Source: Bremerella sp. P1
Lineage (GTDB): Bacteria > Planctomycetota > Planctomycetia > Pirellulales > Pirellulaceae
DNA length: 64,000 nucleotides
Direction of reading: 5' to 3'
NCBI RefSeq assembly: GCF_028748185.1
Contig: NZ_CP118164.1
Span: forward strand, 2,046,001-2,110,000
Notes under the pieces: generated by a model
Told to the model about the DNA's origin: nothing
Databases searched by the model: none
What the model saw: only the letters and a program-made list of their open reading frames with translations
Program-made: the position numbers and the translations under genes
Shown: in pieces, positions 1-64,000 of the stretch
How positions within the stretch are numbered: position 1 is the first letter of the stretch
How the letters are laid out: every line of letters starts with the position of its first letter

Positions 1-1
1 C

Positions 2-1168
2 GCGGCCCTCGATTACGACGGGGATGGACTGCTCGACCTGTTGACCTGCGAGCAGTACTACTCGTCGGACGTCGAACGCGGCCCGGTTCTCTATCGCAAC
101 CTGGGCGATATGCGGTTCGAAGACGTCTCGAAGCAAGCCGGCCTGCCGGTTGGACTCGGCGGACTGGGCGTGGCCGTAGCCGATTTGAACGGCGACACCA
201 TTCCCGATATTTTCCTGACGCACGGCCAAGGCGAACATCGCTTGCTGTTGGGATCGAAAGAAGGGGTCTTTCGCGAAGCACCCGGTGCTCGGGAAGTCTT
301 TCGCTGGACGCTGGACAATCCGGAAGATGCCCCGGCGGGCGTGGCGATCGGCGACATTAACCGCGACCAACTGCCTGATATCGTCATCGGTCATCACTTC
401 AGCTCGCCATGGAAGTCACCGGCACCGGTTCGTCTGTACCTGAACCAAGGGGTCACCGACGGCGTGCCTAGGTTCGAGGAGATCACCGCCGCCGCAGGCC
501 TCGAGCCACTGCAGATGAAAGCCCCGCACGTCGAGATCCAAGACTTCGACAACGATGGCTGGCCGGACATCTACGTTAGTATCGTCAAATTCAAAGGGGA
601 CCAGCCCTGCCCCATCATCTATCGAAACCTGGGCCAGCAGGATGGCGTTCCCAAGTTTGAAGTGACCGGCTGGGACGTGAATGACTTCCCTACGAAGGAA
701 GACCTGGCCGTCAAACGAACCGGAGCGTTCTTCGACAAGCTGATCGCTGATCATCAGATCATCTACATGGCCCCCGGCCCGACCAGCGACTTCGACCGCG
801 ACGGCAAGCTCGATATGTTTCTGCCCAACTGGTGGATCGAGTCGCCATCGCTACTGCTGAAGAACGAAACGCCCGGCGGCAACTGGCTGCAGGTCACGGT
901 GCAAGGAAGCGACCCAATCAATCGCATGGGCATCGGCACGCGTGTGAACGTTTACCCTGCCGGCAAGCTGGGACAGAACGAACACCTGATCGGCTCGCGC
1001 GAGATCGCCATCGGCTACGGCTACTGCTCCGGCCAGGAAGCGGTCGTACACTTTGGGCTCGGTGATATCGAGAAAGTTGATCTGGAGTTCATCCATCCAC
1101 ACGATAGCGGACGAACCACTGGCACCGAACTGACGGTAAATCGACGAGTTGACATGAAGATGCCGTAA
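2..1168 (+). CDS. FG-GAP/VCBS repeat protein with UnbV/ASPIC C-terminus (5' truncated by window)
   Basis: The open frame runs in from the left edge; codons from base 2 already read as a DYDGDG calcium loop, so the start lies outside the window. Several FG-GAP-type loops follow (DLNGDT, DINRDQ, DFDNDG, DFDRDG), each ending in a PDI/LDM-like strand, as in beta-propeller proteins of the integrin-alpha/CRTAC1 type. The last ~100 residues (NRMGIGTRV onward) resemble the UnbV/ASPIC domain. Such proteins are usually exported and are abundant in planctomycetes, but their substrates are unknown. The product is probably extracytoplasmic; no signal peptide can be seen because the N-terminus is missing. 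Fold confidence is high, role unknown. Confidence 0.85.
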   Translation, partial: AALDYDGDGLLDLLTCEQYYSSDVERGPVLYRNLGDMRFEDVSKQAGLPVGLGGLGVAVADLNGDTIPDIFLTHGQGEHRLLLGSKEGVFREAPGAREVFRWTLDNPEDAPAGVAIGDINRDQLPDIVIGHHFSSPWKSPAPVRLYLNQGVTDGVPRFEEITAAAGLEPLQMKAPHVEIQDFDNDGWPDIYVSIVKFKGDQPCPIIYRNLGQQDGVPKFEVTGWDVNDFPTKEDLAVKRTGAFFDKLIADHQIIYMAPGPTSDFDRDGKLDMFLPNWWIESPSLLLKNETPGGNWLQVTVQGSDPINRMGIGTRVNVYPAGKLGQNEHLIGSREIAIGYGYCSGQEAVVHFGLGDIEKVDLEFIHPHDSGRTTGTELTVNRRVDMKMP

Positions 1169-1395
1169 GCACGTGCATCAGCAGCGAGAAGTACCAAGCT
1201 GTTTCAAGCTAGAGGCCAGAAAGATCGCCCTTGAGAATCAATCCCACCACCCACGGATTGGGATGCACCGCTTCACGCAAGTCTCGCAATCCCAGAGTCA
1301 ATCGCGTTTCATAATTTCCCTGACGATTTTGCCGATGTCAGCAAGCTCGCTCGATAGGCTGGGCGCGGTTGGTCCTATTGATCATCGAATTCGGT

Positions 1396-4194
1396 TCAGG
1401 AAGGTGGTCCGCTCTTCAATTCGGGGAGCACGGCATCCAATTGCTGCGTAAGCGACGTAAGCGTCTCGTCGGCACTGTCTAAGTCTCCCGAGCCACCAAT
1501 CTGCTCGAGCTTATGCGCGACTTCGGCGGCATCGTTAGCCCCCACGGACAGCAAGTTACCTTTGAGCGTATGAGCGGCTCGTCGCAGCGATTCGCTATTG
1601 CCCTCGCTAATAGCAGTGCGAATTCGGGGCATCAGCATATCGAGCTCTTCCAGAAACGCATCGATCACGACTCCGACCAACTCTCGATCACCATCCGCTG
1701 CATCCAGTACCGATTTCCAGTTGATCAGGCTGTTGGTACTTACCGGCTGACTTGGAGCTTCGCTACTGGTGCCAAAGATTTGAAATAGCTTTTGCTTGAT
1801 TTCACGAAAGCGGACCGGCTTGGAAAGATAGTCGTCCATCCCAGCACTTAAACATCGCTCTCGGTCGCCAACCATCGCGTGGGCAGTCATGGCGATAATC
1901 GGAATGTGCCGGCCGGTACCTTCTTCCTGGTGGCGGATCTCTGCCGTTGCTTGCATCCCATCCAATTCAGGCATTTCCACATCCATCAACACAACGTCGA
2001 ATTCACCCGACTTCCAAGTCTCGATCGCCTTCGCCCCATTCGACGCGATCGTAATCTGGCAGCCAAGCTTATTCAAAACGCCCGTTGCGAGTCTTTGATT
2101 AACGATGTTATCTTCCGCGAGAAGTACACGCAGCCCCTTCAGTTCCGACAGCACCTTTTCTTGATCAGGACTGGGAGAATCGATGGATGTTTTGACGCCC
2201 AACACCGTGACGATGGTCTCAAACAGTTCCGACTGCTTGATCGGCTTGATCAGATGCGCAGCAACCCCCAGTGCCGTTCGGCGTTCCGCATCGCCTAGCT
2301 TGGCCGCCGAGGTGAGCATAATCAGCGGCGTTTGGGCAACGGCTTGTTCGTCGCGAACCCACTTTGCCAGGTCAAATCCATCCGCCTCGGGCATATTGAC
2401 GTCGGTGAGGACGATCGAGATCGGATCGCCCCGATGCTCGGCGGATCGCAAGCATTGCATCGCGTCATGGGCATTGGATGCCAACGTTGGCTTCAGACCC
2501 CAACTGGACAACATGTCGCAGAGGATACGGCGATTGGTGGCATTGTCATCCACGACGAGTACGGAAGTGTCCGTCAGCGACAACGAGTGGTCTTTTCCAT
2601 CGCTGGGAGCAATATCTGATATGCCAAATTGAGCGGTGAAGGAAAAGGTACTCCCACGTCCAACCTCACTCTCCATGCGAACTTTGCCCCCCATCAGTTC
2701 GACGAGTTTGGAAGAAATGGCAAGTCCCAGGCCTGTGCCTCCAAATCTGCGTGTCGTCGATCGATCTGCCTGCTGAAAGGCTTCGAAGATCAAGGCTTGA
2801 TTCTCTTCCGGGATTCCGACGCCCGTGTCCCGTATGGAAAACAGTAATGTACATTGCGACGTCGCATGCTCGACGCATCGCACGTTCAGGACGACCTCTC
2901 CCTGCTCGGTGAATTTGATGGCATTTCCGATCAGGTTCACAACCACCTGGCGAAGTCGACCCAAATCCCCCTCTAAGACGAAAGGAACGTCCGCGTCGAT
3001 CGAATAGGCGAGTTCCAATCCTTTGCAATGGGCGCGCAGGCCGAGCGGCTTCAACGTGTCCCCCAACGCATCGCGAAGATCGAAGGGATGGCAGTCGAGT
3101 TCCAGCCGGCCGGCTTCGATCTTGGAAAAGTCGAGGATGTCGTTGAGGATCGAAAGCAGCGATTCGCCAGACTCTTGCACCATCCGCAAGTATTCGCGTT
3201 GGGTCGATGTCAGGCTCGTATCGAGCAGGAGTTCCGTCATCCCAATAATGCCATTCATGGGCGTGCGAATCTCGTGACTCATATTCGCGAGGAATTCGCT
3301 TTTGGCTCGGCTCGCCACATCGGCGGCATCACGAGCTTCACGCAGTTCCTCCTGAGCAAGTTTCAGCTGTGTTATGTCGCGCGAGATTCCGAACGTCCCA
3401 ACGACTTTGCCGTTGGTATCACAAAGCGGAAGCTTGGTGGTCGATGACCAGGTTACCTTTCCGTCCTGCCAATGAAGTTGTTCCTCTTGGCCGATCAGAG
3501 GTTCCCCTGAGTCCATCACCTTCTGTTCGTCGCGATCTGCCTTATTGGCATGTTCTTCCGAGAAGAACTCATGATCTGTTTTGCCAACGGCCTCGCTGGG
3601 GTCCGACAGTCCAGATTTCGCTGCTTTCGCACGACTGACACGAAGAAACCGGCCTTCTCGGTCTTTGAAATAGATCGAGTCTGGCACGTTGTCCATCAAC
3701 GTCTGCAGCAAATAGCGTTCGTGGGCGAGTGCTTGTTGGGCCTGATGGCTTTCCGTAACATCCCAAAACAAGACCTGGACCCCGACAATACAACCGTCGA
3801 CATCACGAACAGGACTCTTGAGACGTTCGATCCAGCGCGACGTGCCATCGGGCACGCGATGCTCCTCGACGCTGTGCAGCACCTCGCCCGTTCTCAGCAC
3901 CTGCTGATCATCCGCGGTAAACTTGCGCGCAACCTCTGGGGGAAGCAGTTCGGCGTCTGACTTGCCGATGATTTCGTCGAGTTTCAGATCATGAAACTTG
4001 AGGTAGTTCTGATTGGCGAAAACGCGATGCCCACTGGCATCTTTAATCAATAGATTCAGGGGCAGGCTATCGACCAGAGATTGAAATGCGATCTGGGCCT
4101 GCCGCAACGCTTCCGGCATCTCACCGGAAGGCCGCTCGTCCAACCAGGAAATTGGCGAAGGTAGTTTAGAAAACTCGAATTGGGAGTGCATCAC
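1396..4194 (-). CDS. Hybrid sensor histidine kinase (PAS-PAS-HisKA-HATPase-REC-REC-Hpt)
   Basis: A 932-residue cytoplasmic-looking kinase without obvious membrane segments. Order: PAS (~32-150), PAS (~160-278), short coiled linker, HisKA with phospho-acceptor H307 in SHEIRTP, HATPase_c (N424 box, DTGVG near 456, GTGLG near 487), receiver 1 (D598 in LTDVNMP), receiver 2 (D738 in LMDVEMP) and a C-terminal Hpt domain (H875 in AHTLKG). This is a full internal phosphorelay of the BarA/ArcB type that would pass phosphate to an external receiver. No response regulator lies beside it, so the partner is unknown. The start is the first of two adjacent ATG codons. The ~200 bp downstream hold no convincing gene. 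Confidence 0.93.
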
Positions 4195-4619
4195 TTACAC
4201 TCCTCTCACTTGGAAAAAGGCCCCAGAAAAGTCGACGAGTGCCCTCTTAAAGCTTATATCGGATCGATTTGATGGACAACAAAAATGCCTCCTAAGTTTG
4301 GCAACAAAGGAAAGTTACCCCATGCTGGCCAGCCTCCAACGATCAGCCTGTAATCGGCCCCTCTCGTCGTCTCGACCCACGAGCAACAATCGAGCGACCC
4401 TTGCCGATTCGGCCCGGCCAGATCGACGTCGGGTTGTCTCAAGAGGCCGGAACTCATCTACGTCGAATTGAGCCTGGACATCAACTGGAAGCTCTTGAGG
4501 CAAAAACCTCAAGTACTCGTTCGATAAATCAGGCATCACAAATTGCTTGCCGGCCTTGGAACCGTTACAAAGTTTCGCTTGTCTCACACCCTTGATTGCC
4601 CTCTGCGTAGGATTTCGCG
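4195..4619. other. Intergenic region without a recognisable gene
   Basis: This 425-bp stretch separates the divergent hybrid kinase and lipoprotein genes, so it should hold both promoters. Short open frames on both strands show no family resemblance or good ribosome site. I see no tRNA, terminator or clear repeat. Confidence 0.5.
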
Positions 4620-5285
4620 ATGTCGTATCGTCTGCTGCTGTTGCTTTTGGTGATGTCGCCACTGATCGGTTGTGGTCCGAGCGACCCTTATCCGATCCCT
4701 GCCAAGCTGCCGACCGAGCCCCTGGTGGAGAAGAAAGATGGGCAAGAATACGAGTTTCCACCGACCGTCGATTTCGATGGCGCAACGTGGATTCGCGTCA
4801 AGGAAGACCCCACCGACAATGTGCCAGCCAAGGCCTATGTCTACGCGTCCAACGACCGTGACGACTATCTGTTCTACATGCTCTACAAACCGAACGAGCT
4901 CAAGTCCCATGGCTTTCCAATCGAGAAGCAGCTGATGCTGGCAAAGTTGGATCCGAAGACCAAGAAGTTATTTCTCGACGGGCCAACCGAGCTTTCCCTG
5001 GGCGGCGGAATGCTGCTCAAAGCGCAGTTCGCCAACCAACAGAAGGTCGGCCAGGAAGAGCTATACTATGCGGACGGTAATCTGCTCTTCCGTGGTCACA
5101 CGATCAAAGACCGTCTGCACGGTGAATGCACGTACTTCTATAAAGACGGCAAGCCGCTGATCCAAGGCAAGTTCTCCGGCGGCCACCTGCTGAAAGCATC
5201 CGGCTTCGACCCCGACGGCACCGAGACGGAGTTTGCCAACAAAACCGATTTGATGCAGTTTCTGGCCGAGCGATTGAATAAGTAA
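4620..5285 (+). CDS. Lipoprotein with MORN-like C-terminal repeat
   Basis: A 221-residue product with a short hydrophobic leader and a lipobox (L-I-G-C, Cys18), so it should be lipidated and exported. The C-terminal half contains strand patterns such as LFRGHTIKDRLHGE and PLIQGKFSGG, reminiscent of MORN/toxin-antitoxin-type MORN variants that describe an edited output string. The middle (FYMLYKPNE region) is not recognised. It is convergent with the next secreted protein on the minus strand and not in an obvious operon. Function unknown; lipoprotein status is well supported. Confidence 0.8.
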   Translation: MSYRLLLLLLVMSPLIGCGPSDPYPIPAKLPTEPLVEKKDGQEYEFPPTVDFDGATWIRVKEDPTDNVPAKAYVYASNDRDDYLFYMLYKPNELKSHGFPIEKQLMLAKLDPKTKKLFLDGPTELSLGGGMLLKAQFANQQKVGQEELYYADGNLLFRGHTIKDRLHGECTYFYKDGKPLIQGKFSGGHLLKASGFDPDGTETEFANKTDLMQFLAERLNK

Positions 5286-5329
5286 CGCATCGGGGATCAC
5301 TGGGGCCGCTGGCCGCCAGGACGCGCCAG

Positions 5330-6064
5330 CTATTTCGCCTTCCAGATCTTCACATCGTCCACCCAGGCTTCTTTGGGAACGGCCAAAGAGATGTGGCGTT
5401 TCGTGGGATGGGCAATGCCTTCGGACTTGAACTGGCCAACCTGCTTACCATCGATCGAGACCGTCAGCGTGTCTCCTTGGACTTGCATCAGCAGCGTGTA
5501 CCACTTATCAGGCGTCAGGTTGAGAGGAGCCTTGAATCTCTTCGAGTCCAACAACTTCTTCAACTCGGGCGACTTATCACCCGCCGCAATTCGCTCGCGG
5601 TTTTTCAAATTCATCTGGCCCGTTTTGGAATCTTGGAGGATCAGACTCGTCGGCGTGACTTTGACAATGAAAAGATGGCCTGCGTGGACCGTCTTCAACT
5701 GCTTGTCGGCGAAGTCGATTCCGAGCTGGTCACCTTTGCGCAAATGGAATCGTAGCTCGACGGCTCCATCCTCGAAATCAACCGGATGGAAAACGGCCAC
5801 GCCATGGTCGGCGGTTGGATACCGGGTAATGTGAATGGCCCCGTCCACCAGGTCGACCTGCTGGTTGCCATCGGCCCGCCAGGGACTGTTGGTTGTCCAA
5901 CCTTCGCCCACTTCTTCCTTTCCAGGAACCGATTCGTCTCGCTCGAACTGATCCGAGAACTGCAACTCGCCAAGGGAAGACGGATCCTTCTCATTCGCGA
6001 AAGCCGTGGCGAACGAAAACGTGGTGATCCAAAACAACGAGAGGCAAACGAGCGTGCGTAGCAT
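5330..6064 (-). CDS. Secreted LamG/DUF1080-like carbohydrate-associated protein
   Basis: A 244-residue protein with a cleavable-looking signal peptide (residues 1-23, ending A-F-A-N). The mature part follows the concanavalin-like pattern of planctomycete 3-keto-disaccharide hydrolase/DUF1080 relatives: an early F-S-D-Q-F-E-R-D segment, W-x-x-x-W pairs, then KWYTLLMQVQGD and VSIDGKQVG strands near 180-215 and a final WVDDVKIWKAK strand. That ending (D-V-K-I-W) is typical of this jelly-roll group. Family placement comes from pattern alone. Probably periplasmic and monocistronic; substrate not inferable. Confidence 0.72.
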   Translation of the reverse strand: MLRTLVCLSLFWITTFSFATAFANEKDPSSLGELQFSDQFERDESVPGKEEVGEGWTTNSPWRADGNQQVDLVDGAIHITRYPTADHGVAVFHPVDFEDGAVELRFHLRKGDQLGIDFADKQLKTVHAGHLFIVKVTPTSLILQDSKTGQMNLKNRERIAAGDKSPELKKLLDSKRFKAPLNLTPDKWYTLLMQVQGDTLTVSIDGKQVGQFKSEGIAHPTKRHISLAVPKEAWVDDVKIWKAK

Positions 6065-6232
6065 GGTGGGTTACTCTTGATGGGGACAGGTGCAGATAGC
6101 GTATGGAACCGTCCTAGATTCGCATGTTTTAGCGCGCGGCAAAAGCAATAAATCCTCTTTCATTGCCGGAGAAAGCTCTTTTCTTGCCGCGCTAAGGTTA
6201 TTCGCTACACGGTCGCGTTTTGCCCCTGTCGT

Positions 6233-6856
6233 TTAATGCGGCGCATCGGGTGGGCTGGACGTGCCACCGGATTGCCGTTGGCAGGCATGCCAAATCGTGG
6301 GGATATCCACTTGTTGCTCAGCAATGACAAGCGAAATCGCGATCGCTTCGAGGTTCGCCAGCACAACGCAAAGCATCGCGGCCCGAAAAGGCCAACGACT
6401 CCAATCGGCCACGAGCGACACAATGCCGATCCCCACAATCAGCCACGCTCCCTTGGCCAGCCAGGTGTGGTAACTGGGAAGCGTGCGGAACTTGATCAGT
6501 GCGACGAGCCAGCTAATCGCGTAGCTGACAATCGCCGCGGCAATCCACCACGCCTCGCGGACCGTCACGTCAGGAAACATCAGCCCGATGGCAATCAACA
6601 GAGACGTGTAGAACGCTGCGTCGGCAACCGTATCCAGGCGAGCCCCCAGTGCCGAATGCTGATGAAGCGTACGGGCCAGCACGCCATCGAGCCACTCCGT
6701 AAAAACCAGAAACGCAACCAAGATGGCCACCGCCATCGATTGCTGCTGATAGGCCAGAACGATCATCACAGGCGAACCGATAATTCGGAGACTCGTGACC
6801 ACGTTCGGCGCCGTCAGCCAACGGTTCTGCTGTGGTTCGATTGGGCTACTATCCAA
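6233..6856 (-). CDS. CDP-alcohol phosphatidyltransferase family membrane protein
   Basis: The catalytic signature D-G-x2-A-R-x8-G-x3-D-x3-D is complete (DGVLAR, then GARLDTVAD), so the enzyme should transfer a phosphatidyl group from CDP-diacylglycerol to an alcohol in the cytoplasmic membrane. Several hydrophobic helices surround it, as in PgsA/Pss proteins; the alcohol cannot be read from the sequence. The frame is open further upstream, but I place the start at a TTG at 6856: an AGGAGG lies at 6864-6869 with a 7-nt spacer, and the resulting 207 residues fit the family. The longer form would overlap the upstream gene and lacks a ribosome site. Confidence 0.85.
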   Translation of the reverse strand: MDSSPIEPQQNRWLTAPNVVTSLRIIGSPVMIVLAYQQQSMAVAILVAFLVFTEWLDGVLARTLHQHSALGARLDTVADAAFYTSLLIAIGLMFPDVTVREAWWIAAAIVSYAISWLVALIKFRTLPSYHTWLAKGAWLIVGIGIVSLVADWSRWPFRAAMLCVVLANLEAIAISLVIAEQQVDIPTIWHACQRQSGGTSSPPDAPH

Positions 6857-6863
6857 GGCACTT

Positions 6864-6869
6864 CCTCCT
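6864..6869 (-). promoter_or_regulatory. Consensus ribosome binding site deciding a TTG start
   Basis: AGGAGG on the minus strand, 7 nt before the TTG at 6856. It decides the start of the CDP-alcohol phosphatidyltransferase, which otherwise appears 42 codons longer. Confidence 0.75.
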
Positions 6870-6926
6870 AGCCCACTATAACCGGCTTTCAGAAAACTGC
6901 TGCGCACGCGTATTGTCGAGTCGTGC

Positions 6927-7850
6927 TCAACGCAACAAACCCAAATGGGTAACGATGCGGCAATCGGGAATCGCCTCAGCAAATTCTCTTAGCCCTTCTT
7001 CCGTTACATTTGTGTTCTGTACAGACAGGAATTCCAGATTCTTGAGACGGGTCAGGTGCCTTATTCCAACGTCCGTGATGCCTTGAGAAGCATTCTTGGC
7101 ACCCGTGGGAGTTTGCTCGTAGCCGAGAAACAATTCTTTCAAATGATCAAGTTCACCAACGCGTTTTAAGCCTCTATCTGAAACCGCGGTGAAGCGCAGA
7201 TCAAGCTTTTCCACACTTGGCACATCCAATAACAATGTGACAAGTTCTGTAATTGTTGCATCATCCAACGGACGTTCTGCAGCTTGCACCCAATGGATTT
7301 CTTTTCTGCCAGGATCGCCAATCCACCTACCCAGCATGCTCGGCTTACGAGCTGTTCGCGTAAGTACTAAAAAGTCCAACTTGCCAATTGCAACATTTTG
7401 CTCCTCAACTCGCGCGTTAGCTCGCCGGTTTTGGTCTGCCTGACGCATCGCTAAGGCGAGCCACCCACAACAAAACCCTAACACCAGCACGATGAACATT
7501 AGCGCAAAGAGGCTATAGCTAATCGACCAGCGACGTGAGCTTTGCGCTGTCAAACAAGATTCGGTACCTTCATCCACCACATCGAGGCCCGCCCAGCTGA
7601 TTGGAGAGGTGACAAACGATACATCAAGAGCAAGGTAAGTCAGTATCCCAACATGACAGATGGAAAGCAACTTTTCGGCGATGAGCAAGAGTGCCCCGAA
7701 TATAACTTCCTGATGGAATAGGTTTACACCCATCAGCAGTACGAGCAGCAGATTTCCGCAATTGGGAACCTGCCAGCCCCACCGGCTTTCGAGCGTGAGC
7801 AGGAAGAAGCCAAAAAGCTTGCACCGACAGATGACTCCGAATGTCATCAA
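6927..7850 (-). CDS. Membrane-anchored leucine-rich-repeat protein
   Basis: The C-terminal ~120 residues hold LRR-type repeats (VEKLDLRFTAVSDRGL, LKELFLGY, LEFLSVQNTNVTEEGL) of the class common in planctomycetes. A strong transmembrane helix (about 111-134) is preceded by S-R-R-W, the usual layout for these proteins (basic patch, helix, then a short coiled segment). Two weaker hydrophobic stretches lie further upstream (about 29-75). No clear ribosome site marks the first Met, and a shorter protein starting near residue 90 is possible. Base composition is more AT-rich than neighbours. Role unknown; LRRs suggest protein binding. Confidence 0.68.
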   Translation of the reverse strand: MMTFGVICRCKLFGFFLLTLESRWGWQVPNCGNLLLVLLMGVNLFHQEVIFGALLLIAEKLLSICHVGILTYLALDVSFVTSPISWAGLDVVDEGTESCLTAQSSRRWSISYSLFALMFIVLVLGFCCGWLALAMRQADQNRRANARVEEQNVAIGKLDFLVLTRTARKPSMLGRWIGDPGRKEIHWVQAAERPLDDATITELVTLLLDVPSVEKLDLRFTAVSDRGLKRVGELDHLKELFLGYEQTPTGAKNASQGITDVGIRHLTRLKNLEFLSVQNTNVTEEGLREFAEAIPDCRIVTHLGLLR

Positions 7851-7936
7851 ATGGCCCTTGATGTCGCCAAGGCCGCACCGACGAAGGAAACGCTAGAAAG
7901 CGACGAAACCCCGGAATTATCAGGCAAGAACGAAGA

Positions 7937-7959
7937 AAGCCGGCCCAAAAGGCCGGCTT
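7937..7959 (-). terminator. Stem-loop beyond the 3' tRNA-Lys fragment (probable original tRNA terminator)
   Basis: A perfect 9-bp stem (AAGCCGGCC/GGCCGGCTT, 5-nt loop) immediately downstream, on the minus strand, of the stranded tRNA-Lys 3' fragment. The position suggests it ended the tRNA transcript before the element inserted. The T tail is short. Confidence 0.6.
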
Positions 7960-7962
7960 CTG

Positions 7963-8007
7963 AGTGCTCCCTGTAGGAATCGAACCTACAACCTACTGAT
8001 TAAGAGT
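7963..8007 (-). repeat. attachment site copy: 3' fragment of tRNA-Lys
   Basis: Matches nucleotides 31-73 of the intact tRNA-Lys at 13342-13414 plus a few flanking bases. It lacks the 5' half, D arm and 5' acceptor strand, so it is not a working tRNA. The two differences from the intact copy are at T-stem positions 51 and 63 and preserve pairing (A-T here, T-A there). The uninterrupted 20-bp match (7988-8007 with 13365-13384, anticodon loop to variable region) is the likely crossover core. Confidence 0.9.
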
Positions 8008-8484
8008 TGGCTCCAGGACAGTATTTCCGAAAAAGATGGGTGATTTTCCCGAGCGAAAACGCCTGTCGATCTCTTTCCCGCTGATCATCCGGTGACAGTT
8101 TTAGGTGACACCGCCGTAGCCGCACAAACGGCAGCGAAGGAAAAAATTACCACGACTGTTTAAGGATTCAGAATCAGATGGTCGATCAGTACTCCCATCT
8201 AGGCTATTCGTCCCTTCTGGGGCGGGAGCCAGGGAACCATCAAATAATAGCAAATGACGTTAGATTCGCCCTCGAAAGGTCCCGAGTAAGGACAACGAGT
8301 CAAAAGGGTGAAACTAGCGTCGAATTAAACGACAAGATGGCCCTGGCTTTTTACCGGTAGTCCAAGAACGTTGTTGAATTTCATGACGTTCTGACCGGTA
8401 ACTCTTGCTAGCCAAAATCAATGCAGCCTACGCTCGCGTTGCCGTTCTGAACGTCGGTCCCTCAACTCACTTAGAGGTTCCGTG
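8008..8484. other. Left end of the element, no convincing gene
   Basis: About 480 bp between the att fragment and the first likely gene. It holds two GTGACA repeats near the end. A 60-codon open frame at 8178-8360 (+) has no recognisable feature and only a poor ribosome site. Promoters for the accessory genes should lie here, but I cannot pick them out. Confidence 0.5.
8092..8110 (+). repeat. Left-end GTGACA direct repeats (possible integrase arm sites)
   Basis: GTGACA occurs at 8092-8097 and 8105-8110, 13 bp apart, about 85 bp inside the left attachment core. The same hexamer in the same orientation recurs inside the right end, a layout like arm-type integrase binding sites. Confidence 0.4.
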
Positions 8485-8760
8485 ATGCCCTACGATCTCG
8501 ACATGAAAAAGCGGTCGTTCTACGCGCCTGATGATCTTTGGAAGAAGTTTCGGACAGCGTGCGACAGCAAGAAATGCCAGGTCAACGCAACTCTCTTGGA
8601 ACTCGTCGCAGCCGTCGCGGATGGACGCATCAAGCTGAAAACTCCGAAGCGACCTGGCCTGCGTTTTAAGTGGGATCTTGCCTTAGAAGCCGAGCCCCAT
8701 CGGTTCCGCGAAAAGCAAGAAGAACGCAGGGACACCTACGTCTCAGAATCCAGTTCTTAG
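8485..8760 (+). CDS. Small element-borne protein, possible ribbon-helix-helix type
   Basis: A 91-residue product near the left end of the element. Residues ~8-50 (KKRSFYAPDDLWKKF, then a helical VNATLLELVAAVADG) follow the short strand plus two-helix pattern of CopG/Arc-like ribbon-helix-helix proteins that control plasmid copy number or partition; the charged tail is not recognised. I start at the ATG at 8485, which has AGAGG 7 nt upstream; a GTG lies one codon earlier. The next gene follows after 22 bp in the same direction. The RHH assignment is inference from pattern. Confidence 0.6.
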   Translation: MPYDLDMKKRSFYAPDDLWKKFRTACDSKKCQVNATLLELVAAVADGRIKLKTPKRPGLRFKWDLALEAEPHRFREKQEERRDTYVSESSS

Positions 8761-8782
8761 TTTCGAAAAGGAGTTTCGAATC

Positions 8783-9073
8783 ATGTACCCGGCAATGCAA
8801 AAAGTCCTCGTTACTCGTCCGATTTATGAAACGCTCATCGCGATGCGAGACCACTTTGGGCGCGAACCCGACGAACTCATCGAAGCGTTCACTACCGCAG
8901 CAATTGGCCTCTCGGTAATTCATCCGCAAGAGCCGCCCAACAGAGGCTGGTGTGGTCATCAACTCATTCACGAGGAAGGAAAGGTCTTAGGTACTCGCCG
9001 AATCAGGGTCGCCACGCTCGGTGAGCTTCCTTTCGCTCTCGGCCTTCGCAGTGCAGGGCAGCGAGCCGCCTAG
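8783..9073 (+). CDS. Hypothetical element-borne protein
   Basis: A 96-residue product starting at an ATG with AAGGAG 9 nt upstream. The N-terminal half (LVTRPIYETLIAMRDHFGREPDELIEAF) looks like a short strand followed by helices and could be another small DNA-binding or RHH-like domain, but it is not recognised. The tail is less gene-like. It sits between two other short genes in the same direction, all ahead of the Rep-like gene, so it is probably co-transcribed with them. Confidence 0.5.
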   Translation: MYPAMQKVLVTRPIYETLIAMRDHFGREPDELIEAFTTAAIGLSVIHPQEPPNRGWCGHQLIHEEGKVLGTRRIRVATLGELPFALGLRSAGQRAA

Positions 9074-9103
9074 CCCGTCGCGCTTTGTTGGAGAAGGAGG
9101 GGT

Positions 9104-9137
9104 CCAGGGGAACCTTGAGGCTCTATGGTTCCCCTGG
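9104..9137. repeat. Perfect 11-bp inverted repeat between accessory genes
   Basis: CCAGGGGAACC (9104-9114) pairs with GGTTCCCCTGG (9127-9137) around a 12-nt loop. No T tract follows on either strand, so a terminator is unlikely. Its size and place upstream of a rolling-circle-type rep gene make it a candidate replication origin or regulatory hairpin. Confidence 0.6.
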
Positions 9138-9200
9138 TCGCCCGTATGGAAACGCTACCAATTCAATCAAGCCTGCTTAGGGCGAAAGGAGAAAAGCCTG

Positions 9201-9449
9201 ATGTCTGTCGTAAGCACGATCTCATTTCCACGCGTGCCATCGGTTGCCGAGTTCATGCCTCCACCGCGACACGTGACCCAAATCACACCGGATCTCAGCC
9301 TAGTCTACCGGCCAGGTGAGGCCGTGCTCTTAAAGATGTCCCTTCGATCACTCGGTGTTGACGGTCTGACCGTGAAGGACGCCAAGCACCTGGTCGCAGA
9401 GCTTCAATCGTTCATTTCCAAGGAAACCATCACCAGGCACGCCGCATAA
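9201..9449 (+). CDS. Hypothetical element-borne protein
   Basis: An 82-residue product. The frame is open for 60 codons further upstream, but AAAGGAG at 9185-9191 sits 9 nt before the ATG at 9201, and the upstream part overlaps the preceding gene and a strong hairpin, so I take the shorter form. The C-terminal third (DGLTVKDAKHLVAELQSFI) looks helical; the remainder (LSLVYRPGEAVLLKM) looks like beta strands. Not recognised. It lies 76 bp ahead of the Rep-like gene and may be co-transcribed with it. Confidence 0.5.
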   Translation: MSVVSTISFPRVPSVAEFMPPPRHVTQITPDLSLVYRPGEAVLLKMSLRSLGVDGLTVKDAKHLVAELQSFISKETITRHAA

Positions 9450-9454
9450 AAAAA

Positions 9455-9494
9455 GGCCCTCGGAACTCTGTCGGCAAACTGACGTTCCGGGGCC
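9455..9494. repeat. GC-rich hairpin just upstream of the Rep-like gene
   Basis: GGCCCTCGGAAC (9455-9466) pairs, with one bulge, with GTTCCGGGGCC (9484-9494). On the minus strand it is followed by T7, so it could terminate leftward transcription. It lies ~30 bp before the Rep-like gene, where rolling-circle origins are often found, so either reading is possible. Confidence 0.5.
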
Positions 9495-9525
9495 GCATGG
9501 CGTCTCCCATTCAGGAAACCTTTTC

Positions 9526-10734
9526 ATGTCCATCAAGGATACCAGGGATTGCTGCGCTTGTGCAGATCAAAAATGCGTTCACGAAAGGGACGCCGTGACG
9601 GGTTGTCTCCGTTCTTCAACTGCGAGGGACGGGGAGGAGCGGGTCGGGCGGAGCGAAGCGACGCCCGGCCCCGACGACCCGTCGCCTTATCTTGAATCAA
9701 GACAGGAATACTGTCCAAGAGAGACGCGAAATAGTGAACTCCCCCAAACGATCAACCAACGTTTCGAGATTCATTCCTGCAAATGCAAGAGCCGCTTCTG
9801 CCCTCAATGCTGCGTAGGCCGTGGGCTCGAGCTGCGTGAGAAACTCATTCCCGTGCTTTCAACATTTACGAATCTTCAAATGTGGACATTCACCGTCGAT
9901 CCTCAGCTCTTCAACTCTCCGAAAGATGCCTATTGGTATGTCAAGGAACAACGAGCCGTATCGCGAACTATCAACAGACTCAAAGATCTCGGCCACCTTC
10001 ATTCAGGCCGCTGGTTCTGCGTCGTCGAGTGGCAAAAGAACGGGATGCCTCATTGGCACGTTTTGCTGGATGCCACGCGGATTCCCTTTTCCGTTATGTG
10101 CGATATCTGGAACTCGTTCCGGCCTGGCTGGGCAGGGCCCGTTGAAGGTACGCGACCTGGCTTCGGTTCGATTCGATTCTCTGCGACCGATCACAATTTT
10201 GTCGGTGCAGAGCACGCCGCTCATTACGCATGCAAATATATGATCAAGCATCCCGATCACGGCTACCCCGATTGGGTGCTCGATTCAACACGCCGAATCA
10301 GACGCTACGAAACAAGCCGATGCCTCCTTACACCACCGGCAGAACCCACCGAAGACATCGCCACCGATGAGCCGCCAGAGATTGAATGGTGTACCGAATT
10401 CGAGCATCCCGAGGGCTGTGTGTGCATTGAGTGCACGGCCAAGCAAGACGAAAGCGAAGCGGTGCCAAAATCGACGATCCGCCAACGCCTGGCTAAATGC
10501 AAACAAGAGGCCGTCATCATCCATGTTGCCGTGGTGACTCGCGACGACGGCCAACTTGAGGAAGTAAGGCGATTCGTGCGGAACGTGGAAACGCCCTTTT
10601 GGAAGATCGCCAAGGCCCTCAATCAGAAGATTGAAAAGTCGTTGCCGCTCTATGTCACGAATGAGGAACTCGATCAGCTCGATTGGATCATCGCGAAGTT
10701 CGAGCATGAAGAAGACCTGAAGGCAGGCATCTAG
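9526..10734 (+). CDS. HUH rolling-circle replication initiator-like protein
   Basis: A 402-residue protein with the three marks of a HUH Rep: a strand near 118-125 (MWTFTVDP), the metal-binding HUH pair H176-W-H178 in PHWHVLL, and a catalytic-tyrosine segment Y234-A-C-K-Y (234-238). A cysteine cluster (CKCKSRFCPQCC, 85-96) precedes it, as in Rep_1/IS91-type proteins. It should nick and join a strand at the element's origin. Residues ~28-62 are a low-complexity stretch coded by GC-rich repeats that could fold into a hairpin. The integrase follows after 13 bp, so the two are likely co-transcribed. Family identification rests on motifs; plasmid Rep versus transposase-like use cannot be settled here. 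Confidence 0.82.
   Translation: MSIKDTRDCCACADQKCVHERDAVTGCLRSSTARDGEERVGRSEATPGPDDPSPYLESRQEYCPRETRNSELPQTINQRFEIHSCKCKSRFCPQCCVGRGLELREKLIPVLSTFTNLQMWTFTVDPQLFNSPKDAYWYVKEQRAVSRTINRLKDLGHLHSGRWFCVVEWQKNGMPHWHVLLDATRIPFSVMCDIWNSFRPGWAGPVEGTRPGFGSIRFSATDHNFVGAEHAAHYACKYMIKHPDHGYPDWVLDSTRRIRRYETSRCLLTPPAEPTEDIATDEPPEIEWCTEFEHPEGCVCIECTAKQDESEAVPKSTIRQRLAKCKQEAVIIHVAVVTRDDGQLEEVRRFVRNVETPFWKIAKALNQKIEKSLPLYVTNEELDQLDWIIAKFEHEEDLKAGI
9641..9680. repeat. GC-rich inverted repeat inside the 5' part of the Rep-like gene
   Basis: CGGGCG (9645-9650) can pair with CGCCCG (9662-9667) around an 11-nt loop, and GGGTCG (9641-9646) can alternatively pair with CGACCC (9675-9680). The encoded protein segment is low complexity and carries no motif. 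A possible nick-site hairpin, by inference only. Confidence 0.35.
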
Positions 10735-10747
10735 GAACCAGGCTGCA

Positions 10748-11893
10748 ATGAGTGCTCCGAAAGTGAAAGTCGTTAAGGTGCAAGGCAAGTACCTGGTGTT
10801 GCGTTGGCAAGATCCGCTTACCGGCCAGGTGCGGCAGCGATCCGCCAAGACGAGTGACCAGGCCGAAGCAACCAAGGCTGCGAACAAGTTGGAATCGGAT
10901 CTCTGGGCCGGTCGAAATGTTGACCGATACAAGATGACCTGGAAGGAGCTGCGTGAGCGATACGAAACGGAGAAGCTTCCCAGCCTGGCGAAGAAATCAC
11001 AGGAAGGCTACAAGACGTCGATGAACGTTTTCGAGACGCGAATGCGGCCACACAAGCTCATTGACATTACTTCGATTCGCCTGAGCGAATTTCAAACCAG
11101 GATGCGACGCGACAAACTCTCGGAACGCACAATTGCGTCCTACCTTCGCCACCTGAAAGCGATTTTTAACTGGGCCGTCTCAATGGGAATCATGGACGAG
11201 ACCCCACGGATTCAAATGCCCAAGCGGGCCAAAGGCAGCAAGGTTATGAAGGGCCGCCCAATCTCCGATGCCGAATTCCAAGACATGCTGGAAGCGGTAG
11301 ACGAAGTCGTGAAACCTGAACACGTGGAATCGTGGAAGCACTACCTTGAGGGAATGTGGTGGTCTGGCCTAAGGCTTTCCGAGTCGCTGCTACTTTCGTG
11401 GGAATCTCATGGTGCTCTCTCAATTGACCTCACTGGCACCTGGCCGCTGCTACGAATTGACGCTGAATTCGAGAAAGGGAACCAGGATCGAGTTTGTGCC
11501 CTAGCCCCTGAGTTTGTCGAGGTTCTTTTGAAAACGCCTAAGCGTCAGCGGAAAGGATTCGTATTTGATCCCCTCGGATATCTTTGTGAACGCCCAAGGG
11601 TCGATTGGGTATCAAAGATGATTTCCGAGTTTGGCCGAACTGCCGGAATCGTCGTTAATGTCGATCGCCGAACAGGGAAGAAGAAGTTTGCCAGCATTCA
11701 CGACTTCAGGCGATCCTTCGGTGAACGGTGGTCGAAAAGGCTTCTACCTCAGCAGTTGCGAGAGTTAATGAGGCATGAATCGATTGAGACGACTCTGAAG
11801 TTTTACGTCGGGATAGATGCACAACGCACAGCTGAGCTACTTTGGAACGTTGTTGAGGCAGAGCGATTGTCGATACCGACGGAACAGTCTTGA
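10748..11893 (+). CDS. int: Tyrosine recombinase/integrase of the tRNA-Lys element
   Basis: A 381-residue phage-type integrase. The N-terminal part (~60-150) is a SAM-like core-binding domain. Catalytic residues visible in order: Arg in GLRLSE (box I), H-x-x-R in HDFRRS (box II), His in MRHESIETT and Tyr in LKFYV near the end. It should catalyse recombination between the tRNA-Lys att core and the circular element. It starts 13 bp after the Rep-like gene and ends 1 bp from the convergent zinc-ribbon gene. No excisionase gene was identified nearby. Confidence 0.93.
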   Translation: MSAPKVKVVKVQGKYLVLRWQDPLTGQVRQRSAKTSDQAEATKAANKLESDLWAGRNVDRYKMTWKELRERYETEKLPSLAKKSQEGYKTSMNVFETRMRPHKLIDITSIRLSEFQTRMRRDKLSERTIASYLRHLKAIFNWAVSMGIMDETPRIQMPKRAKGSKVMKGRPISDAEFQDMLEAVDEVVKPEHVESWKHYLEGMWWSGLRLSESLLLSWESHGALSIDLTGTWPLLRIDAEFEKGNQDRVCALAPEFVEVLLKTPKRQRKGFVFDPLGYLCERPRVDWVSKMISEFGRTAGIVVNVDRRTGKKKFASIHDFRRSFGERWSKRLLPQQLRELMRHESIETTLKFYVGIDAQRTAELLWNVVEAERLSIPTEQS

Positions 11894-11894
11894 G

Positions 11895-12275
11895 TTAAAA
11901 CGTAGCTGGGACATCGTCAGATACGCATTTAGGGCAAGCATTCTCAGCCGAAAGCCCTTGAGAAACCTGCCATCCTGCAGACCGAGCTTCTGGTACCCAA
12001 GCGTGAAATGAAGGCACGATAAATTTCTCTACCGTACCACATCGATGGCATGTGACAGCGACTGTCAAGTTCTTTTCGGGAGATATGCAAGTGACAATAA
12101 CCTGGTTCGAGTCCATCGCCGTTCTCATGCTATTTGGTGTCAATCCCAGAATATAAAATGGGCTTACTACATCCAAATTGGCGTTGCTGTTTTCAATCGG
12201 TTCCACCGTGGTATAATCGGCGGCATGGATAGTAGATGCAAAAGCCGGTGTCAACACCTGTACAAAAAGGAACAC
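11895..12275 (-). CDS. Zinc-ribbon hypothetical protein
   Basis: Up to 126 residues on the minus strand, ending 1 bp from the stop of the convergent integrase. Two C-x2-C pairs (TCHRCG and ACPKC), ~40 residues apart, suggest a small zinc ribbon in the C-terminal half. The first 50 residues are less protein-like and the start is uncertain; an ATG near 12128 would give a compact zinc-ribbon protein. No strong ribosome site supports either. Role unknown; such cargo can be regulatory or nucleic-acid binding. Confidence 0.5.
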   Translation of the reverse strand: MFLFVQVLTPAFASTIHAADYTTVEPIENSNANLDVVSPFYILGLTPNSMRTAMDSNQVIVTCISPEKNLTVAVTCHRCGTVEKFIVPSFHAWVPEARSAGWQVSQGLSAENACPKCVSDDVPATF

Positions 12276-12468
12276 GAATTCGTTGAGAACCGGCAGAGAA
12301 AGGTCAAGCTTTAACTCGTGAACGGGAACGGTTAATTAAGAAAAAATTTTCCCCAGAGGAAAAAGCGGGCTTTTCCCAGGATGGCACCTCGGTCAAAATC
12401 CGAGTAGAAGAGTTGGATGCTATCACGCGGGACGAGGAAAAACGCCGCCTAGCGGGATGGGTCCAAAG

Positions 12469-12497
12469 AAAAAGCCGCAGAGGGGGAACTCTGCGGC
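12469..12497 (-). terminator. Rho-independent terminator-like hairpin (minus strand)
   Basis: GCCGCAGAG (12474-12482) pairs with CTCTGCGGC (12489-12497), a 9-bp stem with 6-nt loop, followed on the minus strand by a T5 tract. No clear minus-strand gene ends here, so the transcript it stops is unknown. Confidence 0.55.
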
Positions 12498-12808
12498 CAG
12501 TTGAATTGGCGGATTGAGCTGAATTGCTGCAAACGAATTAGCTCGAATCCATGTAGTGAGTTAGAGAATAACACTAAACTCAGCATTGCTGCATTAAACG
12601 GCTTAGCGGCCGGCATGTCAATCTGACTTCGGTGGACTCTCTAAACAAAATTTTGTCCACTTAACCAAGCGATCCCTGGTCTACTACGGTAAATGGCCAG
12701 GCTCAATCAGCCAATTCTTTGCGACAAGAAGTCAGATAACACAGGAGGCTTAGGAAACGCTGTTTCCATGCGACAAGGGATTTCGATAGCACAAATCCAA
12801 AAAAGAAA

Positions 12809-12843
12809 CCGCAAGCACTACATTGCAGTGTAGTAACTTGCGG
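12809..12843. repeat. Nested inverted repeat in the element
   Basis: CCGCAAG/CTTGCGG form an outer 7-bp stem and CTACA/TGTAG an inner 5-bp stem, giving a long cruciform. On the minus strand a T-rich tract follows, so a terminator role is also possible. Confidence 0.5.
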
Positions 12844-12973
12844 CTCTTTATCGTCCGTGGTGGCGAGCCAACCAGCAGACGAGGACCGATTGCGAACAAC
12901 CGGTAGGGGTATCGTAAGTTCGCGGTCGAGTTCCGAATGGCTCTTCGTAGACCCATTTAGGGAACAGACCACA

Positions 12974-13075
12974 ATGATTGAATTCGTACGGTCTCACTTT
13001 CGGCGGCCGCCGTACAGTTATGGCTTTGGCCTAAAAACTGTATTCGTAAACGGCTACTGGCGTCGACGACGCTAG
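12974..13075 (+). CDS. Possible small basic protein
   Basis: A 33-residue open frame rich in Arg and aromatic residues (RPPYSYGFG, then NGYWRRRR at the end). An AGGGA lies about 10 nt before the ATG and a strong plus-strand terminator follows 20 bp after the stop, which supports a short transcript here. Composition is unlike random AT-rich sequence. It could be a nucleic-acid-binding peptide of the element. No family is recognised and translation is unproven. Confidence 0.35.
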   Translation: MIEFVRSHFRRPPYSYGFGLKTVFVNGYWRRRR

Positions 13076-13094
13076 AAAATGAATGAGCAAAACT

Positions 13095-13130
13095 GCAACC
13101 CCGCGACTTAGTTCCCGGGGTTGCCTTTCT
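13095..13130 (+). terminator. Rho-independent terminator (plus strand)
   Basis: GCAACCCCG (13095-13103) pairs with CGGGGTTGC (13116-13124), a 9-bp stem with a 12-nt loop, followed by CTTTCTT. It ends a plus-strand transcript of the element's right part. Confidence 0.65.
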
Positions 13131-13251
13131 TGTATCGGGGTTGTCGGTTGCGATGCAACAGAGAAGTGTTTGATTATTGCAATACAAAATTCAAACACTA
13201 CATAAACGTTACGCAATTACACAAATGTTACAAGGAATGGAGTTGCCTGAA

Positions 13252-13283
13252 GTGACAAATTTGATGACAATTCCCTCGTGACA
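13252..13283 (+). repeat. Right-end GTGACA-type direct repeats (possible integrase arm sites)
   Basis: GTGACA (13252-13257), ATGACA (13264-13269) and GTGACA (13278-13283) are spaced 12 and 14 bp apart and lie ~60-90 bp inside the right attachment core. They match the left-end repeats in sequence, spacing and orientation. Confidence 0.4.
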
Positions 13284-13303
13284 CCGATTTTCAGCGCGTA
13301 AGA

Positions 13304-13335
13304 AAACCTCGCAAGTGCTGACACCTACGAGGTTT
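13304..13335 (-). terminator. Stem-loop downstream of the intact tRNA-Lys (supplied by the element)
   Basis: AAACCTCG (13304-13311) pairs with CGAGGTTT (13328-13335), an 8-bp stem, with TCTT after it on the minus strand. It lies just past the tRNA 3' end on the element side, so the element seems to bring a replacement terminator as well as a replacement tRNA 3' half. Confidence 0.5.
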
Positions 13336-13341
13336 AAGAAG

Positions 13342-13414
<73 letters not shown>

Positions 13415-13612
13415 GTTTGTTTTAGCAAGGAGACCTTCGCGGCCGTCTGGGTTCGCTTGGTCTTCTCAGTTTCGCCTTATTGGCCAGGGGGGCCGTGGGC
13501 GAAACGCATACTTTACCGCTTTTCTCGGCTGGGGTGAAGGGGCCGCTTGAAGAAAATCGGGCTCGGGGGTGCCCTGCGGGCGGAAACAGGTGCGAATGGT
13601 CGCAATCCTTCG

Positions 13613-15541
13613 CTAGTCTTTTTCTTCTAACAGCCCTAGCTGCTTCATTTTGCGGTGCAGGTTCGAGCGGTGAACGCCCATGTTTTTGGCGGCCTGGGCC
13701 ATGTTTCCGCCCGTTCGACCGAGGTGATAGCTGATGAAGTCGGCCTGAAAGCGATCGGTGGCGGCGGCCAGGTCCAGTTGGGCGGAAACCTGCTGCACTT
13801 GCGGCCCGGTATTGGTTTCCAGCGGCAGGACCTCGGACGTGATGACTTCCCGATCGCAGAGAAACGCGATTCGCTCCATCGTGTTGCGTAGTTCGCGAAT
13901 GTTGCCGGGCCAGGGATGCTGGAGCAAGCGGTCCTTGGCATCGGCCGACAGCATCGGGATCTCGCGGTGGGCCTTTCGCGAAAACTGCTCGAGGAACTGA
14001 TGGGCGAGAATCAAGATATCGTTCCCGCGGTCGCGCAGCGGCGGCAAGTTAATCGAGACGACATCCAACCGATAGAACAGGTCCTGGCGGAACTTCTTCT
14101 CTTTGACCAGCTTGGGCAGGTCCTGGTTGGTGGCCGCAATGACGCGGACATCGGTCTCGATATCGGTCTGCCCACCCAACCGCGTGACGACGTGGTTCTC
14201 CAGTACCCGCAACAGCTTGGCCTGCCCTGGCAAGCTCATGTCGCCAATCTCGTCCAGGAAAAGTGTCCCGCCGGAGGCCAATTCAAACTTACCGGCCTTC
14301 GTTTCGTGCGCCCCGGTGAACGCTCCCTTCTCGTGACCAAACAGTTCGCTTTCCAAAAGCGTATCCGGCAGGGCCGCACAGTTCACGGCGACCAGCGGTT
14401 GGCTGCGGCGGTCGCTGTTGTAGTGAATCATGCGGCTGACGACTTCCTTACCGCTACCATTCTCGCCCAGCACCAAGACAGGCAGCTTGGTCGCGGCGAT
14501 GCGTTCGATGTTCCTGCGTAGCTCCATCATCGCTGGCGACTCGCCGATCAGTTGGATCTCGGCGGCCTGGGCCTGGGCGATGCGATCGCGGCTTTCGACC
14601 AGCTCGGCGATCTGCTGCGAACTTTCCAACACGGCTGCCGCGTGGACAGCCACTTCCACGAGACCTTGTTCATCCTTGGTCGTGAAGTTGCCGTCGACTT
14701 TGTTGATTAGCTCGAACGCCCCGAACACCTTGCCTTTGCGATCCAACAACGGCACGCACAACAAGCTGCGGGTATGAAACTCGAGCTTCTTATCGATGTC
14801 GCGATTAACTTCATGCCCCAGCATGTCATCAACGCGGCGCGGTTCGCCCGTTTGTACGACCGCTCCGACAACCCCTTTGTCATCCGGCACGACCAGCTTG
14901 CCATCTTCGACCCCCAGGGCCGGCCGACCGACCAGTTGATGCTTGGGCTTGTCCCACAGAAAGATACTGGCCCGCTCGGCACCGAAGAACTCGGTCGACG
15001 ACTCGGCCATTTCATTGAGCAGCGAAATGAGATCGTCGGTCTGCTGCCACCGCTGAACCATCGTCAGCATGGCCTTGAGACGTCGCGAGCGGTCGTTCTT
15101 GTTCTGGTTTTCAATGAAGCGTTTGACCGCAAAACGCGTTACCTGGGCGATTGCCTGCAGTGACCGAGTCGGCAGGTCCTGTACGCCTTCGATCACCAAC
15201 AGGCGATGCGGTTCGTTTTCCAGGGCCAGCGAAAAGGCGGCCGGGTCTCCGGGAGAGATGTCAGACTGCATCCACGCTTGGGTCTGGCTGGAAGTCACTT
15301 GCCGAATCTTGCCGGCCGAGGCGACCACCTTCCAATCCCCGGTCGTTTGCTGCCGCAGAAGTTGAGCCGCCGAGTTGGGAAACGACTTGGCGAGTGCCTT
15401 ACAGATCCCATCGAACAGCTGCGTCAAATCCTGGGCCGTATCGAGCTGTCGCCAGAGCTGCGTCAGCATGGTGGCCAGACGCGGGTTCTCCTGAATGGCT
15501 TCGCCCAGCAGTTGAAAAGGATCGTGATCGGTAGCGTTCAT
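13613..15541 (-). CDS. Sigma-54-dependent activator with GAF domains and Fis-type HTH
   Basis: A 642-residue NifA/NtrC-like activator. An N-terminal GAF-like region (~30-145) and a clear GAF domain (~170-305) precede the AAA+ core: Walker A in GENGSGKE (359-366), the sigma-54 contact loop GAFTGA (406-411), Walker B in FLDEIGD (428-434) and the WPGNIREL sensor/arm region. The Fis-type helix-turn-helix is at ~595-642. There is no receiver domain, so it probably responds to a small molecule or protein via GAF. It stands alone; two sigma-54 promoters lie ~10 kb away in this window, but a link is unproven. Confidence 0.93.
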   Translation of the reverse strand: MNATDHDPFQLLGEAIQENPRLATMLTQLWRQLDTAQDLTQLFDGICKALAKSFPNSAAQLLRQQTTGDWKVVASAGKIRQVTSSQTQAWMQSDISPGDPAAFSLALENEPHRLLVIEGVQDLPTRSLQAIAQVTRFAVKRFIENQNKNDRSRRLKAMLTMVQRWQQTDDLISLLNEMAESSTEFFGAERASIFLWDKPKHQLVGRPALGVEDGKLVVPDDKGVVGAVVQTGEPRRVDDMLGHEVNRDIDKKLEFHTRSLLCVPLLDRKGKVFGAFELINKVDGNFTTKDEQGLVEVAVHAAAVLESSQQIAELVESRDRIAQAQAAEIQLIGESPAMMELRRNIERIAATKLPVLVLGENGSGKEVVSRMIHYNSDRRSQPLVAVNCAALPDTLLESELFGHEKGAFTGAHETKAGKFELASGGTLFLDEIGDMSLPGQAKLLRVLENHVVTRLGGQTDIETDVRVIAATNQDLPKLVKEKKFRQDLFYRLDVVSINLPPLRDRGNDILILAHQFLEQFSRKAHREIPMLSADAKDRLLQHPWPGNIRELRNTMERIAFLCDREVITSEVLPLETNTGPQVQQVSAQLDLAAATDRFQADFISYHLGRTGGNMAQAAKNMGVHRSNLHRKMKQLGLLEEKD

Positions 15542-15597
15542 AAGGTACGACAGCAGCTCGGCGAATAAGAACGGAGTTCAGGCTTCGCCTACGTTAT

Positions 15598-15638
15598 ACA
15601 AAAAAAGCCGCCAGTCCACGATTGTGGGCCGGCGGCTC
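15598..15638 (-). terminator. Rho-independent terminator of the sigma/anti-sigma/PDZ operon
   Basis: An AGCCGCC/GGCGGCT outer stem with a CCAC/GTGG inner stem, followed on the minus strand by a run of seven Ts. It lies ~60 bp after the PDZ gene stop. Confidence 0.75.
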
Positions 15639-15696
15639 CGTCGTCTCCTGGCTAACAAAGGCAGGACCAGGATCAATCAGCAGTCTTCGTGTGTGA

Positions 15697-16662
15697 CTAC
15701 ACTTCGTTAGGTGCGTCTTTGGGGGCGGGCTGCTGGGGGACTGGCATGCGTTCCATCCGCTCGTGCATCTTGCGGATCATTTCATGCATTTGCTTCATCT
15801 CTTCCTGGATACGCTTCTCGAAGTCGGCGTTGCCAGGCAACCCTTGTGGTCCCATGTCCTTGATCATCTCTTGAAGTTCGATGAACGGAACATCCTGACC
15901 ACCGATGATGATGTTGTTGCCGGCAGCACCCTGAGCGAGATAACGCTTCGCAATCGGACGCAGGTCTTCTGGCAACTCGTCGATGTTCTCTTCGGTCACA
16001 TCCCAGCTCTTGCCTTCGCGTTCGATGTGCAAGTTAGTCGGTCCGTCACCCTTCTTTTCCACGCGGATCATCATGTTCTGAGGCATGTCCTGCTCCAGGG
16101 CCTGCAGTCGCACTTGAGGTGGGACGACCTGACCAGGGCCAAAGAAACGCAGACGCTGACTTGGCTTGGCTGGCTGCACGCGAACGCCTGGGACGGCTTG
16201 AATTTGCGGTTGCATGGCCGAGATCAAGTTTTCAGGAGCTTCTTCCGGTTGAACGGTCAGCGACTCGATTTCCAAGCCACGCAGAAGACGTACAGTGAGG
16301 GCTTTGCCGTCGCTATCGCCCACGATTTTGATCACCTGCATAGGCGAACTAATCGTGACGTCATTTATCTTCAAAACATGATCGCCTGCTTTCAGTCCGG
16401 CCTTTTCGGCAGGGCTTTCCGGAGCGACTCCGGCGACCATCGCGCCGCCGTCCTTCAGACGCTCGACGTGCTTCTTCAAAATCTCAGGTGTCGGAGCCAA
16501 CTGAATGCCAAGCCAATACTTCTTTGCCGCTGGCTCTTCTTGCTTGGCTTCGACCTTGGCTTCCTCTTGAGCCGGTTCATCGGCGGTGGCGACCTGCATC
16601 ATAGGTACGGCGACGACGCCGGTTGCTAAGATCGCGGCCATGAACCAATTTCTGACCTTCAT
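15697..16662 (-). CDS. Secreted PDZ-domain protein
   Basis: A 321-residue exported protein (signal peptide ~1-27, ending VATADE). A PDZ domain spans about 60-145 (GVAPESPAEKAGLKAGDHVLKIND is the ligand-loop region), but no protease domain is attached. The central part is unrecognised; the C-terminal ~40 residues are a Met/Glu-rich helix (KRIQEEMKQMHEMIRKMHERM) that may form a coiled coil. It is the last gene of an apparent operon with an ECF sigma factor and an anti-sigma factor, so it may act in envelope sensing as a regulator or scaffold. That role is inference from context. Confidence 0.82.
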   Translation of the reverse strand: MKVRNWFMAAILATGVVAVPMMQVATADEPAQEEAKVEAKQEEPAAKKYWLGIQLAPTPEILKKHVERLKDGGAMVAGVAPESPAEKAGLKAGDHVLKINDVTISSPMQVIKIVGDSDGKALTVRLLRGLEIESLTVQPEEAPENLISAMQPQIQAVPGVRVQPAKPSQRLRFFGPGQVVPPQVRLQALEQDMPQNMMIRVEKKGDGPTNLHIEREGKSWDVTEENIDELPEDLRPIAKRYLAQGAAGNNIIIGGQDVPFIELQEMIKDMGPQGLPGNADFEKRIQEEMKQMHEMIRKMHERMERMPVPQQPAPKDAPNEV

Positions 16663-16749
16663 GCTTTCACTCCTTTTATGTGTGGGGGTTCAAGTGTGTT
16701 TGAGTTCGGGTAGTTAATGCGTGCTGGTGCCCGTGGGGCGAATCGTGAA

Positions 16750-17472
16750 TTAGTGATAAGGCATATCTGGCTTTTCGTAGACAATCACATCCTGCACCGG
16801 AACCACGACCCGCTCGCCGTTTTCCAGAGAAACAGGAATCAAGCGGTTCTTGGTTTGAAACGGTTGCCCGGAATCCTTCAGCTTCTGCAGTTGCTCGGGG
16901 CTCATCCCCCACGAAGCATCCCACGTGGCCTTCGGATCGTATTGCTTGTTGTGGTCGATAGGGATCGGCATGCCGCCGCCTTGATTGCCATCCCATTGAT
17001 TGACGTAGACGAACTGGGGCTTCTGCACCGTGTGCACGGGTGCATCAGGCGGCCCGATGGGGTCCGGCACGTTTTGGGCATAGCCGCCTGGGCCGGGCGC
17101 ATCGACCGTGGTGTTCTCCATGCCTGAGATGTACCACCCCAGGCCGAACGCAATCGCTACGGAAGCCGCCATGGCCGCCAGGGTTTCCATACGGCGAAAG
17201 GAGGCAGTACCGTGGTGGGTGGACGACTTCTCTGCCGAAGGTGCCGACTCAGTCTGGGGGCATGACGGAGTGGTCTGCATCACCATCGGCAGAGATTGCC
17301 CCAGCGCTTGTGACTCAAGGAACGCATGGGCGCATCGTCGCCAACCATTTGGCATTTGATCTAGTTGCGAAAGAACCTCGCGGTATTCTTCGGGCGAAAG
17401 TTCTCCATCGACCAGGCGGTCGAACTGACGGTCGTCAATGGGATCGGATGAATCATTCATGGGTTGGTTCAC
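16750..17472 (-). CDS. Probable anti-sigma factor (membrane-anchored)
   Basis: A 240-residue protein whose start is 6 bp after the ECF sigma stop. The N-terminal ~60 residues (DRQFDRLVDGELSPEEYREVLSQLD, then NGWRRCAHAF) have the anti-sigma-domain shape, without the usual zinc H-x3-C-x2-C site. A single transmembrane helix lies at ~97-116 and the C-terminal half is extracytoplasmic and Pro/Gly-rich. It would hold the sigma factor at the membrane until released. The role is inferred from layout and N-terminal pattern. Confidence 0.8.
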   Translation of the reverse strand: MNQPMNDSSDPIDDRQFDRLVDGELSPEEYREVLSQLDQMPNGWRRCAHAFLESQALGQSLPMVMQTTPSCPQTESAPSAEKSSTHHGTASFRRMETLAAMAASVAIAFGLGWYISGMENTTVDAPGPGGYAQNVPDPIGPPDAPVHTVQKPQFVYVNQWDGNQGGGMPIPIDHNKQYDPKATWDASWGMSPEQLQKLKDSGQPFQTKNRLIPVSLENGERVVVPVQDVIVYEKPDMPYH

Positions 17473-17478
17473 TGTGGT

Positions 17479-18033
17479 TCAGGTTGCCGTCGAAACAATT
17501 TCTCGGGCCACCAATCGCTCTCGTAATCTTTGACGAGCACGATGAAGTCTGGCTTCCACGGCGCTGGTACTTACGCCCAGTCGCTCGCTGATCTCGCGAT
17601 AGCTCCACTGCTCGGTGTACTTGAGCAGCAGGATTTCAGCATCGCGTCTTGGTAATTCGTTCATCGCCTGACGGACTAACTCGTTGCGTTCTTCGGCCAG
17701 CAGCCAATCCAACGGGTTCGCCTCGGCGTTTGTTTTCGGGGGCAGGTTCTGCTCGACCGCATCGTGCAATTTACGAATCCGGCCTTGCTTGCGGCGATAC
17801 AAGAGAGCCTGGCGAATGGCGATCTTGTAGAGCCACGGTCCCACAGCGTTGGGGTCCCTTATCTGCTGCCAATTTTCCAACGCTGCGGTGACCGTCTCCT
17901 GCATCACGTCGTCAACCTCCACCGGATTACGAAGCCGGGCGTAAAGCGCAGTCCTCAGCCATCGCTCATGCTGCTGTAGCAGTTGTGCGGGCTCAGGCTT
18001 CACGTTGTCTCCTGGCAACTCGATGGGGTTCAT
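17479..18033 (-). CDS. ECF RNA polymerase sigma factor
   Basis: A 184-residue sigma-70 family protein with region 2 (ARLRNPVEVDDVMQETV, ~32-48, and WLYKIAIRQALLYRR) and region 4 (LPRRDAEILLLKYTEQWSYREISERLGVS, ~123-152) joined by a short linker, as in ECF factors. It heads a three-gene operon with the anti-sigma factor (6-bp gap) and the PDZ protein. It probably directs an envelope-related regulon, but no target promoter can be named from this window. Confidence 0.92.
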   Translation of the reverse strand: MNPIELPGDNVKPEPAQLLQQHERWLRTALYARLRNPVEVDDVMQETVTAALENWQQIRDPNAVGPWLYKIAIRQALLYRRKQGRIRKLHDAVEQNLPPKTNAEANPLDWLLAEERNELVRQAMNELPRRDAEILLLKYTEQWSYREISERLGVSTSAVEARLHRARQRLRERLVAREIVSTAT

Positions 18034-18303
18034 CCTGTATTCAGAGGGTTAGTTACCGCCGGGCTGAAAACCTTGCGGCCGGGACCGATAATTTTCGCAA
18101 AAAATCTCAGGTGCTTGTGCAAGCAAACTCAAACTCTTGTTCTACGTACGAAAATGTGGGTTGGTTTGTTTCGTAAATCACGGAGAACGCTAGACTTCCG
18201 GAATTTTCGGCTTGATAATGTTTCTCAAAGCACGTCCCTTTTTCTTTTCCCGGTGCGGCCCCTTCGGCCGTCAGTCTACTAGCCCCAACTGCTTGGAGTT
18301 CCG

Positions 18304-19455
18304 ATGATGAAACGCTGCTTAGCCCCTGCCGCACTATGCCTTGCGGCGATTGTAATGAGTGCTTCTGGCCTTCTGGCCGCGGAGCCTGCAGCAAAAGGAA
18401 GTGACACCCCCATGAATGTGACCGCGAGCGAGTTCGGCCAAATGCCGGATGGAACCGTGATTGCCAAGTACACGGTCGACAACGGTAACGGCGTCGTGAT
18501 GGAGCTGATCAACTACGGCGCGATCATGACCAGCCTTTCCACGCCTGACAAAAATGGCAAGTCGGCCAACATCAACGTTGGTTTCAACAACCTGGAAAGC
18601 TACTTGGGCGGTACGCCCTACTTTGGCGCCACCGTGGGCCGCTACGCCAATCGCATCGCTAAGGGCAAGTTCACCCTCGGCGGCAAGGAATACTCTCTGG
18701 CTCTCAACAATGGCCCCAACACGCTACACGGCGGTGAACAGGGTTTCGACAAGGTCGTCTGGGATTCCAAGAAGATCGAAACCGAAGAAGCCGTTGGTGT
18801 GCAGTTCGACTACACCAGCAAAGATGGCGAAGAAGGCTACCCCGGTAACCTGAAGGTCACCGTGAAGTACACCCTGACTCCAGACAACAAATTGGTGATG
18901 GATTACACAGCCACGACCGACGCCGAAACCGTGCTGAACCTGACCAACCACAACTACTGGAACCTGGCCGGTGCCACCAGTGGCAAGAATTACGATCACG
19001 AGTTGAAGCTGGAAGCCGACAAGTACCTGCCGGTCGACGAAACGCTGATTCCTACCGGCGACATGGCGTCGGTCAAAGGAACTCCGATGGACTTCACCTC
19101 GTTCAAGGCGATCGGTAAGGACATCCAAAAGACCGGCGGCGATCCGATCGGCTACGACCACTGCTACGTGCTCAACGATCAGACCGACAAGCTGTCCCTG
19201 GCCGCGACCGTCAAAGAACCCACCTCGGGTCGCGTGATGGAAGTTTGGACCACCCAGCCCGGCATCCAGTTCTACAGCGGTAACTTCCTCGATGGCAGCG
19301 ACGGCAACGCTGGGCTGAACCAGCACGAAGCATTCTGTCTGGAAACACAGCACTATCCCGATACGCCGAACCAGCCTAACTTCCCATCGGCTACCTTGAA
19401 GCCAGGGGAAACTTTCCACGAGACGACCGTCCATACGTTCTCGGTTGAAAAGTAA
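18304..19455 (+). CDS. galM: Exported aldose 1-epimerase (galactose mutarotase)
   Basis: A 383-residue GalM-type mutarotase interconverting alpha and beta aldoses. Catalytic residues appear as the His in NLTNHNYWNL and the Glu in FCLETQHYPD; the family's GRYANRI and LHGG motifs are also present. A clear signal peptide (~1-26, ending LLAAEP) precedes the domain, so it works outside the cytoplasm, unlike many GalM enzymes. It is monocistronic, with a good terminator ~25 bp past the stop. The natural sugar is not known. Confidence 0.93.
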   Translation: MMKRCLAPAALCLAAIVMSASGLLAAEPAAKGSDTPMNVTASEFGQMPDGTVIAKYTVDNGNGVVMELINYGAIMTSLSTPDKNGKSANINVGFNNLESYLGGTPYFGATVGRYANRIAKGKFTLGGKEYSLALNNGPNTLHGGEQGFDKVVWDSKKIETEEAVGVQFDYTSKDGEEGYPGNLKVTVKYTLTPDNKLVMDYTATTDAETVLNLTNHNYWNLAGATSGKNYDHELKLEADKYLPVDETLIPTGDMASVKGTPMDFTSFKAIGKDIQKTGGDPIGYDHCYVLNDQTDKLSLAATVKEPTSGRVMEVWTTQPGIQFYSGNFLDGSDGNAGLNQHEAFCLETQHYPDTPNQPNFPSATLKPGETFHETTVHTFSVEK

Positions 19456-19481
19456 TTAAGCTAACAAAGCAATCGATCAAG

Positions 19482-19515
19482 AAAGCGGCCTCGTTGATGG
19501 GGCCGCTTTTTTTTT
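19482..19515 (+). terminator. Rho-independent terminator after galM
   Basis: AAAGCGGCC (19482-19490) pairs with GGCCGCTTT (19501-19509), followed by a T run to 19515. Confidence 0.85.
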
Positions 19516-19663
19516 GTGGCCATGCTTTCCAGCAACCCAACCCCCTCACAGCGCCGCATAAAATGTGAAGTCTACTGAGTTTTTTTTCGTTCTGGCTCGT
19601 TCCTTACGGCCCGCTTGCTTGTAACATATTGGCAGCCACCCACGCCAACCATCGCCGACAAGC

Positions 19664-22105
19664 ATGAATCAGCCAGAAAACGAAGTTGTTTTAAAGATCG
19701 CCGCGGAAGCTCGGCGCCGCCAAGGTGCTGCCCGCGAAGCGTTTCTGGATGATACGTGCGGCACCGATCAGGTCCTTCGCAAGCTGGTCGAAGACAAGAT
19801 CCGCCCTAAGCCGGCAGGCACGTTGGTACCTGATCAAGCCAATGTCAGCCCGACCGTCGAAGCGCAGCCCACCTCTAAGCATTCGTTGCATCCTCGCCAG
19901 GGGCTGACTACGCGTTACCTGCCAGGCACAAGCTTTTTGGTGCGCGTTTGGGCTTCGAGTCTGTATCGCAAGATCGCGATTGTCAGCTTCATCGTGCTGA
20001 TTATCTTGCTGGGTATCGGCGCGCGTTACATGGTCTGGAACGAACTCAGCAAAGTCCGCGAGCAAGAATTCACCGCGCTGCTGTCGGCCGACGTTCAGGC
20101 CCTGACCTCGTGGATCGAAACTCGCAAAGAGCACGTTTCGGTCGTCGCCAAAGATCAAGACGTGCGCGAAGCGATCCTCAGCCTGGTCAATGAAAAGCGA
20201 ACCCTGCGCGACAAGTACTCGGCCGCGGATGTCCGAGAACAACTCGATTTCTTTCGCGAGCGTTTCCCGAAGTTCACCCGCCTTCGCGGCGAGGCGCAAC
20301 GCTTTGTTGAAGAGAACGAGCCTATCGAGCTCGATCTAAGCAATGGGCCAACCCCTCGGAATCAGCCGGGCCTGATTGCCGATGAAGGCGTTTACTTCGT
20401 CGCCGACGCCGCCGGCACGATCCTCGCTTCCACCGAAGAGGAAGCAATCAATCAGAAGCTGGCAGGCACGCGCCGGACGCAGGTCTTTTCGGATATCTTC
20501 CAAAACAAAGCTGGCTTCATTCCGCCGATGCGTCCCGAACACGAAATGACCATTCCCGGTACGCGTCCCGATGTTGCGTTTACTTGGGTCTATCAACCCA
20601 TCTACGACGACTTCAACGTGCCGACGGCGATCCTTTGCTTCGGTTACTATTCTGTCGGCAACTTTACCAAGTCGCTCATCAGTGCCCGAACCGGCATGAC
20701 AGGCGAAGCGTACGCATTTGATGCCAACGGCCTGATGCTGACCGAAAGCCGCTTCACGAAAGACCTGTGGCGAATGGGGATCTTGCCGGAAGGAGAACCG
20801 ACGCGGGCCAATCTCATGCTCCGTCCTCCCTTCGCCATGGAGCACCCCAACCCCGAAAATCATAGCCGCTTCACGCGAATGATCGGCGAAGCCATCGCCG
20901 AACACAGCAGTGGGCCGAAGTCAGGCGTGATGATGACGCCCTACCTCAATTACCGAGGACACTACGTCGTCGGCGCGTGGCAGTGGATCGACGAGTACAA
21001 CTTTGGGGTCGCGTACGAGATTGAATCGCAGGAGTCGTTCCGCCCCTTCACCATCATTTCATATACGCAGTACGCCTTGCTGCTATTGATCGCCGGGTTT
21101 GCCGGGCTCGCGTATTACGCCGCATCTTCGCTGGTGCAAATGCGCCGCACTATTGGCGAACACACGGTCGTCGGTGCTTATGAACTCCTCCGCAAAATTG
21201 GCGAAGGGGGCATGGGACAGGTTTACCTTGCCCGGCATCAAATGCTCAAGCGTCCCACGGCCGTCAAGCTGATGCGTCCCGAGCAAACCGACGCTTCACT
21301 GCTCAAACGGTTCGAACGAGAAGTTCAACTCTCGAGCCGGCTGAAGCATCCCAACACGGTCGAGATCTACGACTACGGCAAGACGCCGGACGACATCTTC
21401 TACTACGCGATGGAATACCTGGACGGCATCACGATCGAAGTCCTCGTGCGGCAGTATGGCTGGCAGCCCGTCTCCCGCACGTTGTGGGTGATGCGACAAG
21501 TGGCCGCGTCGCTTCGCGAAGCCCACGAGAGCGGCCTCATCCATCGCGACATCAAGCCGCTCAACATCATGCTTTGCCGTGTCGGTGGCGAGTACGACGT
21601 CGCTAAGGTTTTGGACTTCGGACTGGTGAAAAATCTTTCGGCCGATCCCGGGGCGACCATCGTCACCAACACGACCGAGATCAGCGGCACGCCAATGTAC
21701 ATTCCGCCAGAACGGGTCAAGCATCCAACGCAGGCCGATCCTCGCGTTGACATCTATGCCCTGGGCGCAACGGCGTTTTTCATGCTGACCGGGCAGACCA
21801 TCTTCAACGCTGCCAGCGCTGTGGATGTCTTGGTGCAGATCGTGACCAAGTCGATTCCGTCGGTGAAAGAAGCTTCTGACCGGGTTATCCCCGATGCCCT
21901 GCAAGACCTCATCTCACGCTGCCTGGCGAAGGACCCGAAAGATCGTCCTCAGACAGCCGAAGAAGTCCTGAAGGAAGTCGAGAAGCTGATGGACGACTTC
22001 CCCTGGACCCAACAAGATGCCGAAGACTGGTGGGAGAACAACATCCCTGTCGACGAGCTGATTGAAATGGTCATCCAAGAGCCGGAACAACGACTGCTGC
22101 CGTAG
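19664..22105 (+). CDS. Receptor-like Ser/Thr protein kinase with extracytoplasmic sensor
   Basis: An 813-residue PknB-like kinase in an unusual order: a short N-terminal cytoplasmic region, TM helix (~104-122), a ~340-residue extracytoplasmic domain resembling Cache-type sensors (it ends with an IDEYNFGVAYEI-like strand), a second TM helix (~464-490) and a C-terminal kinase domain from ~506. Kinase motifs: G-x-G-G-M-G loop, AVKLM lysine, HRDIKPLN, DFGLVKN and a GTPMYIPPE activation segment. It should phosphorylate cytoplasmic proteins in response to an external ligand. Sensor family is inferred from topology; targets unknown. It is followed by a convergent sufE. Confidence 0.9.
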   Translation: MNQPENEVVLKIAAEARRRQGAAREAFLDDTCGTDQVLRKLVEDKIRPKPAGTLVPDQANVSPTVEAQPTSKHSLHPRQGLTTRYLPGTSFLVRVWASSLYRKIAIVSFIVLIILLGIGARYMVWNELSKVREQEFTALLSADVQALTSWIETRKEHVSVVAKDQDVREAILSLVNEKRTLRDKYSAADVREQLDFFRERFPKFTRLRGEAQRFVEENEPIELDLSNGPTPRNQPGLIADEGVYFVADAAGTILASTEEEAINQKLAGTRRTQVFSDIFQNKAGFIPPMRPEHEMTIPGTRPDVAFTWVYQPIYDDFNVPTAILCFGYYSVGNFTKSLISARTGMTGEAYAFDANGLMLTESRFTKDLWRMGILPEGEPTRANLMLRPPFAMEHPNPENHSRFTRMIGEAIAEHSSGPKSGVMMTPYLNYRGHYVVGAWQWIDEYNFGVAYEIESQESFRPFTIISYTQYALLLLIAGFAGLAYYAASSLVQMRRTIGEHTVVGAYELLRKIGEGGMGQVYLARHQMLKRPTAVKLMRPEQTDASLLKRFEREVQLSSRLKHPNTVEIYDYGKTPDDIFYYAMEYLDGITIEVLVRQYGWQPVSRTLWVMRQVAASLREAHESGLIHRDIKPLNIMLCRVGGEYDVAKVLDFGLVKNLSADPGATIVTNTTEISGTPMYIPPERVKHPTQADPRVDIYALGATAFFMLTGQTIFNAASAVDVLVQIVTKSIPSVKEASDRVIPDALQDLISRCLAKDPKDRPQTAEEVLKEVEKLMDDFPWTQQDAEDWWENNIPVDELIEMVIQEPEQRLLP

Positions 22106-22124
22106 CACCGGCCCTTTTCGCACG

Positions 22125-22580
22125 TTAGCGAACGCTGACGGCGATCTCGTGGATCTTGCGTACCATCGAATGCAGGCCATTCGAGCGAGCTGGCACCAGG
22201 TGCTTTTCGAGCTTGAGCGTATCGAATAACCCTCGCAGGTCGAAGTCGAGAATCTCTTGAGGGCTCTTGCCTGAGAGCAACATCACCAGGATGCCGACCA
22301 AGCCTTTCACGATATGGGCATCGCTATCGGCCTGGAAGACGATTTTCTTTTCCTGCCCCTCGGCCTCGACAACTTCCGGGACGAGCCAAACCTGGCTCTG
22401 GCATCCTTGCACCTTGAATTCGTCGCGCCGCAGCTGGTCTGGTAGATCGGGAAGTTCGCGTCCCAGTTCAATGATCAATTTGAGTCGCTCTTCCTTCGTT
22501 TCAGCGAACTCGAAGTCATCGATCAATTCTTCCGCGGTTAAGGTGGGCGGTTCGTTCAACGTGAGTCTCTTCATTTTCAA
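22125..22580 (-). CDS. sufE: SufE-like Fe-S assembly sulfur acceptor
   Basis: A 151-residue SufE family protein. The sulfur-accepting cysteine is C60 in KVQGCQSQVW, with the family's R-x-D-E-F-K-V and LVGILVMLLSGKSPQEIL segments on either side. It accepts sulfur from a SufS-type cysteine desulfurase for Fe-S cluster assembly. No suf operon is here, as is common for stand-alone sufE. It lies 33 bp downstream of a thioredoxin-like gene on the same strand and may be co-transcribed with it. Confidence 0.93.
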   Translation of the reverse strand: MKMKRLTLNEPPTLTAEELIDDFEFAETKEERLKLIIELGRELPDLPDQLRRDEFKVQGCQSQVWLVPEVVEAEGQEKKIVFQADSDAHIVKGLVGILVMLLSGKSPQEILDFDLRGLFDTLKLEKHLVPARSNGLHSMVRKIHEIAVSVR

Positions 22581-22613
22581 TCGAATAATTCGTCTACTAC
22601 CACTACTTCTATT

Positions 22614-23195
22614 CTAGTCGCCGTGCTTCTCGCGAAGACGGGTCGACGTGCGGCAAATCCACTGGTGGCGTTCAAACTGGTCGACCCATTCAGCCAACAC
22701 GCTGGTGGTCAGGGCATCCATCTCGCCGGCCGCATGTAGCGAGATGCCGGTGCTGCAGGCAGCTCCGCCGAGCTTCTCGACCATTTGACGATACTTGGCC
22801 AGGGTCCGATCGCCATACATGCCGGTCACTTGATCATCTTCGTTCAAAAAGACAACAACCGGAACACGATTTCCGCCGCACACCTTGATCGCTTCCTTCA
22901 AATCATCCGGGGCATCGTCTCGATCGATGTAGCGAACGTGGATATTGGAGGATGCCTGATCAATTAACTGCAGCATCGGGCACTGATCAACACAATCGCC
23001 GCACCAGGCCCCGCTCAAGCAAAGAACGTGCATCTCGCGGGTGAAGCTGGCCAGCAACGTCTTCTGGGCATCACTAAGCGACAGCGTCTGAAGTTTCGCA
23101 CTCCAGCGTTCTTTCTGATTGTCGTTGGCGTACTTCGCCAGAAAGTCTTCGTAGGAGAGGCCAGAGGAAAAAAGAGTGGGCCAGTCGAGGGACAT
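22614..23195 (-). CDS. Thioredoxin family protein
   Basis: A 193-residue thioredoxin fold with active site C65-G-D-C68 in SGAWCGDCVD and the cis-Pro in NRVPVVVFLN. The N-terminal ~50 residues form an extra helical segment. No signal peptide, so it is probably cytoplasmic. The CGDC site and the companion sufE suggest redox or thiol handling, but the partner is unknown. The start is the ATG at 23195, with a short upstream region. Confidence 0.87.
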   Translation of the reverse strand: MSLDWPTLFSSGLSYEDFLAKYANDNQKERWSAKLQTLSLSDAQKTLLASFTREMHVLCLSGAWCGDCVDQCPMLQLIDQASSNIHVRYIDRDDAPDDLKEAIKVCGGNRVPVVVFLNEDDQVTGMYGDRTLAKYRQMVEKLGGAACSTGISLHAAGEMDALTTSVLAEWVDQFERHQWICRTSTRLREKHGD

Positions 23196-23532
23196 ATTCT
23201 TACTTCAATTCAAAAAATGGACGGTTCGGTGAACACGTGTGTCAGTGGCCACAAAATGGCCAAGTTTTCAGTGTTCAGTTTTCAGTCAGACCAAGGTCTT
23301 TTCCCACTGAAAACTGAACGCTGAAAACTTCGATCTGCCGGCATCGCCGCTGTAACCACGGCTACCCGCAGAATCGCAACCGGGTCGATGCCTTCGGAGG
23401 CAGCAGTTGCGTGCATTTTAGGCAGCAAGTGCTTGGCTGATTAGGGGCGGTCAAAAAAACTACAAGCAGTTTCCTACCCGAAAACCGGGAAATGAGCCGA
23501 TTTTGGCGCGTTTTCGCGGCGCGCTGAAGAAT
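23196..23532. other. Intergenic region with a dispersed-type inverted repeat
   Basis: No gene seen. It holds a 25-bp hairpin repeat and otherwise AT-rich sequence leading into a sigma-54-type promoter. A 66-codon minus-strand frame at 23474-23674 overlaps that promoter and the structured RNA and is not gene-like. Confidence 0.5.
23262..23330. repeat. Long inverted repeat (25-bp arms, one mismatch)
   Basis: Arms 23262-23286 and 23306-23330 pair with one G-T mismatch around a 19-nt loop. The arms are built from short repeats of GTTTTCAG/GTTCAG units. It resembles a dispersed palindromic element; other copies would need to be searched for in the genome. Confidence 0.75.
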
Positions 23533-23548
23533 TGGCACACCGAATGCA
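23533..23548 (+). promoter_or_regulatory. Sigma-54 (-24/-12) promoter for the structured RNA
   Basis: TGGCAC (-24 box, GG at 23534-23535) and ATGCA (-12 box, GC at 23546-23547) have the exact spacing of the consensus TGGCAC-N5-TTGCA, with one mismatch (A for the first T). The predicted start of transcription is near 23559. Confidence 0.6.
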
Positions 23549-23558
23549 TCTAAGGTAG

Positions 23559-23854
23559 AGCGAAAGCGAATCAGAAGGAGATTCGGAACCGGTTACGAAG
23601 GATCGTGTAACTCGGAATTCTCGCTTCTGAAAAGCATACGCTTGCCCCGTGCTTCTGTAACAGGGAGTGCTCACAGAAGTGGGACAAGCTTATTGACTTC
23701 GCTTTCCAACCGAACAAGACAATCAAGATCATCTCCAAGTGATCTGACCCGAACAGTGTGGAAGCATGATGGGGTGTTGTTCGCGTGCAGTGGGGCTGCC
23801 GCGAACGGTAGTCGAGGTTGAGGAGGTTTTGCCTCCTTAACCTCGGCTATTTTT
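23559..23854 (+). ncRNA. Probable sigma-54-driven structured small RNA (~296 nt)
   Basis: Between a -24/-12 promoter and a strong terminator, the strand folds into at least five helices. A bulged long hairpin spans 23571-23630 (outer arms TCAGAAG/CTTCTGA). A 14-pair interrupted helix joins 23641-23658 with 23673-23688. A 6-bp hairpin lies at 23726-23745, an 11-bp hairpin at 23779-23806 and the 14-bp terminator at 23813-23845. No convincing ORF is present. A PII gene with its own sigma-54 promoter follows ~340 bp downstream, so a nitrogen-responsive regulatory RNA is the leading idea. It could instead be a constitutive structural RNA such as a 6S-type RNA; no known family was recognised. Confidence 0.6.
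23813..23854 (+). terminator. Rho-independent terminator of the structured RNA
   Basis: A 14-bp stem with one G-T pair (arms 23813-23826 and 23832-23845), 5-nt loop TTTTG, followed by a T5 tract at 23850-23854. Confidence 0.85.
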
Positions 23855-24034
23855 ATGCGCTAAAGGATATTCTACGGAACTTTTTCCTGTCACCATCTTA
23901 GGCAGTTTTCTCTTTCGCTGCTGATTTGTCACGCAGAAGTTTACTAGAGAAAAGCAACTTGGGAAAAGTTTCGTTGACTTAAACCACTATGTCGTTGATA
24001 TTTACAGAATGACGGCACGCACTGACAGCTTATT

Positions 24035-24050
24035 TGGCATAGTGGTTGCA
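24035..24050 (+). promoter_or_regulatory. Sigma-54 (-24/-12) promoter of the PII gene
   Basis: TGGCAT (-24 box, GG at 24036-24037) and TTGCA (-12 box, GC at 24048-24049) with exact consensus spacing. Transcription would start near 24061, giving a ~135-nt leader before the PII start codon. Confidence 0.75.
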
Positions 24051-24165
24051 AACAAGCGGGAGCAATGGACAACTAGGTCACCCGCTCATCATGCACTCGC
24101 TCTCCGCCTTGTTTAGTGCATGGCTCCACTTTGTAAGAGCATCCCGTTGCGACCTGTCCTTATAA

Positions 24166-24534
<369 letters not shown>

Positions 24535-24604
24535 TCCTCAATCGAAAACAAGTCGAAGCGGCTCAGCGCACAGCCATTCGACCACCAAGTCAATCTCTCT
24601 CTCG

Positions 24605-24634
24605 AAAAGCCGGCCCCCTGGGTCGGCTTTTTTT
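24605..24634 (+). terminator. Rho-independent terminator after the PII gene
   Basis: AAAAGCCGGCC (24605-24615) pairs with GGTCGGCTTTT (24621-24631) through one G-T pair, followed by further Ts. Confidence 0.85.
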
Positions 24635-24657
24635 ATTGGAGAAGAGAACGGTGGGTC

Positions 24658-25050
24658 TTAATAATGATCAGCGGTCGAACGGGTCGAACGGCGACGATGC
24701 GAGTAAAGACGCATTCGCCGTGGAGCAGCCGGTTGGCTTTCGTCGATCACGTGCCCCGACAGCAGTCGGTAGAAGAACAGAATGATGAACGCTCCGCCGG
24801 TCGCCACGGCAAAGCCCAGCGGACTTAGCGGCGAAACCTTGTAGCCTTCAAAGAACAGGGACAGCATTCCGCAGCCGATCACCGATCCGCCAATCCCCAT
24901 AGCCAAGGTAGCAATCGGCCCACCAGGATCTCGACCAGGCATAATCGCTTTGGCAAACAGTCCGGTGAGCGTACCGAAACCGACCCACGTCAGGAACAGA
25001 TTGGCCCACACTTCAAAATGCTCGGATACCTGTAACGCCTCGTCACCCAT
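24658..25050 (-). CDS. GlsB/YeaQ/YmgE family stress-associated membrane protein
   Basis: A 130-residue integral membrane protein with Gly-rich hydrophobic helices. The N-terminal part (GLFAKAIMPGRDPGGPIATLAMGIGGSVIG) matches the transglycosylase-associated GlsB/YeaQ family pattern. The C-terminal ~25 residues are a cytoplasmic Arg-rich tail. Members are linked to envelope stress responses, but biochemistry is unknown. Its gene converges on the PII terminator. Confidence 0.85.
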   Translation of the reverse strand: MGDEALQVSEHFEVWANLFLTWVGFGTLTGLFAKAIMPGRDPGGPIATLAMGIGGSVIGCGMLSLFFEGYKVSPLSPLGFAVATGGAFIILFFYRLLSGHVIDESQPAAPRRMRLYSHRRRSTRSTADHY

Positions 25051-25338
25051 AACCGCCTACCTTCACCATGCTAGCAACCGGGGAGGAGTTTCCCCGCGAG
25101 AAGTCGACCTAAGAATAGGTGTCGTCAGGTGCGGCCCAAAAATTTGCCGATTATGCCGATCGATACGGAAAAGGCAGCATTCGCCCGGCGCCAGGAAGTG
25201 GCAATCGCGAGAAATCGACTATAATAAGGACGAAAGTGTGCGGCGGAATGGATCGTCAGACGTCGCACCTTTTGCTCGATCCCGGACAGATCAGCCCCTT
25301 ATCTTGCGATTGCACGGTTTCCTTCGCGGAGGTGTCAC

Positions 25339-25947
25339 ATGCGAACTCTTATCCCTATGTTCGCCTTGTCGCTGTGTGCGGCAGTTGCCATTGGATGCAC
25401 GAAGTTCCAAGCCCCAGATCTTCCCGACAGCTCAAGTAGCCCCTTGGCCTCGGATGCTCGCTCGAATCAGATTGTTTCGCTGCAACTCGGCCAACAGCCT
25501 GGCGCGTTTCAGGTTGAGGACGTCACCGGCCCGGCCGCTGGCGAGTTCCTCTGTTATCGCTGCAAATACAGCGGCAAGCCGACCGTCGTCATCTTTGCCC
25601 GGGAAGTGAACGATTCGGTCACCAGCCTGGTTCAGCAGATCGATCGCAAGGTCGCCGAGAACGCCGATAAGAAGCTCTCCGCGTTCATGGTCGTCGTGGG
25701 CGATAATACCGAGGAGATCAAACCGACCTTACAGCGAGTTCAGGTCGCCCAGCACATCGAGAACACTCCGCTGACCGTCTTCAACGAAAAGGAAGGCCCC
25801 GCCGGCTACGGCCTGAACCCCGACACGCGGATCCAGGTCATGATGTGGAATGACGACGGCCTGAAGGTCAACAAGCCGCTGGGAGCTCACCTTTCCAAGG
25901 AAGAGATCTCCGAGATCGTTGGCCAGACCAGCGAGATTCTGAACTAA
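25339..25947 (+). CDS. Exported thioredoxin-like lipoprotein
   Basis: A 202-residue protein with a lipobox (A-I-G-C, Cys20), so it should be a lipoprotein. A redoxin-type segment follows: LCYRCKYSGKPTVVIFAR, where C-Y-R-C takes the place of the thioredoxin C-x-x-C, then a Trx-like VVGDNTEE strand and TPLTVFNE (cis-Pro region). It resembles the small TlpA-like lipoproteins common in planctomycetes. Start is the ATG with GGAGG 6 nt upstream. The Ada gene begins ~75 bp later in the same direction. Confidence 0.83.
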   Translation: MRTLIPMFALSLCAAVAIGCTKFQAPDLPDSSSSPLASDARSNQIVSLQLGQQPGAFQVEDVTGPAAGEFLCYRCKYSGKPTVVIFAREVNDSVTSLVQQIDRKVAENADKKLSAFMVVVGDNTEEIKPTLQRVQVAQHIENTPLTVFNEKEGPAGYGLNPDTRIQVMMWNDDGLKVNKPLGAHLSKEEISEIVGQTSEILN

Positions 25948-26021
25948 CGAGAATCTCGCGTTCTGAATTGTTTGTTCCGTTTTCGGTCGCCAGGCTCGCG
26001 TCGCGTTCCTACAGTAATGCC

Positions 26022-27095
26022 ATGAACGCACCAATCACCCTGCCCGACCCCGATACCATGTACCAGGCCATCGTCGACCGCGATGCCGAGATGGAAGGTC
26101 TCTTCCTCTTCGCGGTCAAAACGACCGGCATCTTCTGTCGCCCTGGTTGCAAATCCAAAGCACCCAAGCGTGAGAACGTCGAGTTCTTCGCCACCGCCAG
26201 CGAAGCGCTCGCCGCCGGCTATCGTGCGTGCAAGCGCTGCCGCCCGACCGAGCTCTCTGGCAGCGTGCCGGCCTGGCTCACGCAGCTGGTCGATGCCCTG
26301 GAAGCCGAGCCGACGCGCCGCTGGACCAATGCCGACCTAACGGAGATGGGCCTGTCGCCGAGCCGTGTTCGCCGTTGGTTTCAAGAACACTACCAGATGA
26401 CCTTTCATGCGTACCTCCGCATGCGGCAAATTGGCCTGGCTGTCGACATGCTGCAAACCGGCAGTGATGTCACCTCGGTCGCTCTGGAAAGCGGCTACGA
26501 GTCGCTCAGTGGCTTTCGCGATAGCCTCCGAAAATGGACCGGCCAGACGCCCACGAGCATCAAGCACGGCGAGCCAATCCTGGTTGATCGCTTCCTGACG
26601 CCGCTGGGCCCGATGCTGGCTGCCGGCAATGACGCCGGGCTGTGCCTGTTGGAGTTCGCCGATCGCAAGATGCTGTCGAAGCAGTTCGAGCGGATCAGCA
26701 AACGCTTCGCCCAGCCAATCCTGCCAGGCAAGCACCCCGTGCTGACGTCAGCCGCCGAGCAGATCGATCAATACTTCCAAGGCAAGCGAACCGAGTTCAC
26801 CCTGCCCTTGCGTCTGGATGGTACCTCCTTTCAAGAGATTGTTTGGAAAAAGCTTTCGGAAATCCCTTACGGCCAGACTCGCTCTTACCGCGAACTGGCC
26901 GAGCAGGTCAGCAAGCCCAGTGCTTCGCGGGCCATCGGACGCACCAACGGCGACAACCGCCTGGCGATCGTCGTTCCGTGCCATCGCGTCGTTCGCAGCG
27001 ATGGCCACTTGTGCGGCTACGCTGGCGGTCTCTGGCGAAAGCGTTGGCTTTTGGAGCACGAACAAAAGGCCCGTCAAACGCGGTTGCCTCTTTGA
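26022..27095 (+). CDS. ada: Ada-type bifunctional DNA repair methyltransferase/transcription activator
   Basis: A 357-residue protein with complete Ada layout. The Zn/methyl-phosphotriester N-domain (C39, C43, C70, C73, in FCRPGC and ACKRCR) is followed by an AraC-type DNA-binding segment (~95-175) and a C-terminal O6-methylguanine methyltransferase domain with the acceptor cysteine in VVPCHRVV. It repairs alkylated DNA and should activate its own regulon after methylation of the N-domain. The frame is open further upstream, but the ATG at 26022 gives the canonical start. Confidence 0.95.
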   Translation: MNAPITLPDPDTMYQAIVDRDAEMEGLFLFAVKTTGIFCRPGCKSKAPKRENVEFFATASEALAAGYRACKRCRPTELSGSVPAWLTQLVDALEAEPTRRWTNADLTEMGLSPSRVRRWFQEHYQMTFHAYLRMRQIGLAVDMLQTGSDVTSVALESGYESLSGFRDSLRKWTGQTPTSIKHGEPILVDRFLTPLGPMLAAGNDAGLCLLEFADRKMLSKQFERISKRFAQPILPGKHPVLTSAAEQIDQYFQGKRTEFTLPLRLDGTSFQEIVWKKLSEIPYGQTRSYRELAEQVSKPSASRAIGRTNGDNRLAIVVPCHRVVRSDGHLCGYAGGLWRKRWLLEHEQKARQTRLPL

Positions 27096-27129
27096 TGTGC
27101 CCTAGACCCTTCCGCGTTCTTCGCTTCCA

Positions 27130-28728
27130 ATGGAAGGCATGAACGAATCACCTAAACCGAAGTCTGGTCCAAGCGGCCCTGCCAAACGTGGCCTCGTCGG
27201 AGATGGCACGCATCTCGGGCTGATGGACTACCTTCGCAAAATCCTCAATGCCCAGGTCTACGACGTCGCTCACGAGTCGGCTCTCGAGCGAGCCAGCAAG
27301 CTCTCCGAGCGAATCCAAAACAACGTCTACCTGAAGCGTGAAGACAGCCAGAAGGTGTTCAGTTTCAAGCTGCGTGGAGCCTACAACAAAATGGCTCAGC
27401 TCACCCCGCAGCAGTTGGAACGCGGCGTGATCTGTGCCTCGGCCGGCAACCATGCCCAAGGGGTCGCGCTGGCCGCTTCGCACCTCGGCTGCACGGCGAC
27501 GATCGTTATGCCGAAGACCACTCCCAAGCTCAAAATCGAAGCGGTGAAAGCCCTCGGGGGCAATGTCGTCCTGCACGGCGAAAGCTTCACTGACGCCTAT
27601 CAGCACGCCGGCGAACTGAGCAAAACCAACGAGATGACCTTCGTGCATCCCTTTGACGATCCCGACGTGATCGCCGGCCAAGGGACCATCGCGATGGAAA
27701 TTCTGCGGCAGCATCAAAAGCCGATCCATGCCATCTTCGTCGCGATCGGCGGTGGCGGCATGATCTCTGGCGTGGCCGCCTACATCAAAGCGGTTCGCCC
27801 AGAGATCAAAGTCATCGGCGTCCAGACGAACGACTCCGACGCGATGGTCCGCAGCGTGAAGCAAGGCAAACGCGTTCAACTACAGGACGTCGGTCTTTTC
27901 TCCGATGGCACCGCCGTGAAGCAGGTTGGCGAAGAGACCTTCCGCATCACCAGGGCCCTGGTCGACGACTACGTCGTGGTCGACACCGACGCCGTTTGTG
28001 CTGCGATCAAGGATGTGTTTGAAGACACCCGCAGCATTCTGGAACCTGCCGGTGCCCTCAGCGTGGCTGGTCTCAAGCAGTATGCGGCTAAGCACCACTT
28101 GTTGGGCGATACGCTCATCGCCGTCACATGCGGGGCAAACATGAACTTCGACCGACTGCGTTTCGTCGCCGAACGTGCCGAAGTGGGTGAAAACCGCGAA
28201 GCCCTGTTCGCCGTCACGATTCCCGAACGCAAAGGCAGCTTCAAGCGGCTATGCGAACTGATCGGCCCGCGTGCCGTGACCGAGTTCAACTACCGCATCT
28301 CCGACTCGAACGTAGCCCATGTCTTTGTCGGGCTGGCGGTCAACAATCGAGACGAGGCCAAGCGGATCGCCGACGAACTTCGCTCGAGCAGCTTCGACAC
28401 GCTCGACCTGACCGACGACGAACTTGCCAAGCTGCATGTACGGCACCTGGTGGGTGGGCACAGCAAAATGGCTGCCGACGAGCACCTGTACCGCTTTGTC
28501 TTTCCCGAGCGGCCAGGGGCGCTCATGAAGTTCCTTTCCGCCATGCCGAGCGACTGGAATATCAGCTTGTTCCACTACCGCAATCAAGGTGCGGACTACG
28601 GACGCATTCTCGTGGGTCTGCAAATCCCCAGTGACGCGACCACCGAGTTTGAAGACTTCATCGAAAGCATCGCCTATCCGTACGTGGAAGAAACCGAGAA
28701 CCCGGCTTACCGGCTGTTCCTCGCCTAA
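27130..28728 (+). CDS. ilvA: Threonine ammonia-lyase, biosynthetic (two ACT-like domains)
   Basis: A 532-residue PLP enzyme deaminating threonine to 2-oxobutanoate, the first step of isoleucine synthesis. The PLP lysine segment (KVFSFKLRGAYNKM), the Asn loop (SAGNHAQGVA) and the Gly-rich phosphate-binding loop (IGGGGMISG) are all present. The C-terminal ~180 residues form tandem ACT-like regulatory domains (FAVTIPERKGSFKRLCE, FVFPERPGALMKF), where isoleucine would inhibit. It is 35 bp after ada in the same direction. An alternative ATG lies three codons later. Confidence 0.95.
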   Translation: MEGMNESPKPKSGPSGPAKRGLVGDGTHLGLMDYLRKILNAQVYDVAHESALERASKLSERIQNNVYLKREDSQKVFSFKLRGAYNKMAQLTPQQLERGVICASAGNHAQGVALAASHLGCTATIVMPKTTPKLKIEAVKALGGNVVLHGESFTDAYQHAGELSKTNEMTFVHPFDDPDVIAGQGTIAMEILRQHQKPIHAIFVAIGGGGMISGVAAYIKAVRPEIKVIGVQTNDSDAMVRSVKQGKRVQLQDVGLFSDGTAVKQVGEETFRITRALVDDYVVVDTDAVCAAIKDVFEDTRSILEPAGALSVAGLKQYAAKHHLLGDTLIAVTCGANMNFDRLRFVAERAEVGENREALFAVTIPERKGSFKRLCELIGPRAVTEFNYRISDSNVAHVFVGLAVNNRDEAKRIADELRSSSFDTLDLTDDELAKLHVRHLVGGHSKMAADEHLYRFVFPERPGALMKFLSAMPSDWNISLFHYRNQGADYGRILVGLQIPSDATTEFEDFIESIAYPYVEETENPAYRLFLA

Positions 28729-29552
28729 GGCTTTGCCGGATCGGCGTTGTATTCTCCGAGCCGCTCGGCCTTCGGCAGATGCTCTTCCAGTTCAAACTTG
28801 GGCCGCTCGTGGCTGTTGATGTACGCCGCGATGTCGGCTGCTTCCTTTTCGGTGAGCGAAGGGTCGCCCAGCGGCATGCCAACCTTCAGCCATGATGCCA
28901 GCTTGGGAATGCGACTCAGGCCGGCACCATCGTTGTACGATTGCGGTCCCCAGACCGGCGGGCCATCGGCGGTGCCCTGGCCTGCTTCACCGTGACAGTC
29001 GAGACAGTAGGTCTTGTAGTCCTCTTTGCCCTGCACCGGATCGGCTTTGCTCCAATCGAACTCCAGCGGCGGCACATGCCGCACGCCGAGGGGCTTCTTC
29101 TCGTTCATCTGGATCTTGCTGCCGGTCGATAGCCACGTGATGTAAGTCGTGATCGCGACCGAGACCTGGCTGCCGTTGGGTGGACGGATGCCGTTCTGGC
29201 TTCGCATGAAACAGTTCAGCACACGGTCTTCAAGCGTGATGACGCGGTTCTCACGTGGCGACCAGGCCGGGTAGGCCGCAGCCGTTTGCAGGAAGCTTCC
29301 TGCGTTTGGATCGGTACCTCCTTCCAAGTGACACGACGTGCAGTTCAGCTGGTTGCCGACGAACGGTTTGCTCAGCGGATGATCTTTCGTTTCGTAAACG
29401 AGCTTCTCACCCAGCTGCACGACCTCGCCCAGCGGACCTTCCGGATACTCGTCCGGCGGCGTGGGTTCCTCGGCGGCATGCAGCCAGACACTGGTCGCCA
29501 ACAGCAAGCAGAAGCAGAAAACGATTCGATAGATCGGTAGGCGGAGCGACAT
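28725..29552 (-). CDS. TsdA-like dihaem cytochrome c (possible thiosulfate dehydrogenase)
   Basis: A 275-residue exported cytochrome with two haem sites, C-T-S-C-H and C-L-D-C-H. Between them lies VLNCFMRSQNG, which matches the Cys axial-ligand segment of thiosulfate dehydrogenase TsdA. I take the ATG at 29552, where the signal peptide begins and an AGAGA lies upstream; a longer frame upstream is less likely. It would act in the periplasm on thiosulfate or tetrathionate. No electron-acceptor cytochrome is adjacent. Substrate is inferred from the ligand motif only. Confidence 0.78.
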   Translation of the reverse strand: MSLRLPIYRIVFCFCLLLATSVWLHAAEEPTPPDEYPEGPLGEVVQLGEKLVYETKDHPLSKPFVGNQLNCTSCHLEGGTDPNAGSFLQTAAAYPAWSPRENRVITLEDRVLNCFMRSQNGIRPPNGSQVSVAITTYITWLSTGSKIQMNEKKPLGVRHVPPLEFDWSKADPVQGKEDYKTYCLDCHGEAGQGTADGPPVWGPQSYNDGAGLSRIPKLASWLKVGMPLGDPSLTEKEAADIAAYINSHERPKFELEEHLPKAERLGEYNADPAKP

Positions 29553-29884
29553 GATCTCTTTCTGGCGTGAAGGTGGGAACACTTGGCAGGCATTGCATCC
29601 TTGCGATTGCCCCGGGGGCGATCTGTGAAATGGATCACACCCCAGCCCAAAGCCGGCCGATCGGTTTCTTTTCGCATCGACGAGCCCTGCTTCGGTCGAT
29701 CTTACCTAATCTTGCTGAACCATCCGAAGACCAAGTTCGATTCACTTACAAGTGCTATAAGGGTTGCGAATTTACACATATTGATTGCAGTGATCCATTT
29801 CCTTCTTGAATACTAGGGGTTACACAGATAAAAAACCGATATACCTCAATATTTCTCTTATCTTCTCTTCTCTCAGGTTGCGCT
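29553..29884. other. Intergenic region between cytochrome and DUF1559 genes
   Basis: About 330 bp between divergent genes, so it should hold both promoters. No gene, RNA or strong hairpin was seen; the part next to the DUF1559 gene is AT-rich. Confidence 0.5.
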
Positions 29885-30838
29885 ATGTTAGCTACTCGTC
29901 GCACGGCCTTCACATTGGTGGAGTTGCTGGTTGTGATCGCCATTATTGGCGTTCTGATTGCCCTGCTTTTGCCCGCCGTTCAACAGGCCCGCGAGGCCGC
30001 CCGGCGGATGACTTGTACCAACAAGCTGAAGCAGATCGGACTTGCGATCCACAATCACCACGACACCTACGGCCAGTTTCCTTCCGGCGTTCGGTACACG
30101 CCTGAGCCCGACTTCACCAGCAGCAGTTGGTGTTCGGCCACCGGCACGACCGGCACACGCGAACCGTGGACGGTGAAGATCCTTCCGTTTTTGGAACAGA
30201 ACAATCTTTACGACCAGTTCGATCTCGATGGACGGTTCACGGCGACCAGCAATGTGGCTGGCGTGACGGTCAACCATAACCTGTTCCTGCAGAACAACGC
30301 GGCGTACCAATGCCCTTCGAGCCCTGCCAGCCGCGACGACTGGAACTCCATCAGTTACTTCGGCGTTCAAGGTGGTGGCCCGGCTGCGGAAGAATCGTGC
30401 TCGACCTCGTCGGGACAGCGTGTGTTCTATCGCAATGGCGTGCTGCATTTGAACTCGGATACTGGCTTCCAGGATCTTACCGATGGTTCGACCAACGTTT
30501 TCATGGTTGGCGAAACTCGCTACTGCCTGACACCGGCCGGTCGCTCCGATGGCTTCCACAGCGGATGGGCTTCGGCGACGAAGCTCGATTCCTGGGGAAC
30601 GCCGCTGGTGCTGGCCGCCACGCGCGAGCAGATCAACTCGGACCCACGCGATGGGATGAAGAACGACACGCTCAACGTGATGACCAAGCTGTTTGGCAGT
30701 TATCACCCCGGCGGCTGCATGTTCCTGATGGGAGACGCATCGGTCCATTTCATTCCCGAAACGATCGACCTGGCCACGTATCAAACCTTGGGCAAGATCG
30801 ACGACGGTCTGCCCACCGGCGGCTTGGGAAGTTTGTAA
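29885..30838 (+). CDS. DUF1559 domain protein with type IV pilin-like N-terminus
   Basis: A 317-residue protein with the planctomycete DUF1559 signature. A short basic leader precedes the prepilin-like processing region AFTLVELLVVIAIIGVLIALLLPAVQ, then the very conserved EAARRMTCTNKLKQIGLA block, and near the C-terminus a HPGGCMFLMGDASVHFI block. The leader should be cut by a prepilin peptidase, and the protein then anchors or assembles at the envelope. Function of the family is unknown. A small lipoprotein gene follows after 2 bp, the usual planctomycete pairing. Confidence 0.93.
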   Translation: MLATRRTAFTLVELLVVIAIIGVLIALLLPAVQQAREAARRMTCTNKLKQIGLAIHNHHDTYGQFPSGVRYTPEPDFTSSSWCSATGTTGTREPWTVKILPFLEQNNLYDQFDLDGRFTATSNVAGVTVNHNLFLQNNAAYQCPSSPASRDDWNSISYFGVQGGGPAAEESCSTSSGQRVFYRNGVLHLNSDTGFQDLTDGSTNVFMVGETRYCLTPAGRSDGFHSGWASATKLDSWGTPLVLAATREQINSDPRDGMKNDTLNVMTKLFGSYHPGGCMFLMGDASVHFIPETIDLATYQTLGKIDDGLPTGGLGSL

Positions 30839-30840
30839 TC

Positions 30841-31248
30841 ATGCGTGCGCGACTAACCTGCATAACAATTGCGGCGAGCTTGCTTCTTTGCCAGGCAGTC
30901 GGCGGCTGCAACTTCGGCGACTCAACCGTCCACCTGACCGGCAAAGTGACCTACGACGGTAAGCCGGTCCCGCGTGGCACGATCACCTTTTCGCCCGACA
31001 CCCAGCAAGGCAACTCAGGGCACGGCAGCAAGGCCATCATCAACGACGGCACCTACACGACCCGGGAAAGTTTTGGGCTGGTCGGCGGCCCGCATGTGGT
31101 ACGGATCGAAGGCTTCGACGGCATCGCGCATGGTGACAACAGCGACGGCAAACTTTTGTTCCGCGCGCACGAAGAAAGCTACGACCTCCCGATGGAGTCC
31201 GGCGATTACGACTTCGAGATCTCCACGAGCACGAAGAAATCTCGCTGA
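30841..31248 (+). CDS. Small lipoprotein paired with DUF1559 (transthyretin-like fold)
   Basis: A 135-residue protein, start ATG directly after the DUF1559 stop. The leader ends in a lipobox (V-G-G-C, Cys24). The mature part (VTYDGKPVPRGTITFSPD, then GGPHVVRIEGF) follows the beta-sandwich pattern of carboxypeptidase-regulatory/transthyretin-like proteins that regularly accompany DUF1559 genes. Close spacing implies co-transcription and related work in the envelope. Function unknown. Confidence 0.85.
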   Translation: MRARLTCITIAASLLLCQAVGGCNFGDSTVHLTGKVTYDGKPVPRGTITFSPDTQQGNSGHGSKAIINDGTYTTRESFGLVGGPHVVRIEGFDGIAHGDNSDGKLLFRAHEESYDLPMESGDYDFEISTSTKKSR

Positions 31249-31322
31249 GCGCATGGGCCAACGGCGTTCCAATTCATGCGGAACTCTTGTCTGACGATGC
31301 TCGTCAAACTTCGCTCAGAAAA

Positions 31323-31360
31323 CCCTCACCCTAGCCCTCTCCCTGCGAGGGAGAGGGGAC
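31323..31360. repeat. Dispersed-type palindromic repeat
   Basis: CCCTCTCCC (31335-31343) pairs with GGGAGAGGG (31349-31357) around a 5-nt loop, preceded by ACCCTCACCCTAG. This arrangement is common as a multi-copy intergenic repeat in many bacteria; other copies were not searched for. Confidence 0.7.
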
Positions 31361-31364
31361 AGGA

Positions 31365-32207
31365 TTAGCGTGGTGGGCCGCGTTCGTTGGCGTGATTCTC
31401 GTTCCTTGCAAGACGGGGTGCCATGCCCAAGTCTGCTTGGGCGTGTGGTGCGCCGCTTACCTGATCAATCCAGTACAGCAGATCGAACTCCACCACCGCG
31501 ACATGAGGTCGTACCTTGGGCATGTCTTCGCTGGGTAAGTGCTGTTCGTACAAAGGCACTTCGTGCGAAGCGCCCAGCTCACGACGCAGGCACTCAATCT
31601 TGGTCTGCTTCGTATGGATCTTCTCTTGCAGTACCAAGTCTTGCAGCTTCAGCCGATAGAAGGACCACGCCAGGTAGCGTTTCTCTTGGTACGTGTACGG
31701 CTGTTCGAGGGGAAGATCCTTCCAACGCTTTGGCCGCTTGCGGCGTGTTGGTGAGTCTTCGTCGCGATCTTGTTTCGTCCTCTTCGGACTGGGCAACTGC
31801 GGTGGATCTTCCTCGGGGAAGTCGTAGGCCGCGACATGGGGATCGATCGGCACCGTCAGGTAGTCGGCGCAGAAACCAGGATCGTCAGACGCAAGATACT
31901 GGGCGTGACGTGCTTCCTGTTTGGCTCGCTCGGCCTGCTGAAACGCTTCCCATGCTGCCTCTTTGAGGGCGTCTTGGCGACGCGCGATGGCTTCCCAGGG
32001 GGAAGGTCTCATGCCGGGCGGCTTGGGGTAAGAAGGTTCCGGCATCGGCGAGGGTTCTTCTCGTGGTTCCTCGACCGCAAGATGCATCAACACTTCCCCG
32101 CAGCAGGGGCACAGAAGCCGGTTCCCATCGCGCACGGCAACCAGCGGAGCGTGCTCGGTTGAGCCTGCTCCGTGTGTTTCAAGTTGTGCGATGTGGTGAT
32201 GGGACAT
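31365..32207 (-). CDS. Hypothetical basic protein with N-terminal Cys cluster
   Basis: A 280-residue protein I do not recognise. A C-P-C-C-G motif near residue 35 suggests a partial zinc site. The middle is Pro-, Arg- and Glu-rich, with a basic patch (RRKRPKRWKD), and an Ala/Gln/Arg-rich helix lies at ~78-105. A more ordered segment (YQEKRYLAWSFYRLKLQDLVLQEKI) follows, possibly a coiled coil. It may bind nucleic acid, but this is inference from composition. The gene lies next to a palindromic repeat and has no partner nearby. Confidence 0.6.
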   Translation of the reverse strand: MSHHHIAQLETHGAGSTEHAPLVAVRDGNRLLCPCCGEVLMHLAVEEPREEPSPMPEPSYPKPPGMRPSPWEAIARRQDALKEAAWEAFQQAERAKQEARHAQYLASDDPGFCADYLTVPIDPHVAAYDFPEEDPPQLPSPKRTKQDRDEDSPTRRKRPKRWKDLPLEQPYTYQEKRYLAWSFYRLKLQDLVLQEKIHTKQTKIECLRRELGASHEVPLYEQHLPSEDMPKVRPHVAVVEFDLLYWIDQVSGAPHAQADLGMAPRLARNENHANERGPPR

Positions 32208-32561
32208 GACGTTTGTTGTGTGTTGATGATTGGTTACAAGTTCGCACGCCCAAGAAGCAAGATTGCTTCGTTGGGCGTACGTGCAATCTATCAGCGAAGT
32301 GCTTCAGCGAGATAGTGCGCGCGAGAAGTTTTTTGTAGTCGGAACCCTGGTACCCACTTCGCGACCCGCGCTGGCGCGGGCCCTACTTTCTATCCGTGAC
32401 GATCGGTGAAATCCGTGGTTGGTCCTCTCCTTCTTCCGTCTAGCAGAATCCAAGAAACTCACCCGAGACAGCGGGCGAGAAAAAACTGGATTCGCCCCAT
32501 GGGAGTTACTACGATGGGCACGTTCCTTCTCTTGCTCATGGCACTTCATTAGGGCGGTTCG
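32208..32561. other. Intergenic region with an interrupted hairpin
   Basis: About 350 bp between divergent genes. ACGCCCAA (32246-32253) pairs with TTGGGCGT (32271-32278) with an inner GAAGCA/TGCTTC stem. No gene was seen. Confidence 0.5.
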
Positions 32562-33149
32562 ATGACTTGGTTGGCGATTGGCGGATTGGTTTGCGTTGGG
32601 GTCTTCGTGGTCTTGGTATTATTGGTGATCGCGTTCCTGGTCTGGGCTTCCTACGACGAAAAGGCGACCGAGCAACGCGTGCGTGAGAATGGTCAGCCCG
32701 TTCTCGCCGTGCTGGTGATGGCCAACTCCCAATTCCTGAATGATACGAGTATCCCGTCAGCACCGGCGCTGACCCTGATCACCTTCGCGCCACCATCGGT
32801 GCCGCTGGCGGAAGATATGAAGGAGGTCGCGAGCGAGCTGTTTGAACTGTACACATCCGAAGAGTCCGAGATCGCCCGGCTGCCCAAGCCGCAGAGAACG
32901 ATGGGCGAGTTGATCAAGCAGGACAGCTACAAGGAAGGCCGCCGTACTCGCGTGGTTCCCGAGATGTCGCGCGGGCACGTTCTGTACATGACCGACACTT
33001 GGCTGCAACGGGATCGCATTCCGGATCATACGGCCTTCACCCGAGTCATCGCCTGCCTGGCCACGGGGAAAGACGAAGGGGAAATCATGGCCCTGCCCCA
33101 CGAAGAAGATGCCGCCCAGCGCATCTACCAGGCGGTGGACGCCGTGTAA
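32562..33149 (+). CDS. Hypothetical single-pass membrane protein
   Basis: A 195-residue protein with one N-terminal transmembrane helix (~4-29) and a soluble remainder I do not recognise. The soluble part contains predicted alternating strands and helices (PALTLITFAPPSV, DMKEVASELFELYTSE). It lies between unrelated hypotheticals, on the opposite strand to both. Role unknown. Confidence 0.65.
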   Translation: MTWLAIGGLVCVGVFVVLVLLVIAFLVWASYDEKATEQRVRENGQPVLAVLVMANSQFLNDTSIPSAPALTLITFAPPSVPLAEDMKEVASELFELYTSEESEIARLPKPQRTMGELIKQDSYKEGRRTRVVPEMSRGHVLYMTDTWLQRDRIPDHTAFTRVIACLATGKDEGEIMALPHEEDAAQRIYQAVDAV

Positions 33150-33201
33150 CCAGCCAGGCGGACACTGCTGGTCGCGCCAGCAGTGTCACGCGGACGGTCG
33201 T

Positions 33202-33675
33202 TTACCACAGCTTCATGCGCAGCACGGTCAAGATTTCGCTGCGATTGAAATCGAACAGCGCCGGCGTCGCTTGCTCTTCCCGCTTCTCGGGGCTGACCCG
33301 CTGCAGCATCGTGACGATCTGGGCCACGGGGTAAACAATCGCGATCTCTTCCAGAGGAATCGCCACCAGGGGAATGGGCTTGCCGAGGAACTCGCGTGTC
33401 GGCAGATCGTCTTGCTCATCGGAGTCGTAAGCCCCGACAATCTCAAGCAGGAATTCCCGAAAGTCTTCCGCGGCTGGGCGAGTGCGATGGGATTCTGCTT
33501 TGAGGTCCATAAGCTGAGCGTTCAAGACGACCAGCGTTTGATCGAGGTCTTCGTTCACGTTCCCGTTGTAGTGACCAAAACAGGCATAGCCCGTTTTCAA
33601 AAGCAACGCGACGGGGGCGTACTCGACCGGTTCCTTCGACGCTCCAATAATTTTTCGCAAGTCTTCGGCGTTCAC
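33202..33675 (-). CDS. Hypothetical protein
   Basis: A 157-residue soluble protein, not recognised. I start at the GTG at 33675 because AAAGG lies 6 nt upstream; a TTG five codons earlier has no such site. The sequence contains a long Leu/Ile-rich segment (LVAIPLEEIAIVYPVAQIV) that could be a buried strand pair and ends in a FDFNRSEILTVLRMKLW helix. No partner is evident; it converges on the preceding membrane-protein gene. Confidence 0.6.
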   Translation of the reverse strand: MNAEDLRKIIGASKEPVEYAPVALLLKTGYACFGHYNGNVNEDLDQTLVVLNAQLMDLKAESHRTRPAAEDFREFLLEIVGAYDSDEQDDLPTREFLGKPIPLVAIPLEEIAIVYPVAQIVTMLQRVSPEKREEQATPALFDFNRSEILTVLRMKLW

Positions 33676-33860
33676 AGCTGACCTTTCCAAGAGATGGGTG
33701 TCGGTTCAAACTAATCCCGAAATATCCACGTCGATTGCTGGCATTTCGTGCAGAGAAGTTGAATTTGCAGTGAAGTGGCGACGGCAGCTTAATTGAAATG
33801 GCTGAGCACTTTGGTAAATTCTAGGGGCCTTAATCCACCTTTCCTTACTGGTATGCCAAA

Positions 33861-34988
33861 ATGGACTTGATCGATCGTTTGAAAGAGCTCGCTTCGCGTG
33901 CTGAGAAATTGGCCCCCCAACTTAAGACAGAGGAAGCAACTAAGAACGCGTTGGTGATGCCGTTTATCGGAGCATTAGGTTACGACGTTTTTAATCCTCT
34001 CGAAGTCGTACCAGAATTTACGGCAGATGTTGGCATCAAGAAGGGTGAAAAAGTCGACTATGCGATCATGCAAGAAGCACAGGTAACGATGCTTTTTGAG
34101 TGCAAGATGATCGGCACAGATTTAGCCAAGATCACTCCATCGCAATTGTATCGCTACTTTTCCGTGACAGATGCAAGGTTTGGAATTCTCACGGATGGAG
34201 TTCACTATCAGTTTTATTCTGATCTCGATTCTCCCAACAAAATGGATTCCCGACCATTTTTGGACTTTCGAATCACGGATCTCTCAGAAAAGGTCGTTGG
34301 CGAGATCAAGAAGTTCGCCAAAGAGATTTTCGATCTCGAAGAAATCCTCTCAACGGCTAATCAACTCAAGTATACGAAGGGAATCAAACGTGTCTTTGCA
34401 GAAGAGTGGCAAAACCCTTCTGAAGAATTCGTAAAACATTTCGCTTCTAAAGTTTACGATGGACGCTTAACACAATCTGCAAAGGAACAGTTTACGGGAC
34501 TAACGAAGCAAGCGTTCCACGAATTCGTACAGGACATGTTCAGCCGCCGCCTTAGTTCCGCCCTGAGTGCTGACAGTTCATCGTCCGTCGGCGAAGTCGA
34601 ACCTTACGAAGAAATCGCTGAAGAGATAACCGAAGAAAAAGGAATCGTAACGACAGAGGAGGAAATCGAAGGCTACCATGCAGTCAAATCGATATTAAGA
34701 GAGGTCGTTTCTCCAAGCCGCGTATTCATGCGGGATACGCTGAGCTACTGCGGAATCCTCTTAGATGACAACAATCGGAAACCGATCTGTCGCCTTTTCT
34801 TCAACACAAGCAAGAAGTCGATTGGGCTTTTTGACGCTGAAAAGAACATCTCCAAGGAAAATATTGAGTCGATTGACGACATCTACAAATTCGCAGAGGC
34901 TTTGAAAACAACAGCCCTTGGTTACGACCAAGGTTCACCTGGCGTTTCGGAGGAATCAGCCGAAAACAATGGGAACGCTGAAGCTTAG
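33861..34988 (+). CDS. Standalone type I restriction HsdR N-terminal-like nuclease
   Basis: A 375-residue protein whose first ~200 residues match the HsdR_N pattern: TEEATKNALVMPFIGALGYDVFNPLEVVPEF, then a PD-(D/E)xK-like core with Asp in VDYAIM, and F-E-C-K in MLFECKM. The usual helicase and translocase parts of a type I R subunit are absent, and no hsdM or hsdS gene is adjacent. The C-terminal part holds a Glu-rich linker and a small domain (RVFMRDTLSYCGIL). It is noticeably more AT-rich than its neighbours, suggesting recent transfer. A stand-alone defence or phage-related nuclease is plausible. Catalytic activity is inferred. Confidence 0.8.
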   Translation: MDLIDRLKELASRAEKLAPQLKTEEATKNALVMPFIGALGYDVFNPLEVVPEFTADVGIKKGEKVDYAIMQEAQVTMLFECKMIGTDLAKITPSQLYRYFSVTDARFGILTDGVHYQFYSDLDSPNKMDSRPFLDFRITDLSEKVVGEIKKFAKEIFDLEEILSTANQLKYTKGIKRVFAEEWQNPSEEFVKHFASKVYDGRLTQSAKEQFTGLTKQAFHEFVQDMFSRRLSSALSADSSSSVGEVEPYEEIAEEITEEKGIVTTEEEIEGYHAVKSILREVVSPSRVFMRDTLSYCGILLDDNNRKPICRLFFNTSKKSIGLFDAEKNISKENIESIDDIYKFAEALKTTALGYDQGSPGVSEESAENNGNAEA

Positions 34989-35136
34989 CTCAGCAGTTTG
35001 GATTTCCGACTGTTACAAGCTCGTTGGGAGGGCCACCCTTTAACCTGAGAGGCATCCCTGATAACCTGAATCTCTTTCCTTGCCAATTTGGTTTCCTCCG
35101 GTGGTCGGGTTCGGGGGATTTTTCCCAACGAGTGCT

Positions 35137-37074
35137 ATGCCTTGGTCTCGGATACGTGGGTGGATGGCGCCGGTTCAGGACTGGCTCGCCCTGCATTTAA
35201 AGCGTGGGACGATCCCTGCGCAGCCGTTGACCATCACCTTGGCGGGTATCGTCGGCATTCTGGCCGGTTACAGTTCGATCTTTCTTTCCTTGATGATTCA
35301 TTGGATTGAAGACTGGACGATTCGCCCTGCCATGCAATTGGCTCACCTGCACTGGGCAGGCTTAATTGCCCTGATCATTTGCCCGGTTGTGGGCTTGGTG
35401 ATCGTCTCGTGGTATACCCGCAAGTACTATCCGGAAGCGGTCGGTCACGGGGTTCCAGAAGTCGTGAAAGCGATTGCCCGGAAGGATGGTGTCATTCGTC
35501 CTCCGGTGGCCATCGTGAAGCTGCTGGCCAGTGGGCTATGTATCGGGACCGGTAGTTCGATCGGGCGTGAAGGTCCCATCGTGCAGATCGGTGCGGCGTT
35601 TGGCAGTACGGCCGCCCAGATCTTTCAGCTTTCGGCCCGCAACATCAAAGTGCTGGCAGCGGCTGGCGCGGCCGCCGGTATCTCGGCCACGTTTCATGCT
35701 CCGATTGCCGGGGTGATCTTTGCCAGCGAAATCATTCTGGGAAACTTCGCCGTCGAAAGTCTTTCGGCGATCGTGATTGCCTCGGTGCTGGCCAACGTCG
35801 TGCAGCAGAACCAAGGGGCTCATGGCTTCGCGCCGGAGTTCCCCCACATCGCCCATAAGTTTGATGGTGCCTATCACGAACTGCCGTCGTATATCTTTCT
35901 GGGAATTGTCTGCGGACTGATGGCAGTTGGCTTTACCAAGCTGCTGTATTGGTTTGAAGACGAATCGGAATATTGGATCCCCAAGCACTGGGTCCGCTCG
36001 ATTGCGTGTGGCTTGCTGCTCGGGGTGGTCGGCACGACGTACTACGTGCTGTACCCGGTGGCGCCAGAGCAGTCGGTGGCGGCTCAGCAAGATATTGAAC
36101 GTCGCGAACCCATCCCGGTGTTATACGGAACCGGCTACGCGGCTATCAGTCATACGCTGCACTTGGAAAACGCCGACAAGCCTGGCGATGCCGACGAAAC
36201 GGAAAGCGACTCGCATCAAGAAACCGTCCGGCTTTCGCGCGATCAGATGTGGCAGCACCTGATCTGGCTGTTGCCGCTGGTGCTGGTCAAACCGTTTCTT
36301 ACCAGTGCTTGCCTGGCCGGTGGTGGTTCTGGCGGTATCTTTGCGCCCAGCTTGTTTATTGGCGCGACCACCGGCGCGGTGATCGGGCTTGCGCTGAACC
36401 TGTTTGCGCCCGGTTGGTGCGATCATCCGGGGGCGTATGCGCTGGTTGGTATGGGAGCCGTCGTCGCTGGCACCACCCATGGAACGCTAAGCGCGATCGT
36501 CGTGGTGTATGAGCTGACCGACGACTATCGCATTATTCTGCCGATCATGGCAGCCGCTGGGATCGCGAGCTTGATTGCCCGCTGGGTCGATCCGGAAAGT
36601 ATCTACGAAAAGAAGCTTTCGCGGCGCGGCGAATCGATTGCCCGCAGTCACGATCTGCACCATATCGAGAACATCGCCGTGCGGGATGTGATGGTGCGCA
36701 AGTTCCCCACCGTGAAGCACACCGACAACGTGATGCAGATCATCAAGATCGCCCGCGAGAATCCTCACATCGAGAGCATCCCGGTGATGAACGAGGACGG
36801 CACGCTGCACGGAATCATTCGTCCCGAAGACTTGCACCGCGTACTGGATACGGATGTTTCTCCGTACCTGGTCAACGCGCACGATATTGCGATGGTCTCG
36901 CCGATCGCCGTTTCTCCGGACGAGAATCTTCTGGAAGCCCTCCGCGATTTCGGTACGCGTGACGTCGGAACGCTACCGGTCGAAATCCAAACTGCCGGCA
37001 AGCGAGTTTTGATCGGGCTACTGATCCGGGCCGACGTAATGGCTCGCTACCGTGAAGAATTGCTGAAGAACTAA
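35137..37074 (+). CDS. ClC-type chloride channel/transporter with CBS pair
   Basis: A 645-residue membrane protein with the ClC signatures: GTGSSIGREGPIVQIG near 155-170 (G-R-E-G-P) and GGGSGGIFAPSLFIG (G-x-F-x-P). Two CBS domains occupy the C-terminal ~150 residues (VMVRKFPTVKHTDN, and ISPIAVSPDE-like repeat), which may bind adenine nucleotides to gate the channel. I take the ATG at 35137; a longer frame starts upstream without a ribosome site. Chloride channel versus H+/Cl- exchanger is not decided. Confidence 0.93.
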   Translation: MPWSRIRGWMAPVQDWLALHLKRGTIPAQPLTITLAGIVGILAGYSSIFLSLMIHWIEDWTIRPAMQLAHLHWAGLIALIICPVVGLVIVSWYTRKYYPEAVGHGVPEVVKAIARKDGVIRPPVAIVKLLASGLCIGTGSSIGREGPIVQIGAAFGSTAAQIFQLSARNIKVLAAAGAAAGISATFHAPIAGVIFASEIILGNFAVESLSAIVIASVLANVVQQNQGAHGFAPEFPHIAHKFDGAYHELPSYIFLGIVCGLMAVGFTKLLYWFEDESEYWIPKHWVRSIACGLLLGVVGTTYYVLYPVAPEQSVAAQQDIERREPIPVLYGTGYAAISHTLHLENADKPGDADETESDSHQETVRLSRDQMWQHLIWLLPLVLVKPFLTSACLAGGGSGGIFAPSLFIGATTGAVIGLALNLFAPGWCDHPGAYALVGMGAVVAGTTHGTLSAIVVVYELTDDYRIILPIMAAAGIASLIARWVDPESIYEKKLSRRGESIARSHDLHHIENIAVRDVMVRKFPTVKHTDNVMQIIKIARENPHIESIPVMNEDGTLHGIIRPEDLHRVLDTDVSPYLVNAHDIAMVSPIAVSPDENLLEALRDFGTRDVGTLPVEIQTAGKRVLIGLLIRADVMARYREELLKN

Positions 37075-37312
37075 GGCGGTCCTTTTCTTTGCCATATTGC
37101 TAGTGGTAATGACAACGCTTGTCTCGAAGGCCGCGCAATCGATACGACCCGCGCGAGTTGCCCCCTGTCTTCCCGCAATGCAGAAGTAGAAGTGACATGT
37201 TCCGCATTCGAAACCTACGATTGGGTAGTTCGAGAGGGGGTCTTCCCCCTCACAAGGCCGTTTTCTAAACCACACATTGATTCACGACTCAGATAGGTCG
37301 TGGGGGCAGTCG

Positions 37313-39295
37313 ATGATGGACTACGAAAAGATCCGTATCGCAATTGTTGCTGATGAGTCGGAATCCGCCAGGATTCTTCCGCACCTGCATGACTGTGGTG
37401 TCTCGGCAGAAAACATCGTCTGCGTCGAGCCAGGCTGTTGGTCCAATCTGATGCACGAGTCGATCGGACTTTGCTTTTGGGGGATCTCTCCGCAAAGTGA
37501 TGGCGAGCAGAACTTACCAGATCCACTCCGTTCGCCCGCCATCTTGGGGCAATGCCTGAACGTCTATATCGAGGCAGGCCAAGCGACATCGCATTCCCCT
37601 TATCTTCTAGGATGGGAAGAGCTGGATAGTCCGCAGGTCGACCTGAAGCTCAAGCACCTGATCGAGGAAGCTCAGGTTCGTGAGAATCTTCGGCAGCACC
37701 AACATTGGTACCGCCTGGCGGTTGCCGAAGGGAACGTGGGGCTCTGGTGGTGGGACCGGCAACTCGACTTCGTGTATCTTTCGCAGCACTTCCAGAAGAT
37801 GCTAGGGATCGAGTCGGATCAGTTGCCACGAAACATCAATCAGTGGCTAAGTCGCGTTCATGCCGACGACCGCTTCAAGCTCACGGATACCATCGCTAAG
37901 CAGTACTCCCAGGATGCCGGCCGGTTTGAATTGGAGTGCCGCATTCGTCACGCCCAGGGCCACTTCCGCTGGGTTACCCTCAGTGGACAACTGCAATCCA
38001 GTGGCCCCAGTCGCGGAAGAGTGTTGGGCGCCGCCAGTGACATCACCGACAAGAAAGAAACAGAAATCGCCTTGGCGTCGGCGAACCAGCTTGCCAAGTC
38101 GGCCGTGCATGCCAAGAACGAATTCCTGACGAACATGAGCCATAATCTGCGCACCCCGATCACGGCGATCCTGGGCCACGCAGATCTGCTGGGCAACGAC
38201 TGCTCCGAAGAGCAAGAGGCTGGTTCGCTGGAATCGATCAGTCGCAACGGCCATCAACTGATGCAGCTGCTGGACGATATCCTCGAGTTGTCCTGCATCG
38301 AATCGGCATTGCCGCTGGCCAATATGAAAAAGACGTCGGTCGACCAGCTGTTGGGAGAAGCCCGGGAAGTTTATCAAGCGAAAGCGCAGGAGCAAGGTCT
38401 CGACTTTTACGTTCACGTCGAACCCGACATGCCGTCCGAGTTTGTTACCGATGCCAAGCGTACGCGCCAGATCCTGATGCGTCTGATCGACAACGCGATC
38501 AAGTTTACGCCCGAAGGCGAAGTCACGGTCGAAGCCAGCTTTCATCGCTTTCCCAAGCCAACGATTCAGCTGATCGTCCGCGACACCGGCATCGGAATTC
38601 CGGACAATCGCCTGAAGACCATCTTCGAGCCTTTCAACCAGGCCGACAATTCAACGTCGCGAAGTTATGCTGGCTCGGGACTGGGGCTGTCGATTTGCAA
38701 GCGCCTGGTCGATACCTTACAAGGCTCACTCGATGTGGAAAGCGAGATTGGCAACGGGACTTCCTTCCTGCTTCGCATCCCGGTGGAAGTCACCTCAAAC
38801 GTGCCTCAAGAACCAACTTCTGCCAGTGGCCCTGGGAAGCGTCCTGAGGAAACCCGACTCGACGGCTATCGAGTGCTGCTGGTCGAAGACGGAATCGACA
38901 ATCAGTTGGTCCTCAGTGCATTCCTACGCAAAGCCGGAGCTACCGTCACCGTCGCCAACAATGGCCTGGAAGCGGTCGAGTGGATCAGCGCCAACCGCCG
39001 CGAGACTCGTGGTACTGGCTGCGACAGCGACCCACGCGTCGACCTGATCCTGATGGACATGCAGATGCCGATTATGGATGGTTACGAGGCAACGCGTATC
39101 CTGCGTGACAGTGGCTTCCACAAACCGATTCTCGCCGTTACCGCGCATGCTTTGAAAGGGGATCGTCAACGCTGCCTCGATGCTGGCTGCGACGACTACT
39201 TCACCAAGCCGGTCAAGCGCGTTCCGTTTCTCGAATTCGTCAAGGGATACGGGAATCATGCTCAGCATTTGGTGACGATTGGCGAAGGGATCTGA
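37313..39295 (+). CDS. Hybrid sensor histidine kinase (PAS-HisKA-HATPase-REC) with altered H-box
   Basis: A 660-residue kinase. An N-terminal receiver-like segment ([11 protein letters not shown]) without the usual aspartates is followed by a PAS domain (~115-260), HisKA, HATPase_c ([21 protein letters not shown]) and a C-terminal receiver (VLLVED, phospho-Asp in LILMDMQMP). The H-box reads S-H-N-L-R-T-P: the glutamate that normally follows the phospho-acceptor His is Asn, which may lower autokinase activity. A TTG at 37277 is the only earlier start; I take the ATG at 37313. No partner regulator is adjacent. Confidence 0.9.
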
Positions 39296-39374
39296 ACCGA
39301 CCGTTGCTTTGGGCAGTGGTGCGTGCGAAGATTGAATCATCCCGATTCCGTATTCGCCTGTTGAGGTCCGCTCG

Positions 39375-40028
39375 ATGCTTCGTACTTTCCTGCCACTGAT
39401 TTGTTGTGTTTGCTTCGCCCTGCCGCTCGCCGCGGAAGAAAAAGAGGACGCGAAGCCGCAGGAAGCGAAATCGAAGGTCCAGAAGCTGTTCGACGGAAAA
39501 TCCCTCAAAGGGTGGAAGGTCAACGACAAAGGCTTTTACGAAGACCACGGCAAAGTTTCCGTCAAAGATGGCGAGATCTTGCTCGGCAAAGGGGACCCGG
39601 CCACTGGGATCGTGCTGGATGGCAACCCGCCGAAAATGAACTACGAAATTCGCCTGGAGGCCAAGCGGGTCGAGGGTGGAGACTTCTTTTGCGGTATGAC
39701 CTTCCCGGTTGGTGACGCCCACCAAACGCTGATCATCGGCGGCTGGGGCGGCGGCGTGACCGGCATCACCAGCATCGACGGGATGTCGGCTGTCGAAAAC
39801 GAAACGACCGGCTACACCGAGTTCGAGAACAACAAGTGGTACAAGATCCGCGTTCGCGTGAAGCCCAAGCACATACAGGTATGGCTCGATGGCGAAGAGA
39901 TCATCCACTACGACCCCGAAGGTCGTCGGCTCGATATCTGGATCGAGCAAGATACGACCAAGCCACTGGGCATTGGCACTTGGAACACCGGTGCCGCACT
40001 GCGAAACCTAGAGCTGGAAACACTTTAG
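39375..40028 (+). CDS. Secreted DUF1080 (3-keto-disaccharide hydrolase-like) protein
   Basis: A 217-residue exported protein (signal peptide ~1-21, ending LAAEE). It shows the DUF1080 pattern: LFDGKSLKGWK at the start, an NYEIRLEAKRVEGGDFFCGMTF strand pair in the middle, and NKWYKIRVRVKP plus a final LRNLELETL strand. The fold is a concanavalin-like jelly roll. Members are found in sugar-processing loci of planctomycetes. Start is supported by GAGG 8 nt upstream. Monocistronic; substrate unknown. Confidence 0.88.
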   Translation: MLRTFLPLICCVCFALPLAAEEKEDAKPQEAKSKVQKLFDGKSLKGWKVNDKGFYEDHGKVSVKDGEILLGKGDPATGIVLDGNPPKMNYEIRLEAKRVEGGDFFCGMTFPVGDAHQTLIIGGWGGGVTGITSIDGMSAVENETTGYTEFENNKWYKIRVRVKPKHIQVWLDGEEIIHYDPEGRRLDIWIEQDTTKPLGIGTWNTGAALRNLELETL

Positions 40029-40108
40029 AGCCACTCCAGGGGATTGCATACGTCTCTTTCGCGACTTTTACCTATGCACATCCGTACAGTTCGATATAAT
40101 GCTTCAGC

Positions 40109-43100
40109 ATGTCGCTCGAGCTATTTCATCCTGTGGTTCAGGCCTGGTTCACCCAGCGGTTTGGCAAGCCCACCGAGGCCCAAAACGCTGGCTGGCCCTC
40201 TATTGCCGAAGGCCGGTGCACGCTGATCGCGGCCCCCACCGGTTCCGGTAAAACGCTCGCGGCATTCATGGTCTGTTTAGACCGTCTGTTTCGCCGCTGG
40301 CTGGCCGGAAACCTGCTTGATACGACCTACGTCGTGTACGTCTCTCCGCTGAAAGCACTTAGCAACGACATCCATCGCAACCTGGATGTCCCACTGATGG
40401 AGATTTGCGACATGGCGGAAAGCATGGGCATGCTTCCGCCCCAGATTCGTACCGCCGTGCGAACTGGCGATACACCGTCGTCGCAGCGGCAAGCCATGAC
40501 GCGGCGGCCACCCCACATCCTGGTCACCACGCCGGAATCGCTCTACCTGATGTTGACCGCCGAGCGCAGCCGCAAGACCCTGCGGCATGTCGATACGGTC
40601 ATCGTCGACGAAATCCATGCGCTGGCTCGCGACAAGCGCGGCTCGCACCTGACGCTCACCTTGGAACGGCTCGAAACGCTATGCATCGAGCCCCCGACCC
40701 GCATTGGTTTGTCGGCTACGCAAAAGCCCATCGAAGAGATTGCCTGCTTCTTGGTCGGTGCCCAGCGCGTCGACGAGAATAATGTGCCTGACTGTGCGAT
40801 CGTCGACGGGGGTCACCGTCGCCAGCTCGACCTGGAAGTGAGCGTCCCCCCTTCTCCGCTGGAAGCGGTCTGCTCCAACGAACAGTGGGGCGAAGTGTAT
40901 GACGAGCTAGTGAAGCTGATCCAGTCGCATCATAGCACGCTCGTTTTTGTGAACACCCGCCGCATGGCCGAACGCGTTGCCCATCGTCTGACCGAAGTAC
41001 TCGGCGAAGAGGTGATCACCAGCCATCACGGTAGCTTGGCCAAAGAGATCCGCCACTCGGCCGAACAGCGACTGAAAGAAGGCAAGCTCAAAGCGATCGT
41101 CGCGACCGCTTCGCTCGAGATGGGGATCGACATCGGCTATATCGACCTGGTCGTGCAGATCGGTTCGGCCCGCAGCATCGCCAACTTTCTGCAGCGTGTC
41201 GGGCGCTCAGGCCACTCGCTGCATGGCACGCCCAAAGGGCGCCTCTTTCCACTAACGCGGGACGAACTAATCGAGTGCCTGGCTCTGATGCGAAGCGTCG
41301 AGAAAGGGGAGCTCGATCGGATTGAAATCCCGGTCGCCCCGCTCGATATCTTGGCCCAACAGGTTGTGGCCGAAGTTTCTGCCGAAGAACAAGACGAAGC
41401 CGAACTGTACGAACGATTCAAACGAGCCTGGCCCTACCGTGAGCTTTCGTTCAAGAAGTACCAGGACGTTCTGGAAATGGTCAACGAAGGGGTCACCCGT
41501 TCGATCAAGACTGGCGCCCACATCCATCGCGATCGCATCAACGGCAAACTGCGACCGCGGCGAGGTGCCCGGATCAGCGCGACGACCTCTGGCGGGGCGA
41601 TCCCCGACATGCCGATCTATCGCGTGGTGACCGATCCCGAAAAGCAAGTCGTCGGCACCGTCGACGAACACTTCGCCGTCGACAGCAAAGCCGGCGACGT
41701 CTTCCTGTTGGGGAACACCTCGTGGCGCGTACTGGCCATTCGCGGTAGCGACGTGATTGTGCAGGACGCCCAAGGCCAGCCACCCAGCGTGCCATTTTGG
41801 TTTGGCGAGTCACCCGGTCGCACGATCGAGCTTTCCAAAGAAGTCGCCGACCTGCGTGAGGAAATCGCGGACAAGATTGTTGCCGCTGCCGATGACCCAA
41901 CCCGCGAACGCTTCAAGATTCAGTCGCAAGACGGCGGAATGCTGGAGTCCTCGTTCGATCAGATCGATGTCGAGATCGTGAAGTGGGTTCAAGCCGAGTG
42001 CCATGCCACCGCCTGGGCAGCGTTGCAAGCGGTTCGTTACGTCGCTGCTCAGCACGCGGCAATGGGACTGGTGCCAACGCAAACGAAGATCGTCTTTGAG
42101 CGATTCTTCGACGAAGCCGGCAGCATGCAGTTGGTCGTTCACGCTCCGCTGGGTACCCGCATCAACCGAGCCTGGGGACTCGCGTTTCGCAAACGCTTCT
42201 GTCGCTCGTTCGACTTCGAGCTGCAAGCGAGTGCCGATGACGACGGCCTGGTCCTTTCACTGGGACCGCAGCACAGCTTCCCGCTGGAAGACATGTTCAA
42301 GATGCTGAACTCCAACAACGGTCAGGCCTTGCTCGAACAAGCGTTGCTGGCGTTTCCCATGTTCGGTATTCGCTGGCGCTGGAACGCAACTCGTTCGTTG
42401 GCAATCTTGCGATTCATGGGCGGCAAGAAGGTCCCGCCTCACATGGTTCGCTTCCGCTCTGACGACCTACTGGCGGCCGCGTTCCCCGATCAAGTCGGGT
42501 GCCTGGAAAACCACAACGAGGACATCAAGTACCCGGACCATCCTCTCGTGCAGCAGACCTTGCACGACTGCCTGACCGAAGGGATGGACGTCGAGCGGTG
42601 GAAGGACCTCTTGCGGGCCGTGGAAGCGGGGGAAGTCCAGTTCATCGCCCGGCAAACTCGCGAGCCCTCGCCGTTTGCCCACGAACGCATCAACGCGAAT
42701 CCTTATTCGTTTCTCGACCCGGCGGGGCTCGAAGACCGTCGCACCCGGGCAGTCACCACGCGTCGCACGTTAGCCCCTGGCGAAATGAAAGAACTCGGGC
42801 AGCTCTCTCCCGAAGCGATCGCCACCGTCCGCCGCGAGGCATGGCCGACCGCACGCGATCCGGACGAACTGCATGACGTGCTGAGCTCGATGGTCGCTTT
42901 GCCGGAGTCGCAAGGCCAGGAGTGGCAGAGCCTTTTTGATCGCCTGGTAAAGCAAGGACGTGCGACTCGCTACGTTCGTGAAGGCCACGAGCCGCTCTGG
43001 ACCGCGTCCGAAACCCTTTCGATCCTCGAAGCCGCCCTACCAGGCGGAACCGCCGAGCCGAGCGTGAACGTGCCGGAAGGGGTCGGCAAGGAGTTGGAAT

Positions 43101-44518
43101 CGCATCAGGCGTGGGTCGAACTGGTGCGCAGCGCGGCCCCGTGCCTAGGGCCTTTTTCAACGGAAGAGCTGGCCCAGACCTGGGGACTGAAGACCTCCAG
43201 CGTGCATGCTGCCTGCGAAGCCGTGGAGGCCGAAGGGATCATCCTGCGAGGTCACTACTCGACCGCAGGCTCTTCCCACGAAGGGGATCTGCAGTGGTGC
43301 GACCGGCGGCTATTGGCTCGCATTCATCGCTTGACGGTCAATGGCCTGCGTCAGCAGATTCAACCGGTCGAGCGTGACGTCTTTTTGCGTTTCCTCGTGC
43401 GGCATCAGTTGCTGCAGCGGGAAACGAAGTCGTCCGGAGCACGTGGCCTGAACGCGGTTATGAATCTGCTGCAAGGCTTCGAAGCTTCGGCCGGCAGCTG
43501 GGAACGCAGTCTCCTGGCGGCTCGCATGGACGATTACGATCCCGATTGGCTGGACGAACAGCTGACTTCCGGCGAACTGGTTTGGGGACGCCTGCGACCA
43601 CCACAAGGTGACGCCGAAGAAGGTCCCAGCATGGCATCGCTGCGCCGCAGCGTGCCAATGGCGGTCGTGCAGCGCGAGAACCTGGGCTGGCTGATTCCGG
43701 ACGTGCGGCAATCGGCCGAAGCCCTGGCACGCGGCAACGCGCAGGACGTGCTCGAAGCGTTAACCTCGCGCGGGGCGTTGTTTCATCAAGACCTCAAGAT
43801 CCTTACCAAGCTGTTGCCAACCCACCTGGACGAAGCACTGCGTGAGCTGGCCGCCCTGGGGCTGATCACGTGCGACAGCTTTAGTGCCGTGCGGAAGATC
43901 GTCGACGAGTCCGGCACCAAGAAGGCACGCACCCGGCGCAAGGCCAGCGCCACCTCGCGGGCAGGCCGTTGGTCGCTCTTCCCTGGTATCGTCGAAGAAG
44001 TCTCGGCCGAAGATTATCTGCACCGCTGGTGCTTGCAGCTGATCGCGCGTTACGGGGTAATCTTCCGCGACCTGCTGCACCGCGAATCGGCCGCGCCGTC
44101 GTGGGCTCAACTCGTTCCGATGCTGCGGCGGATGGAACGTCGCGGAGAGATCCGAGGCGGCCGCTTCGTGAAGAATGCCGGTGGCGAGCAGTATGGCACC
44201 GAACAATCCATTTACGCCCTGCGAAAGCTTCGCGATGCCAAGCAGGAAGATCCCTGGGTAGCCGTCAGCGGGACCGATCCGCTGAACCTGGCCGGTGTTC
44301 TGACCGAGAATCACAAGGTTCCGGCGATTCACACCAATGCCCTCATCTGGCAGAACGGCCAGGTCGTGGCGACAAAACGGGGAGGCGAGATTGAGTTTTT
44401 GCGTCCCGTCGATCCCAACGACCAGCTGGAAATGACCCGTGCTTTGCATGCCGGACGGCGATTACCGCCGCAAACCATCCCGATCGGCTTCCCGCGACGC
44501 CGTTCGACGGCCAGTTAG
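40109..44518 (+). CDS. lhr: Lhr-like superfamily 2 DNA/RNA helicase
   Basis: A 1469-residue protein with the Lhr-large layout and length. The RecA-like core has Walker A in APTGSGKT (~43-50), D-E-I-H (motif II) in IVDEIHAL, motif III GLSATQKP, motif V/VI in VGRSGHSLHG, then the Lhr winged-helix/core domains and a long C-terminal region of HTH-like units. In Lhr proteins the C-terminal domain has been linked to uracil glycosylase activity; I cannot test whether that applies here. It should unwind DNA or RNA:DNA hybrids in repair. No operon partner is evident. Confidence 0.94.
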   Translation: MSLELFHPVVQAWFTQRFGKPTEAQNAGWPSIAEGRCTLIAAPTGSGKTLAAFMVCLDRLFRRWLAGNLLDTTYVVYVSPLKALSNDIHRNLDVPLMEICDMAESMGMLPPQIRTAVRTGDTPSSQRQAMTRRPPHILVTTPESLYLMLTAERSRKTLRHVDTVIVDEIHALARDKRGSHLTLTLERLETLCIEPPTRIGLSATQKPIEEIACFLVGAQRVDENNVPDCAIVDGGHRRQLDLEVSVPPSPLEAVCSNEQWGEVYDELVKLIQSHHSTLVFVNTRRMAERVAHRLTEVLGEEVITSHHGSLAKEIRHSAEQRLKEGKLKAIVATASLEMGIDIGYIDLVVQIGSARSIANFLQRVGRSGHSLHGTPKGRLFPLTRDELIECLALMRSVEKGELDRIEIPVAPLDILAQQVVAEVSAEEQDEAELYERFKRAWPYRELSFKKYQDVLEMVNEGVTRSIKTGAHIHRDRINGKLRPRRGARISATTSGGAIPDMPIYRVVTDPEKQVVGTVDEHFAVDSKAGDVFLLGNTSWRVLAIRGSDVIVQDAQGQPPSVPFWFGESPGRTIELSKEVADLREEIADKIVAAADDPTRERFKIQSQDGGMLESSFDQIDVEIVKWVQAECHATAWAALQAVRYVAAQHAAMGLVPTQTKIVFERFFDEAGSMQLVVHAPLGTRINRAWGLAFRKRFCRSFDFELQASADDDGLVLSLGPQHSFPLEDMFKMLNSNNGQALLEQALLAFPMFGIRWRWNATRSLAILRFMGGKKVPPHMVRFRSDDLLAAAFPDQVGCLENHNEDIKYPDHPLVQQTLHDCLTEGMDVERWKDLLRAVEAGEVQFIARQTREPSPFAHERINANPYSFLDPAGLEDRRTRAVTTRRTLAPGEMKELGQLSPEAIATVRREAWPTARDPDELHDVLSSMVALPESQGQEWQSLFDRLVKQGRATRYVREGHEPLWTASETLSILEAALPGGTAEPSVNVPEGVGKELESHQAWVELVRSAAPCLGPFSTEELAQTWGLKTSSVHAACEAVEAEGIILRGHYSTAGSSHEGDLQWCDRRLLARIHRLTVNGLRQQIQPVERDVFLRFLVRHQLLQRETKSSGARGLNAVMNLLQGFEASAGSWERSLLAARMDDYDPDWLDEQLTSGELVWGRLRPPQGDAEEGPSMASLRRSVPMAVVQRENLGWLIPDVRQSAEALARGNAQDVLEALTSRGALFHQDLKILTKLLPTHLDEALRELAALGLITCDSFSAVRKIVDESGTKKARTRRKASATSRAGRWSLFPGIVEEVSAEDYLHRWCLQLIARYGVIFRDLLHRESAAPSWAQLVPMLRRMERRGEIRGGRFVKNAGGEQYGTEQSIYALRKLRDAKQEDPWVAVSGTDPLNLAGVLTENHKVPAIHTNALIWQNGQVVATKRGGEIEFLRPVDPNDQLEMTRALHAGRRLPPQTIPIGFPRRRSTAS

Positions 44519-44619
44519 CCCACTTATTGAGGCTGGTTGCATCTCGACGTGCGGCGAACCACAATGGAACGTCCCTCTCCTTGTTTTTTTACCCCCTGAC
44601 CAACTGCTGGGAGTTCATC

Positions 44620-45615
44620 ATGCAGCGTCCCCTTGCCCACCTCATTCTGGCCGCCCTTATGGCCGTTGCCGCTCCGCTGGCCTTGTATGCCGCGGACGAC
44701 TCCAAAACCTACACCACTCAGGAAGAAGCTCCTGCGTCTTACCAGCTTCAAGGCGAATACGTCGGCAAAGTAGAAGTCGACGGCGCGGAAGTGAAGTACG
44801 GCGTTCAGGTCATCGCCCTGGGCAACGATAAATTTCAAGCGGTCACCTACCCAGGCGGTCTGCCCGGCGAAGGTTACTCCGGTGGTAACTACGACGAACT
44901 GCTGAAGGTCGAAGGCACCGCCAGCGGTGGCCAGGTTGAATTCAAAGGCGAAGGCTTCGTCGCCACGCTGCACGACGGCAAGATCGAAGTCCTGGGTGAG
45001 GGCGGCGCCGACATCGGCACGCTCGAAAAGGTCGTTCGCAAGAGCCCTACCCTGGGTGCGAAAGCTCCTGAAGGTGCAATCGTTCTGTTCGATGGCTCCA
45101 GCGCCGATGCTTGGAACAACGGCAAGATCGTTCAGGAAGATCTGCTACTGGCCGATTGCGAATCGAAAGAGAAGTTCGGCGATCACACGCTGCATCTCGA
45201 ATTTCGCACGCCATTCAAGCCAGACGCTCGCGGCCAGGCTCGTGGTAACAGCGGTCTGTACATTCAAAGCCGCTACGAAACCCAGGTCCTCGATTCGTTT
45301 GGCCTGACCGGTGCCGACAACGAATGTGGTGGTATCTACAAGGTTTCCAAGCCGAAGGTGAACATGTGCTTCCCGCCACTCACCTGGCAAACCTACGACG
45401 TCGACTTCACCGCGGCCAAGTACGATGCCGACGGCAAGAAGACCGAAAACGCTCGCGTTACGATCAAGCACAACGGTGTCGTGATCCACGAAGACCTGGA
45501 ACTGCCAAGCAACACGCCTGGTCGTCACAAGGAAGGTCCTGAAGCGGATGCGATCTACCTGCAAGGTCATGGTAACCCGGTTGTTTATCGCAACATTTGG
45601 GTTGTGAAGAAGTAA
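44620..45615 (+). CDS. Secreted DUF1080-domain protein
   Basis: A 331-residue exported protein (signal peptide ~1-25, ending LYAADD). The N-terminal ~130 residues are an extra beta-rich segment; the DUF1080 jelly roll follows (IVLFDGSSADAWNNG, THTLHLEFRTPF, GNSGLYIQSRYETQVLDSFG, TWQTYDVDFTAAKY). GGGAG 7 nt upstream fixes the ATG at 44620; the frame is open further upstream. The next two genes are close behind in the same direction. Confidence 0.88.
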   Translation: MQRPLAHLILAALMAVAAPLALYAADDSKTYTTQEEAPASYQLQGEYVGKVEVDGAEVKYGVQVIALGNDKFQAVTYPGGLPGEGYSGGNYDELLKVEGTASGGQVEFKGEGFVATLHDGKIEVLGEGGADIGTLEKVVRKSPTLGAKAPEGAIVLFDGSSADAWNNGKIVQEDLLLADCESKEKFGDHTLHLEFRTPFKPDARGQARGNSGLYIQSRYETQVLDSFGLTGADNECGGIYKVSKPKVNMCFPPLTWQTYDVDFTAAKYDADGKKTENARVTIKHNGVVIHEDLELPSNTPGRHKEGPEADAIYLQGHGNPVVYRNIWVVKK

Positions 45616-45634
45616 GCGTTTTCGCACCCTGAAA

Positions 45635-46015
45635 GTGAAACGAGACATGGGAATTCGTCGGCCCAGCAGAGTCTTCTCTCCCAAGGATCTGCTGGCCGAC
45701 TTTCCCCTCTCGGTGCGAGACACGGCCGAAACCTTGCGAAAGCTAGTGAAAGAGGCCGTTCCAGACGTTCGAGAAAAAGCCTATCCCGGCTGGCGCATCA
45801 TTGGTTATCGCCAGTCGTTTTACTTTGCCTTTATCCAACCGAAGACCGACCATGTCCGGCTGGGTTTCCAATGGGGAACACGCTTGCCGGATGAGGAAGG
45901 CCTGCTCCAGGGAGAAGACCTTTCGCACATTCGATACGTGCCGTTTGAGTCGTCCTTGGATATCCCCGTCGATTCGATTACCCGCCTTGTTCAGTACGCC
46001 AGCTGCCACAAGTAA
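45635..46015 (+). CDS. DUF1801/YdhG-like small protein
   Basis: A 126-residue soluble protein with the DUF1801 pattern: a helix (VRDTAETLRKLVKEAVPDVREKAYPG), then the GYRQSFYFAFIQPKTDHVRLGFQWG strand pair and a final helix (ITRLVQYAS). Family function is poorly defined, with proposed roles in small-molecule or iron handling. The start may be the GTG at 45635 or the ATG four codons later; neither has a strong ribosome site. It lies between the DUF1080 and esterase genes, 19 bp and 28 bp away. Confidence 0.78.
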   Translation: MKRDMGIRRPSRVFSPKDLLADFPLSVRDTAETLRKLVKEAVPDVREKAYPGWRIIGYRQSFYFAFIQPKTDHVRLGFQWGTRLPDEEGLLQGEDLSHIRYVPFESSLDIPVDSITRLVQYASCHK

Positions 46016-46043
46016 ACTCTCTTTCCTTGCGAGCCAACCTGCC

Positions 46044-47993
46044 ATGAATCGCGCTTCGATTTGCCTGCTTTTCGTTTGCCTGTTTGCCACCTCGGGCTTC
46101 GCCCAGGATGCAATCAAGCCAATCGCCCGCCGCTTGCCGGCCAAGAGCGACTACTCGCTTCCTGAGCCGACCAAGAAGAACCTGGAAGCTCGGTTGGCCG
46201 AAATCGAGAAGTTTTCCGCACCGGTGAAAGACAACCCGCTGTTCGCCGATGTCGACGTCTATCGCAAGGCCGTCGAGTTCGCCATCAAGCATGGCGAGTT
46301 CTACGGCGAAGGAGACATCAAGAAGGCCCAGGCATGCCTGACCATGGCTCGTAATCGTGCCGAAAGCCTGGCCAAGAACAGCACACATTGGAAAGAACAA
46401 ACGGGCCTGGTCGTTCGCGGTTACACCAGCAGCATCGATGGCAGCTCACAGCCGTATGGCCTGGTGATTCCCAAGGACCTGGATCTTTCCAAGCCTCAGC
46501 CCCTGTACATTTGGCTTCATGGTCGCGGCGACAAGGCCACCGACCTGCACTTCATTCACGAACGCTCGACCAAAGTCGGCCAGATCTCTCCCGACGACGC
46601 CATCGTCCTGCATCCGTTCGGCCGTCAATGTATCGGCTTCAAGTCGGCCGGCGAGATCGACGTGCTCGATGCGATTGCGGCAGTAAAAGAGCAATACAAC
46701 ATTGACGACGACCGCATCGTGCTGATGGGTTTCTCGATGGGTGGTGCCGGTTGCTGGCACATTGGTGCCCACTATGCCGAGAACTTCGTGGCGATGAGCC
46801 CTGGGGCTGGCTTCGCCGAAACGGCCCGCTACCAAAACCTGAAGAAAGAAGACTATCCGCCCCAATACGAGCAAACGCTGTGGAAGGTGTACGACGTCCC
46901 GAACTACACAACCAACTTGTTCAATCTGCCGGTCGTGGCTTACAGCGGCGAGAACGATAAGCAAATCCAGGCTGCCCGGGTGATGGAAGAAGCCTTCAAG
47001 AAAGAAGGGCAAATGCTGACCCACTTGATCGGCCCCAAGATGGGTCACAAGTACGCCCCGGAAACGCTCACACAAATCCTGGCGATGGTGAAAGCGGCCC
47101 GAGATGAAGGTCAAGCTGAATACCCGCAGAACGTCACCATCCAAACGCCCACCTTGCGTTACGGCAAGATGCACTGGGTCGAACTTCTGGAACTGACGCG
47201 GCACTGGGAAGATAGCCGAGTCGGTGCGTTGTGGAAGTCGGACGACGAACTCTTCGTTGTCACGCTGAACGTCGCCAAGATGAAGGTCAACCTCGACAAG
47301 GCCAAGAAATTCAACCTCGAAATCGACGGCCAGAAGCTTGTCGTGAACGATGGTGCAGAACCGGCCGAGTCGATCATCCTGGTCAAGAATGGCAACGACT
47401 GGGAGGTCACCGATCGTGTGGCCTCGACTGACAAGCTGCACAAGATCCCAGGCCTGCAAGGTCCGATTGACGACGCCTTGATGGCACCCTTCCTGGTCGT
47501 TCTGCCTTCGGGCAAGTCTGAAAACGCCAAGCTCCAGCGTTGGATCGACTTCGAGTCGAAGCACCTGGCCGACCGTTGGCAGGCACTGTTCCGCGGCAAG
47601 CTTCGTACCAAGCTCGATAAAGACGTGACTGACGAAGACATTCAGAAGTACAACCTGATCTGCTGGGGCACGCCGGAGACCAACTCGATCTTGAAAAAGA
47701 CGATCGGCGAGTTGCCGCTGGGATGGGACAAGAAGGAGATCTCGCTCGGCAAGCACAAGGTCGACTCGGCCAATCATGTTCCGCTGATGATCTACCCGAA
47801 TCCGTTGAACCAACAGAAGTACTTGGTGATCAACAGTGGTCCGACGTTCCGCGAGAACCACGACCGCACCAACAGCCTGCAAAACCCAAAACTGCCGGAC
47901 TGGGCGTTTATTGACCTTCGCCAAGACCCTGACGGCGATTCGCCAGGCAAAGTGGTTGCGGCAGACTTCTTTGACGAAGCGTGGCAGCCGTAA
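46044..47993 (+). CDS. Exported alpha/beta hydrolase (esterase/peptidase-like)
   Basis: A 649-residue protein with a signal peptide (~1-20, ending GFAQDA). The alpha/beta hydrolase core carries the nucleophile elbow G-F-S-M-G-G (around 230) and an oxyanion loop (IWLHGRGDK). Sequence outside the core is unrecognised; the C-terminal ~250 residues form an additional domain. The frame is open 81 codons upstream, but the ATG at 46044 begins the signal peptide. Esterase or prolyl-oligopeptidase-like activity is inferred. It ends a short same-direction run with the DUF1080 and DUF1801 genes. Confidence 0.82.
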   Translation: MNRASICLLFVCLFATSGFAQDAIKPIARRLPAKSDYSLPEPTKKNLEARLAEIEKFSAPVKDNPLFADVDVYRKAVEFAIKHGEFYGEGDIKKAQACLTMARNRAESLAKNSTHWKEQTGLVVRGYTSSIDGSSQPYGLVIPKDLDLSKPQPLYIWLHGRGDKATDLHFIHERSTKVGQISPDDAIVLHPFGRQCIGFKSAGEIDVLDAIAAVKEQYNIDDDRIVLMGFSMGGAGCWHIGAHYAENFVAMSPGAGFAETARYQNLKKEDYPPQYEQTLWKVYDVPNYTTNLFNLPVVAYSGENDKQIQAARVMEEAFKKEGQMLTHLIGPKMGHKYAPETLTQILAMVKAARDEGQAEYPQNVTIQTPTLRYGKMHWVELLELTRHWEDSRVGALWKSDDELFVVTLNVAKMKVNLDKAKKFNLEIDGQKLVVNDGAEPAESIILVKNGNDWEVTDRVASTDKLHKIPGLQGPIDDALMAPFLVVLPSGKSENAKLQRWIDFESKHLADRWQALFRGKLRTKLDKDVTDEDIQKYNLICWGTPETNSILKKTIGELPLGWDKKEISLGKHKVDSANHVPLMIYPNPLNQQKYLVINSGPTFRENHDRTNSLQNPKLPDWAFIDLRQDPDGDSPGKVVAADFFDEAWQP

Positions 47994-48042
47994 GCCCTTC
48001 TCAGGCTGATCTTAGCTGCCGGATCACCCGTGCTTTTCGATC

Positions 48043-48642
48043 TTACGCCTTCGCTGCGAATGCGCGGCGAAGGTGCGGCTCGAATGCTTCCAGCGGTGGT
48101 GTCTTCTTCTCCGGATCTTTGGCCGTATCATCCCAGATCCGGAGTTCGACGGTTGCCTGGTAATGCGGGTTGCTCTCGAACTGGGTAGCTTCCTCCGCGT
48201 CCATCGGCCCTCCTTGGAGTCTTAGGCTAATCTGTGACGGCTCGCTGAGCGTTTCATAGTATCCTGGCCGAGCCAGACACATGTATCGCTTGGCGTCGAC
48301 ATGCATCTTGACGGGCTCATAGGTTGCGGGGCCAAAGTGCGACTTGAGGAAGTGAAAGCCGACTCGCTCGTGATGGTCGTCGATGCCCTGATCAGGAGCG
48401 TCATCTGGCAGTTCGTGCAGTAGATGACCAATATCGTGCAGCAGTGCGGCCGCGATCAATTCGGAGGTGGCGTTGTTTTCCAGCGCCAACGTGGCGGCCT
48501 GGAGTGCGTGCTCGAGCTGGGTGACCGCCTCGTGACCGTAACCTGAATCACCGCGGGCACGCAAAAGATCGATAATCTCAGCGACGATATCTTGCGAGTC
48601 GCTCTGCTTTAAACGGCCTGGCAGGTTCATGTCCGCTTCCAT
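48043..48642 (-). CDS. PhnZ/TmpB-like HD-domain phosphonate oxygenase
   Basis: A 199-residue HD-fold protein. It shows the PhnZ-family signature: GYGHEAVTQLEHALQAA, where Tyr and Glu gate the substrate, the metal-binding LLHDIGHLLHE, DDHHERVG, VKMHVDAKRYM and the closing ISLRLQGGPM and LRIWDD blocks. Relatives oxidise 2-amino- or trimethylamino-ethylphosphonates with a mixed-valent di-iron site. I start at 48642, which has AGGA 6 nt upstream; a longer frame lacks that. No other phosphonate genes are adjacent, so the substrate and pathway are inferred from family only. Confidence 0.82.
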   Translation of the reverse strand: MEADMNLPGRLKQSDSQDIVAEIIDLLRARGDSGYGHEAVTQLEHALQAATLALENNATSELIAAALLHDIGHLLHELPDDAPDQGIDDHHERVGFHFLKSHFGPATYEPVKMHVDAKRYMCLARPGYYETLSEPSQISLRLQGGPMDAEEATQFESNPHYQATVELRIWDDTAKDPEKKTPPLEAFEPHLRRAFAAKA

Positions 48643-48746
48643 CCTTTTTCCTAAGATCAGGGTGAGTCTTAGGCATACCCGGGACATGACTGTCAGTCAA
48701 CATTATCGCACTGCAATAAAGAAGATGGTGATCCGTAGAGAGGGGA

Positions 48747-49226
48747 TCAGTTCAAGAAGTCTTCGCCTTGGTGGACGCGATCGTGTTCGGGACTCTCGAC
48801 GTCTTCCGGACCTTCGACACAGGGGTCTTCTTCCGTGAACGATGCCCCAATTTCGAAGCAAAGCTCATTCAAGCGGCGGCAGCGGATGACGGTGCATGTC
48901 AGACGCTGAGCGGAAGTCCAAAGAGTTACCTGTTCGCCGGGGTAGAGTTCCGTATCGTGGAGAAAACGGATGCCGCTCGAAGAAATATCGATCGAGTAGC
49001 CTACTACGTACTGATGATTCCGCGGTACCGAAGGCAACGAAGCGAACGATTCAATTAGCAACTTACCGGGACAGTACAACCGCGTGGCACGACGCATATC
49101 GAGTGCTTGCGCAGGCAGCACCCCACGGCGGTTTTCTAAGTCCGCAAATTGATCGGGCAATTGAATCCGGCAGCGAAGCCGGTCCAAGAGCAACTTCATT
49201 TTTTGCGAATAGACTGTTTCCAGCAT
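48747..49226 (-). CDS. PilZ-domain protein
   Basis: A 159-residue protein with a PilZ domain in the centre: R-R-A-T-R in MRRATRLY, then D-I-S-S-S-G (~80-85), the c-di-GMP-binding signature. The N-terminal 40 residues are helical; the C-terminal tail is acidic. It overlaps the HD-GYP gene by ~30 bp (an ATG at 49199 forms an ATGA junction with the HD-GYP stop), so the two are co-translated. It probably reads out c-di-GMP controlled by the neighbouring enzyme. Confidence 0.85.
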   Translation of the reverse strand: MLETVYSQKMKLLLDRLRCRIQLPDQFADLENRRGVLPAQALDMRRATRLYCPGKLLIESFASLPSVPRNHQYVVGYSIDISSSGIRFLHDTELYPGEQVTLWTSAQRLTCTVIRCRRLNELCFEIGASFTEEDPCVEGPEDVESPEHDRVHQGEDFLN

Positions 49227-50173
49227 TGATACATTTCCTGATCCAAGCCGTCCGATAGGTGTTGATCCATCATGGACAAAGCTTCGTTCAACGAATAACG
49301 AGCGCGGTACGGGCGATTACTGATCAGCGATTCAAACACATTGACCACGCTGCACAGACGTGCCCACGGGTGGATCTCATCGCCGACGGCACTGACCGGG
49401 TAGCCCTTGCCGTTGGTACGTTCGTGATGCTGATAGACGACCATCAACTGAGCATACGAAACATCGGTTCGCTTACCCAAACGTCGAAAGCCGAGGGCTG
49501 GGTGTTTTTGGGCGACGCGTTGTTCGCGTCGTTGTAGTCGGTCGTTCTTCGTCAGAATGCGTTCGCTTACTGACAACTTGCCGATATCGTGCAGAATACC
49601 GGCCGTAGCAACCGCTGTAAGTTCGTCGTTGCCGACCAGTCGCAGGTCGCGTGCCAGGGCGACCATCATGTACGAGACGTTCAGCGAATGTGTGACTGTC
49701 AGGTAGTCGTGATGCAAAAGCGAAATCAAGTCGCCGGCCGCCATGTCGTCGCGACACAGCAGTCGAACGGCGAGCGAGGAAATATTGCCTGCGCTACGCA
49801 TGACTTCGTCGGTGTCGTTCGTCTGAAACGCGGAGGTGAGAAGCCCCTCAACCACCTGATTAAGCTTACCGAAGCGATCTCTGAGCGAGAGAGTTTCGTC
49901 GCGAATCAACACATCGAGCTTGCGACGAATAAACCGCTGCATTTCGTCGTGATCGATATCGGTCGCGTAAAGCCAATTGGTTTCGCTTTCGATTAGCCGC
50001 TGAAGGTCTTCCGGCTGCATCGGCAGATTTGCCGCGCGATACAGGCGCAGGCGACCGGTTTCCGAGTCTTTGCGGTAAAGATCTACGGCAGGTACCTCGT
50101 CGGCAGATAACAATGCCACAGGTATTGGCGTATAGCCGAGGCATTGAGTCGCGATGGTCGAAGTGGATGCCAT
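49196..50173 (-). CDS. HD-GYP domain protein (c-di-GMP phosphodiesterase)
   Basis: A 325-residue protein with a complete HD-GYP domain: LLHHDYLTVTHSLNVSYM, LHDIGKLSV, HPALGFRRLG and the HHERTNGKGYP signature. The N-terminal ~140 residues form an unknown sensor-like part. It should hydrolyse c-di-GMP to pGpG or GMP. Its 3' end overlaps the PilZ gene, so synthesis of enzyme and effector is coupled. No diguanylate cyclase lies nearby. Confidence 0.92.
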   Translation of the reverse strand: MASTSTIATQCLGYTPIPVALLSADEVPAVDLYRKDSETGRLRLYRAANLPMQPEDLQRLIESETNWLYATDIDHDEMQRFIRRKLDVLIRDETLSLRDRFGKLNQVVEGLLTSAFQTNDTDEVMRSAGNISSLAVRLLCRDDMAAGDLISLLHHDYLTVTHSLNVSYMMVALARDLRLVGNDELTAVATAGILHDIGKLSVSERILTKNDRLQRREQRVAQKHPALGFRRLGKRTDVSYAQLMVVYQHHERTNGKGYPVSAVGDEIHPWARLCSVVNVFESLISNRPYRARYSLNEALSMMDQHLSDGLDQEMYQCWKQSIRKK

Positions 50174-50445
50174 GGTTCAGGACTAACCTTAAGTGTCGTA
50201 CCGGGGCAAAAACACGTTGCGCCGGGTGATGCGATACTTCTCAAGATTAGGTCACAACGACAACCGGTCTGACCTCTTGGTATTGATTCCCCATGGGCTT
50301 GCGGCAAACCCACCTGCAGACAGGGCTGAACCGTTTTAGTGGTAACGGTCGTATCGATTAAGTGGCCACGCCATGGCCACCTACCTGGTCCAGATGACGA
50401 TAACGGCAGCCATGCTTGCTGCACATTTGACGCAAGTAAATTGGC

Positions 50446-52170
50446 TTAACCACCCAGCAGCAGTTGGTTGCCGAGAATCAGCTCGATCGCTACGCGGCAA
50501 AGCATGAACAAAACGATGACGAGAATCGCCCAGGTCAGGCATTGATTCATGCGATCAACCCGCGTGAGGCCTAGCGTGTCGATCCACGAAGGAGGCGGAT
50601 TTCGCTTCAAGATGCCGGGGGTCACTTTCCATAGCGGTTTGATGGCCTGCATCCCTTCGAGCCACCAACTGGGCAGTCGAAGCCAACGAAAAGGACGCAC
50701 GCTTAACGGCGTCTGGTCATTCTCCAGAGTCCTCTCGACGAAGTGCCCCTGGAACCATTTGAGCATCGCATATGGCCATCCACACGGCTCCTCGCCAATA
50801 GGACTGTAAGGCCCCATGTACTCGACCAGCTTTGGGGTACGACGAAAGACCGCGTTCGCCGCGTGCAGCCTATGAATACTCCGCGTCAGGGCAATTCGCT
50901 GCAACAGGCAAACGATCATCGCGATGAAGGTGATCGAGAAAATGATTCCGTCGACACCCCCGAGCGCCAAGTAGACCCACGTAGACCGACTGCTCAGGTT
51001 GCTCACCAGCGGCTCGTAATAGTTGTCGTAGCGAAACCGCAGGAACTCATCGATTTCGTAGTCGGTGTGGGGAACCTTGAAAAAGTTCTCCGAGATCTCT
51101 TCGACTCGCTGCGGGATCGGTCGTTCGATCAGCTGCTGGGGCGACTTGGAATAGCTTCCCAGGAAGTAAGGCACGAACAAGACACAGAAAAAGAGAGTGA
51201 TGATTCCCAGCTTCTTCCAGGTGTAGTTTTGCAGCAACTTGGTCCAGGGATCTTGTGCCTTGGCGTCGAACTCTCCGCCGCTGACGAACGTTTGATCCAA
51301 CAGCAGACCCTGCGTTCCACGGAGGTTGCAGTCGCCCAGGTTCGCTTGCCGCAAGATGGCCGCAGTAAAGTCCGCCCCTTCGCAATCGGCACCATGAGCC
51401 GTCGCCCCGTGCAGGTTGGCTCGCTCGAAGCAAGTTTGCTTGAGAGTGGCGTTCTGCAGGTTCGCATAGCTGAGGTCGGCCTCGGTGAACGTTGCCCGAT
51501 CGAGACATGTTCCATCGAAGACCACATCGGCCAAGTTGGCGCGATGAAAACTGGCTCCGGCAACATCCGACTGCATGAAATTAGCACCGGTTAACTTGGC
51601 TCGCTCAAACGATGCATCGTGACAACGGGCCTCTTTGACCTTGGCGGAGGAAAGCACTGCCCCATCTAAATTGGCATGGTCGAGCGTGACCGAGCGCATA
51701 TTGGCATGGTCGAGGTTGGCATCCTGCAGCTGAGTGCTGGTCATATCGGCTTCTGCAAAATCGCAGAAGGAAAGATTCGCTTCCTGAAAGACCGCACCGG
51801 CCAGGCGAGCGCCTCGGAAGTCGCTGGCCGCGATCGTCGCGTCCCGCAGCACGGCCCCCTCGAGATGGATACCGCGCAAATCGGCGCTTCGCAGCGTGAT
51901 GCCCTCAAGGTGAACCACCTTATCCTGTGGCTGTGTCCCTTCCAAAGAGTCCTGCCGCCAGTGGTTCCAGGCCTTGAAGCGGTCGGGATCGGTCTTCGGC
52001 TTACGAAGTGCCGTTTCCAGATGAACCAGATGCACCCAATCCCCTGTGAAGCTCGGATGCTTCCCCCTCAGATCGGCCAACGTGGCAGGCGTTAATTTGC
52101 CTTCGTTGTAGGCCGTCTTGGACGCGGAAGCGGATTCCGCAACAATTACCGGTGATTGCGACTTATTCAT
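50446..52170 (-). CDS. Pentapeptide-repeat membrane protein
   Basis: A 574-residue protein. About 90-290 hold many A(D/N)LxX pentapeptide repeats forming a right-handed quadrilateral beta helix (blocks like AVLRDAT, ANLSFCDFAEAD, ANLQNATLKQ). The C-terminal half has four probable transmembrane helices (around 325-345, 415-435 and the last 60 residues). I start at the ATG at 52170; a GTG twelve codons earlier is possible, and neither has a strong ribosome site. The beta helix suggests a binding surface at the membrane. Function unknown. Confidence 0.78.
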   Translation of the reverse strand: MNKSQSPVIVAESASASKTAYNEGKLTPATLADLRGKHPSFTGDWVHLVHLETALRKPKTDPDRFKAWNHWRQDSLEGTQPQDKVVHLEGITLRSADLRGIHLEGAVLRDATIAASDFRGARLAGAVFQEANLSFCDFAEADMTSTQLQDANLDHANMRSVTLDHANLDGAVLSSAKVKEARCHDASFERAKLTGANFMQSDVAGASFHRANLADVVFDGTCLDRATFTEADLSYANLQNATLKQTCFERANLHGATAHGADCEGADFTAAILRQANLGDCNLRGTQGLLLDQTFVSGGEFDAKAQDPWTKLLQNYTWKKLGIITLFFCVLFVPYFLGSYSKSPQQLIERPIPQRVEEISENFFKVPHTDYEIDEFLRFRYDNYYEPLVSNLSSRSTWVYLALGGVDGIIFSITFIAMIVCLLQRIALTRSIHRLHAANAVFRRTPKLVEYMGPYSPIGEEPCGWPYAMLKWFQGHFVERTLENDQTPLSVRPFRWLRLPSWWLEGMQAIKPLWKVTPGILKRNPPPSWIDTLGLTRVDRMNQCLTWAILVIVLFMLCRVAIELILGNQLLLGG

Positions 52171-52328
52171 CGGAGCGATGTCTGAGGGCGGTCTTATAGA
52201 CCCCACTAAGGTGTTAAGATCCTAGGATCCACCAGGATACGGCCATCGCGCAAGATTCGGTAGTCGCACTATGTGAAGATCATGTTACGACTTGTTTGCA
52301 ACCCACTTTAAAGCGATAAACTGCGACC

Positions 52329-54125
52329 GTGCCCCCCGTTATTAATATCCAAAACGCGACGAAGCGATTCGGCCACAAGGTGCTTCTCGATAGCGCCAGT
52401 GCCGCCATCACCGACGATCACAAAGTAGGCCTGGTCGGGCGTAATGGTGCCGGAAAATCCACCCTTTGCCGAGCCATCCTAGGGGACGAAGAGCTCGAAA
52501 AAGGCGAAGTGGTCCTCCATCCTAAGACTCGCCTGGGATATCTCCGCCAGCACGATCCCTTTCATGAAGGGGAAACGGTCGTTGGTTTTTTGATGCGCGA
52601 CAGCCATCAGCCCGATTGGAAGTGTGGAGAAGTCGCTGCTCGCTTTGAGATCAAAGGGGCCATGCTCGATGCCCCCGTGCACAACTTATCAGGCGGTTGG
52701 CAAACGCGTGTCAAGCTGACGGCCCTGCTGCTGCACGACCCCTCCTTCCTGATTTTGGACGAACCGACGAACTTTCTCGACATTCGTACCCAGATGCTGC
52801 TTGAGCGATTTTTGAAGAGCTACAAAGGGGGCTACCTGATCGTTTCCCACGACCGGGGCTTTCTGAAGCAAACGTGTAATGAAACGCTGGAGCTTTCGCG
52901 CGGCAAGCTGACTCTTTATCCCGGCAGCATCGAGGACTACATCGAATACCGCGACGAACGCAAGCTGCATGACGAGCGGGTTAACGCCGCGACCAAGGCC
53001 AAGGCCAAGCAGCTGCAACGCTTCATCGACAAAAACCGGGCCGGTGCCAACACGGCCGCCCAGGCGAAGAACAAGCAGAAACAGCTCAACCGGCTCGAGT
53101 ACATCGAGATCGAAGAAGACGAAGCGAGTGCCTACATTCGCGTGCCGCAGGTCGACGTGAAGAAAGGGACGGCCGTCCGCTGTGAAGGACTGTCGATTGG
53201 CTATCCCGATCGCGTGGTCGCCGATGGAATCACGCTCGATATCGAACACGGTGCCCGAGCCGCGGTCGTGGGTGACAACGGCCAGGGTAAAACGACCTTT
53301 CTGCGCACGCTGGTCGGCTCTCTGGAACCCAAAGCAGGCGAAGTGAAATGGGGACACAACACCGACATCGGCATCTACGCTCAGCATGTCTACTCGACGC
53401 TGCCAGCCAACGAGACGGTGGAGGAATACCTCCTAGGTGTACGCGATCCGTCGATCAATCATCAACAGGTACTAAGCGTCGCCGGTAGCTTCCTGTTCCG
53501 CGGCGACGACGTGCAGAAGAAGGTGAAGGTCCTCAGTGGTGGTGAGCGTGCTCGACTTTGCCTCGCAGGCCTGCTGCTGGGCAAATACAACATCCTGATC
53601 CTCGACGAACCAGGCAACCATTTAGACGTGGAAACGGTCGACTCGCTGTGTGAAGCCCTGGACGATTACAACGGCACGGTCATCTTCACCAGCCACGACC
53701 GCTACTTCGTTCGCCGCATCGCAACCCAGATCATCGAAGTCAGTGGCGGCAAGGTAACCCACATCCCCAGCGACTACGAGCATTACCTCTATCGCTTGAG
53801 CCAGGAAATTGAACAGGAAGATGGCAACGAGGTCGCCGCCACGATCTCCGGTGATGGTCGCGATGCCGACCTGGCCAAGGAAGAACGCAAGCAGCGCAAC
53901 AAAGAGGCCCGGGCCGCTCGCAAGGAAGTGAACAAGCTGGAAAGCAAGATCGCCAAGCTCGATGACGAACGGAAAGACCTCAACAACCAGCTGATGGCCA
54001 TCACGGATCCGATCGAAGCCCAAAAAGTGCACGAGAAATTCACCGCTATCGTCGATGAAATCACGGAGCTGGAAGTGAAGTGGCTTGAGTACCAGGAACA
54101 GCTGGAAGATATTGAGGACAGCTAA
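52329..54125 (+). CDS. ABC-F ATPase (translation/stress-type)
   Basis: A 598-residue protein with two ABC ATPase domains and no membrane segments. Domain 1: Walker A GRNGAGKST (~38-46), signature LSGGWQTR and Walker B LILDEPTNFLD; domain 2: GDNGQGKTT, LSGGERAR and LILDEPGNHLD. A charged linker separates them and the last ~100 residues form a coiled coil. ABC-F proteins act on the ribosome or in stress tolerance. The start is a GTG with no clear ribosome site. Subfamily is not assigned. Confidence 0.92.
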   Translation: MPPVINIQNATKRFGHKVLLDSASAAITDDHKVGLVGRNGAGKSTLCRAILGDEELEKGEVVLHPKTRLGYLRQHDPFHEGETVVGFLMRDSHQPDWKCGEVAARFEIKGAMLDAPVHNLSGGWQTRVKLTALLLHDPSFLILDEPTNFLDIRTQMLLERFLKSYKGGYLIVSHDRGFLKQTCNETLELSRGKLTLYPGSIEDYIEYRDERKLHDERVNAATKAKAKQLQRFIDKNRAGANTAAQAKNKQKQLNRLEYIEIEEDEASAYIRVPQVDVKKGTAVRCEGLSIGYPDRVVADGITLDIEHGARAAVVGDNGQGKTTFLRTLVGSLEPKAGEVKWGHNTDIGIYAQHVYSTLPANETVEEYLLGVRDPSINHQQVLSVAGSFLFRGDDVQKKVKVLSGGERARLCLAGLLLGKYNILILDEPGNHLDVETVDSLCEALDDYNGTVIFTSHDRYFVRRIATQIIEVSGGKVTHIPSDYEHYLYRLSQEIEQEDGNEVAATISGDGRDADLAKEERKQRNKEARAARKEVNKLESKIAKLDDERKDLNNQLMAITDPIEAQKVHEKFTAIVDEITELEVKWLEYQEQLEDIEDS

Positions 54126-54164
54126 AAAAAGGTAAGCCACCAAGCAGTGCCTGGCGGCTTACCT
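54124..54164. terminator. Bidirectional terminator between ABC-F and cytochrome genes
   Basis: GGTAAGCC (54131-54138) pairs with GGCTTACC (54156-54163), with an inner CC/GG extension. An A7 run before it is a T tract on the minus strand, so it can end the convergent cytochrome transcript as well as the ABC-F one. Confidence 0.75.
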
Positions 54165-54185
54165 TCCAGCTTATCGCTCGTTGCC

Positions 54186-54665
54186 CTACGGAGTCAGGAT
54201 GTGCTCGCCGCCGGCGAACTGATGATGGCAGGCATTACAACTTTGTACCATCGACTTGTAGTTCGCCGAGGCGTTTTCAAAGTCTTTGGCCTGGGCAGCA
54301 CGGTAGAACTTGCCGCCAAAATCGCGGACTTCGGTGCTATGCTTGTTCCAGTCCGCGGCATCTTTCTCAGGCTGACGAATCAGGAGCAGGTTGCCTCCTT
54401 CGGCCAGAATCAGAGAACCGGCCTTCATCGCTTTCCAGCCCTGGTTGTTCTCAGGCGCCTGGGCCATGACTGGCTTTAATTGCTTGAACGTCGGCTGAAA
54501 CACATACTCCATAAATTCGTGCATATCGGGTTCGACGGGAGTCGGTGCGTCCGTCGATGCTGGGGGAGCCGCGGCGATTGTCTGAACGCCAGGGGCAAAG
54601 GTCAAAGCGGCACAAGTAACAAACACAAAGCAGGAAACGATTGCGAGGGAATAACGCAAGTTCAT
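54186..54665 (-). CDS. Cytochrome c'-like protein
   Basis: A 159-residue exported protein (signal peptide ~1-34, ending ALTFAPG). The haem site C-N-A-C-H sits near the C-terminus, followed by H-Q-F, which fits cytochrome c' and related four-helix cytochromes. Long helices fill the middle (PTFKQLKPVMAQAPE, AKDFENASANYKSMV). I start at the ATG at 54665 with AGGAG 7 nt upstream. It probably binds small ligands or carries electrons in the periplasm; the partner is unknown. Confidence 0.85.
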   Translation of the reverse strand: MNLRYSLAIVSCFVFVTCAALTFAPGVQTIAAAPPASTDAPTPVEPDMHEFMEYVFQPTFKQLKPVMAQAPENNQGWKAMKAGSLILAEGGNLLLIRQPEKDAADWNKHSTEVRDFGGKFYRAAQAKDFENASANYKSMVQSCNACHHQFAGGEHILTP

Positions 54666-54776
54666 AAGGAAACTCCTAGAAAAACAAATCATCGCGCGCA
54701 GCTGACCGACAGGGCTTAGGTATCAGCCATCACGCTTAGACAGAAACAGGAAGATAAGAGAACGACCCCTCGGTCG

Positions 54777-55172
54777 TTAATTCCGCAAGACTAAGAACTG
54801 GAGGTAAATCTTCGGACCAATGACTGCTTGAGCAGTGGCACCGAGCTTACAACGACCACGATCCAAAGACTCAGCGAAGGTCGAAATCGCCAGATCCGCC
54901 GATCCTTCAACGAACTGCAAGTCCATGCCCGCAAAACGGTCGTTACCACGGAGGATCGCACGATCGTGGCTTTGCTGACTACCGTAGAAATGCCAATGCC
55001 AACCACGGGGCATTTCGTCGGCTGCTTCCGCCCAATGGAATTGTTCGCGATGCCGATCTAGCTCTGCTTGCTGCATCCCTCGATGGGAATGCCCCCAAGG
55101 CAGCGGCACGACACCGGTTGTTGCCAAAATGGTAAAAATCAGAATTCGGACGAGCCAAACCAAGAGACACAC
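54777..55172 (-). CDS. Hypothetical exported protein
   Basis: A 131-residue protein with a hydrophobic N-terminal signal or anchor (~2-24). The mature part (WHWHFYGSQQSHD, RAILRGNDRFAG, ILQFLVL-like end) is not recognised. The Trp/His-rich stretch could bind a metal, but this is speculation. It lies between the cytochrome c'-like gene and a divergent transporter. Confidence 0.55.
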   Translation of the reverse strand: MCLLVWLVRILIFTILATTGVVPLPWGHSHRGMQQAELDRHREQFHWAEAADEMPRGWHWHFYGSQQSHDRAILRGNDRFAGMDLQFVEGSADLAISTFAESLDRGRCKLGATAQAVIGPKIYLQFLVLRN

Positions 55173-55304
55173 GCTCCGCGAACCAGTAACAACTCGTTCT
55201 CATCTTAGTTCAAACAGGAAGCCGCTACCAGCTACCTGATCCACCCTGGGCGCGATCATCGGTAGTCGCGAGGAAAGCCAGGGACTGCTATCCTGCAAGC
55301 AGGT

Positions 55305-56267
55305 ATGCTCGCCGCAAGCGAAGTGAATCTATCCCAAAGAGAGAACCCCTTGGACCGTCCCTGCCCTATTGCACAAGTCTATAGCGAAGTGACCCGCGCC
55401 GCGGTCCTCGGCCTCGTGGTCAACTTACTGCTGGGCGTCGTCAAGCTGACAGCTGGCATCGTTGGAAGCTCGTTTGCACTAATCGCAGATGCGGTAAATT
55501 CGATTGGCGATGTCGTCACAACTGTGGTGATCTTGTTTGCGTTGAGAATCGCTCAGCGTCCTGCCGATGAGGAACACCCCTACGGCCACTCGCGCGCAGA
55601 AGCAATCGCCGCGACGAACGTGGCCCTGCTGATTATCCTGTCAGCGGTACTGGTCGGCTGGGAAGCGATTCAGCGGATTCACATCCAACACGCAATTCCC
55701 GCCACATGGACACTATGGATAGCTGGCATCAACGTTGTGATCAAAGAAGGTCTTTATCAATACAAAGTTCGCGTGGGACGACGCACCAATTCCGCCGCCA
55801 TCATCGCCAATGCATGGGATCATCGCAGCGATGCGCTTTGTTCGTTTGCCGTATTGGTTGGTTTGGGGGCGATACGATTTGGCGGCGAGGCCTGGATGCC
55901 TGCCGATGAAGTTGCGTCACTGATTGTCGCGGCGGCGATCATTTGGTCAGGGATTCAACTCTTTCGATCGGCTGCGAATGAATTGATGGACGTTCAAGCC
56001 GATCCCGAATTTCTAAACGCCATTCGCAGTGAAGCCCTGCAAGTGACTGGCGTGGAAGATGTCGAAACTCTCTGGGTCCGCAAATCGGGTCTTGAGTTCT
56101 TTGCCGACATTCACATCGAAGTCTCTCCCACGCTCTCGGTAGCCGAAGGGCACCGCATCGGTCACCGCGTCAAAGACCAGTTATTAGAAAAATTCGTGAC
56201 GCTGCGAGATGTGCTTGTCCATCTCGAACCGAACGAGCCATGTGAGGCCCACGAAGACTCTTCTTAG
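55305..56267 (+). CDS. Cation diffusion facilitator (metal efflux) transporter
   Basis: A 320-residue CDF family protein with six predicted helices. The second-helix motif reads DAVNSIGD and the fifth W-D-H-R-S-D, and EHPYGHSRAEAIAA follows helix 2. These Asp/His positions bind the transported divalent metal (Zn, Fe, Mn or similar). The cytoplasmic C-terminal domain (~225-320) shows the V-H-L-E-P/ferredoxin-like fold. Metal specificity is not assigned. Start is uncertain by ~17 codons (ATG at 55305 or a TTG later). Confidence 0.9.
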   Translation: MLAASEVNLSQRENPLDRPCPIAQVYSEVTRAAVLGLVVNLLLGVVKLTAGIVGSSFALIADAVNSIGDVVTTVVILFALRIAQRPADEEHPYGHSRAEAIAATNVALLIILSAVLVGWEAIQRIHIQHAIPATWTLWIAGINVVIKEGLYQYKVRVGRRTNSAAIIANAWDHRSDALCSFAVLVGLGAIRFGGEAWMPADEVASLIVAAAIIWSGIQLFRSAANELMDVQADPEFLNAIRSEALQVTGVEDVETLWVRKSGLEFFADIHIEVSPTLSVAEGHRIGHRVKDQLLEKFVTLRDVLVHLEPNEPCEAHEDSS

Positions 56268-56284
56268 GAAACATCCGACTAAAC

Positions 56285-58147
56285 TCACCAGTGGATCGGC
56301 CCATAGCTGATTACCACGTCCTCCTTGTGATTGTCGAGCGTGACCTGAATCCGGCCCCACTCGTCCGGCATGATTGCCAGTCGTTTCTTTCCCTGCGTTG
56401 CCGCGTAACCGGGGCGCATCAGGAAGTTGACCACCACGTCGTTTTGCTCCGGGGCGAGGCCTTCCAACTGAACTCTCATCCCTGATCCAGTGACCTCGAT
56501 TGGCAGCGGCTGCCGCGGGCTTCCCTGCGGAAAAGCCAGCGGAGCGACATCAGGCAGTTCGTAGATCGTGAAGTGTGCTTCGCGATGCCGCTTGGTTAGA
56601 TGCGGCTCTAGTGCTTTGAAGATGGGTCGTTGCCGCTGCACTTCTTCCAGCGAAAAAGCGTACTGCTCCGGTTCGGCCTGCACCATCTCGAACGACTCGT
56701 GCACGATGATCCACCGGCATCCGTAAGCTTGCAGGGCCTCAAGAGGCCGGGTTTCAATGTGCTGGCGCTGTTGAATCTGTTCAGCAAGCTCGTACGTGAG
56801 CCCATCCGAGTAGCTCGAAATTGAATTCTTTCCGTAATACGACGCGAAGTTATTGGTCATCGATTGAGCGTACCGATCACCAACCCGCCGCATCGAGGCG
56901 AAGCTGTAGATACGTTCGCTGCCAAGTAGTTCTTCGGTGGTTTGTGTTATCGGAGTATACGGCAGGTCACCTTGAAAGCCAGCAGCATGATGGGCAACGA
57001 ACAGGACGAGTAGGACCAAATTCAACACGGCCGCCAGCCGAAGAGTTCTCGTCCAATCGACGTAGACGGCTCCATGCACCAACATGAAGAAGGTCGCAAA
57101 GAGGACGAACTTGAAAGGATGCTGAAACTTCTCAAACACCGGCGAGTCGGCCATGATGTACCAGATCCCACCTGGCTTCCCCAGCGAACAAAGGATCGCG
57201 ACGACTCCCATCGCCGCCCAGACGTTCCACTTTCGAAGCATCAATGACACCAACGCGGCCCCGAATAGCAGGCTGCCCGTATAAGCGGGATACCCTTCGC
57301 TGCCCCACAGCACGTAATTCCAAAAGCAGCTCTGCATGCTAGCCCAGGAAGTACCGCTTCGATCCACGTCATGCACAAGCTGGTACTGGGCAATCAACAG
57401 GGGCGAGGCAATGACAAATGCCAAGATTGCCGCAGCCGCCAAGGCAACCCACTTCTGCATCCAGACTCTGCTGACCGTGACCTTCGCGAGGAAAATCAGC
57501 CCGCAGAAGAACATCGTATACACCCACAACTGGGAATTGCCGGCATGAAAGTAAACGCCGCATAGAAAGCCCCACCAGGCAATGCGGCCTGGTGTCGTCG
57601 GCCGTTGGAGTAGTGCGATCGTCGCGGCCACAAGCAGCGGCAAGAAGACGAGCACGGGGTACGTGTAGTACCAAGTTCTCCCTTGAAAGATGACATAAGC
57701 CCCCAGGACAAACGAGGCTGCCGCACACGCGGCGATCAGGCTCTCGACTTTCATCCGGCAAAGTAGCACGTACGTCACCGCGTAGCCTGCCACGATGTGC
57801 AGGATGGCGTAGATCTCCATGAAGTACTGCTCCGACCCACAGAGCCGGGCAATCCAACAGGCGAGGTAGATGCCAGGATAAGTCACGGAATACGTCCCGG
57901 TAGCGAACACCGGCATGCCCATCGACTGATGCGGCGTCATCGCGGGAAAGCTGCCCGATTCAACCTGGTGAATCGAGTCGAGGATCACCGGCAGAAACTG
58001 TTGGTAGCTGTCATCAATGCCAAAGAAATAGGGAGCAGACCATTCGATGCACAGCAGCAGTCCGAAAAGGACCAACAGCCCTACCAGAAACGCAAGATGC
58101 CGACCCACGATCGCAACCAATCGCGACAGGCCAAGACGAAACAACAT
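56285..58147 (-). CDS. Large multi-pass membrane protein (glycosyltransferase-like topology)
   Basis: A 620-residue protein with about twelve transmembrane helices in the first ~380 residues and a ~200-residue extracytoplasmic C-terminal part. An early acidic loop (APYFFGIDDSYQQFLP) resembles the D-D-x-x-Q active-site loop seen in GT-C and YfhO-type membrane glycosyltransferases, but no full family signature is visible. If it is a GT-C enzyme it would use a lipid-linked sugar. Stated as possibility only. No sugar-nucleotide genes are nearby. Confidence 0.65.
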   Translation of the reverse strand: MLFRLGLSRLVAIVGRHLAFLVGLLVLFGLLLCIEWSAPYFFGIDDSYQQFLPVILDSIHQVESGSFPAMTPHQSMGMPVFATGTYSVTYPGIYLACWIARLCGSEQYFMEIYAILHIVAGYAVTYVLLCRMKVESLIAACAAASFVLGAYVIFQGRTWYYTYPVLVFLPLLVAATIALLQRPTTPGRIAWWGFLCGVYFHAGNSQLWVYTMFFCGLIFLAKVTVSRVWMQKWVALAAAAILAFVIASPLLIAQYQLVHDVDRSGTSWASMQSCFWNYVLWGSEGYPAYTGSLLFGAALVSLMLRKWNVWAAMGVVAILCSLGKPGGIWYIMADSPVFEKFQHPFKFVLFATFFMLVHGAVYVDWTRTLRLAAVLNLVLLVLFVAHHAAGFQGDLPYTPITQTTEELLGSERIYSFASMRRVGDRYAQSMTNNFASYYGKNSISSYSDGLTYELAEQIQQRQHIETRPLEALQAYGCRWIIVHESFEMVQAEPEQYAFSLEEVQRQRPIFKALEPHLTKRHREAHFTIYELPDVAPLAFPQGSPRQPLPIEVTGSGMRVQLEGLAPEQNDVVVNFLMRPGYAATQGKKRLAIMPDEWGRIQVTLDNHKEDVVISYGPIHW

Positions 58148-58300
58148 CCTTGTCGGCGTCGGTGTAATTGCTTCCTGTCCCTTATGGCTGCTAGTGGGTG
58201 AAAACCACGGATTGTGTCAGCGCGATACAAGGATCCTATCTTGTCCAATGAAACGACGACAAGTGCGAGTTCACGCGACGTGAAGCATTGGCATTAAAAC

Positions 58301-58957
58301 CTAACCGCGCACCAGCGCAGCTACGGCCTCTCGAACCGGCACTTCTCCATCGGTAAGTTCGATGATCTCGCGGCGGATCTCAGGGCGTGCGATCAGTTCG
58401 GCCAGGAACGCAGCGACATTTCCCCTCGCGACTGTGCCGTAAGGGATTGCCAGGCCGGCTTTGACCTTGCCATCCCCTTCTTCGGTCACCAGCGTCGCGG
58501 GGCGCAAGATGACCCAGTCGAGATCAGTCGCGGCCAATGCGTTGTCGGCCATCCGCTTGGTACGGATGTAATGCTCAAAGCCTTCCTTGCGTTCGGCATC
58601 GCGTCGAGCGTCGGGGAACGCTGACACCAGGTAGACGCGTTTGATACCGTTGGCTTTGGCGGCATCCATCATCTTGATGACGCCGCCTCCGTCAATTGCC
58701 GTGGTGCGATCAGGCCCGCTGCCTGCAGCCCCGGCGGAAAAGACGATCACGTCGCAGTCCTTGGTCGCCGCCGTGAGGTCCTCAACCGTCATGTCAATGA
58801 TATCGCCCAAGTACGCACCGGCTCCCGCGGCCGTAAGCGTCTCGGCTTGTTCCGGCTTGCGATGCAAGCCGGTGACCGCGTGCCCTGTGGCGACAAGCTT
58901 GGGTACCAGGCGCGACCCGACACCTCCGGTCGAACCGATGATAAAGACGTGACTCAT
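58301..58957 (-). CDS. NAD(P)-binding SDR/NmrA-like protein
   Basis: A 218-residue Rossmann protein. The dinucleotide motif is G-S-T-G-G-V-G at the start, followed by the D-I-D and SAGAAGSG segments and a Y-x-x-x-K-like RTKRMADNAL catalytic area typical of atypical SDRs (NAD(P)H-binding, YwnB/NmrA type). GAAAGGAG sits 5 nt upstream of the ATG. Such proteins can be redox enzymes or sensors. Substrate unknown; monocistronic. Confidence 0.88.
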   Translation of the reverse strand: MSHVFIIGSTGGVGSRLVPKLVATGHAVTGLHRKPEQAETLTAAGAGAYLGDIIDMTVEDLTAATKDCDVIVFSAGAAGSGPDRTTAIDGGGVIKMMDAAKANGIKRVYLVSAFPDARRDAERKEGFEHYIRTKRMADNALAATDLDWVILRPATLVTEEGDGKVKAGLAIPYGTVARGNVAAFLAELIARPEIRREIIELTDGEVPVREAVAALVRG

Positions 58958-59103
58958 GGCTTCTCCTTTCCGTTCTCAAGCTTGATGCACGATCCACTGC
59001 ATCCAATTTGGGTTCCTGCATGAGCTTCCAATGGTAGAGCGCATTGCTTCATGATCATACCCACCGGCTTACGCTCGCATCTTAGGCACGTTGAACTGCG
59101 CAC

Positions 59104-59142
59104 AAAAAAACGGCACCTCACACGAGGTGCCGTTTCTCTTTC
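59104..59142. terminator. Bidirectional terminator after the Gfo/Idh gene
   Basis: AAACGGCACCTC (59108-59119) pairs with GAGGTGCCGTTT (59124-59135) around a 4-nt loop. A T tract follows on the minus strand, so it ends the Gfo/Idh transcript; the plus side also has pyrimidines. Confidence 0.8.
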
Positions 59143-59163
59143 TTCTTATGAACAGGCTCACGA

Positions 59164-60645
59164 TTAAGCGGCAGGATCTTTACCGTCGATCCAGGGGCCT
59201 TCCAGGCTCTGATGGTCAGGATCGTTGATCGTCGAGCCCTTGTCGCCGGCTTTCCAGCCAGGCACGTGCTCAGGCTTACCACGCTCCTTGGAAACCTGCT
59301 CCCACTTCTTCGACCACGAACCATCCGCTTCGCTGATGGTCATCGTTTCGTCGTCGAAGCGATAGATCTTCCCTTCGCGGTAGCTACGAGCACCCAGGTT
59401 CACCAACACGATCGCGGCAGCACCCAAGTCTGGCGGGTTGTTGCACGACTGCGGCGTGTTGTTTTCGATCGCGGCAATCCAGTTCTCGAAGTGAGCCTTG
59501 GTTTGATCCTTCGGCGCCTCCTTCTCGGTCTTGATGACCGTCCGTTCGTACGGCAGTTCCGTCGGACTGATGTGCGTCACCTGCGGACGTTCCGGTACGA
59601 ATGTGAACTCGGAAGCACTCGGGTTCTCGAACACGATCGAACCATTGTGACCACGGATCAACTGCTGCACTGGCGTTTCGGAAGCGGCCATCGTCGCGGT
59701 GACCAGGCCTTGGCAACCTTCGTTGAACTCGGCCACAACCGTTGCCACGTCCGGAACTTGGCGACCGTCGTATTCCAGATACAAACCACCACTACCGGTG
59801 ATGCGAGCTGGATACCGGAGACCGGTTGCCTTCATCATCTGCGTGGTGCGGTGTACGAACAGGTCAGTGAACATCCCACTACCAAATTCCCAGAAGCGGC
59901 GCCACTGAGCAAACACGGCCCGGTCGAATGGTTGGTCTTCGGCCAAACCTTCTTCCACACCGAGGAAGCGTTTCCAGTCGATCGTCTTGGGCGTCATGTC
60001 CTTGGACAATTTGTAGTAACGCCACTGACCGATGTCGGAGTTCCGGAAGTATTCGGTCTGATACATCAGCACCTTGCCCAGCAGACCTTCGTCGATCTTC
60101 TCGCGGGCGGCATCCCAAACCGGCAGGCTGGTTCCCTGCACACCGACTTGCATCACCTTGCCGGTATCTTTCCAGACACTGACCAGTTCGATGGCGTCTT
60201 CGACCTGCTTGACCATCGGCTTTTCGCAGTAGACGTGCATGTCGCCTTTCATTGCCTCGATGGCTTGAATGGCGTGCCAATGGTCTGGCGTACCGATGCT
60301 GACGGCGTCCAGGTTTTCCTTGGCATACATCTCGCGGAAGTCGACGTACCGGGCAACCTTGCCGCCGTTTTCTTTTTCGATATAGTCGGCGGCGCGATTG
60401 CGATTGTTTTCGTATACATCACAAACGGCAACCAGTTCGATGTTGGCCCCTTCCTTGGCGATCTTGGAAAGGCTTTTCACGTGGGCACCAAAACCGCGTC
60501 CACCGACGCCGACAAAACCAATCCGCAGCTTCGAATTGGCATCGGCGGCTTGCGACTTCTGGGCGTGCATTGCAAGGGATGTGGCAGCTACACCGGCCGC
60601 CGTGGACTTAAGAAACGTTCGACGCGTAGCATCGGAAGAACTCAT
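59164..60645 (-). CDS. Tat-exported Gfo/Idh/MocA family oxidoreductase
   Basis: A 493-residue protein with a twin-arginine leader (T-R-R-T-F-L-K) and signal region ~1-34. The Rossmann part has the G-F-V-G-V-G-G-R-G dinucleotide motif, and the Gfo/Idh signature E-K-P in YCEKPMVKQVED is the catalytic lysine region. Members use NAD(P) to oxidise or epimerise sugars and related compounds; the Tat leader puts this one outside the cytoplasm with cofactor already bound. Substrate unknown. The long open frame on the opposite strand is a shadow. Confidence 0.92.
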   Translation of the reverse strand: MSSSDATRRTFLKSTAAGVAATSLAMHAQKSQAADANSKLRIGFVGVGGRGFGAHVKSLSKIAKEGANIELVAVCDVYENNRNRAADYIEKENGGKVARYVDFREMYAKENLDAVSIGTPDHWHAIQAIEAMKGDMHVYCEKPMVKQVEDAIELVSVWKDTGKVMQVGVQGTSLPVWDAAREKIDEGLLGKVLMYQTEYFRNSDIGQWRYYKLSKDMTPKTIDWKRFLGVEEGLAEDQPFDRAVFAQWRRFWEFGSGMFTDLFVHRTTQMMKATGLRYPARITGSGGLYLEYDGRQVPDVATVVAEFNEGCQGLVTATMAASETPVQQLIRGHNGSIVFENPSASEFTFVPERPQVTHISPTELPYERTVIKTEKEAPKDQTKAHFENWIAAIENNTPQSCNNPPDLGAAAIVLVNLGARSYREGKIYRFDDETMTISEADGSWSKKWEQVSKERGKPEHVPGWKAGDKGSTINDPDHQSLEGPWIDGKDPAA

Positions 60646-60961
60646 GAGCGATGGTCTCCATCTTTGTTAGGCAGGGGTAAAAGTGGATTCTGGCGAGGTA
60701 GATCGCATCTTCTATAAAACCAAGCCAGCCGAGCAAACGCAATATCCTATTTGCGCAAGCTTCTCTCGCTTCTCGGCAGAATCGGACGGCGAATGGGACG
60801 CAGATCGCAGATCATGATTCGATTAGTTTTCGCCAAGATTCCGAAGAAATAACCGAATACCCACCTGAGCTCAACGATTTATTACCCATTGCAAGGGATA
60901 GAATGCGATTGTGCAGCATTCCCCGTCATTGCAGCTCTTTTGTTACGCGGAGGTGGAAACT
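60646..60961. other. Intergenic region, no gene seen
   Basis: About 316 bp between divergent genes, so it holds both promoters. I see no hairpin or RNA gene. Just before 60962 a GGAGG ribosome site serves the next gene. Confidence 0.5.
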
Positions 60962-61648
60962 ATGTCTCGTCTAATTGCCTCGATCTTGTTCGTCACACTT
61001 GTACTTTGCGTCGCTGCGCCCGCGGTTTGGGCACAAGAGGACGCAGCTCCGGCCAAGCCCGAGGAAGCAGCAGCGGTCGAAGCTGGTACGCCGGATGCTG
61101 AAGAAGCAGCGGCAGAAGAAGAGGAAGCCGCAAGCGAAGAAGCTGTCGCCAAGCCAGAAGAAGCGACTGATCCTAGCGGAGAATTGTCGGAACAACTGGA
61201 AGGAATCGCCAAGCAAGTTGACGACTCGGAAACGGCGAAAGACACGAGCGCCGGGATCCTGACACCGATTTATATGGTCGCCGAATCGCTCGAGTTCCCC
61301 GCGTTTCACTGGCTGGCCTTCGCGCTGATGCTTTCCGGCGTGATTGGTTTTGCCTTGCAGTTGGTGATCGGCAAGCTAGTGGTGTTCGCCCACTTGGGCT
61401 TTAGCCTTCGCGAGATCCTCTCCGACGTGCTCAGCTTTGTGATCAGCCTGGTCGGTTTGGTGCTGACCACGCAGGCCGCAGCCCAAAACTCGACCTTCAC
61501 GCAAAGCCCGTTCGCGGTGTTGTCCGCTAGCTTACTCGGCTTGATCCTGGGGATCATGCTGTACTTCTGGGGTCAGGCACAGGAAGTCGAAGCGGTGAAA
61601 GGTCGCAAGGCCGTAGCCGCGGAAGCCAAGGCCCGCGAAAAGAAGTAA
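60962..61648 (+). CDS. Exported membrane protein with acidic Ala/Glu-rich segment
   Basis: A 228-residue protein with a signal peptide (~1-24, ending WAQEDA), then a ~45-residue Ala/Glu-rich linker and three transmembrane helices (~115-140, ~150-170, ~185-205). The Glu-rich stretch looks like a flexible spacer. The C-terminal basic helix (KGRKAVAAEAKAREKK) is cytoplasmic or peripheral. GGAGG 8 nt upstream fixes the start. No family recognised. Confidence 0.75.
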   Translation: MSRLIASILFVTLVLCVAAPAVWAQEDAAPAKPEEAAAVEAGTPDAEEAAAEEEEAASEEAVAKPEEATDPSGELSEQLEGIAKQVDDSETAKDTSAGILTPIYMVAESLEFPAFHWLAFALMLSGVIGFALQLVIGKLVVFAHLGFSLREILSDVLSFVISLVGLVLTTQAAAQNSTFTQSPFAVLSASLLGLILGIMLYFWGQAQEVEAVKGRKAVAAEAKAREKK

Positions 61649-61663
61649 TCGAGCGCCACATGT

Positions 61664-61696
61664 GGGTGCCGCTAACAAGCTTGGCGGCACCCTTTT
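61664..61696 (+). terminator. Rho-independent terminator (plus strand)
   Basis: GGGTGCCGC (61664-61672) pairs with GCGGCACCC (61684-61692), followed by T4. Confidence 0.75.
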
Positions 61697-61698
61697 CC

Positions 61699-61735
61699 TG
61701 CAGTGATATTATTCCATGTAAATCACTGCATTTTT
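61699..61735 (+). terminator. Second terminator-like hairpin
   Basis: TGCAGTGAT (61699-61707) pairs with ATCACTGCA (61722-61730), a perfect 9-bp stem with 14-nt loop, followed by a T-rich tract to 61735 and beyond. It may back up the previous terminator. Confidence 0.55.
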
Positions 61736-61736
61736 C

Positions 61737-61762
61737 TTATCAGGGGAAAAGGAACCTGATAA
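61737..61762. promoter_or_regulatory. Inverted repeat upstream of the DUF1549/DUF1553 gene
   Basis: TTATCAGG (61737-61744) pairs with CCTGATAA (61755-61762), a perfect 8-bp repeat with 10-nt spacer, ~75 bp before the start codon. Possible operator or leader hairpin. Confidence 0.4.
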
Positions 61763-61838
61763 AATGCCCGCATTAAGAGGTAGTCCTTACCTCTTGGTCG
61801 ACCTAATCCCTCTCTTGTCTATTTTTCGAGGCGGAACC

Positions 61839-63407
61839 ATGCTTCGCATCGCGCATGTGCCCGCGAGCTGCGTTCTGTTGTCGCTGCTTGCGTGGACCAC
61901 GGCTCTTGTAGCGCAAGATACGCCTGTAGATGTGTCGGACGAAACGGCGAAGATGCAGGCGATGGCCACTCGGATCGATGAGCTGGTACAAGCCAGACTC
62001 GACCAGGAAAAGGTCCGTGCTGCACCGCTGGCAACCGATGGCGAATTCATTCGCCGTGCCTATCTCGACCTGGTTGGCAGCATCCCCACCGTCGCCCAGA
62101 CGCGGGCCTACCTGGACAACGACGCCCCAGACAAACGGCAACAGTTGATTGCCCAACTGCTCAAGTCGCCGGCTCACCCAACGCACCTGGCCAACACGTG
62201 GCGAGCACTGGTGCTTGAGCCCTCGGACGATCCGCAACGTTTGCAGAACGAACAAGGCCTTCAGCTTTGGCTGCGTGGTAAGTTTAGTGAGAATGTTCGA
62301 TACGATCGGCTGGTTGAAGAGTTTCTAACGGCAACTCAGGGAAGTGACGGCCCTGGCTACTTTTATGCTTCCCAAGACTTGAAGCCTGAATTGTTGGCCT
62401 CGGAAACATCTCGCATCTTCCTGGGTCTGCAACTGGAATGTGCCCAGTGCCATGACCACCCCTTCGATCGCTGGAAGCAACACGACTTCTGGGGCCTGGC
62501 GGCCTTCTTTGCTCAGCTGGAACGGCCAGCCAACGACAACATTGTTGGCTTGGGCCGATTCGACATCGTCGATCGTGATATGGGAGAAGTCACCATTCCG
62601 GAAACGGACGAGGTCGTTCCGCCAGCGTTTCCTGGCAGCAAAGCAAACTACGCTTCGTTCGGTGGCACGCGGCGTCAGCAGTTAGCTATCTGGATGGTCT
62701 CACGCGACAACCCTTTCATGCCACGGCGGGCAGTGAACTGGGCCTGGGCGCACATGATGGGACGCGGCATTGTTCACCCGGCGGATGACATGTCGCCGCA
62801 AAACCTTCCCAGCCATCCCGAGCTTCTGGATGAACTGACGCGTTACTTTATTCAAAGCGGATTCGACCTGCGACTCTTACTGCAAACGATCGCCCTGACT
62901 GACACCTATGCCCGCAGCAGCGAAGCCGTATCGGACTCGGAAGCGCCGCCAGAACTTTTTGCTCGCATGGCTGTTAAATCGCTCACCCCAGAACAGCTTT
63001 ACGATGCCTTCTTAAAGGTCGGACTGCTGAAGAGTAACGTCACCATGATGCAGCAGGACGGTCAACGCAATCAATTCGTGGCACGGCTGCGAACGGCGAG
63101 CAAGGACCGTACGTTCTTCGATACCGGCATGCCGCAGGCACTGGCCGTGATGAATGGCCCGCCTGTTTCCACCGCGACTTCGCCTGAGACGAGTGGCCTG
63201 CTCAAGGCCTTGTCTGCTCCGTTCCTCTCGGACGAACAGCGATTGAACGTGCTGTTTCTGGCAGCCTACAGCCGCCCACCCAATGCCGAAGAGTTGATGC
63301 GGTACCAAGCGTTCCTGCAACAAGCAGAACCAGAGCAGCAGTCGGCAGCCCTGGGAGACGTGCTGTGGGTGTTGGCCAATAGCGCTGAATTCATGTTGAA
63401 CCATTAA
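61839..63407 (+). CDS. DUF1549/DUF1553 protein (planctomycete PSD1-type)
   Basis: A 522-residue exported protein (signal peptide ~1-25, ending LVAQDT). The DUF1549 part carries the typical RRAYLDLVGSIPT and the C-A-Q-C-H-D-H-P-F-D-R-W motif, which contains a CxxCH haem-like site; the DUF1553 part follows with RRAVNWAWAHMMGRGIVHPADDMSPQN and HPELLDELT. Function is unknown. It is followed after 10 bp by a Tat-exported DUF1501 gene, the usual pairing in planctomycetes. The frame is open upstream, but the ATG at 61839 begins the signal peptide. Confidence 0.93.
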   Translation: MLRIAHVPASCVLLSLLAWTTALVAQDTPVDVSDETAKMQAMATRIDELVQARLDQEKVRAAPLATDGEFIRRAYLDLVGSIPTVAQTRAYLDNDAPDKRQQLIAQLLKSPAHPTHLANTWRALVLEPSDDPQRLQNEQGLQLWLRGKFSENVRYDRLVEEFLTATQGSDGPGYFYASQDLKPELLASETSRIFLGLQLECAQCHDHPFDRWKQHDFWGLAAFFAQLERPANDNIVGLGRFDIVDRDMGEVTIPETDEVVPPAFPGSKANYASFGGTRRQQLAIWMVSRDNPFMPRRAVNWAWAHMMGRGIVHPADDMSPQNLPSHPELLDELTRYFIQSGFDLRLLLQTIALTDTYARSSEAVSDSEAPPELFARMAVKSLTPEQLYDAFLKVGLLKSNVTMMQQDGQRNQFVARLRTASKDRTFFDTGMPQALAVMNGPPVSTATSPETSGLLKALSAPFLSDEQRLNVLFLAAYSRPPNAEELMRYQAFLQQAEPEQQSAALGDVLWVLANSAEFMLNH

Positions 63408-63417
63408 GGGATATCCG

Positions 63418-64000
63418 ATGAACGCCTTGCCTCATTCGCGACGTCGATTCCTACAAACGACCGCAGGCCTGTTGGGCGCTGCCAGTTGTTCTTGGCTTCC
63501 CCAACTGGCCACCGCGGCCGGATCGGACCCGAACCGCAAGCGAAGCTGCATCTTGTTGTGGATGGCTGGCGGTCCGACGCAAACCGATACGTTTGATATG
63601 AAGCCAGGGCATGCCAACGGTGGCGAGTTCAAGGAAACGGAAACCAACGTGCCGGGCCTGCGCTTCAGCGAACACTTTGCCGGACTGGCCAAGCAGGCCG
63701 ACAAGCTTGCCATTTTGCGAGGGATGAGTACCCGCGAAGGGGACCATCTGCGAGGCACTTACCTGATGCACACCGGGCAGCGACCTGGTGGCCCGCTCAA
63801 TTACCCATCGATCGGTGCATCGCTTTCCAAAGCAATGCAGGACAATCAGTCGACGCTTCCCAATTATGTCGCCGTCAACCCTAGTGGCCTGCTTAGCGGC
63901 AGCGCGCTGAGTCCTGGTTTCTTAGGGCCACGTTATGCGGCGGCCACCGTGGGCACGCGAGGCGCGCCGGCTGCAGAAGGCTCGGATGAGATGGCTGACC
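63418..64000 (+). CDS. Tat-exported DUF1501 protein (3' truncated by window)
   Basis: An open frame from the ATG at 63418 runs off the window end. The N-terminus carries a twin-arginine motif (S-R-R-R-F-L-Q) and signal peptide, followed by CILLWMAGGPTQTDTFDMKPGH, the family's metal-site-like start, then LRGMSTREGDHLRGTYLMHTGQRP, matching the sulfatase-like DUF1501 fold. It starts 10 bp after the DUF1549/DUF1553 stop, so they are co-transcribed. About 194 codons are visible; the full family length is roughly 400-480 residues. Confidence 0.92.
   Translation, partial: MNALPHSRRRFLQTTAGLLGAASCSWLPQLATAAGSDPNRKRSCILLWMAGGPTQTDTFDMKPGHANGGEFKETETNVPGLRFSEHFAGLAKQADKLAILRGMSTREGDHLRGTYLMHTGQRPGGPLNYPSIGASLSKAMQDNQSTLPNYVAVNPSGLLSGSALSPGFLGPRYAAATVGTRGAPAAEGSDEMAD

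Follow-up and report, generated by a model that had tools for sequence, protein, structure and literature searches.

The window analysed here, a 64-kb stretch of Bremerella sp. P1 DNA, contains a predicted small RNA (sRNA) gene ahead of the gene for PII. Thioredoxin-like and SufE-like genes are found upstream of the sRNA on the opposite strand. The sRNA has a sigma-54 -24/-12 promoter, TGGCACACCGAATGCA, at 23533-23548 on the plus strand. It is correctly spaced, as a first-pass annotation of this DNA had stated, with 10 bp between the GG and the GC. It is also the sole zero-mismatch match of TGGCAC-N6-TGCA in the window; the same pattern with up to two mismatches has 59 matches, which is not above chance. 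The expected transcription start is at about 23559, and the predicted transcript of about 297 nt runs from there to about 23854.

The predicted RNA begins with a variable 5' domain (23559-23751, plus strand), which is moderately structured and has GGA-containing loops in most relatives. This is followed, on the same strand, by an invariant 19-nt stretch, GCATGATGGGGTGTTGTTC (23764-23782), which is the proposed seed; its first 14 nt or so are largely unpaired in the consensus fold. A conserved hairpin with the arms GUUCGCG...CGCGAAC (23778-23807) shows compensatory changes. The RNA ends in an intrinsic terminator (23808-23854, plus strand), described at first as a 14-bp structure; in the consensus fold the stem has 20 bp (23808-23850) and is followed by U5 (23850-23854). 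For the 300 nt from 23558 the predicted folding energy is -124.7 kcal/mol (z -6.24), a value equalled by none of 200 shuffles. Rfam at gathering thresholds finds tRNA only in the whole window and nothing for the sRNA. A search of 23450-24250 up to E 10 gives four chance-level matches, none of them relevant.

The PII gene (GlnB/GlnK-type; 24196-24534, plus strand; Pfam P-II, 105 bits) starts with an ATG at 24196. It has its own sigma-54 promoter, TGGCATAGTGGTTGCA (24035-24050, plus strand), just downstream of the sRNA, where the first-pass annotation had placed it. A motif scan finds two candidate activator sites ahead of this promoter: TGT-N11-GCA, one letter off, at 23888-23904 (site 2a), and TGC-N11-GCA at 23919-23935 (site 2b). 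The PII 5' leader (24087-24195) has a stem-loop region (24087-24121, plus strand) which contains CATCATGC; it is highly conserved in the window's genus, and the sequence is different in the second genus described below. GTCACGTCAG, ahead of the PII ribosome site, is kept in all 13 genomes with the sRNA.

Distribution in two genera

The genus of the window is here called g1 and its genome G000; g19 is a second genus, which includes Blastopirellula marina. Of 60 genomes searched at the DNA level, the window's own among them, ten have the region: nine of g1 and one (G026) of g19. A first covariance model matched 13 of 241 family genomes (nine of g1 and four of g19); its output leaves 208 non-matching genomes unnamed, so either genus may contain further genomes which lack the sRNA. 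A second covariance model matched 12 of 397 class genomes, in the same two genera only. Neither model found the sRNA outside g1 and g19 among these family and class genomes, although these large-scale searches used strict filters, by which weak copies may be lost. The exact 19-mer is present in B. marina DSM 3645 and in one MAG; the B. marina stretch resembles that of G084, a g19 genome, in alignment. With one mismatch allowed, the 19-mer is found in 13 of 396 order genomes, namely eight of g1, four of g19, and G353, a member of another family with one match. A second, one-mismatch match in G005 appears by eye to be inside a CheB/CheR-like coding region.

The second model was also run with filters off on 20 PII loci of other genomes, and gave eight matches up to E 1. 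The best of these (16.8 bits, E 0.008) lies over the end of PII in one locus (L056); it is terminator-like and was judged to be chance. In G028, of a further genus (g21), a sigma-54 promoter accompanies a closely related PII (84%), and the sRNA core is absent from this PII locus (L052). By eye, the same locus has a degenerate -24/-12-like TGGCACAGTGCTTGAT farther upstream and a TATGCG stretch, perhaps a remnant.

The order of promoter, RNA, terminator, second sigma-54 promoter and PII is the same in nine g1 and four g19 genomes. A pair of activator sites precedes the RNA promoter, and one or more further sites precede the PII promoter, in all 13. The sRNA promoter of G084 and G086 is CGGCACGCTGAATGCA, a T to C departure from the consensus. 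Counted from 26 bases past the start of the -24 element to just beyond the terminator, the 13 sRNAs are 218 to 321 nt long. Their folds have z values of -4.8 to -7.9 (own included), and none of 100 shuffles was equal in any of them.

The position of the sRNA, on the same strand as PII and directly upstream of it in 13 genomes, would also suit a cis-acting leader, with the terminator serving as an attenuator and signal-dependent read-through adding to PII expression. However, past the terminator PII has its own sigma-54 promoter, with at least one strict activator site between the two, in 13 of 13 genomes; because of this second promoter and these sites, a leader or attenuator role is very unlikely. 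The terminator is also paired in 100% of alignment cells. The glnA and Downstream-peptide motifs are structured candidate cis-regulatory leaders of nitrogen genes, including PII (PMC2864571). Unlike them, the sRNA of the window has its own terminator and leaves PII with its own promoter, and neither these two nor other relevant Rfam families give a match up to E 10.

Conserved core and variable 5' domain

Conservation is unevenly distributed along the locus. The 19-nt stretch is identical in all 13 RNAs. Mean pairwise identity of the core is 0.98 within g1 and 0.76 between genera (36 pairs each). The corresponding values are 0.90 and 0.79 for PII coding DNA (36 pairs each), 0.89 and 0.65 for the sRNA promoter, 0.61 and 0.37 for the spacer after the terminator, and 0.55 and 0.31 for the 5' domain. 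In the core structure, 99.0% of 296 pair cells are paired (nine distinct rows), against 34.5-58.1% in slid controls. Seven of the 33 core pairs are changed on both sides, a number which 55 of 500 shuffles reach; most of these double changes follow the single split between g1 and g19, and one pair (columns 36-53) has changed within g1.

The 5' part gives different results. The whole-RNA consensus fold of the seven long g1 RNAs has a covariation term of +4.27, an unfavourable sign; seven of its 100 pairs are doubly changed, all of them 5' of the core. The part before the 19-nt stretch has z values of -2.2 to -4.1 in the 13 RNAs, with up to 3 of 100 shuffles equal. This covariation term and these weaker z values indicate that the 5' helices are not kept by evolution. 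The first-pass annotation had described about 296 nt with five strong helices and had named covariation in relatives as one check. The strong fold stands as a prediction for G000 and the core has its compensatory changes, but the 5' helices are weak; on the aligned sequences, the conserved part of the sRNA is the 3' core (19-nt stretch, hairpin and terminator) and not five helices. The proposal of a new structured RNA holds for this core: promoter, core and terminator are kept in 13 genomes, the core has compensatory changes, and Rfam has no match. The locus is almost certainly a real, conserved RNA gene for which no description was found.

The GGA-containing loops raise the question of protein binding. 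In the manner of CsrB or RsmZ, the 5' domain could be a decoy for CsrA-type proteins, its GGA loops sequestering CsrA when nitrogen is short. G000 and G026 each have seven CsrA-family matches, all above the family cut-off. All seven long g1 RNAs retain an AAGGA or AUGGA that is mostly unpaired, and a mostly unpaired UGUGGA stands just 5' of the invariant stretch in all nine g1 RNAs. The g19 RNAs have unpaired CCAGGAUGG and GCAGGAUGC (4 of 4) and unpaired CAGGA. However, GGA is not enriched, since none of the 13 RNAs has a count outside the range of its single-letter shuffles; in the two short g1 RNAs (G003 and G007) the A-N-GGA motifs are in paired regions instead of loops, and the invariant stretch has no GGA. 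A decoy function is an unlikely but serious alternative.

The first annotation saw no convincing ORF, and comparison agrees with it: no start-to-stop ORF is kept across the 13 sRNAs. A small protein, or a dual-function RNA, could still be proposed from the invariant AUGAUGGGGUGUUGU, with a product beginning MMGCCS. These first six codons are identical in 13 of 13 genomes, and a 24-codon frame runs from there in eight of the nine g1 genomes; the frame stops at that point in 4 of 4 g19 genomes, however, and in G002 it continues with no stop. A second frame, HDGVLF[AV]CSGAA[AT]NGSRG, stays open to an identical end in all nine g1 genomes, but it lacks a shared start codon and its end in g19 is different. 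Every g19 RNA has an AUG frame of 29-80 codons in the 5' domain, but the lengths differ (48, 80, 40 and 29 codons). Core changes are mostly at paired positions and are compensatory or pairing-preserving, which speaks against coding, and a protein product is very unlikely.

Candidate activator sites and probable sigma-54 control

Two TGC-N11-GCA sites precede the sRNA promoter: site 1a at 23389-23405 and site 1b, TGCGTGCATTTTAGGCA, at 23408-23424. Each of the 13 genomes has both, in strict form, at the corresponding position. They are 19 bp apart in both genera and lie about 115-145 bp upstream of the promoter. The E. coli NtrC box is the 17-bp TGCACCAnnnTGGTGCA (PMC8743547), and enhancers are often located about 70-150 bp upstream (PMC3844500); the 17-bp format and the distance of the sites fit both.

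The genome has 26 matches to the strict sigma-54 pattern, compared with nine for a reversed-pattern control. When the 26 sites were scanned with one letter of TGC-N11-GCA relaxed, three had sites of this type at -200 to -60, a range set after the sites had been seen: those of the sRNA (two strict, -144 and -125), PII (one strict, -116, and one relaxed, -147) and nirB (two strict, -149 and -126). Elsewhere, two sigma-54 sites carry one site of this type each, at -21 and -18. The name nirB comes from the best NCBIfam match (E 1.3e-133), whose 447 bits fall short of the cut-off of 578, and the locus covers part of the gene. There are 19 strict TGC-N11-GCA sites in the 64-kb window; at this density a 140-bp stretch should have about 0.04, and roughly one such stretch in 1000 should have two or more. 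Two strict sites at two of 26 promoters would be unlikely to arise by chance, with the reservation that the range was chosen after the sites were seen.

Nine nitrogen loci were compared: five ammonium transporters, three glutamine-synthetase matches and nirB. A site pair together with a sigma-54 site is found at two of them, nirB and an amtB gene that precedes a PII gene; this amtB has a near-consensus TGGCACAACGCTTGCG and two strict sites 171 and 147 bp upstream. A third (L147, near 2006361) has a weaker version, CGGCACGGTAGTTGCT, with one strict TGC-N11-GCA site 92 bp upstream. The other six of the nine loci lack the combination. L147 has a 777-codon frame with a partial glutamine-synthetase match and, with its CGGCAC...TTGCT and TGC-N11-GCA sites, is a possible further regulon member. 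The reading frame of a glutamine-synthetase gene at another locus (L156, G000:C1:3843000-3845200) looks broken, because its Pfam Gln-synt_C matches lie in two different frames; a pseudogene or a sequencing error may explain this. The genome has two further loci with matches to the Gln-synt_C family.

The genome has a sigma-54 gene and many NtrC-like regulators; its best match to the NtrC model TIGR01818 has 472 bits, below the curated cut-off of 558.6. A gene for a 642-aa sigma-54 activator-like protein, which matches the ntrC model and has, by eye, a GAF-like N-terminal part, is on the minus strand at 13613-15541, about 8 kb from the sRNA. Other sigma-54 sites front genes for Hsp20, GroES, DnaK, TerC and MscL, so a sigma-54 promoter alone says little about nitrogen in this organism. 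The strict matches ahead of hsp20, groES and dnaK (L084, L098 and L099) suggest that chaperones may be under sigma-54 control in this planctomycete. The nitrogen link had been drawn from location; it is now strengthened by NtrC-box-like sites common to the sRNA, PII, nirB and one amtB promoter. Judged from these sites, the sRNA is very probably under NtrC-type/sigma-54 control.

Proposed function and targets

When nitrogen is limiting, an NtrC-type activator bound to both TGC-N11-GCA sites would switch on the sigma-54 promoter which begins at 23533. The product would be an RNA of about 297 nt from a free-standing gene, ending at its own intrinsic terminator. PII, nirB and the PII-linked amtB have like sites and would probably be induced together with it. 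The sRNA would then act in trans, adjusting the expression of target mRNAs by base pairing via the invariant GCAUGAUGGGGUGUU, which lies beside the stable hairpin and the terminator. The anatomy of a trans-acting sRNA is present in its predicted own promoter, its own terminator and a conserved unpaired seed. This account as a whole, of an NtrC-type/sigma-54-activated trans-acting sRNA which is like NrsZ in its working but has no sequence kinship with it, is rather more probable than not. Gene architecture, conservation, core structure and shared activator sites are its support in the sequence; from them we infer transcription, nitrogen induction, the identity of the activator, base pairing and targets.

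Several sRNA genes, including those of Qrr and CrcZ, have sigma-54 promoters. GlmY and GlmZ are also expressed from such promoters, with GlrR as the activator (PMC3844500). The sRNA of the window likewise has a sigma-54 promoter, but by Rfam it has no sequence relation to any of these, and GlrR is different from the NtrC-type activator proposed here. NrsZ of Pseudomonas aeruginosa is a 226-nt sRNA induced by NtrB/C and RpoN in nitrogen limitation, and it adjoins the nitrogen-regulation gene ntrC (PMC9308961). Like NrsZ, the window's sRNA has a sigma-54 promoter, predicted NtrC-type sites and a nitrogen gene as a neighbour. Unlike NrsZ, it adjoins PII and not ntrC and belongs to a different phylum; the NrsZ motif ACAGGCAG is found in none of the 13 RNAs, and the window's sRNA has no Rfam match. 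The Rhodopirellula-1 motif is a candidate structured RNA of Proteobacteria and Planctomycetes, with no Rfam number in the table that describes it (Weinberg 2010; PMC2864571). It may be identical with the sRNA, although the range listed there differs from the two genera here.

Among the papers listed by searches of mainly open-access journals, none pointed to a planctomycete sRNA with a nitrogen role; nor did searches on planctomycete sRNAs with sigma-54 or nitrogen show one that describes this sRNA. If the account given here is true, the logic by which a sigma-54 activator switches on an sRNA and PII would extend to Planctomycetota with an unrelated RNA. The locus is a precise test case, as its promoter and activator sites are explicit and it has a candidate seed of 19 nt, and it is also present in Blastopirellula marina DSM 3645.

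The nearest candidate target is the PII mRNA. CATCATGC in the leader is complementary to 8 nt of the seed (GCAUGAUG) in 9 of 9 g1 leaders, and the predicted duplex in G000 has -22.6 kcal/mol. The main target in g1 could be the PII leader, with the sRNA opening the stem-loop at 24091-24121. However, the duplex of seed and leader is only slightly better than in shuffles in six of the nine g1 genomes, where 11-20 of 200 shuffled leaders are equal; it is not better in G005, G007 and G003, where 49, 138 and 152 are. In g19, one of four genomes beats the shuffles (G085, 3 of 200), and it does so via a different leader site. The PII leader is a highly improbable main target.

Other targets of the proposed trans-acting sRNA were sought with CACCCCATCAT in 12 genomes, all of the 13 but G002. 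Of its 33 occurrences, 12 fall in the sRNA itself; of the other 21, 18 were examined and three are without a locus. No target site is common to all relatives among the 18 places examined in these 12 genomes. Seed duplexes with the starts of nitrogen genes are unremarkable, in a comparison made with no shuffle control. In G084 and G085 alone, what looks like a start codon is covered by a perfect complement of 13 nt; the protein in G084 has no Pfam match. A more far-reaching version of the account is that CsrA-type proteins bind to the variable 5' part and the 19-nt seed silences mRNAs at their start codons, and that this is the first nitrogen-starvation sRNA of Planctomycetota, with a single origin, shared with a specialised PII gene, in an ancestor of the two genera. 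This combination is very unlikely. In G005 and G007 only, a CACCCCATCAT site lies 57 nt ahead of an ATG, at the end of another frame. In G000 and G001 only, such a site is found in the leader of an Nramp-like gene, which is a candidate lead.
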